Below are positions 1-64,000 of a stretch of DNA of 64,000 nucleotides, one piece after another. The stretch lies in the NCBI RefSeq assembly GCF_003121585.1, contig NZ_QEOO01000036.1, positions 248,001-312,000 on the forward strand, given 5' to 3'. The position numbers and the translations under genes are program-made. The notes under the pieces are model-generated. The model was given only the letters and a program-made list of their open reading frames with translations, did not search any database and was not told the origin of the DNA. The DNA is from Nocardioides speluncae (GTDB taxonomy: Bacteria > Actinomycetota > Actinomycetes > Propionibacteriales > Nocardioidaceae). Position 1 is the stretch's first letter. Each line of letters opens with the position of its first letter.

Positions 1-201
1 GCCGACCCGGCCGGTCCTTGCGGTGACTCGGCCCTTGACCGTGGCCGGCTGCACCAGCTTCGCCTTGACCGGGTTGGCCGCGGAGTTTTTGACGATGACG
101 CCCTGCAGGGCCCGAGCGGCATCGGCGGTCGTCGGCGCCCAAGCGAGGCCGAGGACGAAGGCAAGCATGACAATCACGGTGGTTCGGGTGGGTTTGCGCA
201 T
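1..201 (-). CDS. Secreted protein, N-terminal part (runs off left edge)
   Basis: Only the first 67 residues lie in the window; the frame is open to base 1. The protein starts with a basic stretch (MRKPTRTT), a hydrophobic core (VIVMLAFVLGLAW) and a plausible signal peptidase I site after TADA near residue 28, so export is likely. The visible mature part is Val/Lys/Ala-rich without a recognised motif. A purine-rich AGAAAG stretch precedes the ATG at 201. It is divergent from the phosphatidyltransferase gene. No function can be assigned from this fragment. Confidence 0.6.
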   Translation of the reverse strand, partial: MRKPTRTTVIVMLAFVLGLAWAPTTADAARALQGVIVKNSAANPVKAKLVQPATVKGRVTARTGRVG

Positions 202-290
202 GACTTTGCTTTCTCTGGGAGGGACCTCGATCGTGCTCCTCCCTGCCGGCGCCATGCCAGTGTGTGTGCAAGGGCTGGGGTGACATGCCC

Positions 291-296
291 TAGGCT
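291..296 (+). promoter_or_regulatory. -10 box (TAGGCT) for the phosphatidyltransferase gene
   Basis: TAGGCT fits the actinobacterial TANNNT -10 pattern and ends 9 nt before the ATG, which predicts a leaderless or nearly leaderless transcript. No convincing -35 is seen. Confidence 0.45.
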
Positions 297-305
297 GCAG
301 CCGCC

Positions 306-938
306 ATGCTCGATCGATTCAAAGCCTTCTGGACCGGCATCTTCCAGCCCGTCATCAGCCTGCTGCTGCGCCTCGGCGTGAGCCCGGACGCCGTCACGCT
401 GGTCGGCACGGTCGGGGTGGTCGCCGGTGCGGTGATCTTCTTCCCGCAGGGCGAGCTGTTGATCGGCGTACTGGTGATCACGGCGTTCGTCTTCTCCGAC
501 CTGATCGACGGCGCGATGGCCCGCCAGTCGGGGCGGTCCAGCGTCTTCGGCGCGTTCCTGGACTCCACGCTCGACCGAGTCGGCGACGCCGCGATCTTCG
601 GCTCGCTGGCGATGTACTACGTCGGACCGGGCGACAACGACTGGCTGGCGGCGCTGGCGCTGTACTGCCTGACCATGGGCTCGGTGACGTCGTACGCGCG
701 GGCCCGGGCAGAGTCGCTCGGGATGACAGCGAAGGTCGGCATCGCCGAGCGCTCCGACCGGCTGGTCTCGATCCTGGTGATCACCGGCCTGGCCGACCTG
801 GTCAACCGCCTCGGCGCCGGCGAGGACGCGCTGATCCTGATCCCGATCACGCTCGGCCTGCTTGCGGTGGCTAGCACGATCACCGTCGTCCAGCGGATCC
901 TGACGGTCCGCGACCAGGCTCGCGCCGCGGCCCCGTGA
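306..938 (+). CDS. pgsA: CDP-alcohol phosphatidyltransferase (PgsA/PI-phosphate synthase type)
   Basis: Integral membrane enzyme of 210 aa that transfers a phosphatidyl group from CDP-diacylglycerol to an alcohol (in actinobacteria at this position usually inositol phosphate). The complete family signature D-x2-D-G-x2-A-R-x8-G-x3-D-x3-D is present at about residues 65-90 (DLIDGAMAR ... GAFLDSTLD), followed by several hydrophobic segments. In mycobacteria and many relatives this gene is followed by the PIM acyltransferase and pimA; here it is followed by a secreted protein and pdxS, so the usual partners are missing at this place. Substrate (inositol phosphate or glycerol phosphate) is inferred from context only. 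Confidence 0.85.
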   Translation: MLDRFKAFWTGIFQPVISLLLRLGVSPDAVTLVGTVGVVAGAVIFFPQGELLIGVLVITAFVFSDLIDGAMARQSGRSSVFGAFLDSTLDRVGDAAIFGSLAMYYVGPGDNDWLAALALYCLTMGSVTSYARARAESLGMTAKVGIAERSDRLVSILVITGLADLVNRLGAGEDALILIPITLGLLAVASTITVVQRILTVRDQARAAAP

Positions 939-1091
939 CCAGCTGCCTCGTAACCATCTCAAGCGCCCACCCCCAGGGGGTGCTTAAGCTGGTCTGATCC
1001 CTACGGGTTGACCCGATCGCGTCATTGCACTGGAGACCGAGTCGCGGAAGGGTTCACCGAAGGTGCGGGGGTCGGGCACCGAGGAGGACCA

Positions 1092-1625
1092 ATGAAGGTC
1101 ATCAGGAGCATCGGCTCAACGGCACTCGCCGGGGCCTTGATGGTTGCCGTCGGCGCGGCGCCGGCAGGAGCGGCAAAGCCGGAACGGATCCCGTTCGAGG
1201 ACCGTTTCGAGTTCACCGTTGAGGACTTCTGTGACGAGCCGGGTCTCGACGCTGCGATCGAGGGTGTCGCCTCAGGCGTGGCCACGATCCGTACGCGTGA
1301 CGGGTTCGACTACGTCACCGAGCACGTCCGGGTCCGGCAGACCATCACGGCGGCTGGTGTGACTACGACGTACACGGAGAGGACGCTGTTCGCCGACCAC
1401 ACCATCTCCGACCTGGGCGACACGATCGAGGTGATCGTCCTGGCCACCGGCAACTCCACCCTTTACGGACCGGACGGCAAGGCGATCGCCCGAGGGCCCG
1501 GACAGGTGCGGTTCCGCGTGGTGCTCGACGAGGCCACGGGGGAGGAGCTCAGCTTCGAGCTCATCAAGGGCTCGACGGGGCGCAACGACGACTTTTGTGC
1601 GGCCGAGCTGGCCGTGCGCTCCTGA
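1092..1625 (+). CDS. Secreted protein of unknown function
   Basis: 177 aa from an ATG preceded by a strong GAGGAGG ribosome-binding site; longer upstream starts in the frame lack one. The N-terminus is a classical signal peptide (MKVIRSIGSTALAGALMVAV) with an AGA-A-type cleavage site around residue 28. The mature domain has two cysteines, one near the start (DFCDEP) and one near the end (DDFCAAE), which could form a disulfide joining the termini, and an alternating beta-rich pattern of Thr/Val/Arg. I do not recognise the family. It is a single gene between pgsA and pdxS. Confidence 0.75.
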   Translation: MKVIRSIGSTALAGALMVAVGAAPAGAAKPERIPFEDRFEFTVEDFCDEPGLDAAIEGVASGVATIRTRDGFDYVTEHVRVRQTITAAGVTTTYTERTLFADHTISDLGDTIEVIVLATGNSTLYGPDGKAIARGPGQVRFRVVLDEATGEELSFELIKGSTGRNDDFCAAELAVRS

Positions 1626-1672
1626 CGATTGCCGGGCGCTAGCGGATTCAGCGTCTGGTAGTTGCCCGCCGT

Positions 1673-1678
1673 AGGCTT
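1673..1678 (+). promoter_or_regulatory. -10 box (TAGGCT) for the pdxS operon
   Basis: TAGGCT ends 6 nt before the pdxS ATG with no Shine-Dalgarno sequence between them except a G-run, so pdxS is predicted to be transcribed leaderless. Confidence 0.5.
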
Positions 1679-1684
1679 GGGGGC

Positions 1685-2599
1685 ATGTCAACCGTTACCC
1701 CCAACCCTGCCTCGGGGCACACCACCGGCACCGCCGCCGTCAAGCGCGGCATGGCCGAGATGCTGAAGGGCGGCGTCATCATGGACGTCGTCACTCCGGA
1801 GCAGGCCAAGATCGCCGAGGACGCCGGCGCGGTCGCCGTGATGGCGCTCGAGCGCGTCCCTGCCGACATCCGCGCCCAGGGCGGCGTGTCCCGGATGAGC
1901 GACCCGGACATGATCGACGGCATCATCGAGGCCGTCTCGATCCCGGTGATGGCGAAGGCCCGGATCGGCCACTTCGCCGAGGCGCAGGTGCTGCAGAGCC
2001 TGGGTGTGGACTACATCGACGAGTCCGAGGTGCTGACACCCGCGGACTACGCCAACCACATCGACAAGTGGGCGTTCACGGTGCCGTTCGTCTGCGGCGC
2101 GACCAACCTCGGTGAGGCGCTGCGCCGGATCACCGAGGGCGCGGCGATGATCCGCTCCAAGGGCGAGGCCGGCACCGGCGACGTCTCCAACGCGGTCACC
2201 CACATGCGCACCATCCGCGCCGAGCTGCGCCGGCTCGCGGCGCTCGAGGATGACGAGCTGTACGTCGCGGCGAAGGAGCTGCAGGCGCCGTACCAGCTGG
2301 TCAAGGAGGTCGCCGAGAACGGCAAGCTCCCGGTCGTGCTGTTCACCGCAGGCGGCATCGCGACGCCCGCCGACGCGGCGATGATGATGCAGCTCGGCGC
2401 CGAGGGCGTCTTCGTCGGTTCGGGCATCTTCAAGTCCGGCAACCCGGCCCAGCGCGCCGAGGCGATCGTCAAGGCCACCACCTTCCACGACGACCCCGAC
2501 GTTGTCGCCAAGGTCTCGCGTGGCCTCGGCGAGGCGATGGTCGGCATCAACGTCGACGAGATCCCGCAGCCGCACCGGCTGTCCGAGCGCGGCTGGTGA
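1685..2599 (+). CDS. pdxS: Pyridoxal 5'-phosphate synthase, PdxS subunit
   Basis: 304 aa (beta/alpha)8-barrel synthase subunit that makes PLP from ribose 5-phosphate, glyceraldehyde 3-phosphate and ammonia supplied by PdxT. Family hallmarks are all visible: [15 protein letters not shown], the Asp of [26 protein letters not shown]-type loop, the Schiff-base Lys in VMAKARIGH (about residue 91) and the EAGTGD phosphate-binding loop. It is the first gene of an operon with an uncharacterised gene and pdxT; its stop overlaps the next start as GTGA. Confidence 0.97.
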
Positions 2600-3174
2600 G
2601 CTCGCCGGCCCGAGAGCGTGTCGAGCAGGACCTGCAGGACTTCGCGCGCCTGCAGGTCCGCGCCGGCCTGCTCTCCGAGGCCGACGCGCTGCGCGAGGTG
2701 GTCGAGGCGATCTCGGCCGAGCTGCCGGGCATCGACGCCCAGGTGCTCGCCCGGGCCTGGCTGGCCAAGGCCCGGGCCGACCTGCGTGGCGACCAGGCGG
2801 CGTGGCCCGAGGTGACCGACTACGACCGGCTGCAGTCGGTGTTCGCCGAGTGCGAGCCGCACGACGTACGCGTGCTGCAGGGCGTGGACGACCACTGGTC
2901 GGCGAAGGCCGAGCTCGACCGGCTCACCGCCGCCGACAGCCAGCCACGCGGGCTGGCGTGGTTCACCCAGACCGACGTCTGGCACGCCATCGACGACGGC
3001 ATGCTCGAGGTCAACCTCTGGCACGGCACTACGGCGAACGTCGCTCCCGGCGACAGCCTGCTGACCGCCGTCCTGTCCTGCTTTGGCCGGCACGGGCTCA
3101 AGGCACACTTCGACGAGGGCCGGATCGAGGTCGCCGCCCACTGGCACCGTCGCGCCGCGGAGTCGGAGTCGTGA
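2596..3174 (+). CDS. Conserved protein between pdxS and pdxT, function unknown
   Basis: 192 aa starting with GTG overlapping the pdxS stop by 4 nt, and its stop shares one base with the pdxT ATG, so it is translationally coupled inside the PLP synthase operon. The N-terminal third is helical and charged, the centre contains a Trp-rich segment ([17 protein letters not shown] ... NLWHGT) and the C-terminus ends [11 protein letters not shown]. No signal peptide or membrane segment. It resembles the small cytosolic proteins of the DUF6891 type, but I cannot confirm that. In other actinobacteria an acyl-CoA thioesterase or unrelated gene often sits here. Confidence 0.7.
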
Positions 3175-3749
3175 TGGCCGCCCCCACCATCGGTGTCTTC
3201 GCGCTCCAGGGAGACGTTCGTGAACACCTCCGCGCGCTGACCGAGCTCGGCGCGACCGCGATCTCGGTACGGCGCCCCTCCGAGCTCGACGCCTGCGACG
3301 GCCTCGTGCTGCCGGGCGGGGAGTCGACCACGATGTACAAGCTGGCCCGGGCTTTCGACCTTTTCGAGCCGCTTCGGCAGCGGATCAAGGACGGGATGCC
3401 CGCCTTCGGCACCTGCGCCGGCATGATCATGCTCGCCGACCGGGTGGTCGGCGGCACCGCGGACCAGGAGACCCTCGGCGGGCTCGACATCACCGTCCGG
3501 CGCAACGCCTTCGGCCGCCAGGTCGACTCGTTCGAGGAGGACCTGAAGCTCGACGGCCTCGACGACCCGGTCCACGCCGTCTTCATCCGCGCGCCCTGGG
3601 TCGAGCAGGCCGGCCCGGACATCGAGGTCCTCGCCGAAGCCGCCGGCCACCCGGTCGCCGTACGACAGGGCGCGCTGCTCGCCACGTCGTTCCACCCCGA
3701 GGTCGGCAGCGACCTCCGCCTGCACGAGCTGTTCCTCGGACTGATCTGA
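3174..3749 (+). CDS. pdxT: Pyridoxal 5'-phosphate synthase glutaminase subunit PdxT
   Basis: 191 aa class I glutamine amidotransferase that hydrolyses glutamine and channels ammonia to PdxS. The catalytic triad is visible: nucleophile Cys in [10 protein letters not shown] (about residue 82) and His/Glu in TSFHPEVG near residue 170; the oxyanion motif LPGGEST lies at about residue 45. ATG chosen because it overlaps the preceding stop by one base and gives the normal family start ([13 protein letters not shown]); an in-frame GTG lies directly before it. Confidence 0.95.
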
Positions 3750-3779
3750 GGCGTCTGGGCAGAGCACCTGACGAACGTT

Positions 3780-3822
3780 GTCAGACTCCTGTCAGGCCGT
3801 GGTCAGTCCGGCTTCCTAGCGT
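3780..3822 (+). promoter_or_regulatory. SARP-type direct repeats (3 x GTCAG, 11-bp spacing) plus -10
   Basis: GTCAG occurs at 3780, 3791 and 3802, exactly 11 bp apart, and a candidate -10 (TAGCGT, 3817-3822) begins 10 nt after the last GTCAG, i.e. 8 nt after a 7-nt repeat unit. SARP/AfsR regulators are known to bind short direct repeats at 11-bp spacing with the last unit about 8 bp from the -10. A large SARP gene lies 640 bp downstream. Binding by that protein is inference. Confidence 0.5.
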
Positions 3823-3891
3823 CTTCGGCGGCTCACCGATCCCATTCGGGGGCCGCCGACCGGATACCCGACGCACATGGAGGAACTCACG

Positions 3892-4351
3892 ATGATGACG
3901 AAGAGACTGACTGTCGGCCTGGCAGCAGTGACCCTCGCCGGCAGCACGCTCGCGACGATCGGAGCGGCCCAGGCGGGCTCCTGACAGTGGCGCGAATGCC
4001 GGTGCCGCAAAGGCGGAGTCGGCGCGGGCGACGTCGGTCTGCCTCTACCGGCTGTACGCCGACAACACCGAGGACTGGACCGGCACCGACGAGCCGTACC
4101 ACTACCGTCCGGCTTGGAGCCGGACGATCTGGGGCCCGAAGGAGATGGAGGCCGGCACCTCCCGCTCGGTCAACATCGCAGTCGGTGTCGGTGCGGTCAT
4201 CCACCTGTTCGACAACGACGACCCGGATGCCGACGACTTCCTGGGCGCCAACACGATCGACAGCGTGGACGGCGAGGTCGACGTGTACACGTTCGCAGAC
4301 TCCGACTACAAGTACCGGCTGAGCGTGCGCCCGCGGAGCTGGTGCTCGTAG
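3892..4351 (+). pseudogene. Secreted C2-like protein, frameshifted at the signal peptide cleavage site
   Basis: An ATG with an excellent GGAGGA site opens a signal peptide (MMTKRLTVGLAAVTLAG ... GAAQA) that stops at a TGA at 3982. Dropping one G from the GGG at 3975-3977 restores AQA-APDSG and continues in one frame for 152 residues to the stop at 4351. The mature part (YRLYADNTEDWTGTDEPYHY, IWGPKEME, FDNDDPDADDFLG, SDYKYRLSVRP) has the acidic-loop, beta-sandwich look of small secreted C2-like proteins that respond to DE-rich calcium-type sites. Either a recent null mutation or a one-base sequence error. It sits behind a SARP-like promoter and before the AfsR-type gene. Confidence 0.6.
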
Positions 4352-4373
4352 TCCGTTCCCCTCTCCTAGGCCG

Positions 4374-4408
4374 AGCCTGGGTCGCCGGCGCCGCCGACGG
4401 CCCAGGCT
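4374..4408 (+). terminator. GC-rich hairpin between the C2-like gene and the SARP gene
   Basis: AGCCTGGG (4374-4381) pairs with CCCAGGCT (4401-4408), and the 19-nt interior is itself GC-rich and partly self-complementary. There is no U-run, as is usual for high-GC actinobacteria. Terminator or attenuator; TAGGCT at 4407-4412 on its right flank could also be the -10 of the next gene. Confidence 0.5.
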
Positions 4409-4461
4409 AGGCTGTTGCGCCGGGCGGCCGTCGGGTCGAGCAGGCGACACCTGGGGGTGCG

Positions 4462-7293
4462 ATGGCAGTAGCCAGTTCCGCAAGCCTCGAGGTTCGGCTG
4501 CTTGGGCGGGTCGAGGCCATCGTCGACGGCGAGCCGGTTGAGTTGCCAGGACGTCGGCCGCGGGCGCTGTTGGCGGTGCTGGCGCTGTCGGCGGGGGAGT
4601 CGGTGCCGGCGGAGTCGCTGTACGAGCGGGTCTGGGGACACGACCAGGCGGGCGACGTGCGCGCCAGTCTCTACACCTGTGTGAGCCGGCTACGCCGTGC
4701 GCTCGGTGACGATGCGATCGGAACCGAGTCCGGCCGGTATCAGCTGCGGGTCGAGCCGGAGCGGGTGGACGCGGTGCACTTCGGGCGGCTGCTGGACCGG
4801 GCGGGCCGACGGGGCACGGACCCGGAGCCGTTGCTGCGCGAGGCACTCGGCCTGTGGCTGGGGGAGCCGTTCGGAGGCGAGCCGCTCTCCGACTGGCTGG
4901 CCGAGCACGAGTCGCGGCGGCTGACCGAGCGGTGGCTGGCAGCGGTTCAGCAGCGGACCGACTTCGACCTGGCGGCCGGCCGGCACGGTGAGCTGGTCGC
5001 CGAGCTGGAGCAGCTGACGGCGGCGTACCCGCTGCGTGAGCCGCTGTGGGCCAGATATCTGCTGGCACTTGACGGATCCGGTCGGCCGGCCGATGCGCTG
5101 GCGGCGTACGAGCGGGTCCGAGTGCGGCTGGTCGACGAGCTCGGGATCGACCCGAGCCCGGAGCTGCAGAGCCTGTACGCCGGTCTGTTGCGCGGCGAGC
5201 GGCTGACGGTGACCGCAGCCGGGCCGGCGCTGGCGGTGCCGCGGCAGCTGCCTCCGGACGCCGGGACCGTCACCGGCCGTGGCGACGCCCTGACCGAGCT
5301 TGACGGGCTGCTCGACAAGCTGCCCGACGAGGCGAGCCGGAGCCAGGTCGTGCTCGGGGTGCTGCACGGCATGGGCGGGGTCGGAAAGACCACGGTCGCG
5401 GTGCACTGGGCGCACCGGGTCTCGGACCGGTTTCCGGACGGCCAGCTGTTCGTGAACCTCCGTGGCTACGGGCCCGGTGAGCCGATGGAACCCGCGGCCG
5501 CCCTCGACCTGCTGCTCCGCGGCATCGGTGTGCCCGGCTACCGGATTCCGGGCGGCGTGGATGCCCGAGCCGGCCTGTGGCGCAGCAGCGTGTCGGCCAA
5601 GCGGGTCCTGGTCCTGCTCGACAACGCCCGTGACGCCGAGCAGGTCCGGCCACTCCTGCCCGGCGCCGGCTGCATGGTCCTGGTGACCAGCCGGGCCCAG
5701 CTCGGTGGTCTGGCTGCTCGGGACGGTGCGCATCGGGTGCGGCTGGACGTCCTGCCCGAACGAGAGGCGACCTCGCTGCTGCGGTCACGGCTGGTCACCG
5801 ATTCCGTCGACGAGTCGGCCGTGGCCGAGCTTGCCGCGCTCTGCGGTCGGCTCCCTCTCGCCCTGACGGTCGCCGCCGAGCGTGCCAACCAGTACGCCGA
5901 TCGACCGCTCGCCGAGCTGACCGCCGAGCTGCGCGACGAGCGGCAGCGTCTCGACGCCTTCGCCGACCCGGACGACGCACTCGCCGATGTCCGCGCCGTA
6001 CTCTCCTGGTCAGTCGACGCGCTCGATGCCGATACCGCGCGACTGTTCCGACTCCTCGGACTGGCGCCGGGGGCGGACATCAGCGTCGACGCGGTCGCCG
6101 CACTCGCGGGCGAGCCGCCGGCTGTCGCTCGTCGCCTCCTGCACCGGCTCACCGATGCGAACCTGGCAACGGCGACGGCGGAGGGCCGGTTCCAGATCCA
6201 CGACCTGGTTCGTGCGTACGCCGCTGAGGCTGTGAAGCTCGAACCAGCCGGCGTGCAGCGCGAGGCCCTGCGGCGCTTCTACCAGTGGTGCCTGCGCACG
6301 GCCACCAATGCGGAGCGGGTGTTCTCGCCGCACATGTCGATCCTGCATCCAGACGACGAGGTGCCCGGCGTACCTGATACCGACTTCGGGAGCGACCAGG
6401 CGGCGGTCGTGGCCTGGTTCGACGAAGAGACCGACTTCCTGCTCGCGATCGCCGAGGCCGCGGTGCAGTCGCATCCATGGGTGACGGTGGGAATCGCGCA
6501 TGCCCTGTGGGACGAGATCCGATGGAATCGGCCATGGGAAGAGGCTCTCGACCTGCATCATCTCGCCACGCATGCCGCGCAGACGCTCGGCAGCGACCTG
6601 GCCGAGGCCCGGACGCTCAACACCCTTGGTCTCGCGTACCTCGGCGGACAGGCGCCCGACGAGGCGGTGAACGCGTTTGAGCAGGCGCTTGCGCTCTTCG
6701 AGAAGCTGACGGAGGTCGCTTGGCAGTCACGTGTGCTCAACAACCTCGGCATGGCTTCTGGTGATTGCGGCCAGCCGATGGCGGCACTCGACTACTACCG
6801 ACGAGCGCTCGCGCTGAAGCTGCAACTTGGCGACCTCCGCGGCGAAGCCAACGTGCGTAACAACCTCGCGTACGACCTCACCGATCTGTCGCTGCACGAC
6901 TCGGCGATCGCCGAAGCTCGACAAGCGGTGGCGCTCTACCGTCATGCCGGTTCGCCTATTGACCAGGCCAAGGGCCTGGACACGGTTGGTGCTGCACTGC
7001 TGGCGAGCGGCGACGGCCAAGCGGCGCTCGACTGTTTCGTAGAAGCCCTGGAGCTCGGCCGAGACCGGATCCTGGCCCGCCCACACGCGATCATCCTCAC
7101 GAACCTGGCCCGCAGCCAGCGTGCGGTCGGCCGAACCGCGGAGGCGCGCTTCACGTTGCGGTCGGCCATCGCCTTCATCGACGAGCACGCGATCAGCGAC
7201 ACCCGCGACCTGCGGCGGGCGGATCTGGTCGAGCTGCTTGCGTCGGTGCCCGGCGACCCGACGCGACGAGAGGACGCACGCGTCGACAGGTAG
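4462..7293 (+). CDS. AfsR/SARP-family transcriptional regulator with NB-ARC and TPR domains
   Basis: 943 aa, the full AfsR-like architecture. Order: winged-helix DNA-binding domain (about 8-95, RPRALLAVLAL ... YTCVSRLRRALG), bacterial transcriptional activation domain (about 100-245, ending ELGIDPSPELQ), a linker, an NB-ARC ATPase with P-loop GMGGVGKTT at about 303-311, VLVLLDN and CGRLPLAL motifs, and C-terminal TPR repeats (about 690-930, e.g. NTLGLAYLGGQ, NNLGMASGDCG, NNLAYDL). Such proteins activate secondary-metabolite or morphogenesis genes by binding direct repeats overlapping the -35. A candidate site lies upstream of the preceding gene (3780-3806). Inserted between pdxT and yebC, which are often neighbours. 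Confidence 0.92.
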   Translation: MAVASSASLEVRLLGRVEAIVDGEPVELPGRRPRALLAVLALSAGESVPAESLYERVWGHDQAGDVRASLYTCVSRLRRALGDDAIGTESGRYQLRVEPERVDAVHFGRLLDRAGRRGTDPEPLLREALGLWLGEPFGGEPLSDWLAEHESRRLTERWLAAVQQRTDFDLAAGRHGELVAELEQLTAAYPLREPLWARYLLALDGSGRPADALAAYERVRVRLVDELGIDPSPELQSLYAGLLRGERLTVTAAGPALAVPRQLPPDAGTVTGRGDALTELDGLLDKLPDEASRSQVVLGVLHGMGGVGKTTVAVHWAHRVSDRFPDGQLFVNLRGYGPGEPMEPAAALDLLLRGIGVPGYRIPGGVDARAGLWRSSVSAKRVLVLLDNARDAEQVRPLLPGAGCMVLVTSRAQLGGLAARDGAHRVRLDVLPEREATSLLRSRLVTDSVDESAVAELAALCGRLPLALTVAAERANQYADRPLAELTAELRDERQRLDAFADPDDALADVRAVLSWSVDALDADTARLFRLLGLAPGADISVDAVAALAGEPPAVARRLLHRLTDANLATATAEGRFQIHDLVRAYAAEAVKLEPAGVQREALRRFYQWCLRTATNAERVFSPHMSILHPDDEVPGVPDTDFGSDQAAVVAWFDEETDFLLAIAEAAVQSHPWVTVGIAHALWDEIRWNRPWEEALDLHHLATHAAQTLGSDLAEARTLNTLGLAYLGGQAPDEAVNAFEQALALFEKLTEVAWQSRVLNNLGMASGDCGQPMAALDYYRRALALKLQLGDLRGEANVRNNLAYDLTDLSLHDSAIAEARQAVALYRHAGSPIDQAKGLDTVGAALLASGDGQAALDCFVEALELGRDRILARPHAIILTNLARSQRAVGRTAEARFTLRSAIAFIDEHAISDTRDLRRADLVELLASVPGDPTRREDARVDR

Positions 7294-7366
7294 GCTGCGG
7301 GGGTGCCGACTCGGGCCGCTCGGGCCCCGTACGTGTCGGCGTACCTGAGACCAGAAGAGGATCTGC

Positions 7367-8131
7367 ATGTCCGGCCACTCCAAATGGGCCACTACCAAGC
7401 ACAAGAAGGCGGTCATCGACGCCCGGCGCGGCAAGCTTTTCGCCAAGCTGATCAAGAACGTCGAGGTCGCCGCGCGCATGGGCGGTGGTGACATCAGCGG
7501 CAACCCGACGCTCTACGACGCCGTACAGAAGGCGAAGAAGTCGTCGGTGCCCAACGACAACATCGACCGCGCGATCAAGCGTGGCTCCGGTGCGGAGGCG
7601 GGCGGCGCGGACTACCAGACGATCATGTACGAGGGCTACGGCCCGTCGGGCGTCGCGATGCTGGTCGAGTGCCTCACCGACAACAAGAACCGCGCCGCCA
7701 TGGAGGTGCGCACGGTCATGACCCGCAACGGCGGCTCCCTGGCCGACGCCGGCTCGGTGTCGTTCCTGTTCCACCGCAAGGGCGTGGTGATCGTCCCGGT
7801 CGAGCAGGACGACAAGAAGGTCACCGAGGACGACGTCCTCGAGGCCACGCTCGAGGCCGGCGCCGACAGCATCAACGACCTGGGGGAGTCCTTCGAGGTC
7901 GTCTCCGAGGCGAGCGACCTGGTTGCCGTCCGCTCCGCGCTCCAGGCCGCCGGGATCGACTACGACTCCGCGGAGGCGTCGTTCGTGCCCGACATGCAGG
8001 TCGAGCTCGACAAGGACGCGGCGGCCAAGATCTTCCGGCTGATCGAGCTGCTCGAGGACCTCGACGACGTCCAGAACATCTTCGCCAACTTTGACGTCTC
8101 CGACGAGGTCATGGCGCAGCTGGACGCGTGA
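7367..8131 (+). CDS. yebC: YebC/PmpR family protein (TACO1-type)
   Basis: 254 aa, normal family length. The N-terminal [20 protein letters not shown] block and the central [14 protein letters not shown] and GSVSFLF motifs identify the family, which has been described as DNA-binding regulator and, for some members, as a factor relieving ribosome stalling. GAGGATC before the ATG serves as ribosome-binding site; a TAGGCT -10 overlaps the stop codon of the SARP gene (7291-7296). Normally next to ruvC; here separated from it by the repeat arrays and a TetR operon. Confidence 0.95.
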
Positions 8132-8140
8132 AGCCGCACC

Positions 8141-8344
8141 GACCCGGCCGGTGTTGACGCCCAGGTACGTCGACCCGGCCGGTGTTGACGCCCAGGTACG
8201 TCGACCCGGCCGGTGTTGACGCCCAGGTACGTCGACCCGGCCGGTGTTGACGCCCAGGTACGTCGACCCGGCCGGTGTTGACGCCCAGGTACGTCGACCC
8301 GGCCGGTGTTGACGCCCAGGTACGTCGACCCGGCCGGTATTGAC
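8141..8344 (+). repeat. 31-bp tandem array, forward block (7 cores)
   Basis: Seven copies of the core GACCCGGCCGGTGTTGAC start at 8141, 8172, 8203, 8234, 8265, 8296 and 8327, exactly 31 bp apart. The 13-nt spacer GCCCAGGTACGTC is identical in all six intervals. The last core carries one change (GTATT for GTGTT). The array starts 10 nt after the yebC stop codon. Identical spacers rule out a CRISPR. The period is close to three helical turns. Confidence 0.95.
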
Positions 8345-8359
8345 GATCCGTATGAGCAT

Positions 8360-8710
8360 GGGCCGGGTCACCGCTGTCGCATGTGAACACGGGCCGGGTC
8401 ACCGCTGTCGCATGTGAACACGGGCCGGGTCACCGCTGTCGCATGTGAACACAGGCCGGGTCACCGCTGTCGCATGTGAACACGGGCCGGGTCACCGCTG
8501 TCGCATGTGAACACGGGCCGGGTCACCGCTGTCGCATGTGAACACGGGCCGGGTCACCGCTGTCGCATGTGAACACGGGCCGGGTCACCGCTGTCGCATG
8601 TGAACACGGGCCGGGTCACCGCTGTCGCATGTGAACACGGGCCGGGTCACCGCTGTCGCATGTGAACACGGGCCGGGTCACCGCTGTCGCATGTGAACAC
8701 CGGCCGGGTC
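8360..8710 (-). repeat. 31-bp tandem array, inverted block (11 cores plus one partial)
   Basis: Read on the minus strand the unit is core GACCCGGCCCGTGTTCAC plus spacer ATGCGACAGCGGT. Full cores lie at 8383, 8414, 8445 and every 31 bp to 8693; a partial one (GGGCCGGGTC) lies at 8360. One copy (8445) has A for G, and the last (8693-8710) has the G variant of the forward block. The core is that of the forward block except for two G/C exchanges; the spacer is unrelated. A 15-nt linker separates the blocks. The last core ends 5 nt before the stop of the TetR gene. Confidence 0.95.
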
Positions 8711-8715
8711 GACGC

Positions 8716-9267
8716 TCAACGCAGTCCGCTGATGACCATCCCGATGAGCAGCTCGTAGCTCTCCTCGAGAGGCTCGGGCAGCCCGAACCCGCCTGATGCC
8801 TCCAGTACGGCGAACCCGTGGACGGCCGAGCGCAGACAGCGGGCAGCGTGGATCAGGGCCGGCCCGTCGAGGTCGTAGCCACGCAGCACCGCCAGTACGG
8901 CGCCGAGCAGGCGGTCGGCCGCGGCGGCAAGTGGCGGCTCGGTCGCCGGGGTCTGCTCCATCGCGGCATAGCGGCCGGGATGGTCCACGACGTAGGACCG
9001 GTAGGCGCGCATCACCGCGCGCACGGCGTCGTCGCCGGACCGGCCCATCGCCGCCTCGCTGACCCGGTCGGCAAGCTCGTCGAGGACCCGGAGTGTCACC
9101 AGCTGCCGGAGCTCCGCGAGGCTGCGCACGTGCTTGTACAGCGACGGCGTCGCGACGCCGGCGGACCCGGCAACGGCCGAGAGCGTGAGGGCGGCCGCTC
9201 CGTCGGTGTCGACCAGATTGATGGCGGCGTCGACGACCCCGTCGGGGGAGAGCCCGGCACGCGGCAT
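8716..9267 (-). CDS. TetR family transcriptional regulator
   Basis: 183 aa. N-terminal helix-turn-helix typical of TetR (GVVDAAINLVDTDG, LSAVAGSAGVATPSLYKHV at about 10-45) and a C-terminal ligand-binding domain of the WHG type (AARCLRSAVHGFAVLEASGGFG). It is the second gene of an operon behind an alpha/beta hydrolase, its ATG sharing one base with the hydrolase stop. A perfect inverted repeat (10071-10085) in front of the operon is the likely operator, giving negative autoregulation. The inducer is unknown; a substrate or product of the hydrolase is a reasonable guess. Confidence 0.93.
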   Translation of the reverse strand: MPRAGLSPDGVVDAAINLVDTDGAAALTLSAVAGSAGVATPSLYKHVRSLAELRQLVTLRVLDELADRVSEAAMGRSGDDAVRAVMRAYRSYVVDHPGRYAAMEQTPATEPPLAAAADRLLGAVLAVLRGYDLDGPALIHAARCLRSAVHGFAVLEASGGFGLPEPLEESYELLIGMVISGLR

Positions 9268-10061
9268 CAGAGCCGCCCGAGGAAGGCCAGGATCGCGGCG
9301 CTGGTGTTCTCGGGGTACTCGTGGTGCGGGTAGTGACCGGCGCCGTCGACCATCACGATCTCCGTCGTCCCGGCCAGCGCGGCGGCGATCGACTCCGCCT
9401 CGGCTCGCGGGTCGGCGAAGTCGGGGCTCTTGGTGCCGTAGACGGCGAGCGCGGGGGCGGTGACCCGCTCCAGCCGGCCGGCGAGGTCGTCCTTGGTGCC
9501 GAGCCCCATCGTGCGGGCGGCGGCCATCCGTCCCGTCTCGCCCAGGTTCTTCTTCATCGCGGCGACGTGCTCGGCGAGGTCGGCGGGCTTCGGCCCCTTG
9601 TGCAAGGACTTGTAGTACATCGCCCAGAGAATGGGCGAGCTGAGCACCAGCCGTGCGAGCTGCTTCATGAAGGCGTTGATCGTGACGGGCTTGGTGAACG
9701 CCTCGAGGAGTACGACGCCGCGCACCAGCTCGGGATGCTCGGAGGCCAGCCAGACCGCGCTGCCACCGGAGAAGGAGTGGCCGACCACGACCGCCGGGCC
9801 GGCGTCCAGGTGGCGGATCAGCGCGGCGAGGTCGGCGCCGGTGGCGGAGTTGGTGTACTCGTCGAACGGCACGCTCGACTCGCCGTGGCCGCGCAGGTCG
9901 ACGGTCACCACTCGATAGCCGGCCTCGGCCAGCTCCGGTGCCACCAGTCGATAGCTGGATCGCAGGTCGCCCATCCCTGGGCTGAGGACGAGCAGCGGCC
10001 CGGCGCCGGTGGTGTCGTCGTACGCGATCCGGCCGCCGGGAACCTCGAGGTAGTGAGTCAT
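9267..10061 (-). CDS. Alpha/beta hydrolase
   Basis: 264 aa cytosolic hydrolase. Visible motifs: oxyanion region LSPGMGDLRSSYR, strand VVTVDLRGHGESS, nucleophile elbow GHSFSGGSA (Ser near residue 100), late Asp in VYGTKSPDFADPRAE and catalytic His in DGAGHYPHHEYPEN near the C-terminus. The start MTHYLEVPGG is used because it gives the normal family N-terminus and lies 10 nt from the operator; longer frames upstream are arginine-rich shadow sequence. Esterase, epoxide-hydrolase or haloperoxidase-like activity cannot be separated from sequence. Co-transcribed with the TetR gene. Confidence 0.9.
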   Translation of the reverse strand: MTHYLEVPGGRIAYDDTTGAGPLLVLSPGMGDLRSSYRLVAPELAEAGYRVVTVDLRGHGESSVPFDEYTNSATGADLAALIRHLDAGPAVVVGHSFSGGSAVWLASEHPELVRGVVLLEAFTKPVTINAFMKQLARLVLSSPILWAMYYKSLHKGPKPADLAEHVAAMKKNLGETGRMAAARTMGLGTKDDLAGRLERVTAPALAVYGTKSPDFADPRAEAESIAAALAGTTEIVMVDGAGHYPHHEYPENTSAAILAFLGRL

Positions 10062-10070
10062 AGCCAAAAA

Positions 10071-10085
10071 GCTAATCGAATTAGC
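10071..10085 (-). promoter_or_regulatory. Operator-like perfect inverted repeat before the hydrolase-TetR operon
   Basis: GCTAAT-CGA-ATTAGC is a perfect 6+3+6 dyad in an AT-rich patch within GC-rich DNA, 10 nt upstream of the hydrolase ATG. Size and position fit a TetR-family operator. Confidence 0.7.
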
Positions 10086-10177
10086 CAAAGCCGTCAAGCG
10101 CGTGTCGCCGTGAGTACGGCGCAAGCCAGCCCGTAAGGTCGGGTCCGAACAGGTGTTCGGGCAAAGAGGGGTGAGGT

Positions 10178-10708
10178 ATGCGGGTGCTCGGCATCGACCC
10201 CGGTCTGACCCGTTGTGGTCTCGGGGTCGTCGACGGCGACATCGGCCGGCCGCTGACGATGGTCGACGTGGGCGTGGTCCGGACATCTGCGGACGTCCCG
10301 GTCGCGATCCGGCTGATCACCATCGAGAAGGGCATCGACGCGTGGCTCGACGAGCACCGGCCCGACGCGGTGGCTGTCGAGCGGGTGTTCGCCCGCTCCG
10401 ACTCCAGCACCATCATGGGCACCGCCCAGGCCAGCGGCATCGCGCTGGTCGCCGCGGCCCGGCGCGGGATCCCGGTCGGCATGCACACGCCGAGCGAGGT
10501 CAAGGCCGCCGTGTCCGGCAACGGCCGGGCCGACAAGGCTCAGGTCGGCGCGATGGTGACCCGGCTGCTGCGGCTGGAACAAGCACCCAAGCCCGCCGAC
10601 GCCGCCGACGCGCTGGCGCTGGCGATCTGCCATGTGTGGCGTGGCGGTGCGCAGGCCAGGATCGACGCCGCGGTGGCGAAGTCGAAAGCCATGACAGGGA
10701 GGAAATAG
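10178..10708 (+). CDS. ruvC: Crossover junction endodeoxyribonuclease RuvC
   Basis: 176 aa Holliday junction resolvase. RNase H-like fold with the four acidic catalytic positions visible: Asp in [12 protein letters not shown] (residue 7), Glu in VAVERVF (about 68), and the C-terminal Asp pair in [15 protein letters not shown] (about 140-150). It cuts junctions held by RuvAB; the three genes follow each other with gaps of 4 nt. GAGGGGTGAGG precedes the ATG. Confidence 0.97.
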
Positions 10709-10712
10709 AGCA

Positions 10713-11315
10713 GTGATCGCGTTCGTTTCCGGCACGGTCGCCCAGGTGTCGCTCACCGGGGCCGTGATCGAGGTCGGCGGCGTCGGCCTGGAGCTGATGT
10801 GTACGCCGAGCACGCTGGCGACGCTGCGTGCCGGCCAGCCGGCCACGCTGCCCTCGTCGCTGGTGGTGCGTGAGGACTCGCTGACGCTGTTCGGGTTCGT
10901 CGACGAGGACGAGAAGGCTACGTTCGAGCTGGTGCAGACCGCGAGCGGGGTCGGTCCCAAGCTCGCGCAGGCGATGCTCGCCGTACTCTCGCCCGATGAC
11001 CTGCGCAGTGCGGTCGCCGGCGACGACGTCAAGACGCTGACCCGGGTCCCTGGCATCGGCCAGAAGGTCGCGCAGCGGATCATCCTCGAGCTGAAGGACC
11101 GGCTGGGCGTGGTGGCCGGCGGGGGAGCCAGCCGTGTCGGCGCCCCGGCGGCGGCTGCGCCCTGGCGCGACCAGGTCCATCAGGGTCTGGTCGGGCTCGG
11201 CTGGTCGACGAAGGAGGCCGAGAAGGCCGTCGACGCTGTCGCCCCCACGGCCAACGGCAACCCCGATGTCGGCGTCCTGATGCGCGCCGCCCTGCAGACG
11301 CTGAGCAAGGCCTGA
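10713..11315 (+). CDS. ruvA: Holliday junction branch migration protein RuvA
   Basis: 200 aa, GTG start 4 nt after ruvC with GAGGAAATAGAG before it. Domain I OB-fold ([14 protein letters not shown] ... [24 protein letters not shown]), two helix-hairpin-helix motifs ([13 protein letters not shown] and [20 protein letters not shown]) and the C-terminal RuvB-binding domain ([17 protein letters not shown]) are all present. Binds the four-way junction as tetramer and loads RuvB. Confidence 0.97.
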
Positions 11316-11319
11316 GGCG

Positions 11320-12390
11320 ATGGACCATCTCGAGGCTGCCGAGGAAGCACACTTCGCCTCGCTGACCGCCGCGGAGGCCGAGGGCGACGAGCGCGCGGTC
11401 GAGGCGGCGCTGCGGCCGCGCACCCTCGACGAGGTGATCGGGCAGACCCGGGTTCGCGAGCAGCTCGGGCTGGTCCTCGAAGCCGCACGCAGGCGCGGCC
11501 GGGCGCCGGACCACGTGCTGCTGTCCGGTCCGCCCGGACTCGGTAAGACCACGCTGGCGATGATCATCTCCGCCGAGATGAGCGCTCCGCTGCGGCTGAC
11601 CAGCGGCCCGGCGATCACCCACGCCGGGGACCTGGCGGCGATCCTGTCCGGCCTGAACGAAGGCGACGTGCTGTTCGTCGACGAGATCCACCGGATGTCG
11701 CGACCGGCAGAAGAGATGCTCTACATGGCGATGGAGGACTTCCGGGTCGACGTCGTCATCGGCAAGGGGCCGGGTGCGACCGCGATCCCGCTGGAGATCC
11801 CGCCGTTCACTCTGGTCGGCGCCACCACCCGCGCCGGACTGCTGCCCGGGCCGCTGCGCGACCGGTTCGGTTTCACCGCGCACCTGGAGTTCTACGAGCC
11901 GAGCGAGCTCGACCTGATCGTGCACCGCTCGGCCGGGCTGCTCGGCGTCGAGCTGACCGACGATGGCTCGGTGGAGATCTCGTCCCGGTCGCGCGGTACG
12001 CCGCGGATCGCCAACCGGCTGCTGCGCCGGGTCCGCGACTATGCGCAGGTGCGCGCCGACGGCGTGGTCACGCTGCCGGTCTCGCGCGCCGCGCTCGACC
12101 TCTACGAGGTCGACGAGTCCGGGCTCGACCGGCTCGACCGCGCCGTGATCGGCGTACTCTGCCGCCGTTTCGGAGGCGGTCCGGTCGGGATCAGCACGCT
12201 CGCCGTGGCGGTCGGGGAGGAGCGGGAGACGGTCGAGGAGGTCGCCGAGCCGTTCCTGGTGCGCACCGGTCTTCTCGCCCGTACGCCGCGGGGCCGGGTG
12301 GCGACTCCGGCCGCCTGGCGGCACCTCGGACTGGCCGTCCCGCCGATGCCGGACGGATCGTTTGGGGATGCGACTCTGTTTGAGGACTGA
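11320..12390 (+). CDS. ruvB: Holliday junction branch migration ATPase RuvB
   Basis: 356 aa AAA+ motor. Walker [10 protein letters not shown] (about residue 70), Walker B DEIHRM, sensor 1 GATTR, arginine finger region GPLRDRFGF and the C-terminal winged helix ([17 protein letters not shown] type, [11 protein letters not shown]). N-terminus of about 25 residues is longer than in E. coli but usual for actinobacteria. Forms the hexamer that drives branch migration with RuvA. Confidence 0.97.
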
Positions 12391-12473
12391 CCGCGGTTAC
12401 ACTTCACCGTTGGTCGGCCTTGGCACCTCTGCTGAGCGGCCATATCCAGCTTTCCGAGAGGCATCCCAAACCC

Positions 12474-12746
12474 GTGTCCGATCTCTATGCGCTGATCCCG
12501 CTCGTCGGCATCGTGCTCCTGTTCTGGCTGCTCATGGTGCGACCGGCGGCACGACGTAACAAGGAACTCGGCCAGATGCAGGCCGAGCTCGCCGTCGGTG
12601 ACGAGGTGATGATCGGCGCCGGCGTCTTCGGGAAGATCCACAGCGTCGACGGCGACGACCGGCTCAAGCTCGAGATCGCCGATGGCGTCGTCGTCGAGGT
12701 CGCCCGGGGTGCCGTGGTCAAAGTCGTGAACGACAGGAGCAAGTGA
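12474..12746 (+). CDS. yajC: Preprotein translocase accessory subunit YajC
   Basis: 90 aa. One N-terminal transmembrane helix (LIPLVGIVLLFWLLMV) followed by the conserved RPAARRNKE and GDEVMIGAGVFGKI region. GTG is chosen because GAGAGG lies upstream and the protein then starts directly before the membrane helix. YajC joins SecD and SecF in the holo-translocon; secD begins 3 nt downstream. Confidence 0.92.
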   Translation: MSDLYALIPLVGIVLLFWLLMVRPAARRNKELGQMQAELAVGDEVMIGAGVFGKIHSVDGDDRLKLEIADGVVVEVARGAVVKVVNDRSK

Positions 12747-12749
12747 ACA

Positions 12750-14477
12750 GTGGCTAAGAACTCGGCGCAGCAGCCAGTGCGCACCCTGGTGGTGTTCTTC
12801 CTGGCCATGGCCGTCCTGTTCGGGCTGGTTGCCCTGGCCGGAGCGTGGAAGCCGAAGCTCGGCCTCGACCTCCAGGGCGGCACCCGGATCACCTTGACCG
12901 CCAAGGGCGACGTGGAGTCGGCCAGCCTCGAGGAGGCCGCCGGCATCATCGACCAGCGGGTCAACGGCTCCGGCGTCGCCGAGGCCGAGGTCACGACCCA
13001 GGGCTCGAAGTACATCAACGTCGAGATCCCCGGCAAGAGCCGGCGCGACCTGGTCGCGACTGTCGAGCGCCAGGCGCAGCTGCGGTTCCGGCTGGTCGGC
13101 GCGTCCTCGCTCTCGGGCAGCACCGGCGACCCGACCCAGCAGATCCCGGGCAGCGGCGTACTCTCGCCCGAGCAGGAGCAGCCGCCCGCCAACGAGCAGC
13201 CGGAGCAGGAGCCGAGCGGCACCGCCACTCCGAAGAGCCGGCCGCCGGTTGGCTTTGCCACCGACCCGACCGAGACGCCGAGCAGCAGCGGTACGCCCTC
13301 CGGGAGCACCACGTCCAGCCCCTCCGCGCCCACCGATTCGGAGGCGCCGGCCGATGAGCCGGAGACGACCGGGATCGATGCCGCGCTGGGCTGGCAGAAT
13401 GCACCGGACGACGAGTCGATGCAGGCCTATAACGCGTACCAGTGTCCGGCCGAAGGCGAGGTCGCAGAGGTAGTCGACGACCCGAAGAAGCCTCTTGTCG
13501 CCTGCGACGACCGGGGCACGAAGTACCTCATGTCGGCCGCGGTGATCGAAGGCACCGACCTCGACGACTCCACGGCGGACTACGACCAGCAGCAGCTGCA
13601 GTGGTCGGTGGGCCTGAAGTTCAACGGCGACGGCTCCAAGGTGTTCTCGAAGATCTCGCAGACCCTCTTCGGCACCCAGAAGCTGTTCGCGATCGTGCTG
13701 GATGGCCAGGTGCTCTCCGCGCCGACGATGAACGACCCGAACCTGAGCGACCGGGCGAGCATCTCCGGCAGCTTCAACGAGTCCTCCGCGAACAGCCTCG
13801 CGACCAGCCTCAAGTACGGCGCGCTGCCGGTTGCGTTCGAGAAGAACCCGAACGTCGAGACCGTCGGCCCGTCGCTGGCCGGCAACCAGCTCACCGCCGG
13901 CATCACCGGCGCGGTGATCGGCCTGGGCCTGGTCATGCTGTACTGCCTGTTCTACTACCGCGGCCTCGGCCTGGTCGTGATCGCGTCGCTGCTCCTCGCC
14001 GGCGTTGCGACCTACGGCTTCGTGCTGCTGCTCGGTGAGGCCGCCGGGTTCACGCTGTCGCTGCCCGGCATCGCGGGCCTGATCATCGCGGTCGGCATCG
14101 TCGCGGACGCGTTCGTCGTCTTCTTCGAACGAATAAGAGACGAGATGCGCGAAGGCAAGTCGATGCGGGTCGCCGTGGAGAGCGGCTGGGTCCGGGCCCG
14201 GTCCACCCGAATCGCGGCGAACACGGTTTCGCTGCTCTCGGCGACCGTTCTCTACATCTTCTCCGTCGGCGTCGTAAAGGGCTTCGCGTTCGCGCTCGGC
14301 CTGAGCACGCTGATCGACCTCGCGGTCTTCTTCTGGTTCACCAAGCCGATGGTGTCGTACCTGGCGACGTACAAGTTCTTCAGCAGTGGCCACAAGTGGT
14401 CGGGTCTCGACCAGGAGGCCCTCGGCGTGTCAGGGGCCCCGGCCCCGGTTGCGGCGACGGTTGGGGGGAAGGCCTGA
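12750..14477 (+). CDS. secD: Protein translocase subunit SecD
   Basis: 575 aa RND-type subunit that pulls exported proteins out of SecYEG using the proton gradient. N-terminal TM (VVFFLAMAVLFGLVALAG), the conserved GLDLQGGTRITL motif, a large periplasm-side domain, and five C-terminal TM helices with the GLGLVMLYC and IAVGIVADAFVVFFERIRDE motifs. Between about residues 122 and 215 it carries a Pro/Ser/Thr/Glu-rich low-complexity insertion absent from E. coli SecD but seen in other actinobacteria. GTG start; stop overlaps the secF ATG by one base. Confidence 0.95.
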   Translation: MAKNSAQQPVRTLVVFFLAMAVLFGLVALAGAWKPKLGLDLQGGTRITLTAKGDVESASLEEAAGIIDQRVNGSGVAEAEVTTQGSKYINVEIPGKSRRDLVATVERQAQLRFRLVGASSLSGSTGDPTQQIPGSGVLSPEQEQPPANEQPEQEPSGTATPKSRPPVGFATDPTETPSSSGTPSGSTTSSPSAPTDSEAPADEPETTGIDAALGWQNAPDDESMQAYNAYQCPAEGEVAEVVDDPKKPLVACDDRGTKYLMSAAVIEGTDLDDSTADYDQQQLQWSVGLKFNGDGSKVFSKISQTLFGTQKLFAIVLDGQVLSAPTMNDPNLSDRASISGSFNESSANSLATSLKYGALPVAFEKNPNVETVGPSLAGNQLTAGITGAVIGLGLVMLYCLFYYRGLGLVVIASLLLAGVATYGFVLLLGEAAGFTLSLPGIAGLIIAVGIVADAFVVFFERIRDEMREGKSMRVAVESGWVRARSTRIAANTVSLLSATVLYIFSVGVVKGFAFALGLSTLIDLAVFFWFTKPMVSYLATYKFFSSGHKWSGLDQEALGVSGAPAPVAATVGGKA

Positions 14478-15727
14478 TGAGCAAGTTCACCCGTCTCGGA
14501 AACGACCTCTACGAAGGCCGGGTCTCGGTCGACTTCGTCGGCAAGCGCCTGGTCTGGTTCGCGCTGTCCGGCGTGCTGATGCTGGTGGCGGTCGCGGCGC
14601 TGGCCGTCAGCGGCCTCAACTTCGGCATCGAGTTCGTCGGTGGATCCGAGTACAAGGTCACGCTGCCGGCGGACAAGGCCACCCAGAGCCTCGCCGACGA
14701 CCTGCGCAAGGACGTCGCCGACACCGGCATCGAGGGCGCCAAGTCACCGGTGGTCACGACTGCCGGTGAGAGCTCCATCCTGGTCCAGACCGAGCAGCTT
14801 ACCGACGCCGAGAACGCCGAGGTGGTCGACACGATCCTGGAGACCACCGGGGCCAGCCAGACCGATCTCCAGGTATCCGAGATCGGCGCCAGCTGGGGCA
14901 AGGAGGTCGCCAAGCGCGCGATCACCGGCGTCGTGGTGTTCCTGATCCTGGTCAGCCTCTTCATCGCCATCTACTTCCGCGAGTGGAAGATGTCTGTCGC
15001 CGCGCTGATCGCGCTCGCTCACGACATCCTGATCACGATCGGCGTCTACTCACTGTCCGGCTTCGAGGTGACGCCGGCGACGGTGACCGGCGTACTCACG
15101 ATTCTCGGCTTCTCGCTCTACGACAAGGTCGTGGTGTTCGACAAGGTTCGCGAGAACACCCGGAACCTCCGCCAGGTCCGCCAGACCTACCGGCAGGCGG
15201 CCAACCTGGCGGTCAACCAGACCCTGGTCCGCTCGATCAACACCTCGCTGGTCGCGCTGCTCCCGGTCGCCGGCCTGCTGTACGTCGGCGCCGTCCAGCT
15301 CGGCACCGGCCCGCTGAAGGATCTCGCGCTGGCGCTCTTTGTCGGCATCGCGGTCGGCTGCTACTCCTCGATCTTCATCGCGCCGCCGCTGCTGGTGATG
15401 CTGAAGGCCAACGAGAAGGACGTCATGGACGCGGAGAAGCGGGCCAAGGCGCGGGCACGTGCCAAGAAGGCCGACCCGTACGCCGCGGTGCCGTCGTTCA
15501 GCGAGGACATGCCGATCCAGGACGAGCCGGGTGCCGAGCGCGACGACGCCCCCGCCCGGCGGGCTCCGCTGGTCACCACGACCAAGGCGCCGGCCGCGGC
15601 GCGGCGGCCGGAGACGGCAGGCAGCGGTCGGGTCGCGCCGTCCGCACACGGGCCGGTGCAGGAGAGCCGCTCCGCCGGCCGGGTGCAGCCGACCCGGAAG
15701 CCACGCTCCAAGCGCGGCAAGAAGTAG
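14477..15727 (+). CDS. secF: Protein translocase subunit SecF
   Basis: 416 aa partner of SecD. Six TM helices with the family motif FGIEFVGGSEYKV in the first periplasmic domain, and VTGVLTILGFSLYDKVVVFDKVREN plus SINTSLVALLPV in the membrane bundle. The C-terminal tail of about 95 residues after the last TM is long, basic and Ala/Arg/Pro-rich (ending RKPRSKRGKK), which is common in actinobacteria and may contact the ribosome or membrane. Start taken at the ATG that overlaps the secD stop. Confidence 0.95.
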   Translation: MSKFTRLGNDLYEGRVSVDFVGKRLVWFALSGVLMLVAVAALAVSGLNFGIEFVGGSEYKVTLPADKATQSLADDLRKDVADTGIEGAKSPVVTTAGESSILVQTEQLTDAENAEVVDTILETTGASQTDLQVSEIGASWGKEVAKRAITGVVVFLILVSLFIAIYFREWKMSVAALIALAHDILITIGVYSLSGFEVTPATVTGVLTILGFSLYDKVVVFDKVRENTRNLRQVRQTYRQAANLAVNQTLVRSINTSLVALLPVAGLLYVGAVQLGTGPLKDLALALFVGIAVGCYSSIFIAPPLLVMLKANEKDVMDAEKRAKARARAKKADPYAAVPSFSEDMPIQDEPGAERDDAPARRAPLVTTTKAPAAARRPETAGSGRVAPSAHGPVQESRSAGRVQPTRKPRSKRGKK

Positions 15728-15731
15728 CACG

Positions 15732-16274
15732 ATGTTCGAGCCGCCCGAGATCGCGCTGCAGCGGCTGGTGCGTGACGTCCCCGACTTCCCGGAGCCGGGG
15801 GTCGTCTTCAAGGACATCACGCCGCTGCTGGCCGACCACACGGCGTTCGCCAACGTGATCGCCGCGCTCGCCGACGTCGGCCGTGACGCCGACGGCAACC
15901 CGGCGGTCGACAAGGTGGTCGGCATGGAGGCGCGCGGCTTCATCCTCGCCGCGCCGGTCGCGCTGGCCCTCGGTGTCGGTTTCGTGCCGGTCCGGAAGGC
16001 CGGCAAGCTCCCCGGCGCGACCCACGCCGTGTCCTACTCGCTGGAGTACGGCGAGGCGACGCTGGAGATCCATCAGGACGGCGTCGCTCCCGGCGACCGG
16101 GTGCTGCTGGTGGACGACGTGCTGGCCACCGGCGGAACCGTCGCGGCGACCGAGGAGCTGGTCACCAAGTGCGGGGGAGCGGTGCATGCCGTCGCCGTAC
16201 TCATGGAGCTGTCGTTCCTCCCCGGACGGGCCACGATCGGTGATCTGCCACTCACCGCGCTCGCCACGATCTGA
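15732..16274 (+). CDS. apt: Adenine phosphoribosyltransferase
   Basis: 180 aa salvage enzyme, adenine + PRPP to AMP + PPi. The PRPP-binding motif VLLVDDVLATGGT (about residue 118-130), the FPEPGVVFKDITPLL N-terminal motif and the VGMEARGF strand are all standard. It lies 4 nt after secF and before rel, a common actinobacterial order linking nucleotide salvage with (p)ppGpp control. Confidence 0.96.
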   Translation: MFEPPEIALQRLVRDVPDFPEPGVVFKDITPLLADHTAFANVIAALADVGRDADGNPAVDKVVGMEARGFILAAPVALALGVGFVPVRKAGKLPGATHAVSYSLEYGEATLEIHQDGVAPGDRVLLVDDVLATGGTVAATEELVTKCGGAVHAVAVLMELSFLPGRATIGDLPLTALATI

Positions 16275-16338
16275 CGTCGAGAAATCCGTCTTTTCACAAT
16301 GAGTGACGCTTCGGTGCGCAATGTCTAGACCTGCCCCA

Positions 16339-16344
16339 TAGACT
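16339..16344 (+). promoter_or_regulatory. -10 box (TAGACT) for rel, leaderless
   Basis: TAGACT ends 7 nt before the GTG start codon of rel, so the transcript should begin at or next to the start codon. It implies rel has its own promoter besides read-through from apt. Confidence 0.5.
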
Positions 16345-16351
16345 GGGTCAG

Positions 16352-18670
16352 GTGACCGAGGAGCGGAGTGCCATTCAGGCGGAGGAGCGCGCCCCCGAGC
16401 GCGCCCCGGAGCCGATCGGCGCGCAGTCCGCGCGGCGGATGCGGGCCCGTCTGGCCCGCCTCGGGACCCGGTCGCAGGCGAGCAACGCCGTCCTCGAGCC
16501 GCTGTTCCGGGTGGTCCGGGCCAACCACCCGAAGGCCGACCTCGCGCTGCTCGAGCGGGCCTATCTGACCGCCGAGAAGCTGCACGGCACTCAGATGCGC
16601 AAGAGCGGCGACCCGTACATCACCCACCCGCTCGCGGTGACCACGATCCTGGCCGAGATCGGCATGACCGAGCCGACGCTGGTGGCCGCGCTGCTGCACG
16701 ACACGGTCGAGGACACGCCGTACACCCTCGACCAGCTGCGCGCCGACTTCGGCGACGAGGTGGCGCTGCTGGTCGACGGAGTGACCAAGCTCGACAAGGT
16801 CAAGTACGGCGACTCCGCGCAGGCCGAGACGATCCGCAAGATGATCGTCGCGATGTCCCGCGATATCCGGGTGCTGGTCATCAAGCTCGCCGACCGGCTG
16901 CACAACATGCGGACGCTGCGCTACGTGAAGCAGGAGACCCAGGAGCGGAAGGCGCGCGAGACCCTCGACATCTACGCCCCGTTGGCGCACCGGCTCGGCA
17001 TGAACACGCTGAAGTGGGAGCTCGAGGACCTCGCCTTCGCGACGCTGCACCCCAAGATCTACGACGAGATCGTGCGGATGGTGGCCGAGCGGGCGCCGTC
17101 GCGCGACCAGTTCCTGGCGCAGGTCATCGACCAGGTGGAGACCGACCTGAAGGACGCCCGGGTGCGGGCGACGGTGACCGGCCGGCCGAAGCACTACTAC
17201 TCGATCTACCAGAAGATGATTCTCGGCGGCCGCGAGTTCACCGACATCTACGACCTGGTCGGAATCCGCGTTCTCGTCGACGACGACCGCGACTGCTACT
17301 CGGTCCTCGGCGTGATCCACGCCCGCTGGAACCCGGTGCTCGGCCGGTTCAAGGATTTCGTCGCGATGCCGAAGTTCAACATGTACCAGTCACTGCACAC
17401 CACCGTGATCGGCCCGCAGGGCAAGCCGGTGGAGCTGCAGATCCGGACCTTCGGCATGCACCGCCGCGCCGAGTACGGCGTCGCCGCGCACTGGAAGTAC
17501 AAGGAGGACGGCCGCGCCGGCCTCGACACCGACCGCCAGGCCGATGCCGACGACATGACCTGGATCCGCCAGCTGCTCGACTGGCAGAGCGAGGTCGAGG
17601 ATCCGGGCGAGTTCCTGGAGTCGCTGCGGTTCGAGATCAACCGCGCCGAGGTCTACGTGTTCACCCCGCGCGGCGACGTGGTCGCGCTGCCGGTGGACTC
17701 CACGCCCGTGGACTTCGCCTACTCGGTGCACACCGAGGTCGGTCACCACACCATCGGCGCCCGGGTCAACGGCCGGCTGGTGCCGCTGGAGTCCACGCTC
17801 GAGAACGGCGACGTGGTCGAGGTCTTCACCTCGAAGGCGCCGACCGCCGGCCCGTCGCGCGACTGGCTGCAGTTCGTGAAGTCGCAGCGGGCCCGGTCCA
17901 AGATCCGCCAGTGGTTCACCAAGGAGCGCCGCGAAGGCGCCATCGACCGCGGCAAGGACCAGATCGCCCGGCTGATGCGCAAGGAGGGTCTGCCCCTCAA
18001 CCGGCTGCTGTCCCACGAGTCCCTGTCGCTTGCCGCCGAGCATTTCAAGCTCACCGACGTGACCGCCCTGTACGCCGCGGTCGGCGAGGGCAACATCAGC
18101 GCCCAGGCCGTCGTCCGGCACGTGATCGACCTCCACGGTGGCGAGCGCGGCGCTGAGGAGGACCTCTCCGAGGCCGTCACCATCACCGGACGCCGCGGCC
18201 GGACCAAGGCCACCCCGGTCGGCGACTCTGGCGTGATCGTGCGGGGCGCGGCTGACGTGTGGGTCAAGCTCGCCAAGTGCTGTACGCCGGTGCCCGGCGA
18301 CCCGATCCTCGGCTTCGTGACCAAGGGCGCGGGTGTGTCGGTGCACCGCAAGGACTGCACCAACGCCGCCAACCTGCAGGCCGAGCCTGAGCGGCTCATC
18401 GACGTCGAGTGGGCGCCGACCTCGCAGTCGACGTTCCTGGTCAACATTCAGGTCGAGGCGCTGGACCGGGCGCGGCTGCTGTCGGACATCACGATGGTGC
18501 TCTCCGACGTCCACGTGAACATCCTGAGCGCCTCCCTGAACACCACTCGCGACCGCGTCGCCAAGTCCCGCTTCACCTTCGAGATGGCCGACGCGAAGCA
18601 CCTCGACACCGTGCTCCGCGCCGTACGCTCCGTGCCCGGCGTCTTCGACGCCTACCGGGTCACGCAGTAG
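16352..18670 (+). CDS. relA: Bifunctional (p)ppGpp synthetase/hydrolase (RelA/SpoT homologue)
   Basis: 772 aa long RSH protein. Order: HD hydrolase domain with intact HDTVED (about residue 115) and the [12 protein letters not shown] motif; synthetase domain with [19 protein letters not shown] and the catalytic [20 protein letters not shown] region; TGS domain ([15 protein letters not shown]); zinc-finger/CC region ([13 protein letters not shown] ... HRKDC); C-terminal ACT domain ([22 protein letters not shown]). Both activities therefore appear intact. Its last 11 nt overlap the convergent CYTH gene. Confidence 0.96.
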
Positions 18671-19250
18671 ATGGCGGGTGGATCACCGCTCGGCCTTGCT
18701 TACGGGCGCGCATGACAGCGTCCGAGTACTGCGCGGCAGTCAGGTCGCCCTCGTTGATACCGAGTTCGGCAAGCGTCGCCCGGACGTCGGCGATCGCCGG
18801 GTCGACCTCGTCGATGTCTGCCATCGTCTCCAGTTCGAGGAAGGTCCCGTCGATCTCGGGAACGGTCACCATCGTGGCGAGCATGTCCCGGCCGCGAGCG
18901 GTGAACCGATAGTTCACGCATTGCTTTGTGAACGCGACCAGCTCGACAGCGCCCAGCGCACGGAACGCGGTGTCGACCACGCCCGGGTCTGCGAGCACCG
19001 TCTCGTGCTCTGGTTTGGAGCCGGATGCCCGGTCGACGGCGGGCTCCTTGTACGTCAGCATGCTGGACCGCATGGTGGCGGTCTCGACGGTTCGGATGCG
19101 AACCTCCCGCCCTTCCCTGGCGAGGGAACGGTCATGTTGGTCGTAATAGACGTCTCGGTACGTGCTCGGCTCCGCTCTAGCCAGCTCGGATAGCTGGGCG
19201 CGCAGTGCCTCGGGATCGCGCACCCGCGCCTTCAGCTCACACTCGATCAT
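18660..19250 (-). CDS. CYTH domain protein (class IV adenylate cyclase/triphosphatase-like)
   Basis: 196 aa. Starts IECELKARV, the ExExK signature of CYTH triphosphate tunnel enzymes, and continues with Arg/Lys/Glu strands expected of the tunnel ([52 protein letters not shown]). Relatives include CyaB adenylate cyclases and thiamine or inorganic triphosphatases; the substrate cannot be told. The ATG with AAAGGA upstream overlaps the stop of the XRE regulator by 4 nt, so the two are co-translated and probably share a job. Confidence 0.85.
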
Positions 19251-20098
19251 TTCGTCCTTTCCGGGAGGCGTGCCCGACACCACAGGTCGTCGAAGTACCG
19301 CCGGAAGCCAGAGTGAAGCACACCGTTCGCCGCAGCGGCGAGCTCATAGACCCCCGAGCGATGACCTTCGTGCGTTGTGCCAAATGCCGACAGGTACAGC
19401 GTGTCGTCGAACCCGACCAGCCGCCACGTCGGCAGGTCGCCGTACAGCCGCGCATCAAGTCTGACGGTTGGGTGGTCGTCCAGCTCGGCGAGGCGCGCGA
19501 GTGATAGCCGGATCCCGGCCTCAAATGCCTCGGTTGACTCGCCGATCTCCTCGGCCCGCGTCGACGCTGCTGCGGAGACCGGGTCGAGCAGCAGCACACG
19601 GACCTGTACGGGTGTTTCCCGACTGGTGAGCGGGCCGTGCAGCAGGGAGTCGCTGAGCGCGACGAGGCCAAGCGCGCGCACGGCGAGGATGTCCACAAGG
19701 GCTGAGGTAGCCGCCAAGCGCCGCAGTTCCCGAGCAACGTCCGCCTGGCTCGGGTACGCCCGCGCGATCTCGGCCTGTCCGGTGAGGGTGCCGGGTGCGA
19801 TGGGGCGCGTCGATGCGAGCCCAAGTACGGCGCGCGCATCAGTGGGCATTGTCAAGCCCTCGGCGATGCGCTCGAACACGTCGATCCGGGTCACCGACCG
19901 CTTGCCGTTGATGATCTCGTTGACGCGGCCTTGACCGAGGCCGACCGCAATCGCCAAGCGGGCCTGGCTAACTCCGGCATGCCGCTGGACAAGCCGCAAG
20001 AGTGCCGCCATGTTCCGATCTGCGAGCGCGGCACGTGTATCGATCCGCTGCCAGACCGAGGCCGGAAGCTCAATGGGACCGTACGCCGCACCATTCAT
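19247..20098 (-). CDS. XRE-type helix-turn-helix regulator with C-terminal sensor domain
   Basis: 283 aa. HTH at about residues 33-90 (LVQRHAGVSQARLAIAVGLGQGRVNEIINGKRSV). The remaining 190 residues form a conserved actinobacterial module with VQVRVLLLDP, DARLYGDLPTWRLVGFDDTLYLSAFGTT, related in look to the C-terminal part of regulators with a phospholipase-D-like fold; no HKD motif is complete. Upstream gene of an operon with the CYTH protein and divergent from two small genes. The intergenic region contains an excellent palindrome (20115-20129). Confidence 0.82.
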   Translation of the reverse strand: MNGAAYGPIELPASVWQRIDTRAALADRNMAALLRLVQRHAGVSQARLAIAVGLGQGRVNEIINGKRSVTRIDVFERIAEGLTMPTDARAVLGLASTRPIAPGTLTGQAEIARAYPSQADVARELRRLAATSALVDILAVRALGLVALSDSLLHGPLTSRETPVQVRVLLLDPVSAAASTRAEEIGESTEAFEAGIRLSLARLAELDDHPTVRLDARLYGDLPTWRLVGFDDTLYLSAFGTTHEGHRSGVYELAAAANGVLHSGFRRYFDDLWCRARLPERTK

Positions 20099-20114
20099 CT
20101 CACAGGCAGACTAC

Positions 20115-20129
20115 ATCTCACCGTGAGAT
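20115..20129. promoter_or_regulatory. Perfect palindrome ATCTCAC-C-GTGAGAT, probable XRE operator
   Basis: A 7+1+7 perfect inverted repeat in the divergent intergenic region. Further half-sites occur nearby: ATCTCAC at 20097 overlapping the XRE start codon, GTGAGAC at 20181, and GAGA-TCG-TCTC at 20164-20174. Likely bound by the XRE protein encoded next to it. Confidence 0.6.
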
Positions 20130-20218
20130 ACCCGCTGGAGGATCGAGTCTCGCGGATCCGGGCGAGATCGTCTCCCCATGGTGAGACATCGGATCGGTCC
20201 TATTCGGCGGTGGCGGGA

Positions 20219-20485
20219 GTGTTGAGCGACGAGGCATACCTGACTGCCCGTGAGGCGCTCGACTCCTTCGCGGTGTTGGAGCAGTGCGGGGATCGCGAGC
20301 CTGGTCCACACGCTGGCTGCGCGGCATGGCATGAATGGAATGTCCAAACGTACCGATCGGCGTACGGCAGGTGGGCTCATGCAATGGACCGCCTGGAAGT
20401 GTTGTTGGGCGACCGCTTTCCGGGTCGCGAGTCCGGCTCGTGGGTCTCGTTCTGCGTCCGAATCCTCAGCGGTGAGATGAGGTGA
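20219..20485 (+). CDS. Small hypothetical protein (about 88 aa)
   Basis: Acidic/Trp-containing protein reading LSDEAYLTAREALDSFAVL ... AWHEWNVQTYRSAYGRWAHAMDRLEVLLGDRF, with three Cys. The start is uncertain: GTG at 20219 or the in-frame GTG at 20210; both have weak ribosome-binding sites. Support for it being real: it is divergent from the XRE gene across the palindrome, and a second small gene starts within its stop codon (GTGA). I do not recognise the family. Confidence 0.5.
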   Translation: MLSDEAYLTAREALDSFAVLEQCGDREPGPHAGCAAWHEWNVQTYRSAYGRWAHAMDRLEVLLGDRFPGRESGSWVSFCVRILSGEMR

Positions 20486-20619
20486 TCGAAGCCGCGTTGG
20501 CCATCACGGGCGTCGTACTCGCGATCCTGTGGAGCTTCGCCGAGTTTGGGCGTGCTACGACGAGCCAAGGCAGGCGCCGCCGCACTCGCAGCACCTTGAC
20601 CACAGGCGATGACTATTAG
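20482..20619 (+). CDS. Small single-pass membrane protein (45 aa)
   Basis: Short gene: MIEAALAITGVVLAILWSF forms one clear transmembrane helix, followed by a basic tail (GRRRRTRSTLTTGDDY), giving an N-out/C-in topology by the positive-inside rule. The GTG start overlaps the preceding stop by 4 nt, as in most operons of this window. Its stop overlaps the convergent DUF349 gene by 4 nt. Function unknown. Confidence 0.5.
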   Translation: MIEAALAITGVVLAILWSFAEFGRATTSQGRRRRTRSTLTTGDDY

Positions 20620-21851
20620 GAGAAGTCTTGGGCGGCGCGGCGGGCCATCTCGAGGAACTGCTGGCGGGACTCGAGGTTGTCCTCGAGCTCGGCGACCTTC
20701 TTGTCGTTGCCGGCGGCCCGGGCCTTCTCGAGGTCCTTCTGTACGCCGGCGATCGCCTTCTCGAGCTTGGAGATCATGTCGTCGGCGCGGGCGGACTTCT
20801 CGGGGTCGGACTTCTTCCACTGCTCGTCCTCGACCCCGCGGATCGCCTGCTCGACCTTGCGGATCCGGCCCTCGAGCTCCTTCATCCGGTCCCGGGGGAC
20901 CTTGCCGGCGGCGTCCCAGCGGTCCGCGATATCGCGGAACGCCTTCTTGGCCGCGTCCAGGTCGGTGACCGGGACCAGGGCCTCGGCCTCGACCAGCAGC
21001 TGCTCCTTGACCTCGGCGTTGGCCGCGAACTCCTGGTCGAGCTGCGCGTTGGCGGCGTCGCGGGCGCCGAAGAACTGGTCCTGGGCGCCACGGAACCGCT
21101 TCCACAGCGCGTCGTCCACCTCGCGCGGGGCCGGTCCGGCGGCCTTCCAGTCCCGCATCAGGTCGCGGAACTTGCCTGCGGTGGGGCCCCACTCGGTGGA
21201 GTCGGCGAGCTTCTCCGCCTCGGTGGCCAGCTTCTCCTTGATCACCCGAGCGGCGTCGCGCTTCTCGTGCTGCTCGGCGAAGTGCGACTTGCGGTGCCGG
21301 GTGTACGCCGTACGCGCGGTCGAGAACCGGCGCCACAGGGCGTCGTCGGAGGCGCGGTCGAGCCGGGGGAGGCCCTTCCACTCCTCGAGCAGATCGCGGA
21401 GCCGGTTGGCGCCGTTGCGCCAGTCGTTGCTCTCGGCGAGCTGCTCGGCCTCGGTCACGATCCCCTCCTTGCGGGTCCGCGACTCGGCGACCTTCTGTGC
21501 CCGCTCGGCCTTGCGGGCCTCACGCTGGGTGCCGATCACCTCGCTGAGCGCATCGAGCTTGGTGACCAGGGAGTCCAGGTCACCCACGGCGTGGGCGTCG
21601 ACGAGCTGCGAGCGGACCTTCTTCACCGACTCGACCGCCTCGTCGGGGGAGAGCACGCCGGACTTCACCCGCTGCTCCAGCAACTCCACCTCGAAGGCGA
21701 GCGCGTCGTACCGTTCGGTGAAGAACTTCAGCGCCTCCTCGGGGGTGCCAGCGGGGTACTGCCCAACGGGACGTTCACCGTCCGAAGTCTTGACGTAGAC
21801 GGTGCCGTCTTCGGCTACCCGACCCCACGCCGACTGCTCCTGCGCGCTCAT
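20616..21851 (-). CDS. DUF349 repeat protein
   Basis: 411 aa, almost entirely helical and highly charged. After an N-terminal beta segment (WGRVAEDGTVYVKTSDGERPVG) come at least three DUF349 repeats, each with the pattern W-x(n)-FRxxMxxWKxAGPxPRExDxALWKRFxxAxxxF (about residues 145-200, 215-275, 290-340), then a C-terminal coiled coil. Found in most actinobacteria near rel and hisS; the molecular role is not established. Soluble; ATG start. Confidence 0.85.
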   Translation of the reverse strand: MSAQEQSAWGRVAEDGTVYVKTSDGERPVGQYPAGTPEEALKFFTERYDALAFEVELLEQRVKSGVLSPDEAVESVKKVRSQLVDAHAVGDLDSLVTKLDALSEVIGTQREARKAERAQKVAESRTRKEGIVTEAEQLAESNDWRNGANRLRDLLEEWKGLPRLDRASDDALWRRFSTARTAYTRHRKSHFAEQHEKRDAARVIKEKLATEAEKLADSTEWGPTAGKFRDLMRDWKAAGPAPREVDDALWKRFRGAQDQFFGARDAANAQLDQEFAANAEVKEQLLVEAEALVPVTDLDAAKKAFRDIADRWDAAGKVPRDRMKELEGRIRKVEQAIRGVEDEQWKKSDPEKSARADDMISKLEKAIAGVQKDLEKARAAGNDKKVAELEDNLESRQQFLEMARRAAQDFS

Positions 21852-21955
21852 GGTCGCCCATCGTAGTCACGGTCGAGCCGTGTGCGCAGGCGCAGGTAGG
21901 CTCTTCCAGTCATCGCTCACATACTGATCCAACTGATCATCAGAAGGACTCCTCG

Positions 21956-22666
21956 TTGTTCATCGCCGGCTTCCCCGCAGGACCCTGGGGGACCAACTGC
22001 TACGTCGTGGCGACCGCTCCGGGTGCCGAGTGCGTGGTCATCGACCCCGGCAAGGACGCAGCGGAGGGCGTCGACCAGGTGGTGCGCGAACACAAGCTCA
22101 AGCCGGTGTCGGTGCTGGTCACCCACGGACACGTCGATCACATGTGGTGCGTTGCGCCCGTGGCCGGCACGTACGACGCCACGGCCTACATCCACCCCAA
22201 GGACCGGCACCTGCTGTCCGACCCGATGCTCGGCATGTCCCGTGAGACCACCCAGATGCTGCTCGGCGGTAGCTATTCGTGGGCCGAGCCGGACGACGTC
22301 CAGGAACTGGACGACCTGCAGACCATCGAGCTGGCCGGCGTCAGCTTCGTCGTCGACCACACCCCCGGACACACCGAGGGCTCGGTGACCTTCCGTACGC
22401 CGTACCCGGCCGCCGACGTCAGCGAGGTGATGTTCTCCGGCGACCTGCTGTTCGCAGGCTCGATCGGCCGCACCGACCTGCCGGGCGGCGACCATCCGAC
22501 GATGATGCGCAGCCTGGCTACGAAGGTGCTGCCGCTGGCCGACGACATCGTCGTCCTCCCGGGCCACGGCGAGCAGACCTCGATCGGCCGTGAGCGCGCC
22601 ACCAACCCGTTCTTGCAGGATCTGGCCGACACTGGTGCGGCCGACCAAGTCACTCGAGGTCTCTGA
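21956..22666 (+). CDS. MBL-fold metallo-hydrolase (glyoxalase II-like)
   Basis: 236 aa with the metal-binding signature THGHVDHM (HxHxDH, about residue 60), a second-shell His in DHTPGHTEGS, Asp in MFSGDLLFAGSIGRTDL and a late His in VLPGHGEQTSIG. These are the ligands of a dinuclear zinc site of the hydroxyacylglutathione-hydrolase-like group. Starts with TTG seven nt after AAGGA; no ATG fits the N-terminus. A TAGGCT -10 lies at 21896. The usual actinobacterial neighbour upstream of hisS; the natural thioester is unknown. Confidence 0.88.
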   Translation: MFIAGFPAGPWGTNCYVVATAPGAECVVIDPGKDAAEGVDQVVREHKLKPVSVLVTHGHVDHMWCVAPVAGTYDATAYIHPKDRHLLSDPMLGMSRETTQMLLGGSYSWAEPDDVQELDDLQTIELAGVSFVVDHTPGHTEGSVTFRTPYPAADVSEVMFSGDLLFAGSIGRTDLPGGDHPTMMRSLATKVLPLADDIVVLPGHGEQTSIGRERATNPFLQDLADTGAADQVTRGL

Positions 22667-22670
22667 ACAC

Positions 22671-24038
22671 ATGAGCAAGCCCACGCCGCTGAGCGGCTTT
22701 CCTGAACTCCTGCCCGAGCAGCGCTTCGTCGAGCAGCAGGTGATCGCCACCCTCGCTCACACCTTCGAGCTGCACGGGTTCGCCAGCATCGAGACCCGCG
22801 CGGTCGAGCCCATGGACCAGCTGCTGCGCAAGGGGGACACCTCCAAGGAGATCTACCTCCTGCGCCGGCTTCAGGAGGACGAGCGTCAGGACTCCGCGAT
22901 CAAGGCCGGGGTCGGGCTTCACTACGACCTGACGGTGCCGTTCGCGCGCTACGTGCTGGAGAACGCCGGCAAGCTGGAGTTCCCGTTCCGCCGGTACCAG
23001 ATCCAGAAGGCATGGCGCGGCGAGCGGCCGCAGGAGGGCCGGTTCCGCGAGTTCACCCAGGCCGACATCGACATTGTCGGCCGCGACGTGCTGCCCTTCC
23101 ACCACGACATCGAGGTCACCCGGGTAATGCTCGACGCGCTGTCGCGACTCGCTGACCCCAAACTGCTCGGTCTGCCGGCGTTCCGGCTGCAGGTCAACAA
23201 TCGCAAGCTGCTGCAGGGCTTCTACCTCGGCATCGGCGCGCCCGACGTCGACGAGGCAATGCGGCTGGTCGACAAGCTCGACAAGCTGCCCGAGGACGAG
23301 GTCCGCAAGCTGCTGGTCGCCGAGGCCGGGCTGAGCGAGGAGCAGGCCGACCAGTGCCTCGCCCTGGCCCGGATCTGCACCGCCGATGACTCCTTCGTCG
23401 CCGAGGTGCGCGCACTCGGCGTCTCCCACGAGCTGCTTGACGAAGGACTCGACGAGCTGGCGGCGCTGGTCCGCGGCTGCGCGGGCTTGGTGACCGACCG
23501 TGTCCGGATCGAGGCGGACCTCAAGATCGCCCGCGGCCTGGACTACTACACCGGCACCGTGTTCGAGACCCGGCTCGACGGCTTCGAGTCGCTCGGGTCG
23601 ATCTGCTCGGGCGGCCGGTACGACGCGCTCGCCAGCGACGGCAAGACGACGTACCCGGGCGTGGGCATCTCGCTCGGCGTCAGCCGGGTACTGGTGCCGC
23701 TGTTCCAGCGCGGTCTCCTGGTGGCCGACCGGTCGGTGCCGAGCGCCGTACTCGTCGCCCTGAACGACGAGGAGTCGCGCGAGGCGGCCGACCTGGTCGC
23801 GGGCGCACTGCGCGGCAACGGCGTGCCGTGCGAGGTCGCGCCGACGCCGGCGAAGTTCGGCAAGCAGATCCGGTACGCCGAGCGCCGCGGCATCCCGTAC
23901 GTCCTCTTCACCACTGACTCCGGCCACGAGGTGAAGGACATCCGCACCGGCGACCAGGTGCCGGCGGACCCGGCGACCTGGACCCCATCCACTCAGGACC
24001 TGCGTCCGCAGGTGACTATCAAGGAGCAGAACTCGTGA
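22671..24038 (+). CDS. hisS: Histidyl-tRNA synthetase
   Basis: 455 aa class II synthetase. Motif 2 is seen in [27 protein letters not shown], the histidine-specific HisA motif in [15 protein letters not shown], HisB-like glycine loop in [12 protein letters not shown], and motif 3 in [12 protein letters not shown]; the C-terminal anticodon-binding domain follows. ATG chosen after the MBL stop; it overlaps aspS by 4 nt at its end (GTGA). Confidence 0.96.
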
Positions 24039-25807
24039 TCCGCACCCATGACGCCGGCGCCCTCCGCGCCGAGCACGTCGGCCAGACCGTCACCCTCGCG
24101 GGATGGGTGGCCCGGCGGCGCGATCACGGCGGGGTCGCCTTCATCGACCTGCGCGAGGCCAGCGGCGTGGTGCAGGTCGTGATCCGCGACGAGGAGGTCG
24201 CCCACCACCTGCGCAGCGAGTACTGCCTGAAGGTCACCGGTGAGGTCGTCGCCCGCAAGGAGGGCAACGAGAACCCCAACCTGGCCACCGGCGCGATCGA
24301 GGTCGTGGCGGCCGACGTCGAGGTGCTGAGCGCGGCCGCGGCGCTGCCGTTCCCGATCGACGACCACATTGACGTGGGGGAGGAGGCGCGGCTCCGGCAC
24401 CGCTACCTCGACCTGCGCCGTACCGGTCCCAACCAGGCGATCCGGCTGCGCAGCAAGGTCAACAAGACCGCGCGCGACGTACTCGACCGGCACGGCTTCG
24501 TGGAGATCGAGACGCCGACGCTGACCCGCTCCACGCCCGAGGGCGCGCGCGACTTCCTGGTCCCGGCGCGGCTGCAGCCCGGCAGCTGGTACGCGCTGCC
24601 GCAGAGCCCGCAGCTGTTCAAGCAGCTGCTGATGGTCGCCGGGATGGAGCGCTACTTCCAGATCGCGCGCTGCTACCGCGACGAGGACTTCCGCGCGGAC
24701 CGGCAGCCGGAGTTCACCCAGCTCGACGTCGAGATGAGCTTCGTCGAGCAGGACGACGTGCTCGCGCTGTCCGAGGAGATCCTGACCGCGCTCTGGGGGC
24801 TGATCGGGGTGGACGTGCCGACCCCGCTGCCGCGGCTGACGTACGCCGAGGCGATGGCGCGCTACGGCTCGGACAAGCCCGACCTGCGGATGGGTCAGGA
24901 GCTCGTCGAGTGCACCGAGTTCTTCGCCTACACCGGCTTCCGGGTGTTCCAGGCGCCGTACGTCGGCGCGGTGGTGATGCCCGGCGGCGCCGGCCAGCCG
25001 CGCAAGCAGCTCGACGCCTGGCAGGAGTGGGCCAAGCAGCGCGGCGCGAAGGGCCTCGCCTATGTGCTTGTGCAGGAGGACGGCGAGCTGGGCGGCCCGG
25101 TGGCCAAGAACCTCACCGACGCGGAGCGGGCCGGCATCGCCGAGCACGTCGGCGCGAAGCCGGGGGACTGCATCTTCTTCGCGGCCGGCCCGGTGAAGTC
25201 GAGCCGGGCGCTGCTGGGCGCGGCGCGGCTGGAGATCGGCCGGCGCGGCGGCCTGATCGACGAGGACGCGTGGAGCTTCCTGTGGGTCATCGACGCGCCG
25301 CTGTTCGAGCCGGCCGATGAGGCGACGGCCGCCGGCGACGTGGCGGTCGGCAGCGGCGCCTGGACCGCCGTACACCACGCCTTCACCTCGCCGCAGGACC
25401 TCGAGGCGTTCGACAAGGACCCTGGTAACGCCATCGCCTGGGCGTATGACATCGTCTGCAACGGCAATGAGATCGGCGGCGGCTCGATCCGTATCCATCG
25501 CGAGGACATCCAGAAAAGGGTCTTCGAGGTGATGGGCATCGGCGGGGACGAGGCCGACGAGAAGTTCGGCTTCCTGCTGGAGGCCTTCAAGTACGGCGCG
25601 CCGCCTCACGGCGGCATTGCATTCGGCTGGGACCGAATCGTTGCCCTGCTTTCGCGCAGTGAGTCGATCCGCGATGTGATCGCGTTCCCGAAGTCCGGAG
25701 GTGGCTTCGACCCGCTCACCGCCGCTCCTGCGCCGATCACCCCAGAACAGCGCAAGGAAGCCGGTGTGGACGCCGTACCACCGAAGGATGTGTCGCTCTC
25801 CGAGTGA
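24035..25807 (+). CDS. aspS: Aspartyl-tRNA synthetase
   Basis: 590 aa bacterial-type enzyme: N-terminal OB-fold anticodon domain ([23 protein letters not shown]), class II motif 1 and 2 ([35 protein letters not shown]), the large bacterial GAD insertion in the middle (about 300-400) and motif 3 near the C-terminus ([14 protein letters not shown]). Whether it is discriminating or also charges tRNA-Asn cannot be settled without knowing if asparaginyl-tRNA synthetase exists in the genome. Overlaps hisS. Confidence 0.97.
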
Positions 25808-25947
25808 TTCCCTCGACCGGCGGGTCGTGTCCAGATCGTTACGCGTAGGTGATCGCGAGTGCGTTCCGCGTCACATAGAGTCGCCGACGGCACGGACGAT
25901 CTTCGCGCCACGGACCATCCCGAACGACGACCGCCGACGAGGTGACC

Positions 25948-26979
25948 ATGAGCAGCACTCTCTCCGATCTGGAGACACATGCGATTGAGGAGCACCCTGA
26001 GGGCGATTCGCTAGCGACAAAGGTTGCGGGCCGGTCTCCGACCCAGCTGGCGCTGGCACGATTCCGCAAGGACAAGCTGTCCATGGCCGCGTTCACCGTG
26101 GTCGCCCTGGTCTTCATCGCGGGCATTATGGCGCCGTTCCTGGTCATGTCCGGCTTCCTGGACCCGACCTCGTTCCACAACACCAGCAGGACCGGGCAGC
26201 TGATCGACCCGTCGACCGGGCTGGCGACGGGCAAGTGGGGCGGAATCTCCGGTGACCACTGGCTCGGCGTCGAGCCCGGCACCGGCCGCGATGTGCTCTC
26301 CCGGATGTGGTACGGCATCACCTTCTCGCTGGCCATCGCCATCTCGGGAGCCCTCTTCACCGTGACCGTCGGCACCGCCGTGGGCATCGTCGCCGGCGCG
26401 AGCGGTGGCTTCGTTGACGCCGCCATCGGCCGGTGCATCGACCTGGTGCTGTCGTTCCCGGTCACGCTGATGCTGCTGGCGCTGTCCAGCCCGGGTGTGG
26501 TCTTCCTCGATGAGACCCTGCACGTGCCGTCCGGTCCCAACAAGAGCTTCGTCAACGGCCTCTATGTGGTGCTCGTCCTCGGGGTGTTCGGCTGGCCCTA
26601 CGTCGCGCGCCTGGTGCGCGGGCAGGTGCTCTCGCTGCGCGAGCGCGAGTTCGTCGAGGCGGCGAAGCTGATCGGCGCTTCCAAGTTCAGGCTGTACTTC
26701 AAGGAGATCCTGCCCAACCTCTGGGCGCCGGTGCTGGTGATCTTCACGATCACGATGCCGACCTACGTCTCGGCTGAGGCCGCGCTCAACTTCCTCGGAG
26801 TCGGCATCAAGCCGCCGACCCCGACCCTCGGCAACCTGCTGACCGCGTCCGACGACTACGCCACCAGCGCCTTCCTGTTCTTCCTCTTCCCGGCCTTCCT
26901 GATCATGGTCATCGTGGTGAGCTTCAACCTTCTCGGAGACGGCATCCGGGACGCGCTCGACCCGAAAGGCAACAGGTAG
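25948..26979 (+). CDS. ABC transporter permease, DppC/OppC type
   Basis: 343 aa inner-membrane subunit with an N-terminal cytosolic stretch, TM1 (AAFTVVALVFIAGIMAPF), a long external loop ending in GVEPGTGRDVLSRMWYG, and five further TMs. The EAA loop that contacts the ATPases is EAAKLIGASKFRLYFKEILPN. ATG used because GAGGTG precedes it; an in-frame GTG lies 6 nt upstream. It is the first gene of a five-gene peptide-type importer, unusual because the C permease usually follows the B permease. TAGAGT at 25874 may be the operon -10. Confidence 0.92.
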   Translation: MSSTLSDLETHAIEEHPEGDSLATKVAGRSPTQLALARFRKDKLSMAAFTVVALVFIAGIMAPFLVMSGFLDPTSFHNTSRTGQLIDPSTGLATGKWGGISGDHWLGVEPGTGRDVLSRMWYGITFSLAIAISGALFTVTVGTAVGIVAGASGGFVDAAIGRCIDLVLSFPVTLMLLALSSPGVVFLDETLHVPSGPNKSFVNGLYVVLVLGVFGWPYVARLVRGQVLSLREREFVEAAKLIGASKFRLYFKEILPNLWAPVLVIFTITMPTYVSAEAALNFLGVGIKPPTPTLGNLLTASDDYATSAFLFFLFPAFLIMVIVVSFNLLGDGIRDALDPKGNR

Positions 26980-27109
26980 CAGTCGTCAACACAGTCTCGG
27001 GCTGAGAAACCAGCAAGTAGATATCCAAATGAAGACGTGGCATGGCCGGCACCAGCCGGCACGTGTCCAGGTGACGGGCGACGGGCCCGCACGCATCAAA
27101 GGAGAGGCA

Positions 27110-28838
27110 ATGGCCAGAATTACCAAGCGGGCCTTGGCCGCGACTGCAGGGATCGTCATGTTGTCGACGACGCTCGCCGCCTGTGGCGGCGACGAAGGCG
27201 ACAACGGCGACGGCCCCGGCGGCACCGCAGGCAAGGGCGGCACTCTGTACGTCAAGGCCGAGGACGCAATCGAGCACCTCGACCCCCACCGGACCTACAT
27301 CGGTCTGCACATCAACATGCTGGCCCGGACCGTCACCCGTGGCCTGCTGACGCAGAGCACTACCGACGACCCGGCCCCCATCCCGGACATCGCGACCGAC
27401 ACCGGGACGATGGCGGCCGGCGGCAAGGAGTGGTCGTTCACCATTCGCGATGACGTGAAGTGGGAGGACGGCGAGGCGGTCACCTGTGAGGACTTCAGGT
27501 ACGGCTACTCCCGTAACTTCGCCACCGACGTGATCACCGGCGGGCCATCGTTCTACCCGCTGAGCTTCACCGACATCCCCGGCGCCGCCGAGGGTGCGCC
27601 GGAGTACTCGGGTCCGTACACCGAGAAGGGTCAGGACCTGTACGACAAGGCCGTCACCTGCGACGGCAACACGATCACCTACCGCTTCAACAAGTCGTGG
27701 CCCGACTTCAACCTCGCGGTTGCGGCCCTGCACTTCGCTGCGCCGTACCGGGCGGACCAGGACAAGGGCGACAAGTCCAACCTGGAGATCTTCTCCAACG
27801 GCCCCTACAAGCTCGAGGGCGAGTGGGACAAGGAGTCCGGCGGCACGCTGGTCCAGAACGAGAACTACGGAGCCGACGACACCGGCACCCGCAAGGCGCT
27901 GCCGGACAAGATCGTCTTCCAGCTCGGTGACAAGGCGGAGACCACCTACGAGGAGATCATCGCCGACGCCGGACCGGCCAAGACGACGATCAGCTTCAAC
28001 CGGCTCCCGGCGTCGATGTTCAGCCAGATTGGGAACGAGATCCCCGAGGACCGGTACCTGAACGTGGCGAGCCCGTTCATCGACTACCTGTGGTTCAACA
28101 CCGAGAAGCTGGACCCGGCACTCCGCCAGGCGCTGGCGGTATCGACCGACCGTGAGGCCTGGATCAACGCGAGTGGTGGCGAGCGGTCGTACAAGATCGC
28201 GGACTCGATCATCAACCCGAACGTCCCCGGCTACGCCCCGAACTCGGTCTGGAAGGACGTGCCGCCGAGCGGTGACGCCGACCAGGCGAAGACGATCCTC
28301 GAGGACGCCGGCATCGACACTCCGGTAAAGGTCAGCCTGCAGTACCCGCAGAGCGAGGGCGCTGACAAGCAGGCCGCCGCGCTGCAGGACTCGTGGAACA
28401 GCTCCGGTCTGTTCGAGGTGGAGCTCAAGCCTGAGGGCGACGTCTACTACACCAACATCCAGAAGCCCGACCACGACTACGAGATCGGCTGGGCCGGTTG
28501 GGGTGCTGACTGGAACTCGCCGTCGACCGTGCTCCCGCCGCTGTTCGACTCGCGGGCCAACATCCAGGGCGGCTCGCTCGGCCAGGACTACGGCAAGTAC
28601 CGCGGCGACGAGTTCAACAAGAAGCTCGACGAGGCATCGATCGCTGCCGGTGCCGGTGACGACGCGGCACGGGACAAGGCCTACCAGGAAGGCGGACACG
28701 ATCCTCGCCAACGACGTGGTCTACTTCCCGCTCGAGAACGCGCTGTTCAATTACGCCTGGGGCTCGGATGTTGACTTCCACGTCACGCCTGCCTCGGCGG
28801 AGCAGCCGGACCTTGGTCTGATCGGCGTCACTGAGTGA
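27110..28838 (+). pseudogene. ABC transporter substrate-binding lipoprotein (family 5), frameshifted near the C-terminus
   Basis: Lipoprotein: signal peptide with lipobox LAAC, Cys at residue 25, strong GGAGAGG site before the ATG. The family 5 peptide/nickel-binding fold follows (LDPHRTYIGLHINMLARTV, WSFTIRDDVKWEDG, NGPYKLEGEWDKES, FNTEKLDPALRQALAVSTDR). After AYQEA the frame is lost: one extra G at 28691-28692 sends the reading frame to a stop at 28774. Removing it restores DTILANDVVYFPLENALFNY and the normal end at 28838 (575 aa). All other operon members are intact, so a sequence error is as likely as a real mutation. Confidence 0.85.
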
Positions 28839-28876
28839 CCAGCTAGTCAATCCAGGTAGTTCAAAGCAGTATTCGT

Positions 28877-28910
28877 GTCCGGCCGGGTCGTTACGGCGGC
28901 CCGGCCGGAC
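28877..28910 (+). terminator. 11-bp stem hairpin between binding protein and permease genes
   Basis: GTCCGGCCGGG (28877-28887) and CCCGGCCGGAC (28900-28910) form a perfect 11-bp stem with a 12-nt loop and no U-run. Placed after a binding-protein gene it would act as an attenuator or 3'-end protector, giving more binding protein than permease. Confidence 0.6.
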
Positions 28911-29018
28911 ATGAGCCCAAGGACGTCTGCGTCGCCGATGCGGTCGTCAAAGCCATGAGGGCTGCAGCCGCCACAAGCGCAGGCAGTCCTACCCAGGGCC
29001 TAGTGGGAGTGGAGTCTG

Positions 29019-30035
29019 ATGCTGGCCTATTTAGTCCGCCGTCTGTTCGCGGGCGTGATCTTGCTGCTGGTGATGACACTGGTGGTGTTCATGTTGTTCT
29101 TCGCCTCGCCGGTGGATCCGGTGCAGTTCTCCTGCGGCAGGAACTGCTCGCCGGAGCTCAAGAAGCAGACGGAGAAGGCGCTCGGCTACGACAAGCCGGC
29201 GGTGGTCCAGTGGAAGGACTTCGTCCAGGGCATCGCGGTCGGCCGCGACTACCCGGACGACCCGGAGCTCCGGGCCGCCGCTCCCGAGCTCGTCACCGAG
29301 TGCAATGCGCCGTGCTTCGGCTACTCGACCTTCAACACCAAGACGGTGAACGAGGAGATAGCTGAGACCTTCCCGATCTCGCTCTCGCTGGCCATCGTCG
29401 CTCTGATCATCTGGCTCACCGGCGGCGTCTTACTCGGGGTGACAGCCGCCTTAACCAAGGGAAGCATCCTGGACCGGGGCCTGGTTGGCGCCTCGCTGAT
29501 CCTGTATGCCTTCCCCACATTCTTCATCGGCCTGTTCGCGCTGAAGTTCATCGCCATCAAGTGGGGGCTCTGGGATAAACCGGTGTACACACCGATAGCC
29601 GAGGGCGGCATCGGTGAATGGCTGTACCACCTGCTCATGCCCGGTGCCGTGCTGGCGGCGGTCTTCATGGCCGCGTATGTCCGCATGACCAGGGCGTTCG
29701 TCCTGGAGTCGATGACCGAGGACTACATCAGGACCGCCAAGGCCAAGGGTGTCCGCCCGCGGATCGTGCTGTTCAAGCACACCATGCGCGCGGCGTTGAC
29801 CCCGCTGGTCACGATGACCGGCCTGGACTTCGCCGGCCTGATGGGCGGCGCGATCATCACCGAGACCGTGTTCAACTTCAACGGGCTGGGCAAGCTGGCG
29901 GTCGACGCGAACAAGGTCTACGACCTGCCAACGATTATCGGGCTGGTCGTGCTGCTGGCGGCGTTCGTGATCATCGCCAACATCATCGTCGACGTGCTGT
30001 ACGCCGTGATCGACCCACGAGTGCGGCTGGGCTAG
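29019..30035 (+). CDS. ABC transporter permease, DppB/OppB type
   Basis: 338 aa, six TM helices starting with LAYLVRRLFAGVILLLVMTLVVFMLF, the typical B-permease N-terminus, a Cys-containing external loop (FSCGRNCSPELKK, ECNAPCFGYS) and the EAA loop RTAKAKGVRPRIVLFKHTMRAAL near residue 245. The four cysteines in the first external domain are conserved enough in spacing to suggest disulfides. GGAG lies 6 nt upstream of the ATG. Confidence 0.93.
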   Translation: MLAYLVRRLFAGVILLLVMTLVVFMLFFASPVDPVQFSCGRNCSPELKKQTEKALGYDKPAVVQWKDFVQGIAVGRDYPDDPELRAAAPELVTECNAPCFGYSTFNTKTVNEEIAETFPISLSLAIVALIIWLTGGVLLGVTAALTKGSILDRGLVGASLILYAFPTFFIGLFALKFIAIKWGLWDKPVYTPIAEGGIGEWLYHLLMPGAVLAAVFMAAYVRMTRAFVLESMTEDYIRTAKAKGVRPRIVLFKHTMRAALTPLVTMTGLDFAGLMGGAIITETVFNFNGLGKLAVDANKVYDLPTIIGLVVLLAAFVIIANIIVDVLYAVIDPRVRLG

Positions 30036-30044
30036 GGCGGGAAG

Positions 30045-31127
30045 ATGACTGAGTTCTCATTGACCAAGAGCGGATCCGGCGAGGACGCCTTCCTCTCGGT
30101 GCGCGACCTCAAGGTGCACTTCCCGACCCAAGACGGCATCGTGAAGGCGACCGACGGGCTCTCCTTCAGCCTCGAACGCGGGAAGACGCTGGGCATCGTC
30201 GGCGAGTCGGGATCCGGCAAGTCGGTCTCCAGCTCGGCCATCCTCGGGCTGCACAGCGGCAGCAACGCGAAGATCAGCGGCGAGATCATTCTCGACGGCG
30301 AGGACCTGCTCTCGCTGAGCGAGGAGGAGATGCGGCAGCGGCGCGGCAAGGACGTCGCGATGATCTTCCAGGACCCGCTGTCGGCGATGCACCCGTACTA
30401 CACGGTCGGCAACCAGATCGCGGAGGCCTACCGCGTCCACAACGACGTGACCAAGGCGGCCGCGAAAGCGCGGGCGGTCGAGATGCTGGCTCGAGTCGGC
30501 ATCCCGCAGCCGGACCGGCGGGTCGACGACTATCCGCACCAGTTCTCCGGCGGTATGCGTCAGCGCGCCATGATCGCGATGGGCCTGATCAACGACCCCG
30601 GTCTGCTGATCGCCGACGAGCCGACGACCGCACTGGACGTCACCGTGCAGGCACAGATCCTCGACCTGCTGCAGGACCTCCAGCGGGAGTTCAACTCGGC
30701 CGTCATCATCATCACCCACGACCTGGGTGTGGTGGCCGAGATGGCCGACGACGTACTCGTGATGTACGCCGGGCGCGCGGTCGAGTACGGCCCGTGCAAG
30801 GAGATCCTGACTCACCCGGAGATGCCGTACACCTGGGGACTGCTGTCCAGCGTGCCCGAGGTCACCGGCGACACCGACGCTCCGCTGATTCCGATTCCCG
30901 GTAACCCGCCGAGCCTGCTGAACCCGCCGTCGGGCTGCGCGTTCCACCCCCGCTGCCCGCACCGGGACAAGGTTGCAGACGACCTCTGCAAGACCGAGCT
31001 GCCCGAGCTGCTGCCGGGCGGTCGCGGCCCGGGACACACCAAGCGATGCCATCTGGCGAACCCCGATGAGATCTATCAGACCGAGGTGCTGGCGGAGATC
31101 GCGCCGGACCTGGTCAAGGAGTCATGA
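30045..31127 (+). CDS. ABC transporter ATP-binding protein, DppD/OppD type
   Basis: 360 aa ATPase. Walker A GESGSGKS (about residue 52), Q-loop MIFQDPLSAMHP, signature FSGGMRQRAMIAMG, Walker B LLIADEPTTALD, H-loop IITHDLGVV. The C-terminal oligopeptide/dipeptide extension contains the CxFHPRCPHRxxxxxxxC cluster (GCAFHPRCPHRDKVADDLC) that in relatives holds an iron-sulfur cluster. It overlaps the next ATPase gene by 4 nt (ATGA). Confidence 0.95.
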   Translation: MTEFSLTKSGSGEDAFLSVRDLKVHFPTQDGIVKATDGLSFSLERGKTLGIVGESGSGKSVSSSAILGLHSGSNAKISGEIILDGEDLLSLSEEEMRQRRGKDVAMIFQDPLSAMHPYYTVGNQIAEAYRVHNDVTKAAAKARAVEMLARVGIPQPDRRVDDYPHQFSGGMRQRAMIAMGLINDPGLLIADEPTTALDVTVQAQILDLLQDLQREFNSAVIIITHDLGVVAEMADDVLVMYAGRAVEYGPCKEILTHPEMPYTWGLLSSVPEVTGDTDAPLIPIPGNPPSLLNPPSGCAFHPRCPHRDKVADDLCKTELPELLPGGRGPGHTKRCHLANPDEIYQTEVLAEIAPDLVKES

Positions 31128-32350
31128 TGGATGACGTGAACCTGGAGAAGCCTGCGGACCTGGAGGCCGAGGAAGGCACGGTCGTCACCGCGGCCGAGGA
31201 GAAGGCCCCGGGCGAGACAATCCTCGAGGTCGAGAACCTGCAGATGTACTTCCCGGTGAAGTCGTCCGGCATCATCCGGCGCACCGTCGGGCATGTGCAG
31301 GCGGTCGATGGCGTCTCCTTCCAGCTCGGCGCGGGCGAGTCGCTCGGCCTGGTGGGGGAGTCGGGCTGTGGCAAGTCGACGACCGGACGGTTGATCACCC
31401 GGCTGTACAAGCCCACCGGCGGGTCGATCAACTTCGACGGCAAGGACATCGCAAAGTACACACCGCGCGAGATCAAGCCGATCCGTCGCGAGATCCAGAT
31501 GATCTTCCAGGACCCGTACACCTCGCTGAACCCGCGGCACACGGTGGGTTCGATCGTCGGCGCCCCGCTGGCGATCCACAAACTGGTGCCGCGCAACAAG
31601 ATCCTGGGCCGGGTCCAGGAGCTGCTGGAGATCGTCGGCCTCAACCCGGAGCACTACAACCGCTACCCGCACGAGTTCTCGGGCGGTCAGCGTCAGCGCA
31701 TCGGCATCGCCCGGGCACTCACCCTGCACCCGAAGGTGCTGGTGGCCGACGAGCCGGTGTCGGCGCTCGACGTGTCGATCCAGGCTCAGGTCGTGAACCT
31801 GCTCAAGGACCTGCAGAAAGAGTTCGGGATCGCGTTCCTCTTCATCGCGCACGATCTCGCCATCGTCCGGCACTTCTGCCCCGAGGTCGCGGTCATGTAC
31901 CTCGGCAAGATCGTCGAGGTCGCCGACCGCGAAACGCTCTACAACCGGCCGCACCACCCGTACACCCAGGCCCTGCTGTCCGCCGTACCGGACGTCAAGC
32001 AGGCCGCGATCGGTGGCCGGCGCGACCGGATGCGGCTCGAGGGCGACGTCCCGAGCCCGATCAACCCGCCGTCGGGCTGCCGGTTCCGGACCCGCTGCCC
32101 GCTCGCGCAGGAGATCTGCGCGAAGCAGGAGCCGCCGCTGCTCCAGATCGGCAAGCGGCACAAGGTCGCCTGTCACTTCGCGGGTGAGCTCGGTCGGCAC
32201 CCGATGCAGCCGGTCACGGCCGGTGTGCTCGGCGTCGACAGCCAGGGCAACCCGGACCCGAGCGTGACTCCGATCGATGCACCGGCGGACCAGCCAGGCT
32301 TCGCGGACACCTGGTTCGACCTGCCGAACCAGGCGATGTCCAAGGGCTGA
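31124..32350 (+). CDS. ABC transporter ATP-binding protein, DppF/OppF type
   Basis: 408 aa second ATPase of the heterodimer. Walker A GESGCGKST, Q-loop MIFQDPYTSLNPR, signature FSGGQRQRIGIAR, Walker B VLVADEPVSALD, H-loop IAHDLAIV, and the C-terminal GCRFRTRCPLAQEIC cluster. It has an extra acidic N-terminus of about 30 residues and a C-terminal tail of about 60 residues beyond the usual end. Last gene before a strong terminator. Confidence 0.95.
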   Translation: MMDDVNLEKPADLEAEEGTVVTAAEEKAPGETILEVENLQMYFPVKSSGIIRRTVGHVQAVDGVSFQLGAGESLGLVGESGCGKSTTGRLITRLYKPTGGSINFDGKDIAKYTPREIKPIRREIQMIFQDPYTSLNPRHTVGSIVGAPLAIHKLVPRNKILGRVQELLEIVGLNPEHYNRYPHEFSGGQRQRIGIARALTLHPKVLVADEPVSALDVSIQAQVVNLLKDLQKEFGIAFLFIAHDLAIVRHFCPEVAVMYLGKIVEVADRETLYNRPHHPYTQALLSAVPDVKQAAIGGRRDRMRLEGDVPSPINPPSGCRFRTRCPLAQEICAKQEPPLLQIGKRHKVACHFAGELGRHPMQPVTAGVLGVDSQGNPDPSVTPIDAPADQPGFADTWFDLPNQAMSKG

Positions 32351-32362
32351 TGAGTCAGGGAT

Positions 32363-32399
32363 GAGTGACCCCGAGCGCGTGTCGCGCTCGGAGTCACTC
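32363..32399 (+). terminator. Strong rho-independent-type terminator after the ABC operon
   Basis: GAGTGAC + CCGAGCGCG pair with CGCGCTCGG + GTCACTC around a 3-nt loop, 16 base pairs with a single C/A mismatch, then CTCTCATTT. The best terminator in the window. Confidence 0.85.
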
Positions 32400-32439
32400 C
32401 TCTCATTTGCCCTGGCATCACTATGAAATAGTCGGGTCC

Positions 32440-33849
32440 ATGACTGACTCCGCGGACGGACTGTTCGACCTGCCCGCTAGTCGGCAGAGCCGTTCGACGC
32501 CGCCGACCGGAGGCGGCTCCCTCGCTGCGATCCCGCAAGCGTCGGCGCCGCTCGCCGTCCGGATGCGACCGCGCACGCTCGACGAACTGGTCGGCCAGGA
32601 CCAGCTCCGGGCTCCGGGCAGCCCGCTGCGACAGCTGGTCGAGGGCGACCACTCGATGTCGCTGCTGCTCTGGGGGCCGCCAGGCACCGGCAAGACCACG
32701 ATCGCTGCGATCGTCAGCCACCAGACCGACCGCCGCTTCGTCGAGGTCTCCGCGGTGGCTGCCGGTGTGAAGGAGGTCCGGGCCGCCATCGACCAGGCCC
32801 GCGCCGAGCTGGTGCGCGGTGGCCGGGAGACGGTGCTGTTCGTCGACGAGGTGCACCGGTTCAGCAAGGCCCAGCAGGACGCCCTGCTGCCCGGCGTGGA
32901 GAACCGCTGGGTGACGCTGGTCGCGGCGACGACGGAGAACCCGTTCTTCTCGGTGATCTCACCGCTGCTGTCGCGCTCTCTGCTGCTCCGGCTGGAGTCG
33001 ATCGACGACGATGGCATCCGCGCCGTGATCGCGCAGGCGCTGGTCGACGACCGTGGCCTGGCCGGCGCGCACACCCTCGACGACGACGCGCTCGAGCACC
33101 TGGTGCGCCTCGCCGGCGGCGACGCGCGGCGCGCGCTGACCTATCTGGAGGCGGCCGCGCGGGCGACCGAGTCGGTCTCGACAGGCTCGACCACCGAAGC
33201 ACGAGCCATCGACCTGGAGACGGCCGAGACCGCGGTCGATCAGGCGGCGGTGCGCTACGACCGCCAGGGCGACCAGCATTACGACGTCACCAGCGCCTTC
33301 ATCAAGTCGATCCGCGGGTCCGACGCGGACGCGGCGCTCCACTACCTGGCCCGGATGATGGAGGCGGGGGAGGACCCGCGGTTCATCGCGCGCCGGCTGG
33401 TGATCCTCGCCAGCGAGGACATCGGTCTCGCGGACCCGACGGCGCTGACCACCGCCGTTGCCGCTGCCCAGGCGGTACAGCTGATCGGGATGCCGGAGGC
33501 CCGGCTGAACCTCGCGCAGGCGACCATCGCGCTGGCCGTGGCCCCGAAGTCGAACGCCGTGATCAAGGCGATCGACGCCGCGAGCGTCGACGTCCGCGCC
33601 GGCAAGATCGGCTCGGTACCCAGCCATCTCCGTGATGCCCACTACGGCGGCGCGAAGGACCTCGGCCACGGCAAGGGCTACGTCTACAGCCACGACGCGC
33701 CGTACGGCGTCGCCGAGCAGCAGTACGCGCCTGACGTGGTCGCCGACGCCGGGTACTACCAGCCGACCACCCTCGGTGCGGAGGCCGCGGTCAGGGAGCG
33801 CTGGGAGCGGATTCGGCGGATCATTCGTGGGTCGGGCCGCGACACGTGA
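32440..33849 (+). CDS. rarA: Replication-associated recombination protein A (RarA/MgsA)
   Basis: 469 aa AAA+ ATPase acting at stalled replication forks. N-terminal [29 protein letters not shown], Walker [10 protein letters not shown], Walker [10 protein letters not shown], sensor 1 AATTENP, arginine finger SPLLSRS, then the tetramerisation/MgsA C-terminal domain ([22 protein letters not shown]). At about residues 246-251 it contains [14 protein letters not shown], encoded by a copy of a dispersed genomic repeat (33174-33192); the frame stays open. Usually adjacent to aspS; the ABC operon intervenes. Confidence 0.94.
33174..33193. repeat. Short dispersed repeat inside rarA (GGTCTCGACA-G-GCTCGACCA)
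   Basis: The same two boxes, GGTCTCGACA and GCTCGACCA, occur on the minus strand at 47535-47576 with a 23-nt middle instead of one base. Such elements are frequent in Nocardioides intergenic DNA to my knowledge; here one sits in a coding region, in frame, between two helices of the lid domain. Confidence 0.6.
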
Positions 33850-34349
33850 GCGCCGCGATATGGTCGGGCACTGTGAATTCGGACTGGATCGTTCCAGGGG
33901 CCCTTGCGGTGCTCGTGGCGCTGGCACTCCTCGTCCTGCTGGTGACGGTCAGGGACCGACGGCGGGTTGCTGCCGAGCTGGCGGCGACCCGGGTGGAGGC
34001 GGCCGAGCTGCGCGCCAAGGTCGACGCTCTCGCCCTGCAGAGCGCGGTGACCGACCGGCCGCCGGCCGAGTTCGTGATCACCGACATCGACCGCGCGGAC
34101 CGGGTGCCGGCGACTCGGATCGAGGGCCGGCTCTTCGCGGACATCGTGCTGCGCGAGACGGTCGTCAAGGCGGCGGCGGCCGCGGCCGGCGTACGCCGCG
34201 CGCTGTCGCCGGAGGTGCGCAACCGGGTCCGGTTCGAGATGAAGCGCGAGGTCAAGCGGGCCCGCAAGGAGCGTAAGCAGGAGCTGAAGCAGGCGCGTCG
34301 CGAGCTGCATGCCCGGCAGCGGGCACGGCTCGGTGAGGACGCGGCGTGA
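33846..34349 (+). CDS. Single-pass membrane protein with basic coiled-coil tail
   Basis: 167 aa. One N-terminal TM ([22 protein letters not shown]), then a helical, Ala/Arg/Glu-rich region and a strongly basic C-terminus ([19 protein letters not shown]). GTG start overlaps rarA by 4 nt and its stop overlaps the next gene by 4 nt. A gene of this type regularly stands before alaS in actinobacteria together with a DUF6167-like protein. Function unknown. Confidence 0.8.
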
Positions 34350-34600
34350 GACGAGGCTTCTGGTTCCTCGCCGGCGCCGGCGCCGGGGTGTACGCCGCCA
34401 CCCGAGCCCGCAGAGCCGCCGAGATATTCACGGTCGACGGCGCGAAGGACCGGCTGCACGGCCTGAGCCTGGGCGCCAGGCTGATCCGTGATGAGTACGT
34501 CGCCGGCGCCGTTGCCAGCGAAACCATGTTGCGTGAGCGCCTGGGCCTGGTGCCTGATGGAACTCCAGAACTTGAAGTAAGAAAGAAGGACAGCAACTGA
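34346..34600 (+). CDS. Small DUF6167-like protein upstream of alaS
   Basis: 84 aa, GTG start. Hydrophobic Gly/Ala N-terminus (RGFWFLAGAGAGVYAATRARRAAE) that may insert in or lie on the membrane, followed by a short amphipathic part. Resembles the small conserved proteins preceding alaS in many actinobacteria (DUF6167), a call based on position and look. Stop shares one base with the alaS ATG. Confidence 0.75.
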   Translation: MRRGFWFLAGAGAGVYAATRARRAAEIFTVDGAKDRLHGLSLGARLIRDEYVAGAVASETMLRERLGLVPDGTPELEVRKKDSN

Positions 34601-37311
34601 TGGAGACCGCGGAGATCCGCCGCCGGTTCGTGTCGCACTTCGAGCAGAACGGACACACCGCCGTACCCTCGGCCTCGCTGCTGCTCGACGACCCCAACCT
34701 GCTGTTCGTCAATGCCGGCATGGTGCCGTTCAAGCCGTACTTCCTCGGCCAGGAGACGCCGCCGTACAACCGCGCGGTGAGCATCCAGAAGTGCGTGCGG
34801 ACGCCGGACATCGAGGACGTCGGCAAGACCACCCGTCACGGCACGTTCTTCGAGATGTGCGGCAACTTCTCCTTCGGCGACTACTTCAAGGAGGAGGCGA
34901 TCCGGCTCGGCTGGGAGCTGGTGACCAAGTCCCAGGCCGACGGCGGCTTCGGCCTGGAGGAGAGCCGGCTCTGGCCGTCGGTCCTCGACGGCGACGACGA
35001 GGCGCTGGCGCTCTGGACGAAGGTCACCGGGCTCTCCGAGGACCGGATCGTCAAGCTCGGCCCGAAGGAGAACTACTGGTCGATGGGCGTGCCGGGTCCG
35101 GGTGGCCCGTGCTCGGAGATCCTCTACGACCGCGGCCCGGAGTACGGCCCCGATGGCGAGTTCGCGACCACGTCGCGCACCTCGATGCCCACCGAGCTCG
35201 AGGACCGCTACCTGGAGATCTGGAACCTGGTCTTCATGCAGGACGAGCTGAGCGCGGTCCGTTCGAAGGAGGACTTCGACATCGCCGGCTCGCTGCCGAA
35301 GAAGAACATCGACACCGGCATGGGCCTGGAGCGGGTGGCGTACCTGCTGCAGGGCAAGCAGAACATGTACGAGATCGACGTGATGTTCCCGGTCATCGAG
35401 AAGGCCCAGGAGCTCACCGGCAAGAAGTACGGCGCCAACCATGAGGACGACGTCCGGTTCCGGGTGATCGCCGACCACGTCCGCTCCTCGATGATGCTGA
35501 TCGCCGACGGCGTCACCCCGGGCAACGAGGCGCGCGGCTACGTGCTGCGCCGGCTGCTGCGCCGCGCGGTGCGCTCGGTCCGCCTGCTCGGGTACGACGA
35601 CCACGCGCTCCCGGAGCTGCTGCCGGTCAGCCAGGGGCTGATGAAGCCGGGCTACCCCGAGCTCGAGGCCGAGTGGGCGCGGATCCAGCGGGTGGCGTAC
35701 GCCGAGGAGGAGGCGTTCCGCAAGACGCTCCAGGCCGGCACGCAGATCTTCGACCTCGCGGCGGGTGAGGTGAAGGCGAGCGGCCAGACCCGGCTGGAGG
35801 GCGCGAAGGCGTTCGCGCTGCACGACACCTACGGGTTCCCGATCGACCTGACCCTGGAGATGGCCGCCGAGCAGGGCCTGAGCGTCGACGAAGAGGGCTT
35901 CCGCAGGCTGATGGCCGAGCAGCGCGAGCGCGCGAAGGCCGACGCCAAGGCGAAGAAGGGCCAGCACGCCGACACCAGCGTCTACCGCGGCATCCTCGAT
36001 GCGAACGGGCCGACCGAGTGGCTGGCCTACGAGACCCTCGCGACCGAGTCCCGGCCGCTGGCGCTGCTCAGCGGCGGCAAGGAGACCTCCGTCCTCGGCA
36101 ACGGCGAGGTCGGCGAGCTGGTGCTGGACCGCACCCCGTTCTACGCGGAGTCCGGCGGCCAGGTCGCGGACGCGGGGATCATCGAGTTCGACGGCGGCCG
36201 GCTCGAGGTGCTCGACGTCCAGCGCCCGGTGCGCGGCCTGGTCGTGCACCAGGTGCGGGTCGTCGACGGCGAGTTCCACCCGACCGTGGGCGGTCACGCG
36301 TTGCACGCGCAGGTCGACCCCGAGTGGCGCACCGGAGCGCGCCAGGCGCACTCCGGGACCCACGTCGTACACGCGGCGCTGCGGGAGGTGCTCGGCCCGA
36401 GCGCGCTGCAGTCCGGTTCCTACAACCGGCCCGGGTACCTGCGCCTCGACTTCGGCTGGACCCAGTCGCTCACCGAGCAGCAGATCCGCGACATCGAGCA
36501 CATCTCCAACGCCGCGCTCCGCGCCGACCTGCCGGTCGGCTGGGAGTACATGACGCTCACCGAGGCCAAGGACGCCGGCGCGATCGCGCTGTTCGGTGAG
36601 ACGTACGACGACCAGAAGGTGCGCGTGGTCGAGATCGGCGGCCCGTGGTCGCGTGAGCTGTGTGGTGGCACCCACGTGGACCGCTCCTCGCAGATCGGCA
36701 CCGTCGTGGTCACCGGCGAGGCCTCGGTCGGCTCCGGCAGCCGCCGGGTCGAGGCGCTGGTGGGCATCGAGGGCTTCGACTACCTGGCCCGTGAGCGGGA
36801 CGTTGTCGCCCAGCTGACCGGCCTGCTCAAGACCCAGCCCGGCGACCTCGTCGGCCGGGTCGAGGAGATGGTCGAGCGGCTCCGGGTCTCCGAGAAGGAG
36901 CTGGAGCGGGCGCGGCTGACCCAGCTGCTTGCCGCGGCCGGCGAGATCGCGGCCGGCGCCAAGGACCTCGGCGGGATTCAGGTGGTTGCCCACCGGATCG
37001 ACGGCGCCGGCGGTGGCGACGTACGCACGCTCGCCCTGGATATCCGCGGCCGGCTCCCCGGGGATGCCCCGGGTGCGGTGGTCGTGATTGGCGCGGCCGA
37101 CGGGAAGGTGTCGGTGGTCGCTGCCGTCAACGACCAGGCACGCGAGCGCGGAATCAGCGCGAACGAACTGGTCCGCGCCGTCGGGCCGCTGGTGGGCGGC
37201 AAGGGCGGCGGCAAGGACGACGTGGCGCAGGGCGGTGGCAGCGACGCCAGCCGGATCGATGAGGCCCTGGCGTTGGTCGAGGCTGAGGTCGTTCGCCGGG
37301 CGGCCTCTTGA
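34600..37311 (+). CDS. alaS: Alanyl-tRNA synthetase
   Basis: 903 aa with all domains: aminoacylation core (RRFVSHFEQNGHT, FVNAGMVPFKPYFLG, GNFSFGDYFKEEAI, TGMGLERVAYLLQG), editing domain with zinc-binding HSGTH (about residue 585) and CGGTHV (about 685), and the C-terminal C-Ala oligomerisation/DHHA1 domain (DAPGAVVVIGAADGKVS ... GGKGGGKDD). Editing is therefore expected to be intact. TTGA overlap with ruvX. Confidence 0.97.
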   Translation: METAEIRRRFVSHFEQNGHTAVPSASLLLDDPNLLFVNAGMVPFKPYFLGQETPPYNRAVSIQKCVRTPDIEDVGKTTRHGTFFEMCGNFSFGDYFKEEAIRLGWELVTKSQADGGFGLEESRLWPSVLDGDDEALALWTKVTGLSEDRIVKLGPKENYWSMGVPGPGGPCSEILYDRGPEYGPDGEFATTSRTSMPTELEDRYLEIWNLVFMQDELSAVRSKEDFDIAGSLPKKNIDTGMGLERVAYLLQGKQNMYEIDVMFPVIEKAQELTGKKYGANHEDDVRFRVIADHVRSSMMLIADGVTPGNEARGYVLRRLLRRAVRSVRLLGYDDHALPELLPVSQGLMKPGYPELEAEWARIQRVAYAEEEAFRKTLQAGTQIFDLAAGEVKASGQTRLEGAKAFALHDTYGFPIDLTLEMAAEQGLSVDEEGFRRLMAEQRERAKADAKAKKGQHADTSVYRGILDANGPTEWLAYETLATESRPLALLSGGKETSVLGNGEVGELVLDRTPFYAESGGQVADAGIIEFDGGRLEVLDVQRPVRGLVVHQVRVVDGEFHPTVGGHALHAQVDPEWRTGARQAHSGTHVVHAALREVLGPSALQSGSYNRPGYLRLDFGWTQSLTEQQIRDIEHISNAALRADLPVGWEYMTLTEAKDAGAIALFGETYDDQKVRVVEIGGPWSRELCGGTHVDRSSQIGTVVVTGEASVGSGSRRVEALVGIEGFDYLARERDVVAQLTGLLKTQPGDLVGRVEEMVERLRVSEKELERARLTQLLAAAGEIAAGAKDLGGIQVVAHRIDGAGGGDVRTLALDIRGRLPGDAPGAVVVIGAADGKVSVVAAVNDQARERGISANELVRAVGPLVGGKGGGKDDVAQGGGSDASRIDEALALVEAEVVRRAAS

Positions 37312-37769
37312 GACACGGCGTACGGTTGGGGATCGACCCGGGCGACGCCCGGATCGGGGTGGCGCGCAGTGACCCGTCAGGGTTCCTGGCGACACCCGTC
37401 GAGACCGTCCGCCGCGGCAAGGGTGATCTGGCCCGGATCGCGGCGATCGCCGAGGAGGAGAACGCCTTCGAGATCGTGGTGGGCCTACCGCGCTCGCTGT
37501 CCGGCCGAGAGGGCCCGGCGGCGGCGAAGGTGCGCGATTTCGCTGCGGCTCTCGCCCGGCGGGTGGCACCGTTGCCGGTGCGTCTGTGCGACGAGCGGCT
37601 GACCACAGTCAGCGCAGAGTCAATGCTCCGCGACCGGGGGAAGAAGGGTGAGAAAAGGCGCTCAGTGGTCGATCAGGCCGCTGCGGTGTTTATTCTTCAG
37701 CAGGCGCTGGACACCGAACGCGGTGCTGGGAGCGCGCCAGGGGAGATCGTCGAGGAGGGGCCGAAGTGA
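37308..37769 (+). CDS. ruvX: Putative Holliday junction resolvase RuvX (YqgF)
   Basis: 153 aa RNase H-like protein. GIDPGDARIGVARSDPSG at the N-terminus contains the first catalytic Asp; VVGLPRSLSGREGPAA and LCDERLTTVSAE carry the remaining conserved residues, with Asp in VVDQAAAVFILQ near the end. YqgF proteins have been linked to Holliday junction resolution and 16S rRNA 5'-end processing. Starts with TTG overlapping the alaS stop; no better start exists. Confidence 0.92.
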   Translation: MRHGVRLGIDPGDARIGVARSDPSGFLATPVETVRRGKGDLARIAAIAEEENAFEIVVGLPRSLSGREGPAAAKVRDFAAALARRVAPLPVRLCDERLTTVSAESMLRDRGKKGEKRRSVVDQAAAVFILQQALDTERGAGSAPGEIVEEGPK

Positions 37770-39457
37770 GCGAACGTTCGCCGTTCGATGAACAAGGCTT
37801 GGGGCTGGGCTCGAACGAGTACGACCAGTACGGCGCCGATGACCCCCTGTTTGGAGCCCGTCCAGGCTCCTACACCCCACCCCCGCCACCCCCTCCGCCG
37901 GCACCACAGTCCCCGCCTGCCGGAGCGCGCTTCGACCCGATGACCGGCGAGCCGCTCTATCCCGCCGAGGAAGAGCTGACCTACGAGCAGCGGCGGGCGG
38001 CCCGGGAACGGCGGGCCTACGAGGAACTGAAGGCGTACCAGGAACAGCAGGCCCAAGAGCAACAGCGGTCCTACCAAGAGCAGCAGCAGGCGTACCAGGA
38101 ACAGCAGACCTATCAAGAGCAACAGCGGGCCTACCAGGAGCAACAGCGGGCATACCAAGAGCAACAGCAGGCATACCAAGAACAGCAGGCCCGCCAGCAG
38201 CAGCAGCAGTACGCCGAGCAGCAGCAGTACGTCGAGCAGCAGCAGCACGACCCCGAGCCTGAGCCGGCCTACGAGTCGGGCAGCTTCCTGTCCGACGACG
38301 ACTACGGCAACGATCCGGCAACCGACACCTCGGGCGGCGGTTCGCGCCGTCGGAGGCCGAAGAAGAAGCGCGGCGGTGGCGCCCGCTGGCTGGTGGTCCT
38401 CCTGGTGCTCGGTCTGTTCGTGGGCGCCGGCTGGTTCGCGGTCGGCAAGGGCATGGACGCATGGAACAGCCTGTTCGCCGACGCGCCCGACTACCCCGGC
38501 CCCGGCTCCGGCTCTGTGATGGTCGAGGTCAAGTCCGGCGACAGCGCGGCCGCGATCGGCCGGACGTTGAAGTCCGCCGGTGTGGTCGCCTCGGTGGATG
38601 CCTTCATCGACGCCGCCAGCCAGAACCCGGATTCGGGCGGCATCCAGGTCGGCCACTACCAGCTGAAGAAGAAGATGAAGGCATCCGACGCCTTGGCGGT
38701 GCTGATCAACCCGAAGAACATCGTCGCTAGCGGGGTCACGATCCCGGAGGGCTACACCGTCGAGCAGACGATCGAGAAGATCGCCAAGGAGACCGACTTC
38801 AAGGAGGCCGAGCTTCGCAAGCTCGTCGAGAAGCGGTCCGGCCTGGGCCTCCCGGCGTACGCCGAGGGCAACCCGGAGGGGTTCCTGTTCCCGTCCACCT
38901 ACGACGTCAAGCCCGACATGACCGCGGCCGGTCTGCTGCAAGAGATGGTCAAGAAGTTCAAGGACGAGGCCGGATCGACGGTGAGCAAGGCCAGCTCGGT
39001 CGACCTCACCGAGCACGAGCTGGTGATCCTGGCGAGCATCATCGAGAAGGAGGTGCGGCGGCCGCAGGATCTGCCCGCCGTCGCCGAGGTGGCGCTGAAC
39101 CGGTTGAGCGGGGCGTGCTCGGACCAGGGCGTGCCGCAGGGCCGGCTGCAGATGGACTCGACCGTCCACTACATCGAGGGCGAGAACGGCAGCGTCTTCA
39201 CCACCGACGAGATGCGCAACAACCAGTCGGAGTACAACACCTATGAGCACGACGGCCTGCCGCCCGGTCCGATTGCGGCACCCGGCCTCGCGGCTCTCAA
39301 GGCTGCGCTGAATCCGACCGACGAGGGCTACTGCTACTTCGTGGCGGTCAACCTGAAGTCGGGGGAGACTCTCTTCGCCCAGTCGATCTCCGACCACGAG
39401 ACCAACAGGGCGAAGCTCGACGAGTGGTGCGCCGACAACCCGGACTACGACTGCTGA
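37766..39457 (+). CDS. mltG: Endolytic transglycosylase MltG (YceG-like) with Gln-rich N-terminus
   Basis: 563 aa, GTG start. Cytosolic N-terminus of about 205 residues with a Pro stretch (PPPPPPPPAPQ) and at least nine imperfect copies of (A/R)YQEQQ (about residues 85-155), one TM (WLVVLLVLGLFVGAGWFAVG, about 208-228), then the extracellular LysM-like and YceG domains. The catalytic Glu lies in LASIIEKEVRRPQDLPAVAEVALNRL. MltG cleaves nascent glycan strands and terminates their elongation. The N-terminal repeat is much longer than in model MltG proteins. Confidence 0.93.
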   Translation: MSERSPFDEQGLGLGSNEYDQYGADDPLFGARPGSYTPPPPPPPPAPQSPPAGARFDPMTGEPLYPAEEELTYEQRRAARERRAYEELKAYQEQQAQEQQRSYQEQQQAYQEQQTYQEQQRAYQEQQRAYQEQQQAYQEQQARQQQQQYAEQQQYVEQQQHDPEPEPAYESGSFLSDDDYGNDPATDTSGGGSRRRRPKKKRGGGARWLVVLLVLGLFVGAGWFAVGKGMDAWNSLFADAPDYPGPGSGSVMVEVKSGDSAAAIGRTLKSAGVVASVDAFIDAASQNPDSGGIQVGHYQLKKKMKASDALAVLINPKNIVASGVTIPEGYTVEQTIEKIAKETDFKEAELRKLVEKRSGLGLPAYAEGNPEGFLFPSTYDVKPDMTAAGLLQEMVKKFKDEAGSTVSKASSVDLTEHELVILASIIEKEVRRPQDLPAVAEVALNRLSGACSDQGVPQGRLQMDSTVHYIEGENGSVFTTDEMRNNQSEYNTYEHDGLPPGPIAAPGLAALKAALNPTDEGYCYFVAVNLKSGETLFAQSISDHETNRAKLDEWCADNPDYDC

Positions 39458-40272
39458 TGGTCGGTACCCGCCGCTGCGGCGTGCTCGGTGACCCGATCGC
39501 GCACTCGCTGTCGCCGGTGCTGCACCGCGCCGGCTATGCGGCTCTCGGGCTCGGTTGGGAGTACGACGCGCACCGGGTCGGCGAGGCGGAGCTGCCGGCG
39601 TTCCTCGCGTCGCTCGACGACTCCTGGCGCGGCCTGTCGCTGACGATGCCGCTGAAGCGCGCCGTACTTCCGCTCGCCGATGACCTCTCCGAGACGGCGG
39701 TGCTTGCGGGAGCGGCCAACACCCTGGTCCTCGGCGATCGCGGCATGCTCGCCGACAACACCGACGTCCCCGGGGCGGCGGCCGCACTCCGGGAGCGGTA
39801 CGACGGGCCGGTCCGCTCCGCCACCATCCTCGGCGGCGGCGCTACTGCGGCGTCGACCCTGCTCGCGCTCACGGACCTGGGCTGCACGTCGTTCCGCCTG
39901 CTGGTGCGCGATGCCGGCCGGGCCGCGGAGACGCTGGCGGTGGCGACCCGGCACCCGTCGACACCGTCGGTCGAGGTGGCGCCGCTCGAGCTGGCGCCGG
40001 CGGAGGGCGACGTACTCGTCTCCACGGTGCCGGCGGCCGCTCAGACCCCCGACCTGCTCGCCCGGTGCGCGGGCGTACCTGTGGTGTTCGACGTGCTCTA
40101 CGACCCGTGGCCGACGCCCCTGGCCACGGCGGCCAGCGTCAGCCAGCAGATCCTGGTCGGCGGGCTGGACCTGTTGGTTCATCAGGCGGTCCTGCAGTTC
40201 GCCGCGTTCACCGGCCAGGAGGCCCCACTCGCCGCGATGCGGTCGGCGGGAGAGCTCGCTCTAGCCGGCTGA
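39457..40272 (+). CDS. aroE: Shikimate dehydrogenase
   Basis: 271 aa NADP-dependent enzyme, 3-dehydroshikimate to shikimate. Substrate motif GDPIAHSLSPVLHRAGY, catalytic Lys in TMPLKRAVLP, NTLV, Asp in ADNTDVPG, and the Rossmann loop ILGGGATAASTLLAL. The glycine-rich loop has GGGATA, as in many actinobacterial AroE. ATG overlaps the mltG stop by one base. Together with aroCKBQ downstream it completes most of the chorismate pathway. Confidence 0.94.
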   Translation: MVGTRRCGVLGDPIAHSLSPVLHRAGYAALGLGWEYDAHRVGEAELPAFLASLDDSWRGLSLTMPLKRAVLPLADDLSETAVLAGAANTLVLGDRGMLADNTDVPGAAAALRERYDGPVRSATILGGGATAASTLLALTDLGCTSFRLLVRDAGRAAETLAVATRHPSTPSVEVAPLELAPAEGDVLVSTVPAAAQTPDLLARCAGVPVVFDVLYDPWPTPLATAASVSQQILVGGLDLLVHQAVLQFAAFTGQEAPLAAMRSAGELALAG

Positions 40273-40310
40273 GGTCGGGCGTACGACGTTCGCGCGGCGC
40301 CCGCGCTGGG

Positions 40311-40316
40311 TAGGGT
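40311..40316 (+). promoter_or_regulatory. -10 box (TAGGGT) for the prepilin peptidase gene, leaderless
   Basis: TAGGGT ends 6 nt before the ATG, with no Shine-Dalgarno between; same arrangement as at pdxS and rel. Confidence 0.4.
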
Positions 40317-40322
40317 TCGTCC

Positions 40323-41093
40323 ATGGACTGGGCCGCAAACCTGGACACCGCCGCAGTGGCGGCAGCAGTGGGCGCGGTCGCCTCGGCGTTCGTCCCGCGC
40401 CTGATCGCCGCCGTGCCCGAGCCGGAGCCCGAGGAGGCACCGCCTGCCGACGGCCAGGACGGCCTGGTCGGCGAGGCGGACACGCCGCGCACCGACAAGC
40501 TGCTCGACAAGCCCAAGGAGCCGTACGCCGACATTGCGGCGCGGCCCCGGCTGGCCGTGAAGTCGACCGTGGCGGGGCTGGTTGCCGGTGGTCTGCTGGG
40601 CGCCGCGGTCGGCTGGGAGTGGCCGCTCACCTTCCTGGTGTTCCTGGTGCCGGTCGGGATCGCGCTGGCGGTCATCGACTTCCACACCTGGCTGCTGCCC
40701 ACCTGGCTGATCCTGCGGGCCTATGCCCTGGTCGCGATCCTGGTCGTGATCTCGGCCGCAGCGACCCAGGACTGGTCCGCACTCGGCGCCGCGTTCGGCG
40801 GGTCGCTGCTCGCGTTCGGGCTCTACTGGGTGCTGTGGGTCGTCTCCGCCGCGATGGGGTACGGCGACGTCCGGCTCTCCGCGCTGCTCGGACTCGCGCT
40901 GGGCTACCTCGGCTGGGGTGAGCTGATGACCGGCATCTGGGTAGCCTTCCTGCTCGGCACTGTCGGCTGGATCCCGCTGCGGCTCCTGCGGATCACCGAG
41001 ACCAAGCACTTCCCCTTCGGCCCGTTCATGCTGCTCGGCGCGCTGTTCGGCGTGCTCTTCGGTGCCGATATCTGGAGCAGTCTCTTCGAATAG
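40323..41093 (+). CDS. A24-family prepilin peptidase-like membrane protein
   Basis: 256 aa polytopic membrane protein. The two catalytic aspartates of GXGD-type aspartic proteases are in AVIDFHTWLLP (about residue 119) and GYGDVRLSALLG (about 180). The cytosolic methyltransferase-like domain with paired Cys found in full PilD is absent and replaced by an acidic Pro-rich loop (EPEPEEAPPADGQ). Would process type IV/Tad pilin-like precursors, but no pilus gene is visible here. Confidence 0.85.
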   Translation: MDWAANLDTAAVAAAVGAVASAFVPRLIAAVPEPEPEEAPPADGQDGLVGEADTPRTDKLLDKPKEPYADIAARPRLAVKSTVAGLVAGGLLGAAVGWEWPLTFLVFLVPVGIALAVIDFHTWLLPTWLILRAYALVAILVVISAAATQDWSALGAAFGGSLLAFGLYWVLWVVSAAMGYGDVRLSALLGLALGYLGWGELMTGIWVAFLLGTVGWIPLRLLRITETKHFPFGPFMLLGALFGVLFGADIWSSLFE

Positions 41094-41104
41094 CGGCCTG
41101 CGCC

Positions 41105-41339
41105 GACCCGGCCCGTGTTCACGCGGGGCGACGCCGACCCGGCCGGTGTTGACGCGGGGCGACGCCGACCCGGCCGGTGTTGACGCGTAGCGATGCCGAC
41201 CCGGCCGGTGTTGACGCGTAGCGACGCCGACCCGGCCCGTGTTGACGCGTAGCGACGCCGACCCGGCCCGTGTTGACGCGTAGCGATGCCGACCCGGCCG
41301 GTGTTGACGTGTGGCGACGCCGACCCGGCCTGTGTTCAC
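41105..41339 (+). repeat. 31-bp tandem array at the aroC locus, forward block (8 cores)
   Basis: Cores GACCCGGCC(G/C/T)GTGTT(G/C)AC start at 41105, 41136, 41167, 41198, 41229, 41260, 41291 and 41322, exactly 31 bp apart. The 13-nt spacer is GCGTAGCGACGCC or GCGGGGCGACGCC with small changes. The core is the one found 33 kb away at 8141-8710; the spacer is different. Two core positions (10 and 16) toggle among G, C and T between copies. Confidence 0.95.
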
Positions 41340-41375
41340 GCGCTGCCAGCGGACCTTCGAGTCGCCACAGGGGTC

Positions 41376-41455
41376 GTGACCAATGGCCGGGTCGGCGTGG
41401 TGGTGCGTGAAGACGGGCCGGGTCGGCGTGCTGGTGCGTGAACACCGGCCGGGTC
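41376..41455 (-). repeat. 31-bp tandem array at the aroC locus, inverted block (3 cores)
   Basis: On the minus strand cores lie at 41455-41438 (perfect), 41424-41407 (one change) and 41393-41376 (degenerate), again 31 bp apart, and a GTGA remnant of a further unit lies at 41469. Spacers read GCACCAGCACGCC, related to the forward spacer. A 36-nt linker (41340-41375) separates the blocks. The block ends about 30 nt before the aroC ATG, so it lies in the aroC leader or promoter. Confidence 0.9.
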
Positions 41456-41484
41456 GGTGGGCTGGCGCGTGAAAGACTGGCGCC

Positions 41485-42663
41485 ATGTTGCGTTGGCTCA
41501 CCGCGGGCGAGTCCCACGGCCCGTCCCTGGTCGCGATCCTGGAGGGTCTGCCCGCCCACGTCGAGGTCACCTCGAACGACATCGCGGAGTCGCTCGCGCG
41601 ACGCCGGCTGGGCTACGGCCGCGGCGCCCGGATGAAGTTCGAGCAGGATCAGGTCACGGTCATCGGCGGCGTCCGACACGGACTCACCCAGGGCGGCCCG
41701 GTGGCGATCCAGATCGGCAACACCGAGTGGCCGAAGTGGGAGAAGGTGATGTCGGCCGACCCGGTGGACCCGGTCGAGCTGGACGCCCTGGCCCGCAACG
41801 CGGCGCTGACCCGGCCCCGGCCCGGCCACGCCGACCTGGTCGGCATGCAGAAGTACGGCTTCGAAGACGCCCGGCCGATCCTGGAGCGCGCCAGCGCCCG
41901 GGAGACCGCGGCCCGGGTCGCGCTCGGCCGGGTCGCCACCAACTTCCTGCAGCAGGCGGTCGGCGCCGAGGTTGTCTCGCACGTCGTCGAGCTCGGCGGC
42001 GTGCCCGCGCCGTACGGACTGGTGCCCGAGCCAGGTGACGTCGCGCGACTGGACGCCGACCCGGTGCGCTGCCTGGACCCGGACGCCAGCAAGCAGATGG
42101 TCGCGGCGATCGACCAGGCCCACAAGGACGGCGACACACTGGGCGGCGTGGTCGAGGTCGTGGTCCACGGGCTGCCACCTGGCCTCGGCTCGCACGTGCA
42201 CTGGGACCGTCGCCTGGACGCCCGGCTGGCCGGTGCGCTGATGGGCATCCAGGCGATCAAGGGCGTCGAGGTCGGCGACGGCTTCCAGCTCGCGGCCGAC
42301 CCGGGCTCCAAGGCGCACGACGAGATCGTGCCGACCAGCGAGGGTCTCCGGCGTACGTCGGGTCGCTCGGGCGGCACCGAGGGCGGCATGAGCACCGGCG
42401 AAGTCCTCCGGGTACGCGCCGCGATGAAGCCGATCGCCACGGTCCCGCGTGCTCTGCGGACCGTCGACCTGGCCACTGGCGAGGCGGCCGTGGCCCACCA
42501 CCAGCGCTCGGACGTATGCGCGGTTCCGGCTGCAGGCATCGTCGCCGAGGCGATGGTCGCGCTGGTGCTGGCCGAGGCCGTGGTCGAGAAGTTCGGCGGC
42601 GACTCGGTCCGCGAGACCCGGCGCAACGCCGAGAGCTACCTGGACACGCTGAGGTTCCGGTGA
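41485..42663 (+). CDS. aroC: Chorismate synthase
   Basis: 392 aa FMN-dependent enzyme, 5-enolpyruvylshikimate 3-phosphate to chorismate. Signatures: [14 protein letters not shown] near the start, [28 protein letters not shown] and [15 protein letters not shown]. First gene of a tight aroC-K-B-Q operon (overlaps of 4, 8 and 4 nt). Its upstream region is occupied by the inverted 31-bp repeats, so any aroC promoter must lie in or before the array. Confidence 0.97.
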
Positions 42664-43190
42664 GTACACCGACGCCACGGCCGCTGGCCGTGCTGATCGG
42701 GCCGATGGGTGCCGGGAAGACCACGGTCGCCCGCCTGCTCGCCACGGCGTGGGGCGTCGAGGTCCGCGACACCGACGCCGACGTCGAGGCCACCGCCGCC
42801 AAGCCGATCTCCGAGATCTTCGTCGACGACGGCGAGGCGCACTTCCGGTCGCTCGAGCGCGCGGCGGTCGCGGCAGCCCTCGCCGAGCACACGGGCGTAC
42901 TCGCGCTGGGCGGGGGAGCGGTGCTCGACCCAGCGACCCGGGAGGCGCTGGCCGGGCACGCGGTGGTCTTCCTCCGGGTCGGCCTAGCCGACGCGGTCAA
43001 GCGGGTCGGGCTCGGCACCTCGCGGCCGCTGCTGCTCGGCAACGTCCGCGGCCGGATCAAGGCGCTGCTCGATGAGCGCACACCGATCTACGAGTCGGTC
43101 GCCACGCTGGTCGTCGACACCGACGGCCGAGCGCCGGAGGACGTGGCCGACGAGGTACGCCGCCAGATCGAGGCCGCCGCCCATGTCTGA
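42660..43190 (+). CDS. aroK: Shikimate kinase
   Basis: 176 aa P-loop kinase. Walker [16 protein letters not shown], shikimate-binding [10 protein letters not shown] and [15 protein letters not shown], and lid/adenine motif [12 protein letters not shown] start overlapping the aroC stop as GTGA. Phosphorylates shikimate at O3. Confidence 0.96.
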
Positions 43191-44301
43191 GCCAGCCGAC
43201 ACGAGCCGCCTCCACGTCGCCGGCGCCGCGCCGTACCACGTCCTGATCGGTACCAACCTGCACGCCGAGGTCGTCGGGATGCTCGGGGACTCGGTGCAGC
43301 GGGTCGCCTTCCTGTACGCCGCCGACCTGGGCGAGCTCGCTCAGCCGCTGCTTGAGGCGCTGGTCGCCGAGTACGACGTACTCGCGCTCGGCCTGCCCGA
43401 GGGCGAGCAGGCCAAGTCCGCCGCGATCGCCGCCGACTGCTGGGACGCGCTGGGCGAGTCCGGCTTCACCCGGTCGGACGCAGTGGTCACCTTCGGTGGC
43501 GGCGCGACCACCGACCTCGGCGGCTTCGTAGCGGCGACCTGGCTGCGCGGTGTCCGTGTCGTACACGTGCCGACCACGCTGCTCGGCATGGTCGATGCCG
43601 CGGTCGGTGGAAAGACCGGGATCAACACCGGCGCCGGCAAGAACCTGGTCGGCTCCTTCCACGAGCCGGCCGGAGTGGTCTGCGACCTTGCCACTCTCGC
43701 CACGCTGCCGCGACCGGAGCTGGTCAGCGGCATGGGTGAGGTGATCAAGTGCGGCTTCATCGCCGACCCGGAGATCCTCACGCTGGTCGAGAAGGACCCC
43801 GAGGCCGCGCTCGACCCCGCCGGTCCGGTCCTGCGCGAGCTGGTGGAGCGCAGCATCCAGGTCAAGATCGACGTGGTCACCGCCGACCTCAAAGAAACAG
43901 TCGCCACGACGGACTCTGCTGGCTGGCCTGGCCGCGAGGTGCTCAACTACGGGCACACGATGGCGCACGCCATCGAGCGGGCCGAGTCCTACTCGATGCG
44001 GCACGGCGACGCGGTCGCGATCGGCTGCGTCTTCGTGGCCGAGCTGGCTCGGCTGGCCGGCCGCCTCGACGACGCCACCGCCGACCGGCACGCCGCGACC
44101 TTCGGTTCCGTCGGCCTGCCGACCGGCTACGCCGGTGCGTCGTACGACGACCTGCACGCCGGCATGAAGGTCGACAAGAAGGCACGCGGCAACACGCTGC
44201 GGTTCGTGGTCCTCGACGGCCTCGCCGAGCCGGCGATCCTCGCTGGGCCGTCCGACGAGCTGCTGCGGGCGGCGTACGACGCGATGGTGGGCCGGGCATG
44301 A
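43183..44301 (+). CDS. aroB: 3-dehydroquinate synthase
   Basis: 372 aa NAD- and metal-dependent cyclase. [40 protein letters not shown], the metal His pair in [12 protein letters not shown] and RHGDAVAIG are visible. ATG overlaps aroK by 8 nt. Supplies 3-dehydroquinate to AroQ encoded next. Confidence 0.97.
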
Positions 44302-44732
44302 GCAAGGTCCTGGTCCTGAACGGACCCAACCTGGGCCGCCTGGGTCGCCGCCAGCCTGATATCTACGGCCACACCACCCACGCCGAGCTTGCCGAGCTGT
44401 GCCGGCAGTGGGGCGCCGAGCTGGGCCTCGACGTGGAGGTCCGGCAGACCAATCACGAGGGTGAGCTGCTCGACTGGCTCAACGAGGCCGCCGATGCGGC
44501 TGTGCCTATTGTCCTCAACGCGGCCGCGTGGACCCACTACTCGTGGGCGATCTTCGACGCCTGCGCCCAGCTGACCGCGCCGCTGGTGGAGGTGCACATC
44601 TCCGACCCGTCGCAGCGGCCCGAGGAGTTCCGGCACACCAGCGTGGTCACGCCGCACGCGGCCCAGGTCATCGCCGGTCAGGGCATCGACGGCTACCGCC
44701 AGGCCCTGGAGGCGCTGGCGGCAGCCGACTGA
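44298..44732 (+). CDS. aroQ: Type II 3-dehydroquinate dehydratase
   Basis: 144 aa dodecameric type II enzyme. N-terminal [21 protein letters not shown] includes the lid Arg and catalytic Tyr; [12 protein letters not shown] and [17 protein letters not shown] with the catalytic His complete the site. Overlaps aroB by 4 nt and ends the operon; the next gene is convergent. Confidence 0.97.
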
Positions 44733-44741
44733 AGCTGCTGC

Positions 44742-46316
44742 CTACTTGCGGTGCGTGCCGTGGTACTTCCCGCCGCGGCCATCATCGGACCGGCGCGGGG
44801 GGACGGCGCCGGCGTCGCCCCATTCGAACGCCCGGACCGCCTGCGCCACGATGCTGTGCCGCCGCCCGTAGATGACGTAGAAGAGCAGGCCGATCGCCAT
44901 CCAGATCGCGAAGTTCCGCCACGTCGGCACCGTCAGGTTGAGCATCAGCCACAGCGTGGCGAGGGTCGACAGCAGCGGGAGTAGCGGCACCAGCGGTGCC
45001 CGGAAGCCTCGCTCGAGGTCCGGCTGGGTGTAGCGCAGGACCATCACCGCGAGCGAGCAGAACAGGAACGAGAAGAGCGCGCCGATGACCAGCAGCTCCT
45101 CGAGGTTGACCAGCTTCGGGTAGAGCGCCAGCACGGCCGCGGCGATGCAGGCGACCGCGGCGGCGCTGGTCGGCGCGGTGAAGGAGTGGTTGATCCTGCC
45201 GAGCGGCGCCGGGAGCAGCCCGTCGCGGCCCATCGCGAAGAGCACCCGGCTCTGCGCGATCAGCACCACCAGGATCACCGTGGTGAGTGCGAGTACGGCG
45301 CCCACGTTGACCACGTCGGCCGCCCAGTCCACGCCTGCCGCGGCCAGCGCGTCGGAGACCGGCGCTCCGGATGCGAGCTCGGAGTACGGCCGCAGCCCGA
45401 CCATCACCGCGGCCATCGCGATGTACAGGACGGTCACGATCAGCAGCGAGATGAAGATACTGCGCGGAATGCTGCGCCGCGGCTCTTTCGCGTCCTCGGC
45501 GGCGGTGGCGATCAGGTCGAAGCCGATGTAGGCGAAGGCGACGACGGCGGCGGCGCTGAAGACTCCCAGCCAGCCGAAGGAGCCCGAGGACCCGAGCATG
45601 GTCTCCAGCACCGACTTGCTGGCGTCGGCTGCCTGGACGTGCTCCGGGACGAACGGGGTGTAGTGGTCGGCCTTGACGTACGCCGTACCGACGGCGATCA
45701 CGAACAGGATCACCGCGACCTTGGCGATCACGACGACGATCAGCACCCGCGCCGAGAGCTTGGTGCCGGTCGCGACCAGCAGACCAAGGGCCAGCACGGT
45801 GGCGAACGCCACCCAGTTGACGCCCTGGTCCGCCTGGGCGTGCTCAGCGACCCAGGTCGGCACTGCGACCCCGAACCCGTCGAGCGTGGCCAGCAGGTAG
45901 GTTGCCCAGAACCGTGCCACGAGCGCGGCGGCCACGAGCAGCTCCAAGATGAGCGCCCAGCCCACCAGCCAGGCGCCGATCTCACCGATTGCGACGTAGC
46001 TGAACGTGTAGACGCTTCCCGCTGCCGGAATCGTCGAGGAGAGCTCGGCGAAGCTGAAGGCGGCGAGGAGGCAGACGAGCGCGGCGATCGCGAACGACAC
46101 GATCACGGCCGGCCCGGCGTTGGTGGCGGCTTGTCTTCCCGAGAGTCCGAAGATGCCGGCGCCGATCATGACGCCGAGTCCCAGCATTACCAATGCCGGC
46201 GTACCGAAGACGCGGGGGAGGCGGTGCCGGCCCTCCGCGACCTGATGAATAGCGTGGTCCGCCGGCATTCGGCGCGCACTGGTCGGCGTAGAGACCATGG
46301 TCTGCTGTCCGCTCAT
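44742..46316 (-). CDS. APC-superfamily amino acid permease
   Basis: 524 aa, about 12-14 TM helices. N-terminal core motif GLGVMIGAGIFGLSGRQAATNAGPAV (TM1) and ELSSTIPAAGSVYTFSYVAIGEIGAW (TM3 region) place it with cationic amino acid transporters (YhdG/CAT type). ATG preceded by GAGGTGAA; upstream residues in the frame are unlikely coding. It occupies the site between aroQ and efp where many actinobacteria have an M24 peptidase gene. Confidence 0.92.
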   Translation of the reverse strand: MSGQQTMVSTPTSARRMPADHAIHQVAEGRHRLPRVFGTPALVMLGLGVMIGAGIFGLSGRQAATNAGPAVIVSFAIAALVCLLAAFSFAELSSTIPAAGSVYTFSYVAIGEIGAWLVGWALILELLVAAALVARFWATYLLATLDGFGVAVPTWVAEHAQADQGVNWVAFATVLALGLLVATGTKLSARVLIVVVIAKVAVILFVIAVGTAYVKADHYTPFVPEHVQAADASKSVLETMLGSSGSFGWLGVFSAAAVVAFAYIGFDLIATAAEDAKEPRRSIPRSIFISLLIVTVLYIAMAAVMVGLRPYSELASGAPVSDALAAAGVDWAADVVNVGAVLALTTVILVVLIAQSRVLFAMGRDGLLPAPLGRINHSFTAPTSAAAVACIAAAVLALYPKLVNLEELLVIGALFSFLFCSLAVMVLRYTQPDLERGFRAPLVPLLPLLSTLATLWLMLNLTVPTWRNFAIWMAIGLLFYVIYGRRHSIVAQAVRAFEWGDAGAVPPRRSDDGRGGKYHGTHRK

Positions 46317-46455
46317 GTTCACCTCGTGCTCGTGGCTCTGGTTTGTCCTTAGCGCTGGTGGCGCGTTGGTGCGGGGAAGGTACCCCCCGGCACCCCACAA
46401 TGTCTGTGACCCAAACCCCCGGTTTCCCGATGCCGGGGTTACTACGAGGTCCGGC

Positions 46456-46461
46456 TAGACT
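46456..46461 (+). promoter_or_regulatory. Possible -10 (TAGACT) for efp
   Basis: TAGACT lies 88 nt before the efp ATG in the divergent region. Upstream, CCCCGG/CCGGGG at about 46417-46438 can form a small hairpin. No clear -35. Confidence 0.35.
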
Positions 46462-46549
46462 GACCGGTCGTTGCCCACCACCCTCTGTTCGGCGCGGGCG
46501 ACGGACCGGCTAACCATCCCGACGTCAGTAAAGACAGGTTTCCGCACGC

Positions 46550-47113
46550 ATGGCAACGACCAACGACCTCAAGAATGGCATGGTTCTCAATCTCGACGGC
46601 CAGCTTTGGTCCGTCATCGAGTTCCAGCACGTCAAGCCCGGCAAGGGCCCGGCCTTCGTCCGCACGAAGCTGAAGAACGTCGAGTCCAACAAGACCGTGG
46701 ACAAGACCTTCAACGCCGGCACCAAGGTCGAGACCGCCAACGTGGACAAGCGGACCATGCAGTACCTCTACAACGACGGTACGTCGTACGTCTTCATGGA
46801 CACCGGCACCTACGACCAGCTCGAGGTCTCTCCCGAGGTCATCGGCACCGCCTCGAACTTCATGCTCGAGAACCAGGAGGCGATCGTCGCCACCAACGAG
46901 GGCCGGGTCCTCTACATCGAGCTGCCCGCCTCGGTCGAGCTCGAGGTCACCTACACCGAGCCCGGCCTGCAGGGCGACCGCTCCTCCGGCGGCACCAAGC
47001 CGGCGACCGTCGAGACCGGCGCCACCATCCAGGTCCCGCTGTTCATCACCACCGGCGAGAAGATCAAGGTCGACACCCGCGACTCCTCCTACCTGGGCCG
47101 CGTCTCCAGCTGA
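46550..47113 (+). CDS. efp: Elongation factor P
   Basis: 187 aa, three beta-barrel domains. KOW-like domain with [22 protein letters not shown] carries the conserved Lys loop (PGKGP) at about residue 32-36, central OB domain ([13 protein letters not shown]) and C-terminal [25 protein letters not shown]...[12 protein letters not shown] relieves stalling at polyproline; MltG in this window has an eight-proline run and would be a client. One-base overlap with nusB. Confidence 0.97.
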
Positions 47114-47523
47114 TGGCCTCGCGCTCCAAGGCCCGCAAGCGGGCACTCGACCTGCTCTATGCCTCGGAGCTGCGGGGGGAGAGCGCCACCGACGCGCTCG
47201 ACCGGGCGATCGCCGACGGCGAGGGCCCGACCAACGACTACACCTCGTTTCTGGTGCGCGGCGTGGTCGAGCACCAGGCCCGGATCGACGAGCTGCTGAC
47301 GTCGTACGCCCAGGGCTGGACGCTGCAGCGAATGCCGGCCGTGGACCGAAACGTGCTGCGGCTCGGCGTCTTCGAGCTGCTGTACGTCGACGACGTCCCG
47401 GACCCGGTGGCGGTCTCCGAGGCGATGGTCCTGGTCCGCGACCTGTCCACCGACGAGTCGCCGACCTTCGTCAACGGCGTCCTCGGCAACATCCTGCGCG
47501 ACAAGGCCACCCTGGCCATCTGA
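47113..47523 (+). CDS. nusB: Transcription antitermination protein NusB
   Basis: 136 aa all-helical RNA-binding factor; ARKRALDLLYASELRG at the N-terminus and DRNVLRLGVFELLY ... NGVLGNILRDKA at the C-terminus are diagnostic. Works with NusE/NusG in rRNA antitermination. In many actinobacteria bldD and then pyrR follow; here a repeat-rich region and 14 kb of accessory genes follow. Confidence 0.96.
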   Translation: MASRSKARKRALDLLYASELRGESATDALDRAIADGEGPTNDYTSFLVRGVVEHQARIDELLTSYAQGWTLQRMPAVDRNVLRLGVFELLYVDDVPDPVAVSEAMVLVRDLSTDESPTFVNGVLGNILRDKATLAI

Positions 47524-47534
47524 GGTGGTCCGTC

Positions 47535-47576
47535 GCTGGTCGAGCAGCGAGCGCTAGCGGGCGGGCGTTGTCGAGA
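47535..47576 (-). repeat. Dispersed repeat, long form (GGTCTCGACA-N23-GCTCGACCA)
   Basis: Just after nusB. On the minus strand it carries the same terminal boxes as the element inside rarA, separated by 23 nt that include the self-complementary GCTAGC. Short and long forms of one element family. Confidence 0.6.
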
Positions 47577-47588
47577 CCACTGCATGGG

Positions 47589-47732
47589 GCGGGCGGCCCG
47601 ACCTCGGACGCCTCCGGGCGCTGCGGCGGCGCGTCGCGCGCATGGCCATCCCTGTTGGTTGCGCGCCGCTGGCGCGCGCCGCGGCCAAGCCGCGTGACGC
47701 CGCCCGAAGGCGTCCGAGGCCAAACCGCCCGC
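47589..47732. repeat. Large imperfect palindrome with internal hairpins
   Basis: The left arm (47589-47621) and right arm (47700-47732) are inverted copies: both read GCGGGCGG...CCTCGGACGCCT(C/T)CGGGCG. Between them are smaller perfect hairpins: GCGCGCC-GCT-GGCGCGC (47661-47677) and GCGGC-CAA-GCCGC (47681-47693). The whole 144-nt segment can fold to a multi-arm cruciform or RNA. No protein gene is present in it. Could be a BIME-like repeat, a terminator for nusB, or a structured RNA. Confidence 0.75.
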
Positions 47733-47819
47733 ACGGGTACGCGGGCGGGTTCGGCGCAGTCCGAGTGGTTGAGTAGCCACCCTTTGGGGGCGAGTAGGTC
47801 GCTCAGTTCCTGTGAGTTG

Positions 47820-47835
47820 GTGCATGATCACGCAC
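47820..47835. promoter_or_regulatory. Palindrome GTGC-A-TGATCA-C-GCAC abutting the antitoxin-peptidase start
   Basis: 14 of 16 positions are symmetric; it ends directly before the ATG at 47836. VapB-type antitoxins repress their own promoters through palindromes, so autoregulation is plausible. It also means there is no room for a ribosome-binding site. Confidence 0.5.
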
Positions 47836-48681
47836 ATGACGCGGATCTCGGTGGATGTGGACGACAAGTTGCTTAAGGCCGCGCGTGAGGAGCTCGGCAC
47901 CGACACCGACGCTGCGACCGTCACTGAGGCTCTTCGGTTGCTCTTCCTGCGTCGCCATGCAGCCGACATCATGGCCGCTCTGGAAAGCGCGGAGATGGAC
48001 TACACCGGCTCGGCGGACGCCTGGCGCTACGGCGGTGGGCGTGACTTCTCGCGCCTTGCCGAGGACGCCCGCTTCGAGCGCGGGAGCCTCTCACAAGTGA
48101 GGTTCCGGGCGCGGGTACGGCGGGTCGACCCGGTCACCCGCGCCGCGATGATCGGCGTCTCGTGGCATCCCGGCTGCCCGGTGGAGATCGACGACCTGCG
48201 GATCATCGAGATGCCGCACCACGGCTTCGACGGCGAGGTCCATCGGGGTGAGCTGATGGTGCACCAGGACATCGCGCGCGACGTCGTCCGCGTGTTCCGC
48301 GAGCTGTTCCGCGCGGGTTTCCCGATCCGGCGGATGGAACTGGTGGAGCGGTACGGCGGCTCCGACGACGAGTCGATGGCTGCCGACAACACCTCGTGCT
48401 TCAACCACCGGCCGATCGAGCGCGCGCCCGAACGGACGTCGAACCACTCCTACGGCAAGGCGATTGACCTCAACACCGTCAAGAACCCGTACGTGCTGGA
48501 CGACACGGTGCTGCCGCCGGCCGGCCGTGACCACCTCGACCGGACCGACGTCCGGCCGGGGATGATCGTGGACGGCGACGTCGTGGTCCGCGCCTTCGCC
48601 AAGTACGGGTTCGAGTGGGGCGGTCACTGGACCACGCTCAAGGACTACCAGCACTTCGAGATCCCTCGGCGTGAGCCCTGA
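47836..48681 (+). CDS. VapB-like antitoxin domain fused to an M15 (D-Ala-D-Ala carboxypeptidase-like) peptidase
   Basis: 281 aa. Residues 1-65 (MTRISVDVDDKLLKAAREEL, then TVTEALRLLFLRRH and LESAEMDYTGSADAWR) have the ribbon-helix-helix plus tail pattern of VapB antitoxins. From about residue 88 a complete M15 domain follows: GVSWHPGCPVEIDDLR, EADNTS-type AADNTSCFNHR, zinc ligands in HSYGKAIDLN and KDYQHFEI. No signal peptide. One continuous frame, no VapC partner nearby. Start chosen at the VapB-like Met; ATG 47824 and GTG 47812 are in-frame alternatives. Stop overlaps the next ATG. Confidence 0.8.
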   Translation: MTRISVDVDDKLLKAAREELGTDTDAATVTEALRLLFLRRHAADIMAALESAEMDYTGSADAWRYGGGRDFSRLAEDARFERGSLSQVRFRARVRRVDPVTRAAMIGVSWHPGCPVEIDDLRIIEMPHHGFDGEVHRGELMVHQDIARDVVRVFRELFRAGFPIRRMELVERYGGSDDESMAADNTSCFNHRPIERAPERTSNHSYGKAIDLNTVKNPYVLDDTVLPPAGRDHLDRTDVRPGMIVDGDVVVRAFAKYGFEWGGHWTTLKDYQHFEIPRREP

Positions 48682-49820
48682 TGAGCCATGACCGGAGCCT
48701 CCTGGCCGCCGTACTCCTGGTGGCGGTAGCCGCTGCGGTCATCGGCGCGGTCATCGGAGAGTTCCCAGACCTGCACGTCTATCGGTACGGCGGCCGGTCG
48801 GTGCTCGACCAGGTGCCCGGCTACGAGTCCGACGACCCGGTCACCGGCTACCCGCTGACCTATCCGCCGTTCGCGGCGCTGGCGATGGTGCCACTGGCAC
48901 TGCTGCCCGGCTGGCTCGCGGCCGGCCTGTGGACCGCGCTGTCGGCGGGCTGCCTGGCCGGCGCCGTGGTGCTGGTACGCCGGGAGCACGACCAGCAGGT
49001 CGCCGGCTGGCTGGTGCTGGCCGTCGCCGCCGGCTCGCCCGCGCTGGAGCCGGTCTGGCAGAACTACTCGTTCGGGCAGATCAACCTGATCCTGATGCTG
49101 GCGATCCTGGTCGACCTGGTGTTTCCGGAGCGGCGCTGGTCGGGACTGCTGCTCGGCATCGCCGCGGGCATCAAGCTGACCCCGCTGGTGTTCGTCGTGC
49201 TGCTGGTGCTGGTCGGCCACCGGCACACAGCCGTTCGGGCATCCCTGAGCTTCGCCGCGACGGTCGCGATCGGGTTGGTCGCGATGCCGGGCGCGTCGTC
49301 GTACTGGACCGATGGCCTGGTCGACCCGAAACGGGTCGGTCCACCACAGCTGGCCCACAACCAGTCGCTCGCCGGCGCCCTGACTCGGATGCTGGGAGAG
49401 CCGCCGCCAACGGTGCTCTGGCTCGCCGTCGCCGGACCGGTTGCGCTCGCGATCATTGCCGTCGCGGCTGCCTGGTGGCGGCGCGGCGACCGGGTCCTGG
49501 GTGCCTGTCTGGGCGCGATGGCGATGCTGGTCGCCTCTCCGGTGTCGTGGTCGCACCACTGGGTGTGGGCGGTCCCGGTCGCGCTGGTTCTGTGGGAGCG
49601 GCTGCGCTGGGCGGCGGCCGGGTGGACTGCGGTGTTCGTGGCCCGGCCGATGCTGTGGCCGCCCTGGGGCGATCGGCGCGAGTTCGACTGGCGCTGGTTC
49701 GAGCACGTCTACGGCAACGCCTACCTGCTCGCCGCGCTCGCCCTGGGTAGCGGGGCCGCTGTCGCAATCGCCAAGATGGGCACTGAACCGTCGGCGATGC
49801 AGGATCGTATGCAGTCATAA
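48681..49820 (+). CDS. GT87-family polyprenyl-phosphate mannosyltransferase-like membrane protein
   Basis: 379 aa, about 9-10 TM helices. Early Asp in EFPDLHVYRYGG, YPPFAALA motif, GQINLILML and AAGIKLTPLVFVVLL are characteristic of the DUF2029/GT87 family of alpha-1,2-mannosyltransferases that build lipoarabinomannan or related glycolipids outside the membrane. SPVSWSHHWVWAVP near the C-terminus is a further conserved motif. ATG overlaps the preceding stop by one base. Confidence 0.88.
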   Translation: MSHDRSLLAAVLLVAVAAAVIGAVIGEFPDLHVYRYGGRSVLDQVPGYESDDPVTGYPLTYPPFAALAMVPLALLPGWLAAGLWTALSAGCLAGAVVLVRREHDQQVAGWLVLAVAAGSPALEPVWQNYSFGQINLILMLAILVDLVFPERRWSGLLLGIAAGIKLTPLVFVVLLVLVGHRHTAVRASLSFAATVAIGLVAMPGASSYWTDGLVDPKRVGPPQLAHNQSLAGALTRMLGEPPPTVLWLAVAGPVALAIIAVAAAWWRRGDRVLGACLGAMAMLVASPVSWSHHWVWAVPVALVLWERLRWAAAGWTAVFVARPMLWPPWGDRREFDWRWFEHVYGNAYLLAALALGSGAAVAIAKMGTEPSAMQDRMQS

Positions 49821-49832
49821 GGAAGGGGTGAC

Positions 49833-50339
49833 ATGCCGGACGACTCAGCGATGAAGGATCTGCACGACGACCACGCTGGGGCTCTCTGGGCGTTCTGTCT
49901 GCACCTCACGGGCAACGACCGAGCGAGGGCGGAGGACGTGGCACAGGAGACGCTGCTGCGCGCGTGGCGGAACTCGGCCGTCCTGGCCGAGTCCAGAGGC
50001 TCGGTGCGGTCCTGGCTGTTCACGGTCGCCCGCAACATCGTGATCGACGAGTGGCGTACCCGGCGGGCCCGGCTGGAGTTCGCGACCGACGAGGTCCCGG
50101 ACCTGACGCCGTCGGGCGACAAGACCGACGAGCTGCTGCTCTCCTGGGTGGTTGCCGAGGCGCTCTCCACGCTGTCGCCCGAGCACCGCGCGGTACTCGT
50201 CGAGTGCTACTACCGCGGTCAGTCCGTGGCCGAGGCCGCCCGCCGGCTCGACATCCCTGAAGGAACCGTGAAGTCACGCACCCACTACGCACTGCGGGCC
50301 CTGCGGCTCGCGCTCGAGGAGCAGGGGGTGGTCGCATGA
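49833..50339 (+). CDS. ECF RNA polymerase sigma factor
   Basis: 168 aa with sigma region 2 (LWAFCLHLTGNDRARAEDVAQETLLRAWR ... VRSWLFTVARNIVIDEWR) and region 4 (LSTLSPEHRAVLVECYYRGQSVAEAARRLDIPEGTVKSRTHYALRALR). No region 1.1 or 3, so the extracytoplasmic-function group. Good AAGGGGTG site. The anti-sigma gene overlaps by 4 nt. Resembles SigK/SigL-type factors, but the subgroup is not certain. Confidence 0.93.
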   Translation: MPDDSAMKDLHDDHAGALWAFCLHLTGNDRARAEDVAQETLLRAWRNSAVLAESRGSVRSWLFTVARNIVIDEWRTRRARLEFATDEVPDLTPSGDKTDELLLSWVVAEALSTLSPEHRAVLVECYYRGQSVAEAARRLDIPEGTVKSRTHYALRALRLALEEQGVVA

Positions 50340-51073
50340 GGTGCGAGTTCGCCCACCTCGACGGCAGCTACGTCCTCGGCGCGCTCGCGGCCGCTGAGCG
50401 TACGGCGTTCGAACGGCACCTGGCCGGGTGCGACGAGTGCTCCCGCTCGGTCCGTGAGCTGGCCGGGCTTCCCGGGCTGATGGGCCGGGTCCCGCTGGAG
50501 GTGCTGGAGCCACCGGGCCAGCACGAGCCGGTCCCGGACACGCTGCTGCCGGCCGTCGTCTCCGAGGTACGCCGCTCCCGGCGCCGCCGCATGGGCGCGG
50601 TGGCCGGGGTGGCCGCTGCCGCCGCGACGATCGTCGTCGCCGGTCTGGTCGGCGTCGCCGTCACGGCGCTGGACAGCGACGACGAGAACCCGCAGGCAGG
50701 TCCGCCGATCACGTCGACGACGACCACCGAGGACGCCGTACGGATGGAGAGCCTCGGGTCCGGCCGGGTCACCGGATGGATCACGCTGACCGAGAAGCCC
50801 TGGGGCACCCGGATCGACCTGAACTGCACCTACGGTGGCGGGAGCTACGGCGGCGGTGAGGACAGTGGACAGGGCCGCGGCCGCGGCGGCCCGCCGACGT
50901 ACGTGATGTTCGTCCGCGCCACCGACGGCGAGTTCGAGCAGGTCGGGACCTGGACGGCCGACTACGGCTCGGCGATGCACGTGACCATGGCGGCCGCCCC
51001 GTCACCCGAGGACATCGAGGAGGTCCTGGTCAAGACGGGTGAAGGGAAGTCAGTGCTCCGCCTTGTGAAGTGA
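50336..51073 (+). CDS. Zinc-finger-type membrane anti-sigma factor
   Basis: 245 aa. N-terminal anti-sigma domain with the ZAS pattern Hx3CxxC: HLAGCDEC at about residues 27-34. One TM (MGAVAGVAAAAATIVVAGLVGVAVTAL, about 85-110), then an extracytoplasmic domain with a Gly-rich stretch (CTYGGGSYGGGEDSGQGRGR). Binds and holds the sigma factor encoded upstream until a surface signal releases it. Its last 24 nt overlap the convergent membrane gene. Confidence 0.9.
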   Translation: MRCEFAHLDGSYVLGALAAAERTAFERHLAGCDECSRSVRELAGLPGLMGRVPLEVLEPPGQHEPVPDTLLPAVVSEVRRSRRRRMGAVAGVAAAAATIVVAGLVGVAVTALDSDDENPQAGPPITSTTTTEDAVRMESLGSGRVTGWITLTEKPWGTRIDLNCTYGGGSYGGGEDSGQGRGRGGPPTYVMFVRATDGEFEQVGTWTADYGSAMHVTMAAAPSPEDIEEVLVKTGEGKSVLRLVK

Positions 51074-51451
51074 GCTTTGCCGCACCGGAAGAAACCTGTC
51101 CAGCCAGCCCTCGGCACGCAGCGACCAGAGCCCGGCGACGATCACGACCACCTCGGAGGCGGCGGCCAGCCACTCGTCCCAGCCCTCCCAGGAGGCGTGC
51201 ACGTCGAACAGGCCGACGGTCGTGGAGATGATGAACGCGCCGAGCGTCGAGATGCCGAACCCGACGACCAGGAACAGTGGCAGCCAGTGTCGCCAGGTCA
51301 CCAGGAGTACGGCGATCACCGCACCCGCGATCGCGTTCACCATGAACGCCGGCCCGATCACGTCCTGATCGCGCACGCCCTCGAACCACAGCCACAGGTG
51401 CACCGCCGCCGAGACCAGTGCCGCCACCGCTGCCAGAACCCTTATCGCCAT
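51050..51451 (-). CDS. Small four-helix membrane protein
   Basis: 133 aa with four TM segments (VLAAVAALVSAAVHLWLWF, IGPAFMVNAIAGAVIAVLLV, LPLFLVVGFGISTLGAFII, WLAAASEVVVIVAGLWSL). GGAG precedes the ATG. Similar small proteins are common in actinobacteria; function unknown. Overlaps the anti-sigma gene tail to tail. Confidence 0.8.
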   Translation of the reverse strand: MAIRVLAAVAALVSAAVHLWLWFEGVRDQDVIGPAFMVNAIAGAVIAVLLVTWRHWLPLFLVVGFGISTLGAFIISTTVGLFDVHASWEGWDEWLAAASEVVVIVAGLWSLRAEGWLDRFLPVRQSSLHKAEH

Positions 51452-51525
51452 GATCTGCTCCGCTCTGCTCGAACTGCCGTATGACTAGACGTACGGCGAC
51501 CCGGGCAGCCCGGTTCAGCGTGGCT

Positions 51526-53856
51526 TCATTCCGGCGAGCCGAAGGCGGAGAACAGCCGGTCCCGGACCTCGTCCATCCGCCAGACCGGCGCGTCCGGTCG
51601 CGGGTACAGCCCGTCCTGCCACTCCCAGTCGGCGATCCGCTCGATCACCGCGGGGTCCTGGGCGATCACGGTGACCGGCACGTCGCGGCCGGAGTCGTCA
51701 CCGCTGACGAACGAGTGTGGCTGGTGGTCGCCGGCGATCAGCAGCACCCGGTTCGGGTCGGGGTAGGTGCGCAGGAACGAGATCAGCGTGCGCCACGTGT
51801 ACTCGATCGACTTGCCGTAGTACCGCTGGGCGGTCTCCGGGTCCTGCCGCCCGTCCACCGCCTCCTCGCCGCGCTCCGGCATCCCCGAGAAGACCGAGCC
51901 GTCGCCGACCTCGCGCCACGGGACCAGCTTCGGCAGCGGCGCCCACGGATGGTGGCTGGAGATCAGATCGATCTCGGCCATCACCGGCCGGCGGTCCGCG
52001 GGCTCGAGCTCGGTGCGGCGGAAGTGCTCCAGCGTGTACTGGTCGGGCATAGAGGCGTAGCCGAACTTGGGGCCGTCGTACTCGACGTCGCGGGAGTCGG
52101 TGAGGTCGTCGAACCCGTAGTACGCCGCCCCCTCGGGCCAGTCGCGGGTGTTTGCCGGCACCGCGAAGACCGTGCGCCAGCCGGCGCGGTCGAACGCCCG
52201 GGTCAGCGACAGCCGGTCGCTGTCCAGCAGCTGCCGGTAGCGCTGCTCGGAGTTCGCCCACACCCCCGACTGGAGGGTTCCGTGCGCCAGCCAGCTCCCG
52301 GCGCCGAACGTCGGCGAGGTCAGGTAGGCGCTGCGGGTTCGGTAGCCGGCGGCCTTGAGCCAGCGCTCGCCGTCGTCGAGTACGTCGACGATGTCCGGCG
52401 CGAACGCCGAGTCCTCCAGCGCGATCCGGCCGTAGCTCTCCACCCAGACCAGCAGCACGTCCTTGCCGCGCAGGCCGGAGAGGAGCTGGTCCGACGGGGT
52501 GTCGCGGAACGCGTCGGCGTCGAGCTCCTGCTGGAACGACACGCGGTCGCGGCGGTCCGCTCGTACCTGGTCGACCGTGTCGACCACCAGATCGGCCGAC
52601 CGTGCGGCCGCCACCTGCGCCGCAACTCCGCCCGACGCCGCGCACAGCGCCCACGCCACCGCGAGCGCGACGGTCGCCTCGGTGGCACGGCGGCGGTGCT
52701 CGGTCGCCACCCGGGTCACTCGCAGAGCGGCCCACGGTACGACGACGGCCAGGCCCACGATCAGCGCTACGACGGCCACCAGCGCCAGCACCGCAGGCGC
52801 GGTCCCCTCGGTGTCGCGCACCAGCTCGACCGCCTTCGGCAGATAGGACCAGTCGCTCAGCAGGTGGTAGGAGCGGTCCAGCACGAACTGGAAGCCGAAG
52901 CCGAGCGCACGCAGCACCGCCAGCGCGGCGGCCGCGAGCCCGAGCACGACCGCGGCGATCCGGCGCGGACGGTGTGGCAGCACCAGCGCGATGCCGACCA
53001 GGGCCAGCCCCTCGATGGGGATGCGCAGCAGATCGCCCGCGTCGAACCCGTCGGTGAGCCGGGGCGGGGCGAGCGCGGCCCACAGGACGATGACGGCGGC
53101 GATGGTCGGGACCGCGGCCCGGGCGAAGGCGTGCTCGGTCGGGGGAGCGGGTACGACCGGCAGCGGCTCGCGGCGGTGCCGCCACTGCCACCTGACGTCG
53201 GTGCCGAAAGAGTGCAGAAGGAGCAGCAGCGCGACCGCAAGCACCAGCCGGGTCAGCAGGTTGGGCAGCAGGCTGGTCGCCGCGACCGTCAGCACGATGC
53301 CCTGGATGGCGGCGACCACCTTGGCGGCGTACCGCGGCGGCGTCGGTCGCCGCAGCCACGACAGCAGCCAGCCGGCCGCGACGTACCCGTAGCGCATGGC
53401 GCCGATCGCGAGCACCCACCAGCCGCTGGCCGCGGCGGCGTACACACTGAGCACCGCGATCAGGAAGGCGTCGACCTCCATGTCGAAGCGGGCGCCGAAT
53501 GCGGTCTCGGTCGTGGTACGGCGGGCGACGTGGCCATCGACCGCATCCAGCACGAGAGCGACCGACGCGAGTGCGACCAGCGCCGCCACCGTCGTCGAGC
53601 CGACCAGCGCGTCGGCGGTGAGCGCCGCGACACCGCAGGCGAGCACCGCCCGAGTCACCGTGATCCGGCCGGCCGGGCCGAGGCCGGGCAGGCCGTGCCG
53701 GACCAGCGCGGTGTCGAGCAGGACCGCGAGCACCGCACCGCAGCCGAGACCGACCACCCAGCCGGCCGCACCCAGCCCTACCGTCGCCGCGAGCACGCCG
53801 CAGAGCGTCGCCGCACCGGCGAACCCTGCTACCGCCCCGAGGTGAACCCGCTCCAT
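51526..53856 (-). CDS. CDP-alcohol phosphotransferase fused to a membrane sulfatase/phosphatase-like domain
   Basis: 776 aa. Residues about 60-210: CDP-alcohol phosphotransferase with the whole signature (LDAVDGHVARR ... GARFDMEVDA). Then further TM helices (about 215-410), and from about residue 450 an alkaline-phosphatase/sulfatase-fold domain: metal ligand in LLVWVESYGR, nucleophile region SPTFGAGSWLAHG, SSHHPW and IAGDHQPHSF. Such folds include lipoteichoic acid synthase, which transfers phosphoglycerol. GGAGGCGGG precedes the ATG. Divergent from the dehydrogenase-PTPS-GT operon, sharing a 97-bp intergenic region. Predicted to make and then transfer or trim a phospho-alcohol headgroup. 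Confidence 0.85.
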   Translation of the reverse strand: MERVHLGAVAGFAGAATLCGVLAATVGLGAAGWVVGLGCGAVLAVLLDTALVRHGLPGLGPAGRITVTRAVLACGVAALTADALVGSTTVAALVALASVALVLDAVDGHVARRTTTETAFGARFDMEVDAFLIAVLSVYAAAASGWWVLAIGAMRYGYVAAGWLLSWLRRPTPPRYAAKVVAAIQGIVLTVAATSLLPNLLTRLVLAVALLLLLHSFGTDVRWQWRHRREPLPVVPAPPTEHAFARAAVPTIAAVIVLWAALAPPRLTDGFDAGDLLRIPIEGLALVGIALVLPHRPRRIAAVVLGLAAAALAVLRALGFGFQFVLDRSYHLLSDWSYLPKAVELVRDTEGTAPAVLALVAVVALIVGLAVVVPWAALRVTRVATEHRRRATEATVALAVAWALCAASGGVAAQVAAARSADLVVDTVDQVRADRRDRVSFQQELDADAFRDTPSDQLLSGLRGKDVLLVWVESYGRIALEDSAFAPDIVDVLDDGERWLKAAGYRTRSAYLTSPTFGAGSWLAHGTLQSGVWANSEQRYRQLLDSDRLSLTRAFDRAGWRTVFAVPANTRDWPEGAAYYGFDDLTDSRDVEYDGPKFGYASMPDQYTLEHFRRTELEPADRRPVMAEIDLISSHHPWAPLPKLVPWREVGDGSVFSGMPERGEEAVDGRQDPETAQRYYGKSIEYTWRTLISFLRTYPDPNRVLLIAGDHQPHSFVSGDDSGRDVPVTVIAQDPAVIERIADWEWQDGLYPRPDAPVWRMDEVRDRLFSAFGSPE

Positions 53857-53953
53857 CCCGCCTCCGTGAACTAGCTCATCTAGGTTGTATCAATGCTGGC
53901 TACGGCGTCGGAGAGGCGTCGGTTCAATGGATCACCGGAGGGAGACCGAGGTC

Positions 53954-54952
53954 GTGTCCCGAATGGCGGCGGACGACGCGCAGGCCTTCTGGCTCGCTGA
54001 GCCGGGCAGGGGAGAGATCCGTCCGGTCACGCTGGCCGAGCCGGGTTCCGGCGAGGTGCGGGTGCGGGCGGTGCGCTCCGCGATCAGCCGTGGCACCGAA
54101 TCCCTGGTCTTCGCCGGCAAGGTCCCGGCGAGCGAGCGTGACCGGATGCGGGCCCCGTTCCAGGACGGCGAGTTCCCGGCACCGGTGAAGTACGGCTACC
54201 TCAGCGTCGGGGTGGTCGAGCAGGGGCCGCCGGAGCTCGCGGGCCGGACCGTCTTCTGCCTCTACCCCCACCAGACCGCGTACGTCGTACCGGCCGGCGC
54301 GGTCGTTCCCGTTCCCGACGGCGTTCCCGCGGCGCGGGCGGTGCTGGCCGGCACCGTGGAGACGGCCGTGAACGCGCTGTGGGACGCCGCCCCGCTGGTC
54401 GGCGACCGGGTCGCGGTGGTCGGCGCCGGCATGGTGGGCTGCAGCGTGGCCCGTCTGCTCGCCGGCATCCCGGGCGTCCGGGTCACGCTCGTCGACACCG
54501 AGCCGAGCCGGGCCGAGGTGGCCGCCGCTCTCGGGGTCGGCTTCGCGGCGCCCGAGGCTGCGCCGGCCGGCTGCGACCTCGTCGTGCACACCAGCGCCAC
54601 CGAAGCCGGGCTGCGGACCTCACTCGGGCTGCTGCGTCCTGAGGGCACCGTCATCGAGCTCAGCTGGTACGGCGACACCCAGGTCGCCGTACCGCTCGGA
54701 GAGGCGTTCCATGCGTCGCGGCTCAGCATCCGCGCCAGCCAGGTCGGCACCGTCGCCCCTGTCCGACAGGGCAGCCGCAGCCACCGCGACCGCCTAGCGC
54801 TCGCGCTCGAGCTGCTGCGCGACCCGGCCTTCGACGTGCTGTTGACCGGCACGTCGCCGTTCGCGGAGCTCCCGGAGACGATGGCGGCACTGGCCGCCGG
54901 ACGCCTGCCGGGCCTGTGTCACTCAGTCAGCTACGACGATCTGGAGGCCTAG
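53954..54952 (+). CDS. MDR-family oxidoreductase (zinc ligands missing)
   Basis: 332 aa medium-chain dehydrogenase/reductase. N-terminal GroES-like half (PGSGEVRVRAVRSAISRGTE) and Rossmann half with VAVVGAGMVGCSVARLL. The GHE and Cys ligands of the catalytic zinc are not found (KYGYLSVGVVEQG in their place), so it may be zinc-independent, as in the SRGTE group related to BchC. Start GTG is preferred for its GGAGGGAG site; ATG at 53927 and 53963 are alternatives. Followed by PTPS after 3 nt. Confidence 0.85.
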   Translation: MSRMAADDAQAFWLAEPGRGEIRPVTLAEPGSGEVRVRAVRSAISRGTESLVFAGKVPASERDRMRAPFQDGEFPAPVKYGYLSVGVVEQGPPELAGRTVFCLYPHQTAYVVPAGAVVPVPDGVPAARAVLAGTVETAVNALWDAAPLVGDRVAVVGAGMVGCSVARLLAGIPGVRVTLVDTEPSRAEVAAALGVGFAAPEAAPAGCDLVVHTSATEAGLRTSLGLLRPEGTVIELSWYGDTQVAVPLGEAFHASRLSIRASQVGTVAPVRQGSRSHRDRLALALELLRDPAFDVLLTGTSPFAELPETMAALAAGRLPGLCHSVSYDDLEA

Positions 54953-54955
54953 CCA

Positions 54956-55354
54956 GTGTTCAAGGTGACCGTCCGCGACCACATCATGATCGCCCACAGC
55001 TTCCGGGGTGAGGTCTTCGGTCCGGCGCAGCGACTCCACGGCGCGACGTACGTCGTCGACGCCAGCTTCGCCGCGCCCGAGCTGGACGCCGACGGGATCG
55101 TGGTCGACATCGGGCTGGCCACCACCCAGCTGCACGACGTCCTCGCCGCGCTCAACTACCGGAACCTCGACGACGAGCCGTCTCTCGCCGGCCAGAACAC
55201 CTCCACCGAGATGCTGGCGCGACTGATCGCCGACCAGCTCGCCGAGCGCGCCAAGGACGGCCGGCTCGGCCCGGGCGCCCGCATTCTCTCGGGGATCGAG
55301 GTGACGCTGCGCGAGTCCCACGTCGCCTGGGCCAGCTACGAGCGTGCGCTGTGA
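54956..55354 (+). CDS. 6-pyruvoyltetrahydropterin synthase/QueD-family protein, degenerate site
   Basis: 132 aa T-fold protein, GTG start. AHSFRG (His about 14) and [13 protein letters not shown] (His about 28) match two of the three zinc histidines, but the usual LHGHNY is LHGATY, so the third ligand is missing, and no Cys precedes the motif. The C-terminal [11 protein letters not shown] contains the conserved Glu. Family members act on dihydroneopterin triphosphate; this variant probably does a different reaction or uses other ligands. Overlaps the GT gene by 4 nt. Confidence 0.85.
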
Positions 55355-56358
55355 CTCCTGTTGTCGGCCGGGTCCATTTCGTCGTCCCGGAGGGCATCGA
55401 CGACCCGGCCCGTCCCAGCGGCGGGAACGTCTACGACCGGAGGCTTGCCGCGGAGCTGACCGGGCTGGGCTGGACGGTCCACGAGCACCATGTGGCGGGG
55501 TCACGACTGCTCGCCGAGATCCCCGACCGGGCGATCACCGTCGTCGACGGCCTGGTCGGCACGGCCGAGGTGATGGTGACCGAGGCGGCCCGGCTGCGGC
55601 TGGTGCTGCTGGTGCACATGCCGCTGGGTGGGCCGGTCGAGCGCGCCGTACTCAACCACGCGGCGGCGGTCATCACGACCAGCCAATGGGCCCGAGGCTG
55701 GCTGATCACCCAGCACGGGCTTGCGGCCGACAAGGTGTCGGTCGCGCTTCCCGGCGTGGACCCTGCGCCGGTGGTGGCCGGGTCGGCCGGAGGGACAAAT
55801 CTTCTGTGTGTCGGCCCCGTCGTCCGCGAGAAGGGGTACGACGTCCTCATGGACGCGCTGCGCAACCTGCCGGACCTCGCCTGGCACTGCACGGTCGCCG
55901 GCGCCCTCGACCTCGAGCCCGGGTTCGTCGCCGACTCGGCCGGCGTCGCTGACAGGGTGTCCTTCCTCGGACCGGTCACGCAGGCCCGTCTCGACACGAT
56001 CCGCTCGGCCACCGATCTGGTCGTGTCGGCGTCGCGCCGGGAGTCGTTCGGCATGGCCGTGGCCGAGGGGCTGGCCCGTGGGATCCCGGTCGTCGCGACC
56101 GACGTCGGCGGGCACCCCGAGGTGGTCGGCCCAGCCGGCGTCCTGGTGCCGGCCGGCGACCCGGTGCGCCTCGCCTCGGCGCTCCGCGAGTGGCTGACCG
56201 ATCCTCGGCTGCGTGACCGGCTGCGCCGGGCGGCCATCCAGCGCAGCGGTGAGCTGACGACCTGGGCCGACACCGCAAGCGCGGTGAACCGATCGCTGCT
56301 GGCGCTCGTATCCCCGTCCAACAGTCAGCTGCCAAATAGGCAGACGACCGCCGGCTAG
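55351..56358 (+). CDS. Glycosyltransferase family 4 (GT-B)
   Basis: 335 aa soluble or membrane-associated retaining glycosyltransferase. [28 protein letters not shown] acceptor-side motif, [28 protein letters not shown] hinge, and the donor-site E-x7-[34 protein letters not shown] start overlaps the PTPS stop. Acceptor unknown; by context a lipid-linked intermediate. Confidence 0.9.
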
Positions 56359-56368
56359 GGGGACCACG

Positions 56369-57274
56369 ATCAGCACGACAAGACTCTGGAAGCTGGCCCG
56401 ACCGCTCGTCGGCCTGGCGATCCTGGCGGCGCTCGGCTACCGACTCGGCGCGGAGCCGTTCGTCGAGGGGCTGCGGCGCACTGAGCCGTGGACCCTGGCC
56501 GCCGCGCTCGCGATCACGGCGGTCACCACCTGGTGCTGCGCCCGGCGCTGGAGCCTGCTCGCGGAGCGGCTGGAGGTAGCGGTGCCGGTGGGTGCGGCGT
56601 ACCAGGCCTGCTACCGCGCCCAGTTCTTGAACGCCACCCTGCCCGGCGGGATCGTCGGCGACGTACACCGCGCGGTCCAGCACGGCCGTGACGCCGGGGC
56701 GATGGCGCGCGGCGTGCGGTCGGTGGTGTGGGACCGGGCTACCGGGCAGCTGGTGCAGGTCGGGCTTGCGATCGCGGCCGTCCCGCTGCTGCCCGGATCG
56801 CTGCGAGCACCGGTGCTATGGACGCTGGCCGTCGTCGCGGTTGCCGTGCTGACCGCGGTGATGACGGAGTTCCGGATGCTGTTCGGCGCGGCCGGCGTCT
56901 GGCAGCGCGCCGTACTCCTCTCCGCGGTCGCCGCCTGCGGGCACCTGGTCGTCTTCCTCATCGCCGCCCGGGCGGTCGGGGTGGACATCCCGGCCGTTCA
57001 GGTCATCGCGCTCGGGCTGGTGGTGATGCTCGCCTCGGCGATCCCGCTGAACGTCGCCGGCTGGGGACCGCGCGAAGGTGCGGCCGCGTGGGTGTTCGGT
57101 GCCGCTGGCCTCGGCGCGGGCACCGGGCTCGAGGTCGCGGTCGCGTACGGCGTGATGTCGCTGGTCGCGACCCTGCCCGGAGCGCTGATGCTGCGCGGCA
57201 GGACCGCGACCGAGCGCCCGGACCCGGCGCCGGTCGCCGTGCCGGCAGGAGTTGGGGTCCCGGCGCATGGCTGA
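56369..57274 (+). CDS. UPF0104/LPG-synthase TM-domain membrane protein with non-canonical start
   Basis: 301 aa if it starts at ATC 56369, five nt after GGGGGA. Homology-like sequence reaches back to LWKLARPLVGLAILAALGYR and the RRWSLLAERLE motif of this family, but the first in-frame ATG/GTG/TTG is GTG 56582, which would delete two TM helices. About seven TMs; FLNATLPGGIVGDVHRA and NVAGWGPREGAAA are the conserved motifs. Such proteins have been seen as glycolipid flippase-like or transferase components (AglD, LPG synthase TM part). Overlaps the reductase gene by 8 nt. Confidence 0.75.
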   Translation: MSTTRLWKLARPLVGLAILAALGYRLGAEPFVEGLRRTEPWTLAAALAITAVTTWCCARRWSLLAERLEVAVPVGAAYQACYRAQFLNATLPGGIVGDVHRAVQHGRDAGAMARGVRSVVWDRATGQLVQVGLAIAAVPLLPGSLRAPVLWTLAVVAVAVLTAVMTEFRMLFGAAGVWQRAVLLSAVAACGHLVVFLIAARAVGVDIPAVQVIALGLVVMLASAIPLNVAGWGPREGAAAWVFGAAGLGAGTGLEVAVAYGVMSLVATLPGALMLRGRTATERPDPAPVAVPAGVGVPAHG

Positions 57275-57977
57275 GCGGCCGTACACGATCCTGAGCTGCA
57301 GCATGTCGCTGGACGGCTACATCGACAGCGCCGCCGACGAGCGGCTGCTGCTGTCCAATGAGGCCGACTTCGACCGCGTCGACGAGGTCAGGGCCGGCTG
57401 TGACGCGATCCTGGTCGGTGCCGCCACGGTGCGCAACGACGACCCGGCGCTGCTGGTCCGCTCCGAGCAGCGCCGGCAGCGACGCCTGGCCGCCGGCAAG
57501 CCGGAGTCGCCGGTCAAGGTGACGCTGACCAAGGGCGGCGATCTGGATCCGGCTGCCCGGTTCTTCACCCAGGGTTCCGGCGAGAAGCTCGTCTACTGCC
57601 CGTCCACGGCGATGCCGGCGACCGCCGCCCGCGTCGGCCGGCTGGCCACCGTGGTCGACGCGGGCGCCGGCGTGACGATGAGCGGCCTGCGCGCGGACCT
57701 GCACGCGCGCGGCGTACGACGGCTGATGGTCGAGGGGGGCGGCACCGTGCACACCCAGTTCCTCACCGAGGGCCAGGTCGACGAGCTGCAGCTGGTGGTT
57801 GCGCCGTTCTTCGTCGGCGACTCCGGCGCGCGCCGGTTCGTGTACGACGGCCGCTTCCCGTGGTGCGCCGAGCATCGCGCCACCCTGGTCGAGGCGCGGC
57901 CGATCGGCGACGTCGTGCTCCTGCGCTACGCGATGTCGGACCGCTTCCGGCGCGAGTCGAGCGGGGGAGGTGTCTGA
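57267..57977 (+). CDS. RibD C-terminal/dihydrofolate reductase-like pyrimidine reductase
   Basis: 236 aa. SCSMSLDGYIDSA at the N-terminus, AGCDAILVGAATVRNDDPALLVR and LMVEGGGTVHTQFLTEGQVDEL match the RibD_C/DHFR-like fold that reduces the ribosyl-aminopyrimidine made by GTP cyclohydrolase II with NADPH. The deaminase half of RibD is absent. Directly followed by GTP cyclohydrolase II with one-base overlap, so both act on one substrate chain. Confidence 0.9.
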   Translation: MAERPYTILSCSMSLDGYIDSAADERLLLSNEADFDRVDEVRAGCDAILVGAATVRNDDPALLVRSEQRRQRRLAAGKPESPVKVTLTKGGDLDPAARFFTQGSGEKLVYCPSTAMPATAARVGRLATVVDAGAGVTMSGLRADLHARGVRRLMVEGGGTVHTQFLTEGQVDELQLVVAPFFVGDSGARRFVYDGRFPWCAEHRATLVEARPIGDVVLLRYAMSDRFRRESSGGGV

Positions 57978-58630
57978 TGTGCGCCGAGCTTCCCGCCGCC
58001 CGGATCCGCAGCGAGCTGGCCCTGCCGATCCGGTCGGCCGACGGCTTCGCGACCGTGGCCCGCGCGTACACCTTCGACGGTCTCGTCGACGGCCGGGAGC
58101 ACCTTGCGCTCCGGCTCGGCGACGCTGGCGACAGGGGCGACGCGACCCCGCTCGTGCGGCTGCACAGCGAGTGCCTGACCGGCGACGTACTCGGCAGCCA
58201 GCGCTGCGACTGCGGGCCGCAGCTGAACGAGGCCATCGAGCGGCTCACCGAGGCCGGCGGCTACCTGCTGTACCTCCGGCAGGAGGGCCGCGGGATCGGG
58301 CTCTACAACAAGCTCGACGCCTACAAGCTCCAGGACGGCGGCCTCGACACCTACCAGGCCAACCTGGCGCTCGGGCACGGCGCCGACGAGCGCGACTACA
58401 CCGTCGGCGCGCAGATGCTCGCTGCGCTCGGGATCGGCACGCTGGCGCTGCTGAGCAACAACCCGGACAAGGCGGCCCAGCTCGCGGCGGCCGGGCTGAC
58501 TGTCGTGGAACGGGTGGCGACCGGCGTCCACGTGTCGCCCGACAACGTCGCGTACCTCGCCGCGAAGGCACTCCGTGGCGACCACGATCTGGAGCTCGGG
58601 GACGCACAAACCAGTGTTCTGGGCTATTGA
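57977..58630 (+). CDS. ribA: GTP cyclohydrolase II (stand-alone RibA)
   Basis: 217 aa. Zinc site with three Cys in HSECLTGDVLGSQRCDCGPQL, catalytic region RQEGRGIGLYNKLDAYKLQDGGLDTYQAN and TNNP-type SNNPDKAAQL. It opens GTP to 2,5-diamino-6-ribosylamino-pyrimidinone 5'-phosphate. It stands alone without the DHBP synthase half common in actinobacterial riboflavin operons, and without ribE/ribH, so it more likely serves the cluster than general riboflavin supply. Confidence 0.93.
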   Translation: MCAELPAARIRSELALPIRSADGFATVARAYTFDGLVDGREHLALRLGDAGDRGDATPLVRLHSECLTGDVLGSQRCDCGPQLNEAIERLTEAGGYLLYLRQEGRGIGLYNKLDAYKLQDGGLDTYQANLALGHGADERDYTVGAQMLAALGIGTLALLSNNPDKAAQLAAAGLTVVERVATGVHVSPDNVAYLAAKALRGDHDLELGDAQTSVLGY

Positions 58631-58703
58631 CCCCGCCTTGGGGGCGACTTAACTTTCGAGGTGGGGAGGTTTACCAGATCTCGGGAGGAACCGAGGTCCT
58701 GTG

Positions 58704-61640
58704 ATGCGCCGATCGCTTATCGGCAGCCTTTCCCTGGCTGTCTGCGTTGCCTTTCTCACGACTCCCGGTGAGGCCCGGACCGGTCCGTCCGCCGAGCCCA
58801 CGGCCGCTCAGTCCGCGCAGACCGCCCGGTTCACCGACGGCCGCTACCTCGTCACGTTCAGCGATGATCCCGTCGCGTCGTACGACGGCTACAAGCAGGG
58901 CTTCCCGCGCACCCGTCCCGCTCCCGGACGCAAGATCAACCGCAACGCTGCCGCGGTCACGAAGTGGCAGGCGCACCTGGTGGGCAAGCACAACGCTGCG
59001 CTCAAGACGGTCGGGGCCGAGAAGATCTACGACTACACGGTGACCAACAACGGCGTCGCGGCGATGCTCACCGCCCGGCAGGCCAGCCGCCTGGCCAAGA
59101 TGGCCGGCATCGTGGCCGTCACCAAGGACGAGCTGAGGCAGCCCGCGACCACTGACTCCCCGGCCTTCCTCGGGCTCGACGCCCCGGGTGGGCTGTGGTC
59201 GCAGCTCGGTGGGCCTGCGAACGCCGGCGCTGGCGTGGTGGTCGGCGTGCTCGACACCGGCATCTGGCCGGAGAGCGCGGCCTTCGCCGGAGGGACCGGC
59301 ATCCCGGTGCCGGCCGGCTGGAGCGGCGAGTGCGTGGCCGGCGAGCAGTGGACGAAGAAGAAGCTGTGCAACGACAAGCTGATCGGCGCCCGCTACTACC
59401 TCGACGGTTTCGGACACAACAACATCGCCGTCGCCGACTACCACTCGACCCGGGACGGAAGTGGCCACGGCTCGCACACCGCCTCCACGGCTGCCGGTAG
59501 GAACGGCACCAATGTCACCATCGACGGCAATCCGATCGGCAGCGGGTCCGGTATGGCGCCGGGCGCCAAGGTGGCGGCGTACAAGGTCTGCTGGGAGGGC
59601 AAGCCGGGCGTCGCCCCGGGATGCTTCAGCTCCGACAGCGTCGCCGCCATCAACGACGCCGTCCTCGATGGCGTGGACGTGATCAACTACTCCATCGGCG
59701 GCGGCTCGGAGTCCTCGGTGTTCGACTCGGTGGAGCAGGCGTTCCGGGGCGCGTCCAACGCCGGTGTCTTCGCCGCGAACTCCGCCGGCAACAGTGGCCC
59801 CGGCGCCAGCACGTTCGACCACCCGTCGCCCTGGGTGACCACGGTGGCCGCGGCGACCTTCCGGCGCGCGTTCCAGGCTGTTGAGCTCGGCAACGGCCAG
59901 CGCTTCGTCGGCGCGTCGATCACCTCCGGACTCGCAAACGCCACCCAGCTGGTGACGTCGCTGAGCGTCAAGGCCGCCGGCGCCACCGACGCCAACGCCA
60001 GGCTGTGTGCTTCTGGTTCGCTCGACCCGGCCCTGGCGGCCGGCAAGGTGGTCCAGTGCGACCGCGGCGTGGTTGACCGGATCGCCAAGAGCGCCGAGGT
60101 CAAGCGGGTCGGTGGCGTGGCGATGGTGATGACCAACACCTCGGAGAACTCGCTCAACGCCGACTACCACTTCGTCCCGTCTGTGCACCTGAGCCACGTG
60201 GCCCGGCAGCCGATCCTCGACTACATCACCGCTGCCGGCACGGGCGCGACGGCGAAGCTGGTACCGCTGACCGCGGCCGAGCTCGCAGTGGCACCCCAGG
60301 TGCCCGAGATCGCGGCGTTCTCCTCACGCGGGCCGTCGGTCACCCTGGCTGGTGACCTGATCAAGCCGGATCTGGCCGCCCCCGGTGTCGACGTCGTGGC
60401 TGCGGTCGCCCCGCCGTCCGGGTTCGGCCGGAGCTGGGACTTCCTGTCCGGTACGTCGATGTCCAGCCCACACGTGGCCGGCTTCGGAGCGCTGCTCAAG
60501 GCGGCGCACCCGACCTGGCTGCCCTCGGAGATCAAGTCCGCACTGATGACCACGGCCACAGACACCGTGTCCAGCGCGGACGACCCGTTCGCCCAGGGAG
60601 CCGGCTTCGCGCAGCCGAACTCCTCGGTCGACCCGGGCCTGGTTTACCCGACCACGCCCAACGAGTACCGCTCCTTCATGGTCGGCCTGGGCGCGCAGTT
60701 CCTGCCCCCGTTCGACACGTTGCCGCCGATCTCGACGTCCAACCTGAACCAGCCGTCGATCGGTGTGGGTGACCTCGCCGGAGTCGAGACGGTCACCCGG
60801 CGGGTGAAGAACGTCGGTGACGCCACCGCGACATACACCGCGGCCGCGGAGGTCAGCGGCTTCGACATCGTGGTCACACCGAGCCAGCTCGCGCTCGACC
60901 CGGGCGAGGAAGCCGAGTTCACGGTGCAGTTCACCCGCACCGATGCACCACTCAGCGCCTGGGCGGTTGGCTCGCTGACCTGGACCGACGGCACGCACGT
61001 GGTCCGCAGCCCGATCGCGCTGGAACCGGTCGCGGTGAGCGCTCCGGTCGAGGTGCACGCCGACGCAAGTGCCGAGGGCTCGGCGGACTTCCAGGTCACG
61101 CCCGGCTTCACCGGCGTCCTCAACAGCTCGGTGGCCGGGCTGGTCGGGGTCACCCCGGTCACGGACTCCGTCGTCACCGGCCCGTTCGACATCAACAACC
61201 CGGAAGCCGACGCGGACACGAAGCTGTACGAGGTGACGGTGCCGGATGGCACTCCGGTGGCCCGGTTCAGCCTGGACGCGGATGACGACACCTCCGACCT
61301 CGACCTCTTCGCATACGTCGATGGCGAGTTCGTCGCTCTGTCGGCCAGCGGGGCGGCCGACGAGGAGATCACTCTCGTCGACCCGCTCGCGGGGACCTAT
61401 CAGGTCTACGTCAACGGATTCGCGACACCAGGAGGGTCGACGTCCTACCAGCTGGCGAACTTCGTGGTCGGGGCCGCGTCTGCGGGCAACGCCACCGTGG
61501 CGCCGGCCTCGACGCCGGTGACGATCGGCGATCCCGTGACGCTGACCGTGTCCTGGTTCGGCCTTGACCCGGCGAAGCGTTGGCTTGGGGCCGTGCAGTA
61601 CGAGAACAGTGACGAGGTGACGCTGGTATCGGTCGGCTGA
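58704..61640 (+). CDS. Secreted subtilisin-like serine protease (S8, plant-subtilase architecture)
   Basis: 978 aa. Signal peptide ([20 protein letters not shown]), I9 propeptide (about 45-145), S8 domain with Asp in [12 protein letters not shown], His in [14 protein letters not shown] and Ser in [15 protein letters not shown], oxyanion Asn in [14 protein letters not shown] domain is inserted between His and Ser (about 400-500). C-terminal Fn3-like ([16 protein letters not shown]) and PPC-like ([22 protein letters not shown]) domains follow. Single gene with GAGG before the ATG; a GTG directly precedes it. Confidence 0.93.
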
Positions 61641-61686
61641 GCCGCGGGAAGGGTCGCCCGGCTGGTATTCTCGCTGGCGATCGACA

Positions 61687-61721
61687 TCCTTTAACGAGCC
61701 GTCCTGTGAGGCGGAGAAGGA
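61687..61721 (+). promoter_or_regulatory. PyrR-binding leader hairpin of the pyr operon
   Basis: 61700-61713 matches the PyrR binding-loop consensus ARUCCNGNGAGGYU at 12 of 14 positions, closed by GCC/GGC. An outer stem TCCTTT (61687-61692) pairs with GAAGGA (61716-61721), which is the ribosome-binding site of pyrR. Predicted: UMP-bound PyrR stabilises the hairpin and hides the site, i.e. translational repression, as described for other actinobacterial pyr leaders. Confidence 0.7.
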
Positions 61722-61734
61722 GGTTCGGCGAGCC

Positions 61735-62340
61735 TTGTCTGCTGAGCAGACGCCGGCCACGCCCGGCGCCCCCGCCACCGGTGGACGCACCGTCCTCGAC
61801 GCCCGTGACATCGCCCGGGCGCTGACCCGCATCTCCCACGAGATCCTCGAGCGCAACAAAGGCCCTGAAGGGCTGTTGCTGCTCGGCATCCATACCCGCG
61901 GCGTCCCGCTCGCCAAGCGGATCGCGGAGAGGATCAGCACGGTCGAGGACCACACCGTCGCGGTCGGCTCCCTCGACGTGACGATGTACCGCGACGACCT
62001 CCGGTCGCACCCGACCCGGAGCCCGCACCACACCCAGACCCCGGCGTCCGGCATCGACGGCAAGGTCGTGGTGCTGGTCGACGACGTACTGTTCTCCGGC
62101 CGCACCATCCGGGCGGCACTCGACGCGGTCAACGACCTCGGCCGGCCTGCGGCCGTGCGCCTCGCCGTACTCGTGGACCGCGGGCACCGAGAGCTGCCGA
62201 TCCGAGCCGACCACGTCGGCAAGAACCTACCCAGCGCACGCGCCGAGCGGGTCAGCGTGCTGCTCGACGAGATCGACGGCGTCGACGAGGTCCGGATCTC
62301 CGATGCGCCCAAGTCTGCTGTGAAGGAGGGCGTCGCGTGA
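61735..62340 (+). CDS. pyrR: Bifunctional pyr operon regulator/uracil phosphoribosyltransferase PyrR
   Basis: 201 aa, TTG start 11 nt after GGAGG. PRPP loop [36 protein letters not shown] and [16 protein letters not shown] are diagnostic. PyrR binds the leader RNA of its own operon in a UMP-dependent way and has weak UPRTase activity. N-terminus is about 15 residues longer than in Bacillus. Overlaps pyrB by 4 nt. Confidence 0.96.
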
Positions 62341-63272
62341 GACGGCATCTGCTCTCGATCGACGACCTGACAGTCGATGACATCGACACCCTCTTCGACA
62401 CCGCCGCCGAGATGCACGACGTCCAGAACCGGCAGGTCAAGAAGCTGCCGGCGCTGCGCGGGCGGACGGTGATCAACCTGTTCTTCGAGGACTCGACCCG
62501 GACCCGGTCCAGCTTCGAGATCGCGGGGAAGTGGCTGTCGGCCGACGTCATCAACATCTCCGCGAAGGGCTCCAGCGCCAGCAAAGGCGAGAGCCTGCGC
62601 GACACCGTGCTGACGGTCTGCGCGATGGGCGTGGATGGGCTGGTGATCCGGCACGGCGCGAGCGGCGCGGCCAAGCAGGTCAGCGAATGGGTCGACGCGG
62701 TCGTGATCAACGCCGGCGACGGCATGCACGAGCACCCGACCCAGGCCCTTCTCGACGCCTACACCCTGCAGCGCAAGCTCGGCCCGTTGGAAGGCCGCCA
62801 CGTCGTGATCGTCGGCGACCTGACCCACAGCCGGGTGTTCCGCAGCAACGTGCTCTCGCTGCGCAAGCTCGGTGCCTCGGTGACTGTCGTCGCGCCACCG
62901 ACGCTGATGCCGAGCGGTATCGACGGCTGGTCCAAGGACGGCGGCTTCACGACGTCGTACGACCTGGACGCGGTGCTTCCGGACGCCGACGCAGTGATGA
63001 TGCTGCGGGTCCAGCGCGAGCGGATGTCGGGCGGCTACTTCCCGAGCGCACGGGAGTACACCGTCGGCTACGGCCTCACCCGCGACCGGCTCGCGCTCCT
63101 CAAGCCCGACGCACCGATCTGCCACCCCGGCCCGATGAACCGCGGCCTGGAGATCGCCGCCGACGCCGCCGACGCGGCCCAGTCGGTGGTGCTCGATCAG
63201 GTTTCCGCCGGCGTCGCGGTCCGGATGTCGGTGCTCTACCACCTGATGGCCGGAGAGGACTCTTCCGAGTGA
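62337..63272 (+). CDS. pyrB: Aspartate carbamoyltransferase catalytic subunit
   Basis: 311 aa. Carbamoyl-phosphate site [13 protein letters not shown], aspartate-side [11 protein letters not shown] and [12 protein letters not shown], and the C-terminal [12 protein letters not shown] motif are present. No regulatory subunit gene follows; pyrC does. GTG start overlapping the pyrR stop. Confidence 0.97.
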
Positions 63273-64000
63273 CTGTGCTGACACAAACGGTGCCGAAGAC
63301 TGTGATCGTCAAGGGCGCCCTGCTGTACGGCGAGAAGCAGGCCGACCTGCTGGTCGAGGACGGGCTGATCCGAGAGGTCGGGGAGGTCTCCGCGCCGAAG
63401 GACGCGCAGGTGATCGACGCCGACGGGCTGGTCGCGCTGCCCGGCCTGGTCGACCTGCACACCCACCTGCGCGAGCCGGGTCGCGAGGACGCCGAGACCG
63501 TGCTCACCGGTTCCCGGGCGGCCGCCGTGGGCGGCTTCACCGCGGTGCTGGCGATGGCCAACACCAACCCGGTCACCGACACCGGCGAGGCCGCGGAGCG
63601 GGTCTGGGACCTCGGCCGGACGGCCGGCCTGGTCGACGTACACCCGGTCGGCGCGGTCACCCGCGGCCTGGCGGGGGAGGAGCTGGCCGAGCTCGGGCTG
63701 ATGGCCCGCTCCCGCGCCAAGGTGAGGGTCTTCTCCGACGACGGCAAGTGCGTCGGCAACGCCCGGGTGATGCGGCGCGCGCTGGAGTACATCCGCAGCT
63801 TCGGCGGCGTGATCAGCCAGCACGCCCAGGACCCCGACCTGGCCGGTGCAACGTCCTGCTGCCACGAGGGTGAGCTGTCCGGGCGGCTCGGCCTGCCCGG
63901 CTGGCCCGGCGTCGCCGAGGAGGTGATCGTCGCGCGCGACGTGATGCTGGCCCGCCACACCGGCTCCCGCGTGCACATCGCGCACGTGTCCACCGCCGGC
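63269..64000 (+). CDS. pyrC: Dihydroorotase, 5' part (runs off right edge)
   Basis: 244 residues visible, no stop before the window end. GTG start overlaps pyrB as GTGA. Metal-binding HTHLREPG (about residue 57-64), the [14 protein letters not shown] strand and [16 protein letters not shown] motifs assign it to the type I amidohydrolase dihydroorotases. Lys carboxylation position and C-terminus lie partly or wholly outside. Catalyses carbamoyl-aspartate to dihydroorotate. Confidence 0.94.

Follow-up and report, generated by a model that had tools for sequence, protein, structure and literature searches.

A conserved gene module shared by Nocardioides speluncae and other prokaryotes may produce a glycosylated, GTP-derived pteridine or pyrimidine handled at the membrane

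The genome of Nocardioides speluncae contains a locus in which enzymes of the riboflavin and pterin type lie among genes for lipid headgroup and glycan enzymes, which raises the question of what such a combination could make. The window analyzed here is a stretch of 64,000 nt (GCF_003121585.1, contig NZ_QEOO01000036.1, forward strand 248,001-312,000). A sequence-only reading had described seven genes and proposed that a moiety made from GTP is attached to a surface glycolipid or an exported conjugate; all seven genes were recovered where it had placed them (Table 1). The interlocking of stop and start codons that it described was found at three of the five junctions, with overlaps in the window sequence of 4 nt (PTPS/GT4), 8 nt (flippase/RibD) and 1 nt (RibD/GCHII, TGATG), whereas the genes at the other two nearly touch, with gaps of 3 nt (MDR/PTPS) and 10 nt (GT4/flippase). 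The start of the flippase-like gene is tentative, as its frame contains no ATG, GTG or TTG before position 56582 and the homologous protein begins near 56369 (ATC). Divergent promoters are likely to be located in the gap between the two units; a sigma-70 consensus scan of positions 53700-58800 returned no match. The hairpin was called solely by a terminator consensus scan, which found 3 sites in the region against 0.7 expected.

Table 1. Features of the locus in window coordinates; L numbers denote loci of the comparison set
Feature	Position	Strand	Basis
GT87 glycosyltransferase	48681..49820	+	PF09594 159 bits
ECF sigma factor	49833-50339	+	Pfam
zf-HC2 anti-sigma factor	50336-51073	+	Pfam
Small membrane protein, downstream of fusion gene	51050..51451	-	Homologue in 3/91 loci: L009, L040, L084
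CDP-alcohol phosphatidyltransferase (residues ~65-212) with membrane-anchored LtaS/EptA-like sulfatase-superfamily domain	51526..53856	-	PF01066 41.7 bits
Gap between divergent units	53857..53926	.	70 bp, from sequence
MDR-superfamily dehydrogenase ('zinc-binding alcohol dehydrogenase'), distantly BchC-like	53927..54952, start tentative	+	Pfam, NCBI models
PTPS-IV subfamily T-fold protein	54956..55354	+	PTPS Pfam 83 bits; FGPAQ motif
GT4 glycosyltransferase	55351..56358	+	Glycos_transf_1 97.8 bits; E-x7-E at residue 231
Flippase-like LPG_synthase_TM (UPF0104) membrane protein	56369..57274	+	PF03706 107.2 vs 33.4 bits
RibD_C-type reductase without deaminase domain	57267..57977	+	PF01872 135.4 bits
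GTP cyclohydrolase II (GCHII)	57977..58630	+	PF00925 192.8 bits; Tyr at E. coli Tyr105 position
Terminator-like hairpin, directly 3' of GCHII stop	58634..58646	+	Consensus scan, 5 pairs

Conservation of the gene set was followed through 113 loci, 91 from actinobacteria (68 of them well covered) and 22 from plasmid records. Among the 68 well-covered loci, the MDR dehydrogenase and PTPS were present in all, followed by GT4 (67), the flippase-like protein (66), a methyltransferase (61), the CDP-alcohol transferase (60), GCHII (59), RibD_C (37), a creatininase (35) and the sulfatase part (23); beyond these ten families, every gene family was confined to at most 14 of 84 loci. A phylum sample of 396 genomes, picked independently of the PTPS gene, contained seven genomes besides that of the window with a PTPS-IV above 200 bits, and all seven carried the module (six directly, one via L055, taken as the same contig from its length). 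The PTPS search of plasmids matched 27 records, and in 21 of the 22 that were read an MDR gene lies within 2 kb of PTPS (11/11 proteobacterial, 7/7 haloarchaeal and 3/4 actinobacterial loci). The module is genuine, and chance falls far short of accounting for its linkage, in which the PTPS-MDR pair is the most constant element. Counting against the biosynthetic reading given below are one Streptomyces anthocyanicus plasmid with PTPS-IV and none of the rest, and a family of nine loci (f21) in which RibD_C, MDR, PTPS and GT4 are present and flippase and CDP transferase were undetected. Neither GCHII nor RibD_C is obligatory in the cluster, since the former is missing from 9 of the 68 loci, including three Nocardioides-type sister loci, and the latter is linked in only 37. 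The similar gene sets that the sequence-only reading had mentioned in other actinobacteria do exist there, but this range was too narrow, as the module occurs in Actinomycetota, Pseudomonadota and, in part, haloarchaea. Close homologues of the ECF sigma and anti-sigma factors lie near the module in L009, L040 and L084, and GT87 homologues were found in 2 of the 91 loci (L040, L053). The sigma and anti-sigma pair is a possible set of lineage-specific regulators, and GT87 and the small membrane protein, which has no Pfam match, are possible lineage-specific parts of the module.

The supply of the first intermediate points to GTP. The window GCHII lies above the PF00925 cut-off, scores 251.4 with the subfamily model PRK00393 (NF001591; cut-off 148) and 194.4 with the equivalog-domain model TIGR00505, slightly under 205.85. 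Spoonamore and colleagues reportedly found in 2006 that Tyr at E. coli position 105 leads to the diaminopyrimidine APy and that the Met-type GCHII of Streptomyces coelicolor yields its formylated form FAPy. Creatininase accompanies none of the 30 Tyr-type GCHII loci (24 well covered) and all 41 of the non-Tyr loci (35 well covered), an association that counts statistically as one or two events, since the switch residue changes once on the GCHII tree and twice on the core tree. A Sinorhizobium meliloti protein annotated as creatininase was shown to be a formamidase for the FAPy deformylation step, according to passages of PMC9478397. Three Haloarcula loci carry GTP cyclohydrolase III directly upstream of MDR-PTPS (PF05165, 271.7 bits in L157), and three Pseudonocardia loci have GCHII-RibD_C fusions. 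The three alternative supplies, Tyr GCHII, non-Tyr GCHII with creatininase and archaeal GTP cyclohydrolase III, are interchangeable, which argues for GTP to APy as the first reaction and strongly supports the proposal that the moiety is made from GTP.

The PTPS protein carries the PTPS-IV signature FGPAQ, and its profile matches S. coelicolor SCO6650 (PDB 3d7j, 'Uncharacterized protein') with 246 bits. QueD of E. coli employs the catalytic Cys27, the zinc ligands His16, His31 and His33, and Asp70-His71; at positions 16, 27, 31, 33, 70 and 71 the window protein has H, A, H, A, N and Y. An assignment as QueD, the 6-carboxytetrahydropterin synthase (PTPS-I), was rejected because of these lost catalytic residues and a TIGR03367 score of 38.7 against a cut-off of 89.25, and this label, given to PTPS in 21 of the 27 plasmid records, is very likely wrong. 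Among 122 sequences the ring-binding Glu110 is kept in all, His71 is lost in all and Cys27 is lost in 121, the remaining one being cut off; the motif FGPA..LHGA was found in 90 of 91 loci, the last being cut by a contig end. Passages of PMC5445326 describe PTPS-IV (COG0720) as a cluster node of 561 sequences, 'preferentially' with FGPAQ, and with PF00925 and PF01872 nearby. The same source names PF00925 'GTP cyclohydrolase I/FolE2'; the Pfam name is GTP cyclohydrolase II.

The nearest solved sequences of the reductase are 5xv5 ('Conserved protein', 114 bits) and 6p8c (94 bits), and the latter, a 2,5-diamino-6-ribosylaminopyrimidinone 5'-phosphate reductase, is its nearest named solved relative. 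Counting against this kinship, the NCBI general RibD C-terminal model scored 122.6 and the archaeal/fungal-type equivalog TIGR01508 117.7 (cut-off 186.45), each below its cut-off. A bifunctional bacterial RibD was rejected, as the protein consists of RibD_C only and the N-terminal deaminase domain is absent. RibE, RibH, DHBPS and RibD deaminase were not detected in the 91 and 22 loci at E 1e-5, while the same four queries all matched in three riboflavin-type loci used as a positive control; weak deaminase-like matches appeared in L048, L129 and L162 at a lax E of 0.01 and count against this result. The same contig holds a second, complete riboflavin set some 29-35 kb beyond the end of the window (rpe, ribD, ribE, ribBA and ribH, named by eye, with the GCHII and RibD_C domains there found by search). 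The sequence-only reading had named two observations that would speak against it, rib-type genes unlinked to the glycosyltransferase and flippase genes in other genomes and a ribA that is the organism's sole riboflavin gene; both were looked for and neither was found. Its GTP-to-glycolipid interpretation stands in part. As lumazine synthase, riboflavin synthase, DHBP synthase and a clear RibD deaminase are not linked in these loci, the product is not a flavin and probably not F420 either. A moiety that would keep its 2-amino group, and so be pterin-like rather than flavin-like, is supported by this deaminase result, the reductase's named relative and the conserved PTPS Glu.

The remaining genes suggest sugar transfer and membrane handling. 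The fusion protein contains, at residue 107, DG-x2-AR-x8-G-x3-D-x3-D, which we take to be the CDP-alcohol phosphatidyltransferase signature and which is found in 76 of 76 loci with the gene, so that motif and Pfam agree on its identity. Its sulfatase part has SPTFG and GDHQ motifs and no Pfam match in the window; among the 27 relatives or parts aligned, 15 match PF00884. A structure model of the whole protein (mean pLDDT 82.4, pTM 0.63) gave LtaP (4uop), LtaS, MCR-1 and GacH as best PDB matches at 10-15% identity, with E 6.9e-09 for LtaP and target TM-scores of 0.41-0.58 for LtaS, GacH and EptA (MCR-1). As modeled, the fused domain resembles LtaS/EptA-type phosphotransferases, and the described fusion holds for its CDP half by Pfam and for its sulfatase half by the relatives' PF00884 and the LtaP/LtaS fold. 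The flippase-like protein scores 37.4 with TIGR00374, under 43.2. The MDR dehydrogenase has an ADH_zinc_N score of 26.7 bits (cut-off 31.8), its model (mean pLDDT 81.8) matches general MDR folds, and SRGTE occupies the site where MDR enzymes as a rule carry the zinc-binding Cys. BchC was rejected with TIGR01202 at 42 bits against 291.25. The methyltransferase, missing from the earlier account, usually lies between GT4 and flippase in the 61 relatives that have it; a search at the window locus did not find it, which counts against the pathway proposed below. We infer attachment to a surface glycolipid from the constant company of CDP-alcohol transferase and flippase-like protein and from the LtaS-like domain in a third of loci.

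GTP-consuming enzymes joined to sugar and membrane enzymes suggest a pterin-like molecule that is probably inserted into the cell membrane, displayed on it or passed through it. From the observed linkage, the alternative cyclohydrolase supplies, the PTPS residues lost and kept, and the missing late riboflavin genes, it appears on balance probable that this conserved biosynthetic and membrane-handling module makes a non-deaminated, glycosylated pteridine or pyrimidine that is handled at the membrane. GCHII would open GTP to APy (2,5-diamino-6-ribosylamino-4(3H)-pyrimidinone 5'-phosphate), in relatives presumably in two stages through FAPy and a creatininase-type deformylase. RibD_C may then reduce either this intermediate, which still has its 2-amino group, in the manner of archaeal reductases, or a dihydropterin that follows from it. 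PTPS-IV with the adjacent MDR enzyme may reshape or cyclize the side chain, giving a pterin-like compound. GT4 would add a sugar, with methylation in most relatives. The CDP-alcohol transferase could assemble the product or a sugar-phosphate lipid bearing it, the UPF0104 protein could move it across the membrane, and the LtaS-like domain, where present, could act as a phosphotransferase outside. That the module makes a lipid-anchored, glycosylated (tetrahydro)pteridine which acts like quinones and methanophenazine, as a redox carrier of the membrane or a cofactor at the surface, seems rather improbable. Of the 11 proteobacterial loci, 7 (6 from Rhizobiaceae and 1 from Thiodictyon) have a prokaryotic cytochrome b561, the expected partner of such a carrier, next to RibD in the cluster; queries with two of these cytochromes at E 1e-3 gave no match among the 91 actinobacterial loci, where the partner would have to lie elsewhere.

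The product could instead be soluble and exported, a glycoside of a pterin or pyrimidine (an antimetabolite, signal or UV/redox metabolite), with the membrane proteins serving only export or self-protection and no lipid bond; this is possible, though we doubt it. We know of no GT4 enzyme of the pterin-glycosyltransferase type, and the presence of a CDP-alcohol phosphatidyltransferase across phyla and in 60 of 68 loci, together with its fusion to an LtaS-like domain, is hard to explain in this way; its lack in the other eight, the combination of GT4, methyltransferase and membrane protein, and the pterin glycosides known from cyanobacteria (passages of PMC13259868) and Chlorobium (PMC5683033) are all consistent with it. 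The GTP-derived part might also be only a cofactor of the MDR or methyltransferase step, outside the product of a surface pathway that is teichoic-acid-like or makes a phosphoglycan. Such a pathway would suit the modeled LtaS/GacH-like fold fused to the CDP-alcohol transferase in the window lineage and the GT87 and ECF sigma neighbours of sister loci. It is unlikely, as just 23 of the 68 loci have the sulfatase part, while the constant PTPS-MDR pair is in every one.

F420 or another deazaflavin, with PTPS-IV feeding F420 synthesis, is very improbable. APy and its ribityl form lie en route to the F420 precursor, but F420 requires the deaminated 5-amino-6-ribitylaminouracil, and no RibD deaminase was linked in 113 loci at E 1e-5. 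The module is present in Rhizobiaceae, which to our knowledge are not F420 makers, and we know of no F420 role for GT4, CDP transferase or flippase; nor does any gene family outside the ten exceed 14 of 84 loci. A role of PTPS-IV in F420 synthesis is given as unpublished work in a passage of PMC5041015. Scarcely credible is an accidental position of spare riboflavin genes (paralogous ribA/ribD, extra flavin) beside a glycan operon. GCHII and RibD_C are riboflavin families, and QueD-type loci sometimes adjoin a riboflavin gene set (L138, L141, L142), which makes PTPS-rib adjacency alone weak evidence. However, a complete rib set is located elsewhere in the genome, the other riboflavin steps are unlinked in 113 of 113 loci at E 1e-5 with a working control, and the linkage is retained from phylum to phylum, also where the cyclohydrolase is a non-homologous one, which already contradicts chance proximity.

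A pathway kept in Actinomycetota, Pseudomonadota and haloarchaea would bring a GTP-derived molecule of a new kind, probably one associated with the membrane, and gives PTPS-IV, solved as 3d7j, a testable role. No described product of the gene set was found in searches of an open-access library; the passages of PMC5445326 used here give neither a product nor a link of PTPS-IV to GT4, flippase, CDP transferase, MDR, methyltransferase or creatininase. In S. coelicolor, SCO6655 is a GCHII (passage of PMC2853524), and the order SCO6650-SCO6655, from locus tags alone, would fit the PTPS-GT4-methyltransferase-flippase-creatininase-GCHII arrangement of related Streptomyces loci. That type would have a creatininase by analogy with its relatives, whereas the window combines Tyr GCHII with RibD_C and no methyltransferase. 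LtaS, GacH and EptA (MCR-1) are the best fold matches of the fusion model, but the window domain is fused to a CDP-alcohol transferase and shares 10-15% identity with them. With the riboflavin operon the module has the GCHII and RibD_C families in common, and it differs in lacking deaminase, DHBPS, RibE and RibH, with the genome's rib set separate. The archaeal ArfA/ArfB/ArfC route (GTP cyclohydrolase III, FAPy deformylase, reductase) has the first chemical steps proposed here, and GTP cyclohydrolase III itself occurs in the haloarchaeal copies, but in the module these steps come together with GT4, methyltransferase and lipid enzymes, and the riboflavin end steps are unlinked. The pterin glycosides of cyanobacteria and Chlorobium are made with GTP cyclohydrolase I, PTPS-II and other glycosyltransferases, without lipid genes, and share with the proposed product its type, a sugar on a GTP-derived pteridine.

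The sequence and its Pfam assignments bore out the gene arrangement of the sequence-only reading, in which six genes, encoding an MDR dehydrogenase, a PTPS-IV protein (the FGPAQ subfamily of COG0720), a GT4 glycosyltransferase, a UPF0104 flippase-like protein, a RibD_C reductase and GTP cyclohydrolase II (GCHII), face a CDP-alcohol transferase fusion. The successive junctions along these six genes are +3, -4, +10, -8 and -1 nt, and a consensus scan placed a small terminator-like hairpin 3' of the last stop codon, that of GCHII. A sequence variant or the seldom-used start codon ATC would account for the odd beginning of the flippase-like gene. The genes that adjoin the fusion may be part of the module in the Nocardioides-type lineage because homologues lie near some of the sister copies. 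The S8 subtilase, pyrR, pyrB, EF-P, M15 peptidase and permease genes were left out of the module, since they had no matches in the 91 actinobacterial loci at E 1e-6.

Features of the module region with their positions in the window
Feature	Position	Strand	Remarks
GT87 glycosyltransferase, ECF sigma/anti-sigma pair, small membrane protein	48681-51451		Adjoin the module; homologues near some of four sister Nocardioides-type copies (L009, L040, L053, L084)
CDP-alcohol phosphatidyltransferase fusion	51526-53856	minus	776 aa; N-terminal part with full signature motif
Start region of flippase-like gene	56360-56590	plus	Homology from near 56369 (ATC, GGGG stretch ahead); without ATG, GTG or TTG until 56582
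S8 subtilase	58701-61640		Left out of the module

To analyze conservation of this arrangement, five PTPS proteins were aligned and the alignment was run against genome_contigs (84,980 species), which returned at least 553 relatives. The best 80 of these, together with three loci from an order search and eight from a phylum sample (two duplicates already removed), constitute the 91 loci, which were scored by tblastn; 68 of them extend at least 6.0 kb upstream and at least 6.5 kb downstream and count as well covered. The rib-type genes are linked to the glycosyltransferase and flippase genes in other genomes, as the sequence-only reading implied: among the well-covered loci MDR and PTPS were detected in all 68, GT4 in 67, the flippase in 66, a methyltransferase in 61, the CDP transferase in 60, GCHII in 59, RibD_C in 37, a creatininase-family gene in 35 and the sulfatase part of the fusion in 23. 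Similarity was the criterion by which the 80 loci were picked, so linkage is tested more fairly in the phylum sample. Eight of its 396 genomes, the window included, encode PTPS-IV above 200 bits, and all seven others contain the module (six read directly, one via its twin L055). The module is sparse in the window's own order (5 of 57 genomes, window included), and a search of phages gave no match. Tight junctions are general, with 4-nt overlaps between PTPS and GT4 in 56 of 82 pairs and between GT4 and the methyltransferase gene in 49 of 71. Of two weaker relatives, L129 has MDR and GT4 only, and L130, a 3.8-kb contig, carries PTPS, GT4, flippase, RibD_C and GCHII. GCHII and RibD_C are fused in one protein in the Pseudonocardia-type loci L025, L052 and L075; copies of this type also have a histidine-phosphatase-family gene (L025, L026) and an FkbM methyltransferase homologue (L025, L026, L075). 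Two insertion-sequence-like genes, recognized by eye, lie between the RibD_C and GCHII genes at L011:12499-13559.

The 16 control loci chosen as other PTPS proteins were not clean. Nine of them, from a different family within the phylum (f21; L131-L137, L139, L140), contain RibD_C, MDR, PTPS and GT4 in one row, and the other seven are without MDR and GT4. Divergent neighbours of the f21 row are folB-family and acyltransferase-family genes (9 of 9); six of the nine also have a methyltransferase-family gene, distinct from that of the module. The Pfam assignments of these families were made on L136. As eight of the nine genomes have no other folB, this one may be just the folate gene.

PLSDB contains 27 plasmid records that match the window PTPS, 22 of which were read (11 proteobacterial, seven haloarchaeal and four actinobacterial). 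MDR lies less than 2 kb from PTPS in 21 of these loci; at a threshold of 43 bits, GT4 was detected in 16, the methyltransferase in 15, the CDP transferase in 14, RibD_C in 11, GCHII and the flippase in eight each and the sulfatase in seven. Nearly the whole window set is present on the plasmids of Peteryoungia, Rhizobium sp. SL42 and Agrobacterium (pAt), where sulfatase, flippase, CDP transferase, ribA, MDR, PTPS, GT4, methyltransferase and RibD genes are accompanied by a cytochrome b gene. The module cytochrome b was assigned to b561 by Pfam in both proteins scanned (Peteryoungia and Thiodictyon). A cytochrome b561-like gene lies inside the module in seven of the 11 proteobacterial loci (L147, L149, L152, L153, L163, L164, L168) and had no matches in the 91 actinobacterial loci. 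The Methylosinus trichosporium plasmid copy (L148:538-20336) is flanked by an efflux RND system on one side and by genes for a sulfite dehydrogenase (soxC) and a cytochrome c on the other. Haloarcula halophila, Haloarcula sp. GH36 and H. pelagica carry the CDP transferase, GTP cyclohydrolase IIa (also termed III), MDR, PTPS and methyltransferase genes in one row. The exception is a Streptomyces anthocyanicus plasmid (L167, NZ_CP109229.1), where the rest of the module is missing and PTPS-IV has cupin and MEKHLA-domain genes nearby; the protein may serve a different purpose there.

In 2006, Spoonamore and colleagues reportedly found that GCHII enzymes with Tyr at E. coli position 105 yield 2,5-diamino-6-ribosylamino-4(3H)-pyrimidinone 5'-phosphate (APy), and that Streptomyces coelicolor SCO6655, with Met, stops at the formylated form (FAPy). 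It was expected beforehand that non-Tyr copies need a deformylase. GCHII is of the non-Tyr type in 41 loci (25 Met, 14 His, one Gln, one Cys), and by tblastn every one of them has a creatininase-family gene within 8 kb, against none of the 30 with Tyr; 35 and 24 of these loci, respectively, are well covered. In Sinorhizobium meliloti, a protein that bears the creatininase annotation has been shown experimentally to be a formamidase for the FAPy step (PMC9478397). The GCHII tree has a single change of the switch residue; the tree built from the four core proteins has two, each accompanied by the creatininase, so that phylogeny offers only one or two events and significance is impossible. The seven plasmid GCHII proteins that were read agree with the rule (six Tyr without creatininase, one Met with it). 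Haloarchaeal copies contain GTP cyclohydrolase III (PF05165, 271.7 bits in L157; homologues in L158 and L166), a FAPy-forming enzyme unrelated to GCHII, and in H. sinaiiensis a creatininase gene lies about 6 kb from PTPS. Of the functional evidence, this recruitment of differing enzymes to supply a single intermediate is the strongest. The window genome has one creatininase gene, on another contig.

GCHII and RibD_C would also be at home in plain riboflavin synthesis. However, the module ribA is not the sole riboflavin gene of the organism: the genome contains two GCHII matches, the second among rpe, ribD, ribE, ribBA and ribH (named by eye) on the same contig, in a 10-kb stretch where sugar, PTPS and lipid queries had no matches. 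Queries with RibE, RibH, DHBPS and the deaminase domain of RibD, all taken from the window genome, gave no matches at E 1e-5 in the 91 and 22 loci, with lower sensitivity in haloarchaea, and all four matched the riboflavin-type control loci L138, L141 and L142; relaxing the threshold to E 0.01 brought up weak deaminase-like matches in L048, L129 and L162. Plain riboflavin synthesis was rejected on these grounds. RibD_C matches in the genome (G000) number 26, including partial ones, a seemingly high total when viewed in this one genome. The missing deaminase likewise disfavours F420, for which a role of PTPS-IV is mentioned as unpublished in PMC5041015.

The lack of a clear linked deaminase, the reductase and the PTPS together make it probable that the 2-amino group is retained in the intermediate. 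The solved sequences nearest to the window RibD_C are 5xv5 and its relatives (110-114 bits, 'Conserved protein'), followed by 6p8c, a 2,5-diamino-6-ribosylaminopyrimidinone reductase (94 bits), and by chains named RibD at 55 bits (Rv2671) or less. The protein falls under the cut-off of every NCBI reductase model (general RibD C-terminal, 122.6; archaeal, 117.7; bacterial RibD, 86.4). In the PTPS family, a T-fold glutamate binds the 2-amino-4-oxopyrimidine ring. This glutamate is kept in all 122 PTPS proteins compared. One zinc histidine is lost in the actinobacterial and bacterial-plasmid proteins, and all three are kept in the nine f21 and seven haloarchaeal forms. His71 is lost in 122 of 122 and Cys27 in 121, one sequence being cut off; by its residues the PTPS is therefore not QueD, and its annotation as 6-carboxytetrahydropterin synthase in 21 of the 27 plasmid records is not to be trusted. 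With the QueD catalytic residues lost and no QueC or QueE noticed among the annotated families, a queuosine or 7-deazapurine route was rejected. The favoured reading couples a biosynthesis of pteridine type to glycoconjugate machinery at the membrane; a membrane redox carrier is a bolder proposal and appears quite improbable.

For the later steps, the constant company of GT4, methyltransferase, UPF0104 protein and CDP-alcohol transferase argues for a product that would be glycosylated, often methylated and handled at the membrane. The SRGTE motif of MDR is invariant, at the usual site of the superfamily's zinc-binding Cys, and its model fold gives general MDR matches only. The C-terminal part of the fusion has no Pfam match in the window protein, but among 27 aligned relatives or parts 15 were assigned to PF00884; a PDB sequence search with the fusion profile returned nothing. 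An AlphaFold model of the fusion (mean pLDDT 82.4, pTM 0.63) has its best structure matches, listed without residue ranges, in LtaP, LtaS, MCR-1 and GacH at 10-15% identity. Outside the membrane, these known enzymes transfer a phospho-alcohol taken from a lipid, and for that reason it is plausible that the fused pair would make a phospholipid and then transfer its head group.

SCO6650 of S. coelicolor is the PTPS, and by tag order SCO6652 would be the methyltransferase. Over the level in the first mycelium, the SCO6652 transcript shows log2 increases of 4.3 (aerial mycelium) and 4.1 (spores) (PMC3610822), and SCO6655 stands in a table of genes mostly up in stationary phase (PMC2853524), which together hint at a developmental role in this organism.

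The module is a real and widely kept pathway, undescribed as far as found: the open-access literature yielded no paper on its sugar or lipid genes, the creatininase rule or its product, which is weak evidence of absence given that most subscription journals lie outside this scope. The chemistry at its start is well supported, the class of its product is what we infer and attachment to lipid is plausible. PTPS-IV itself has been published with its FGPAQ motif and the neighbours PF00925 and PF01872 (PMC5445326); as a neighbour of PTPS-IV, PF00925 is labelled there 'GTP cyclohydrolase I / FolE2', whereas its Pfam name is GTP cyclohydrolase II.
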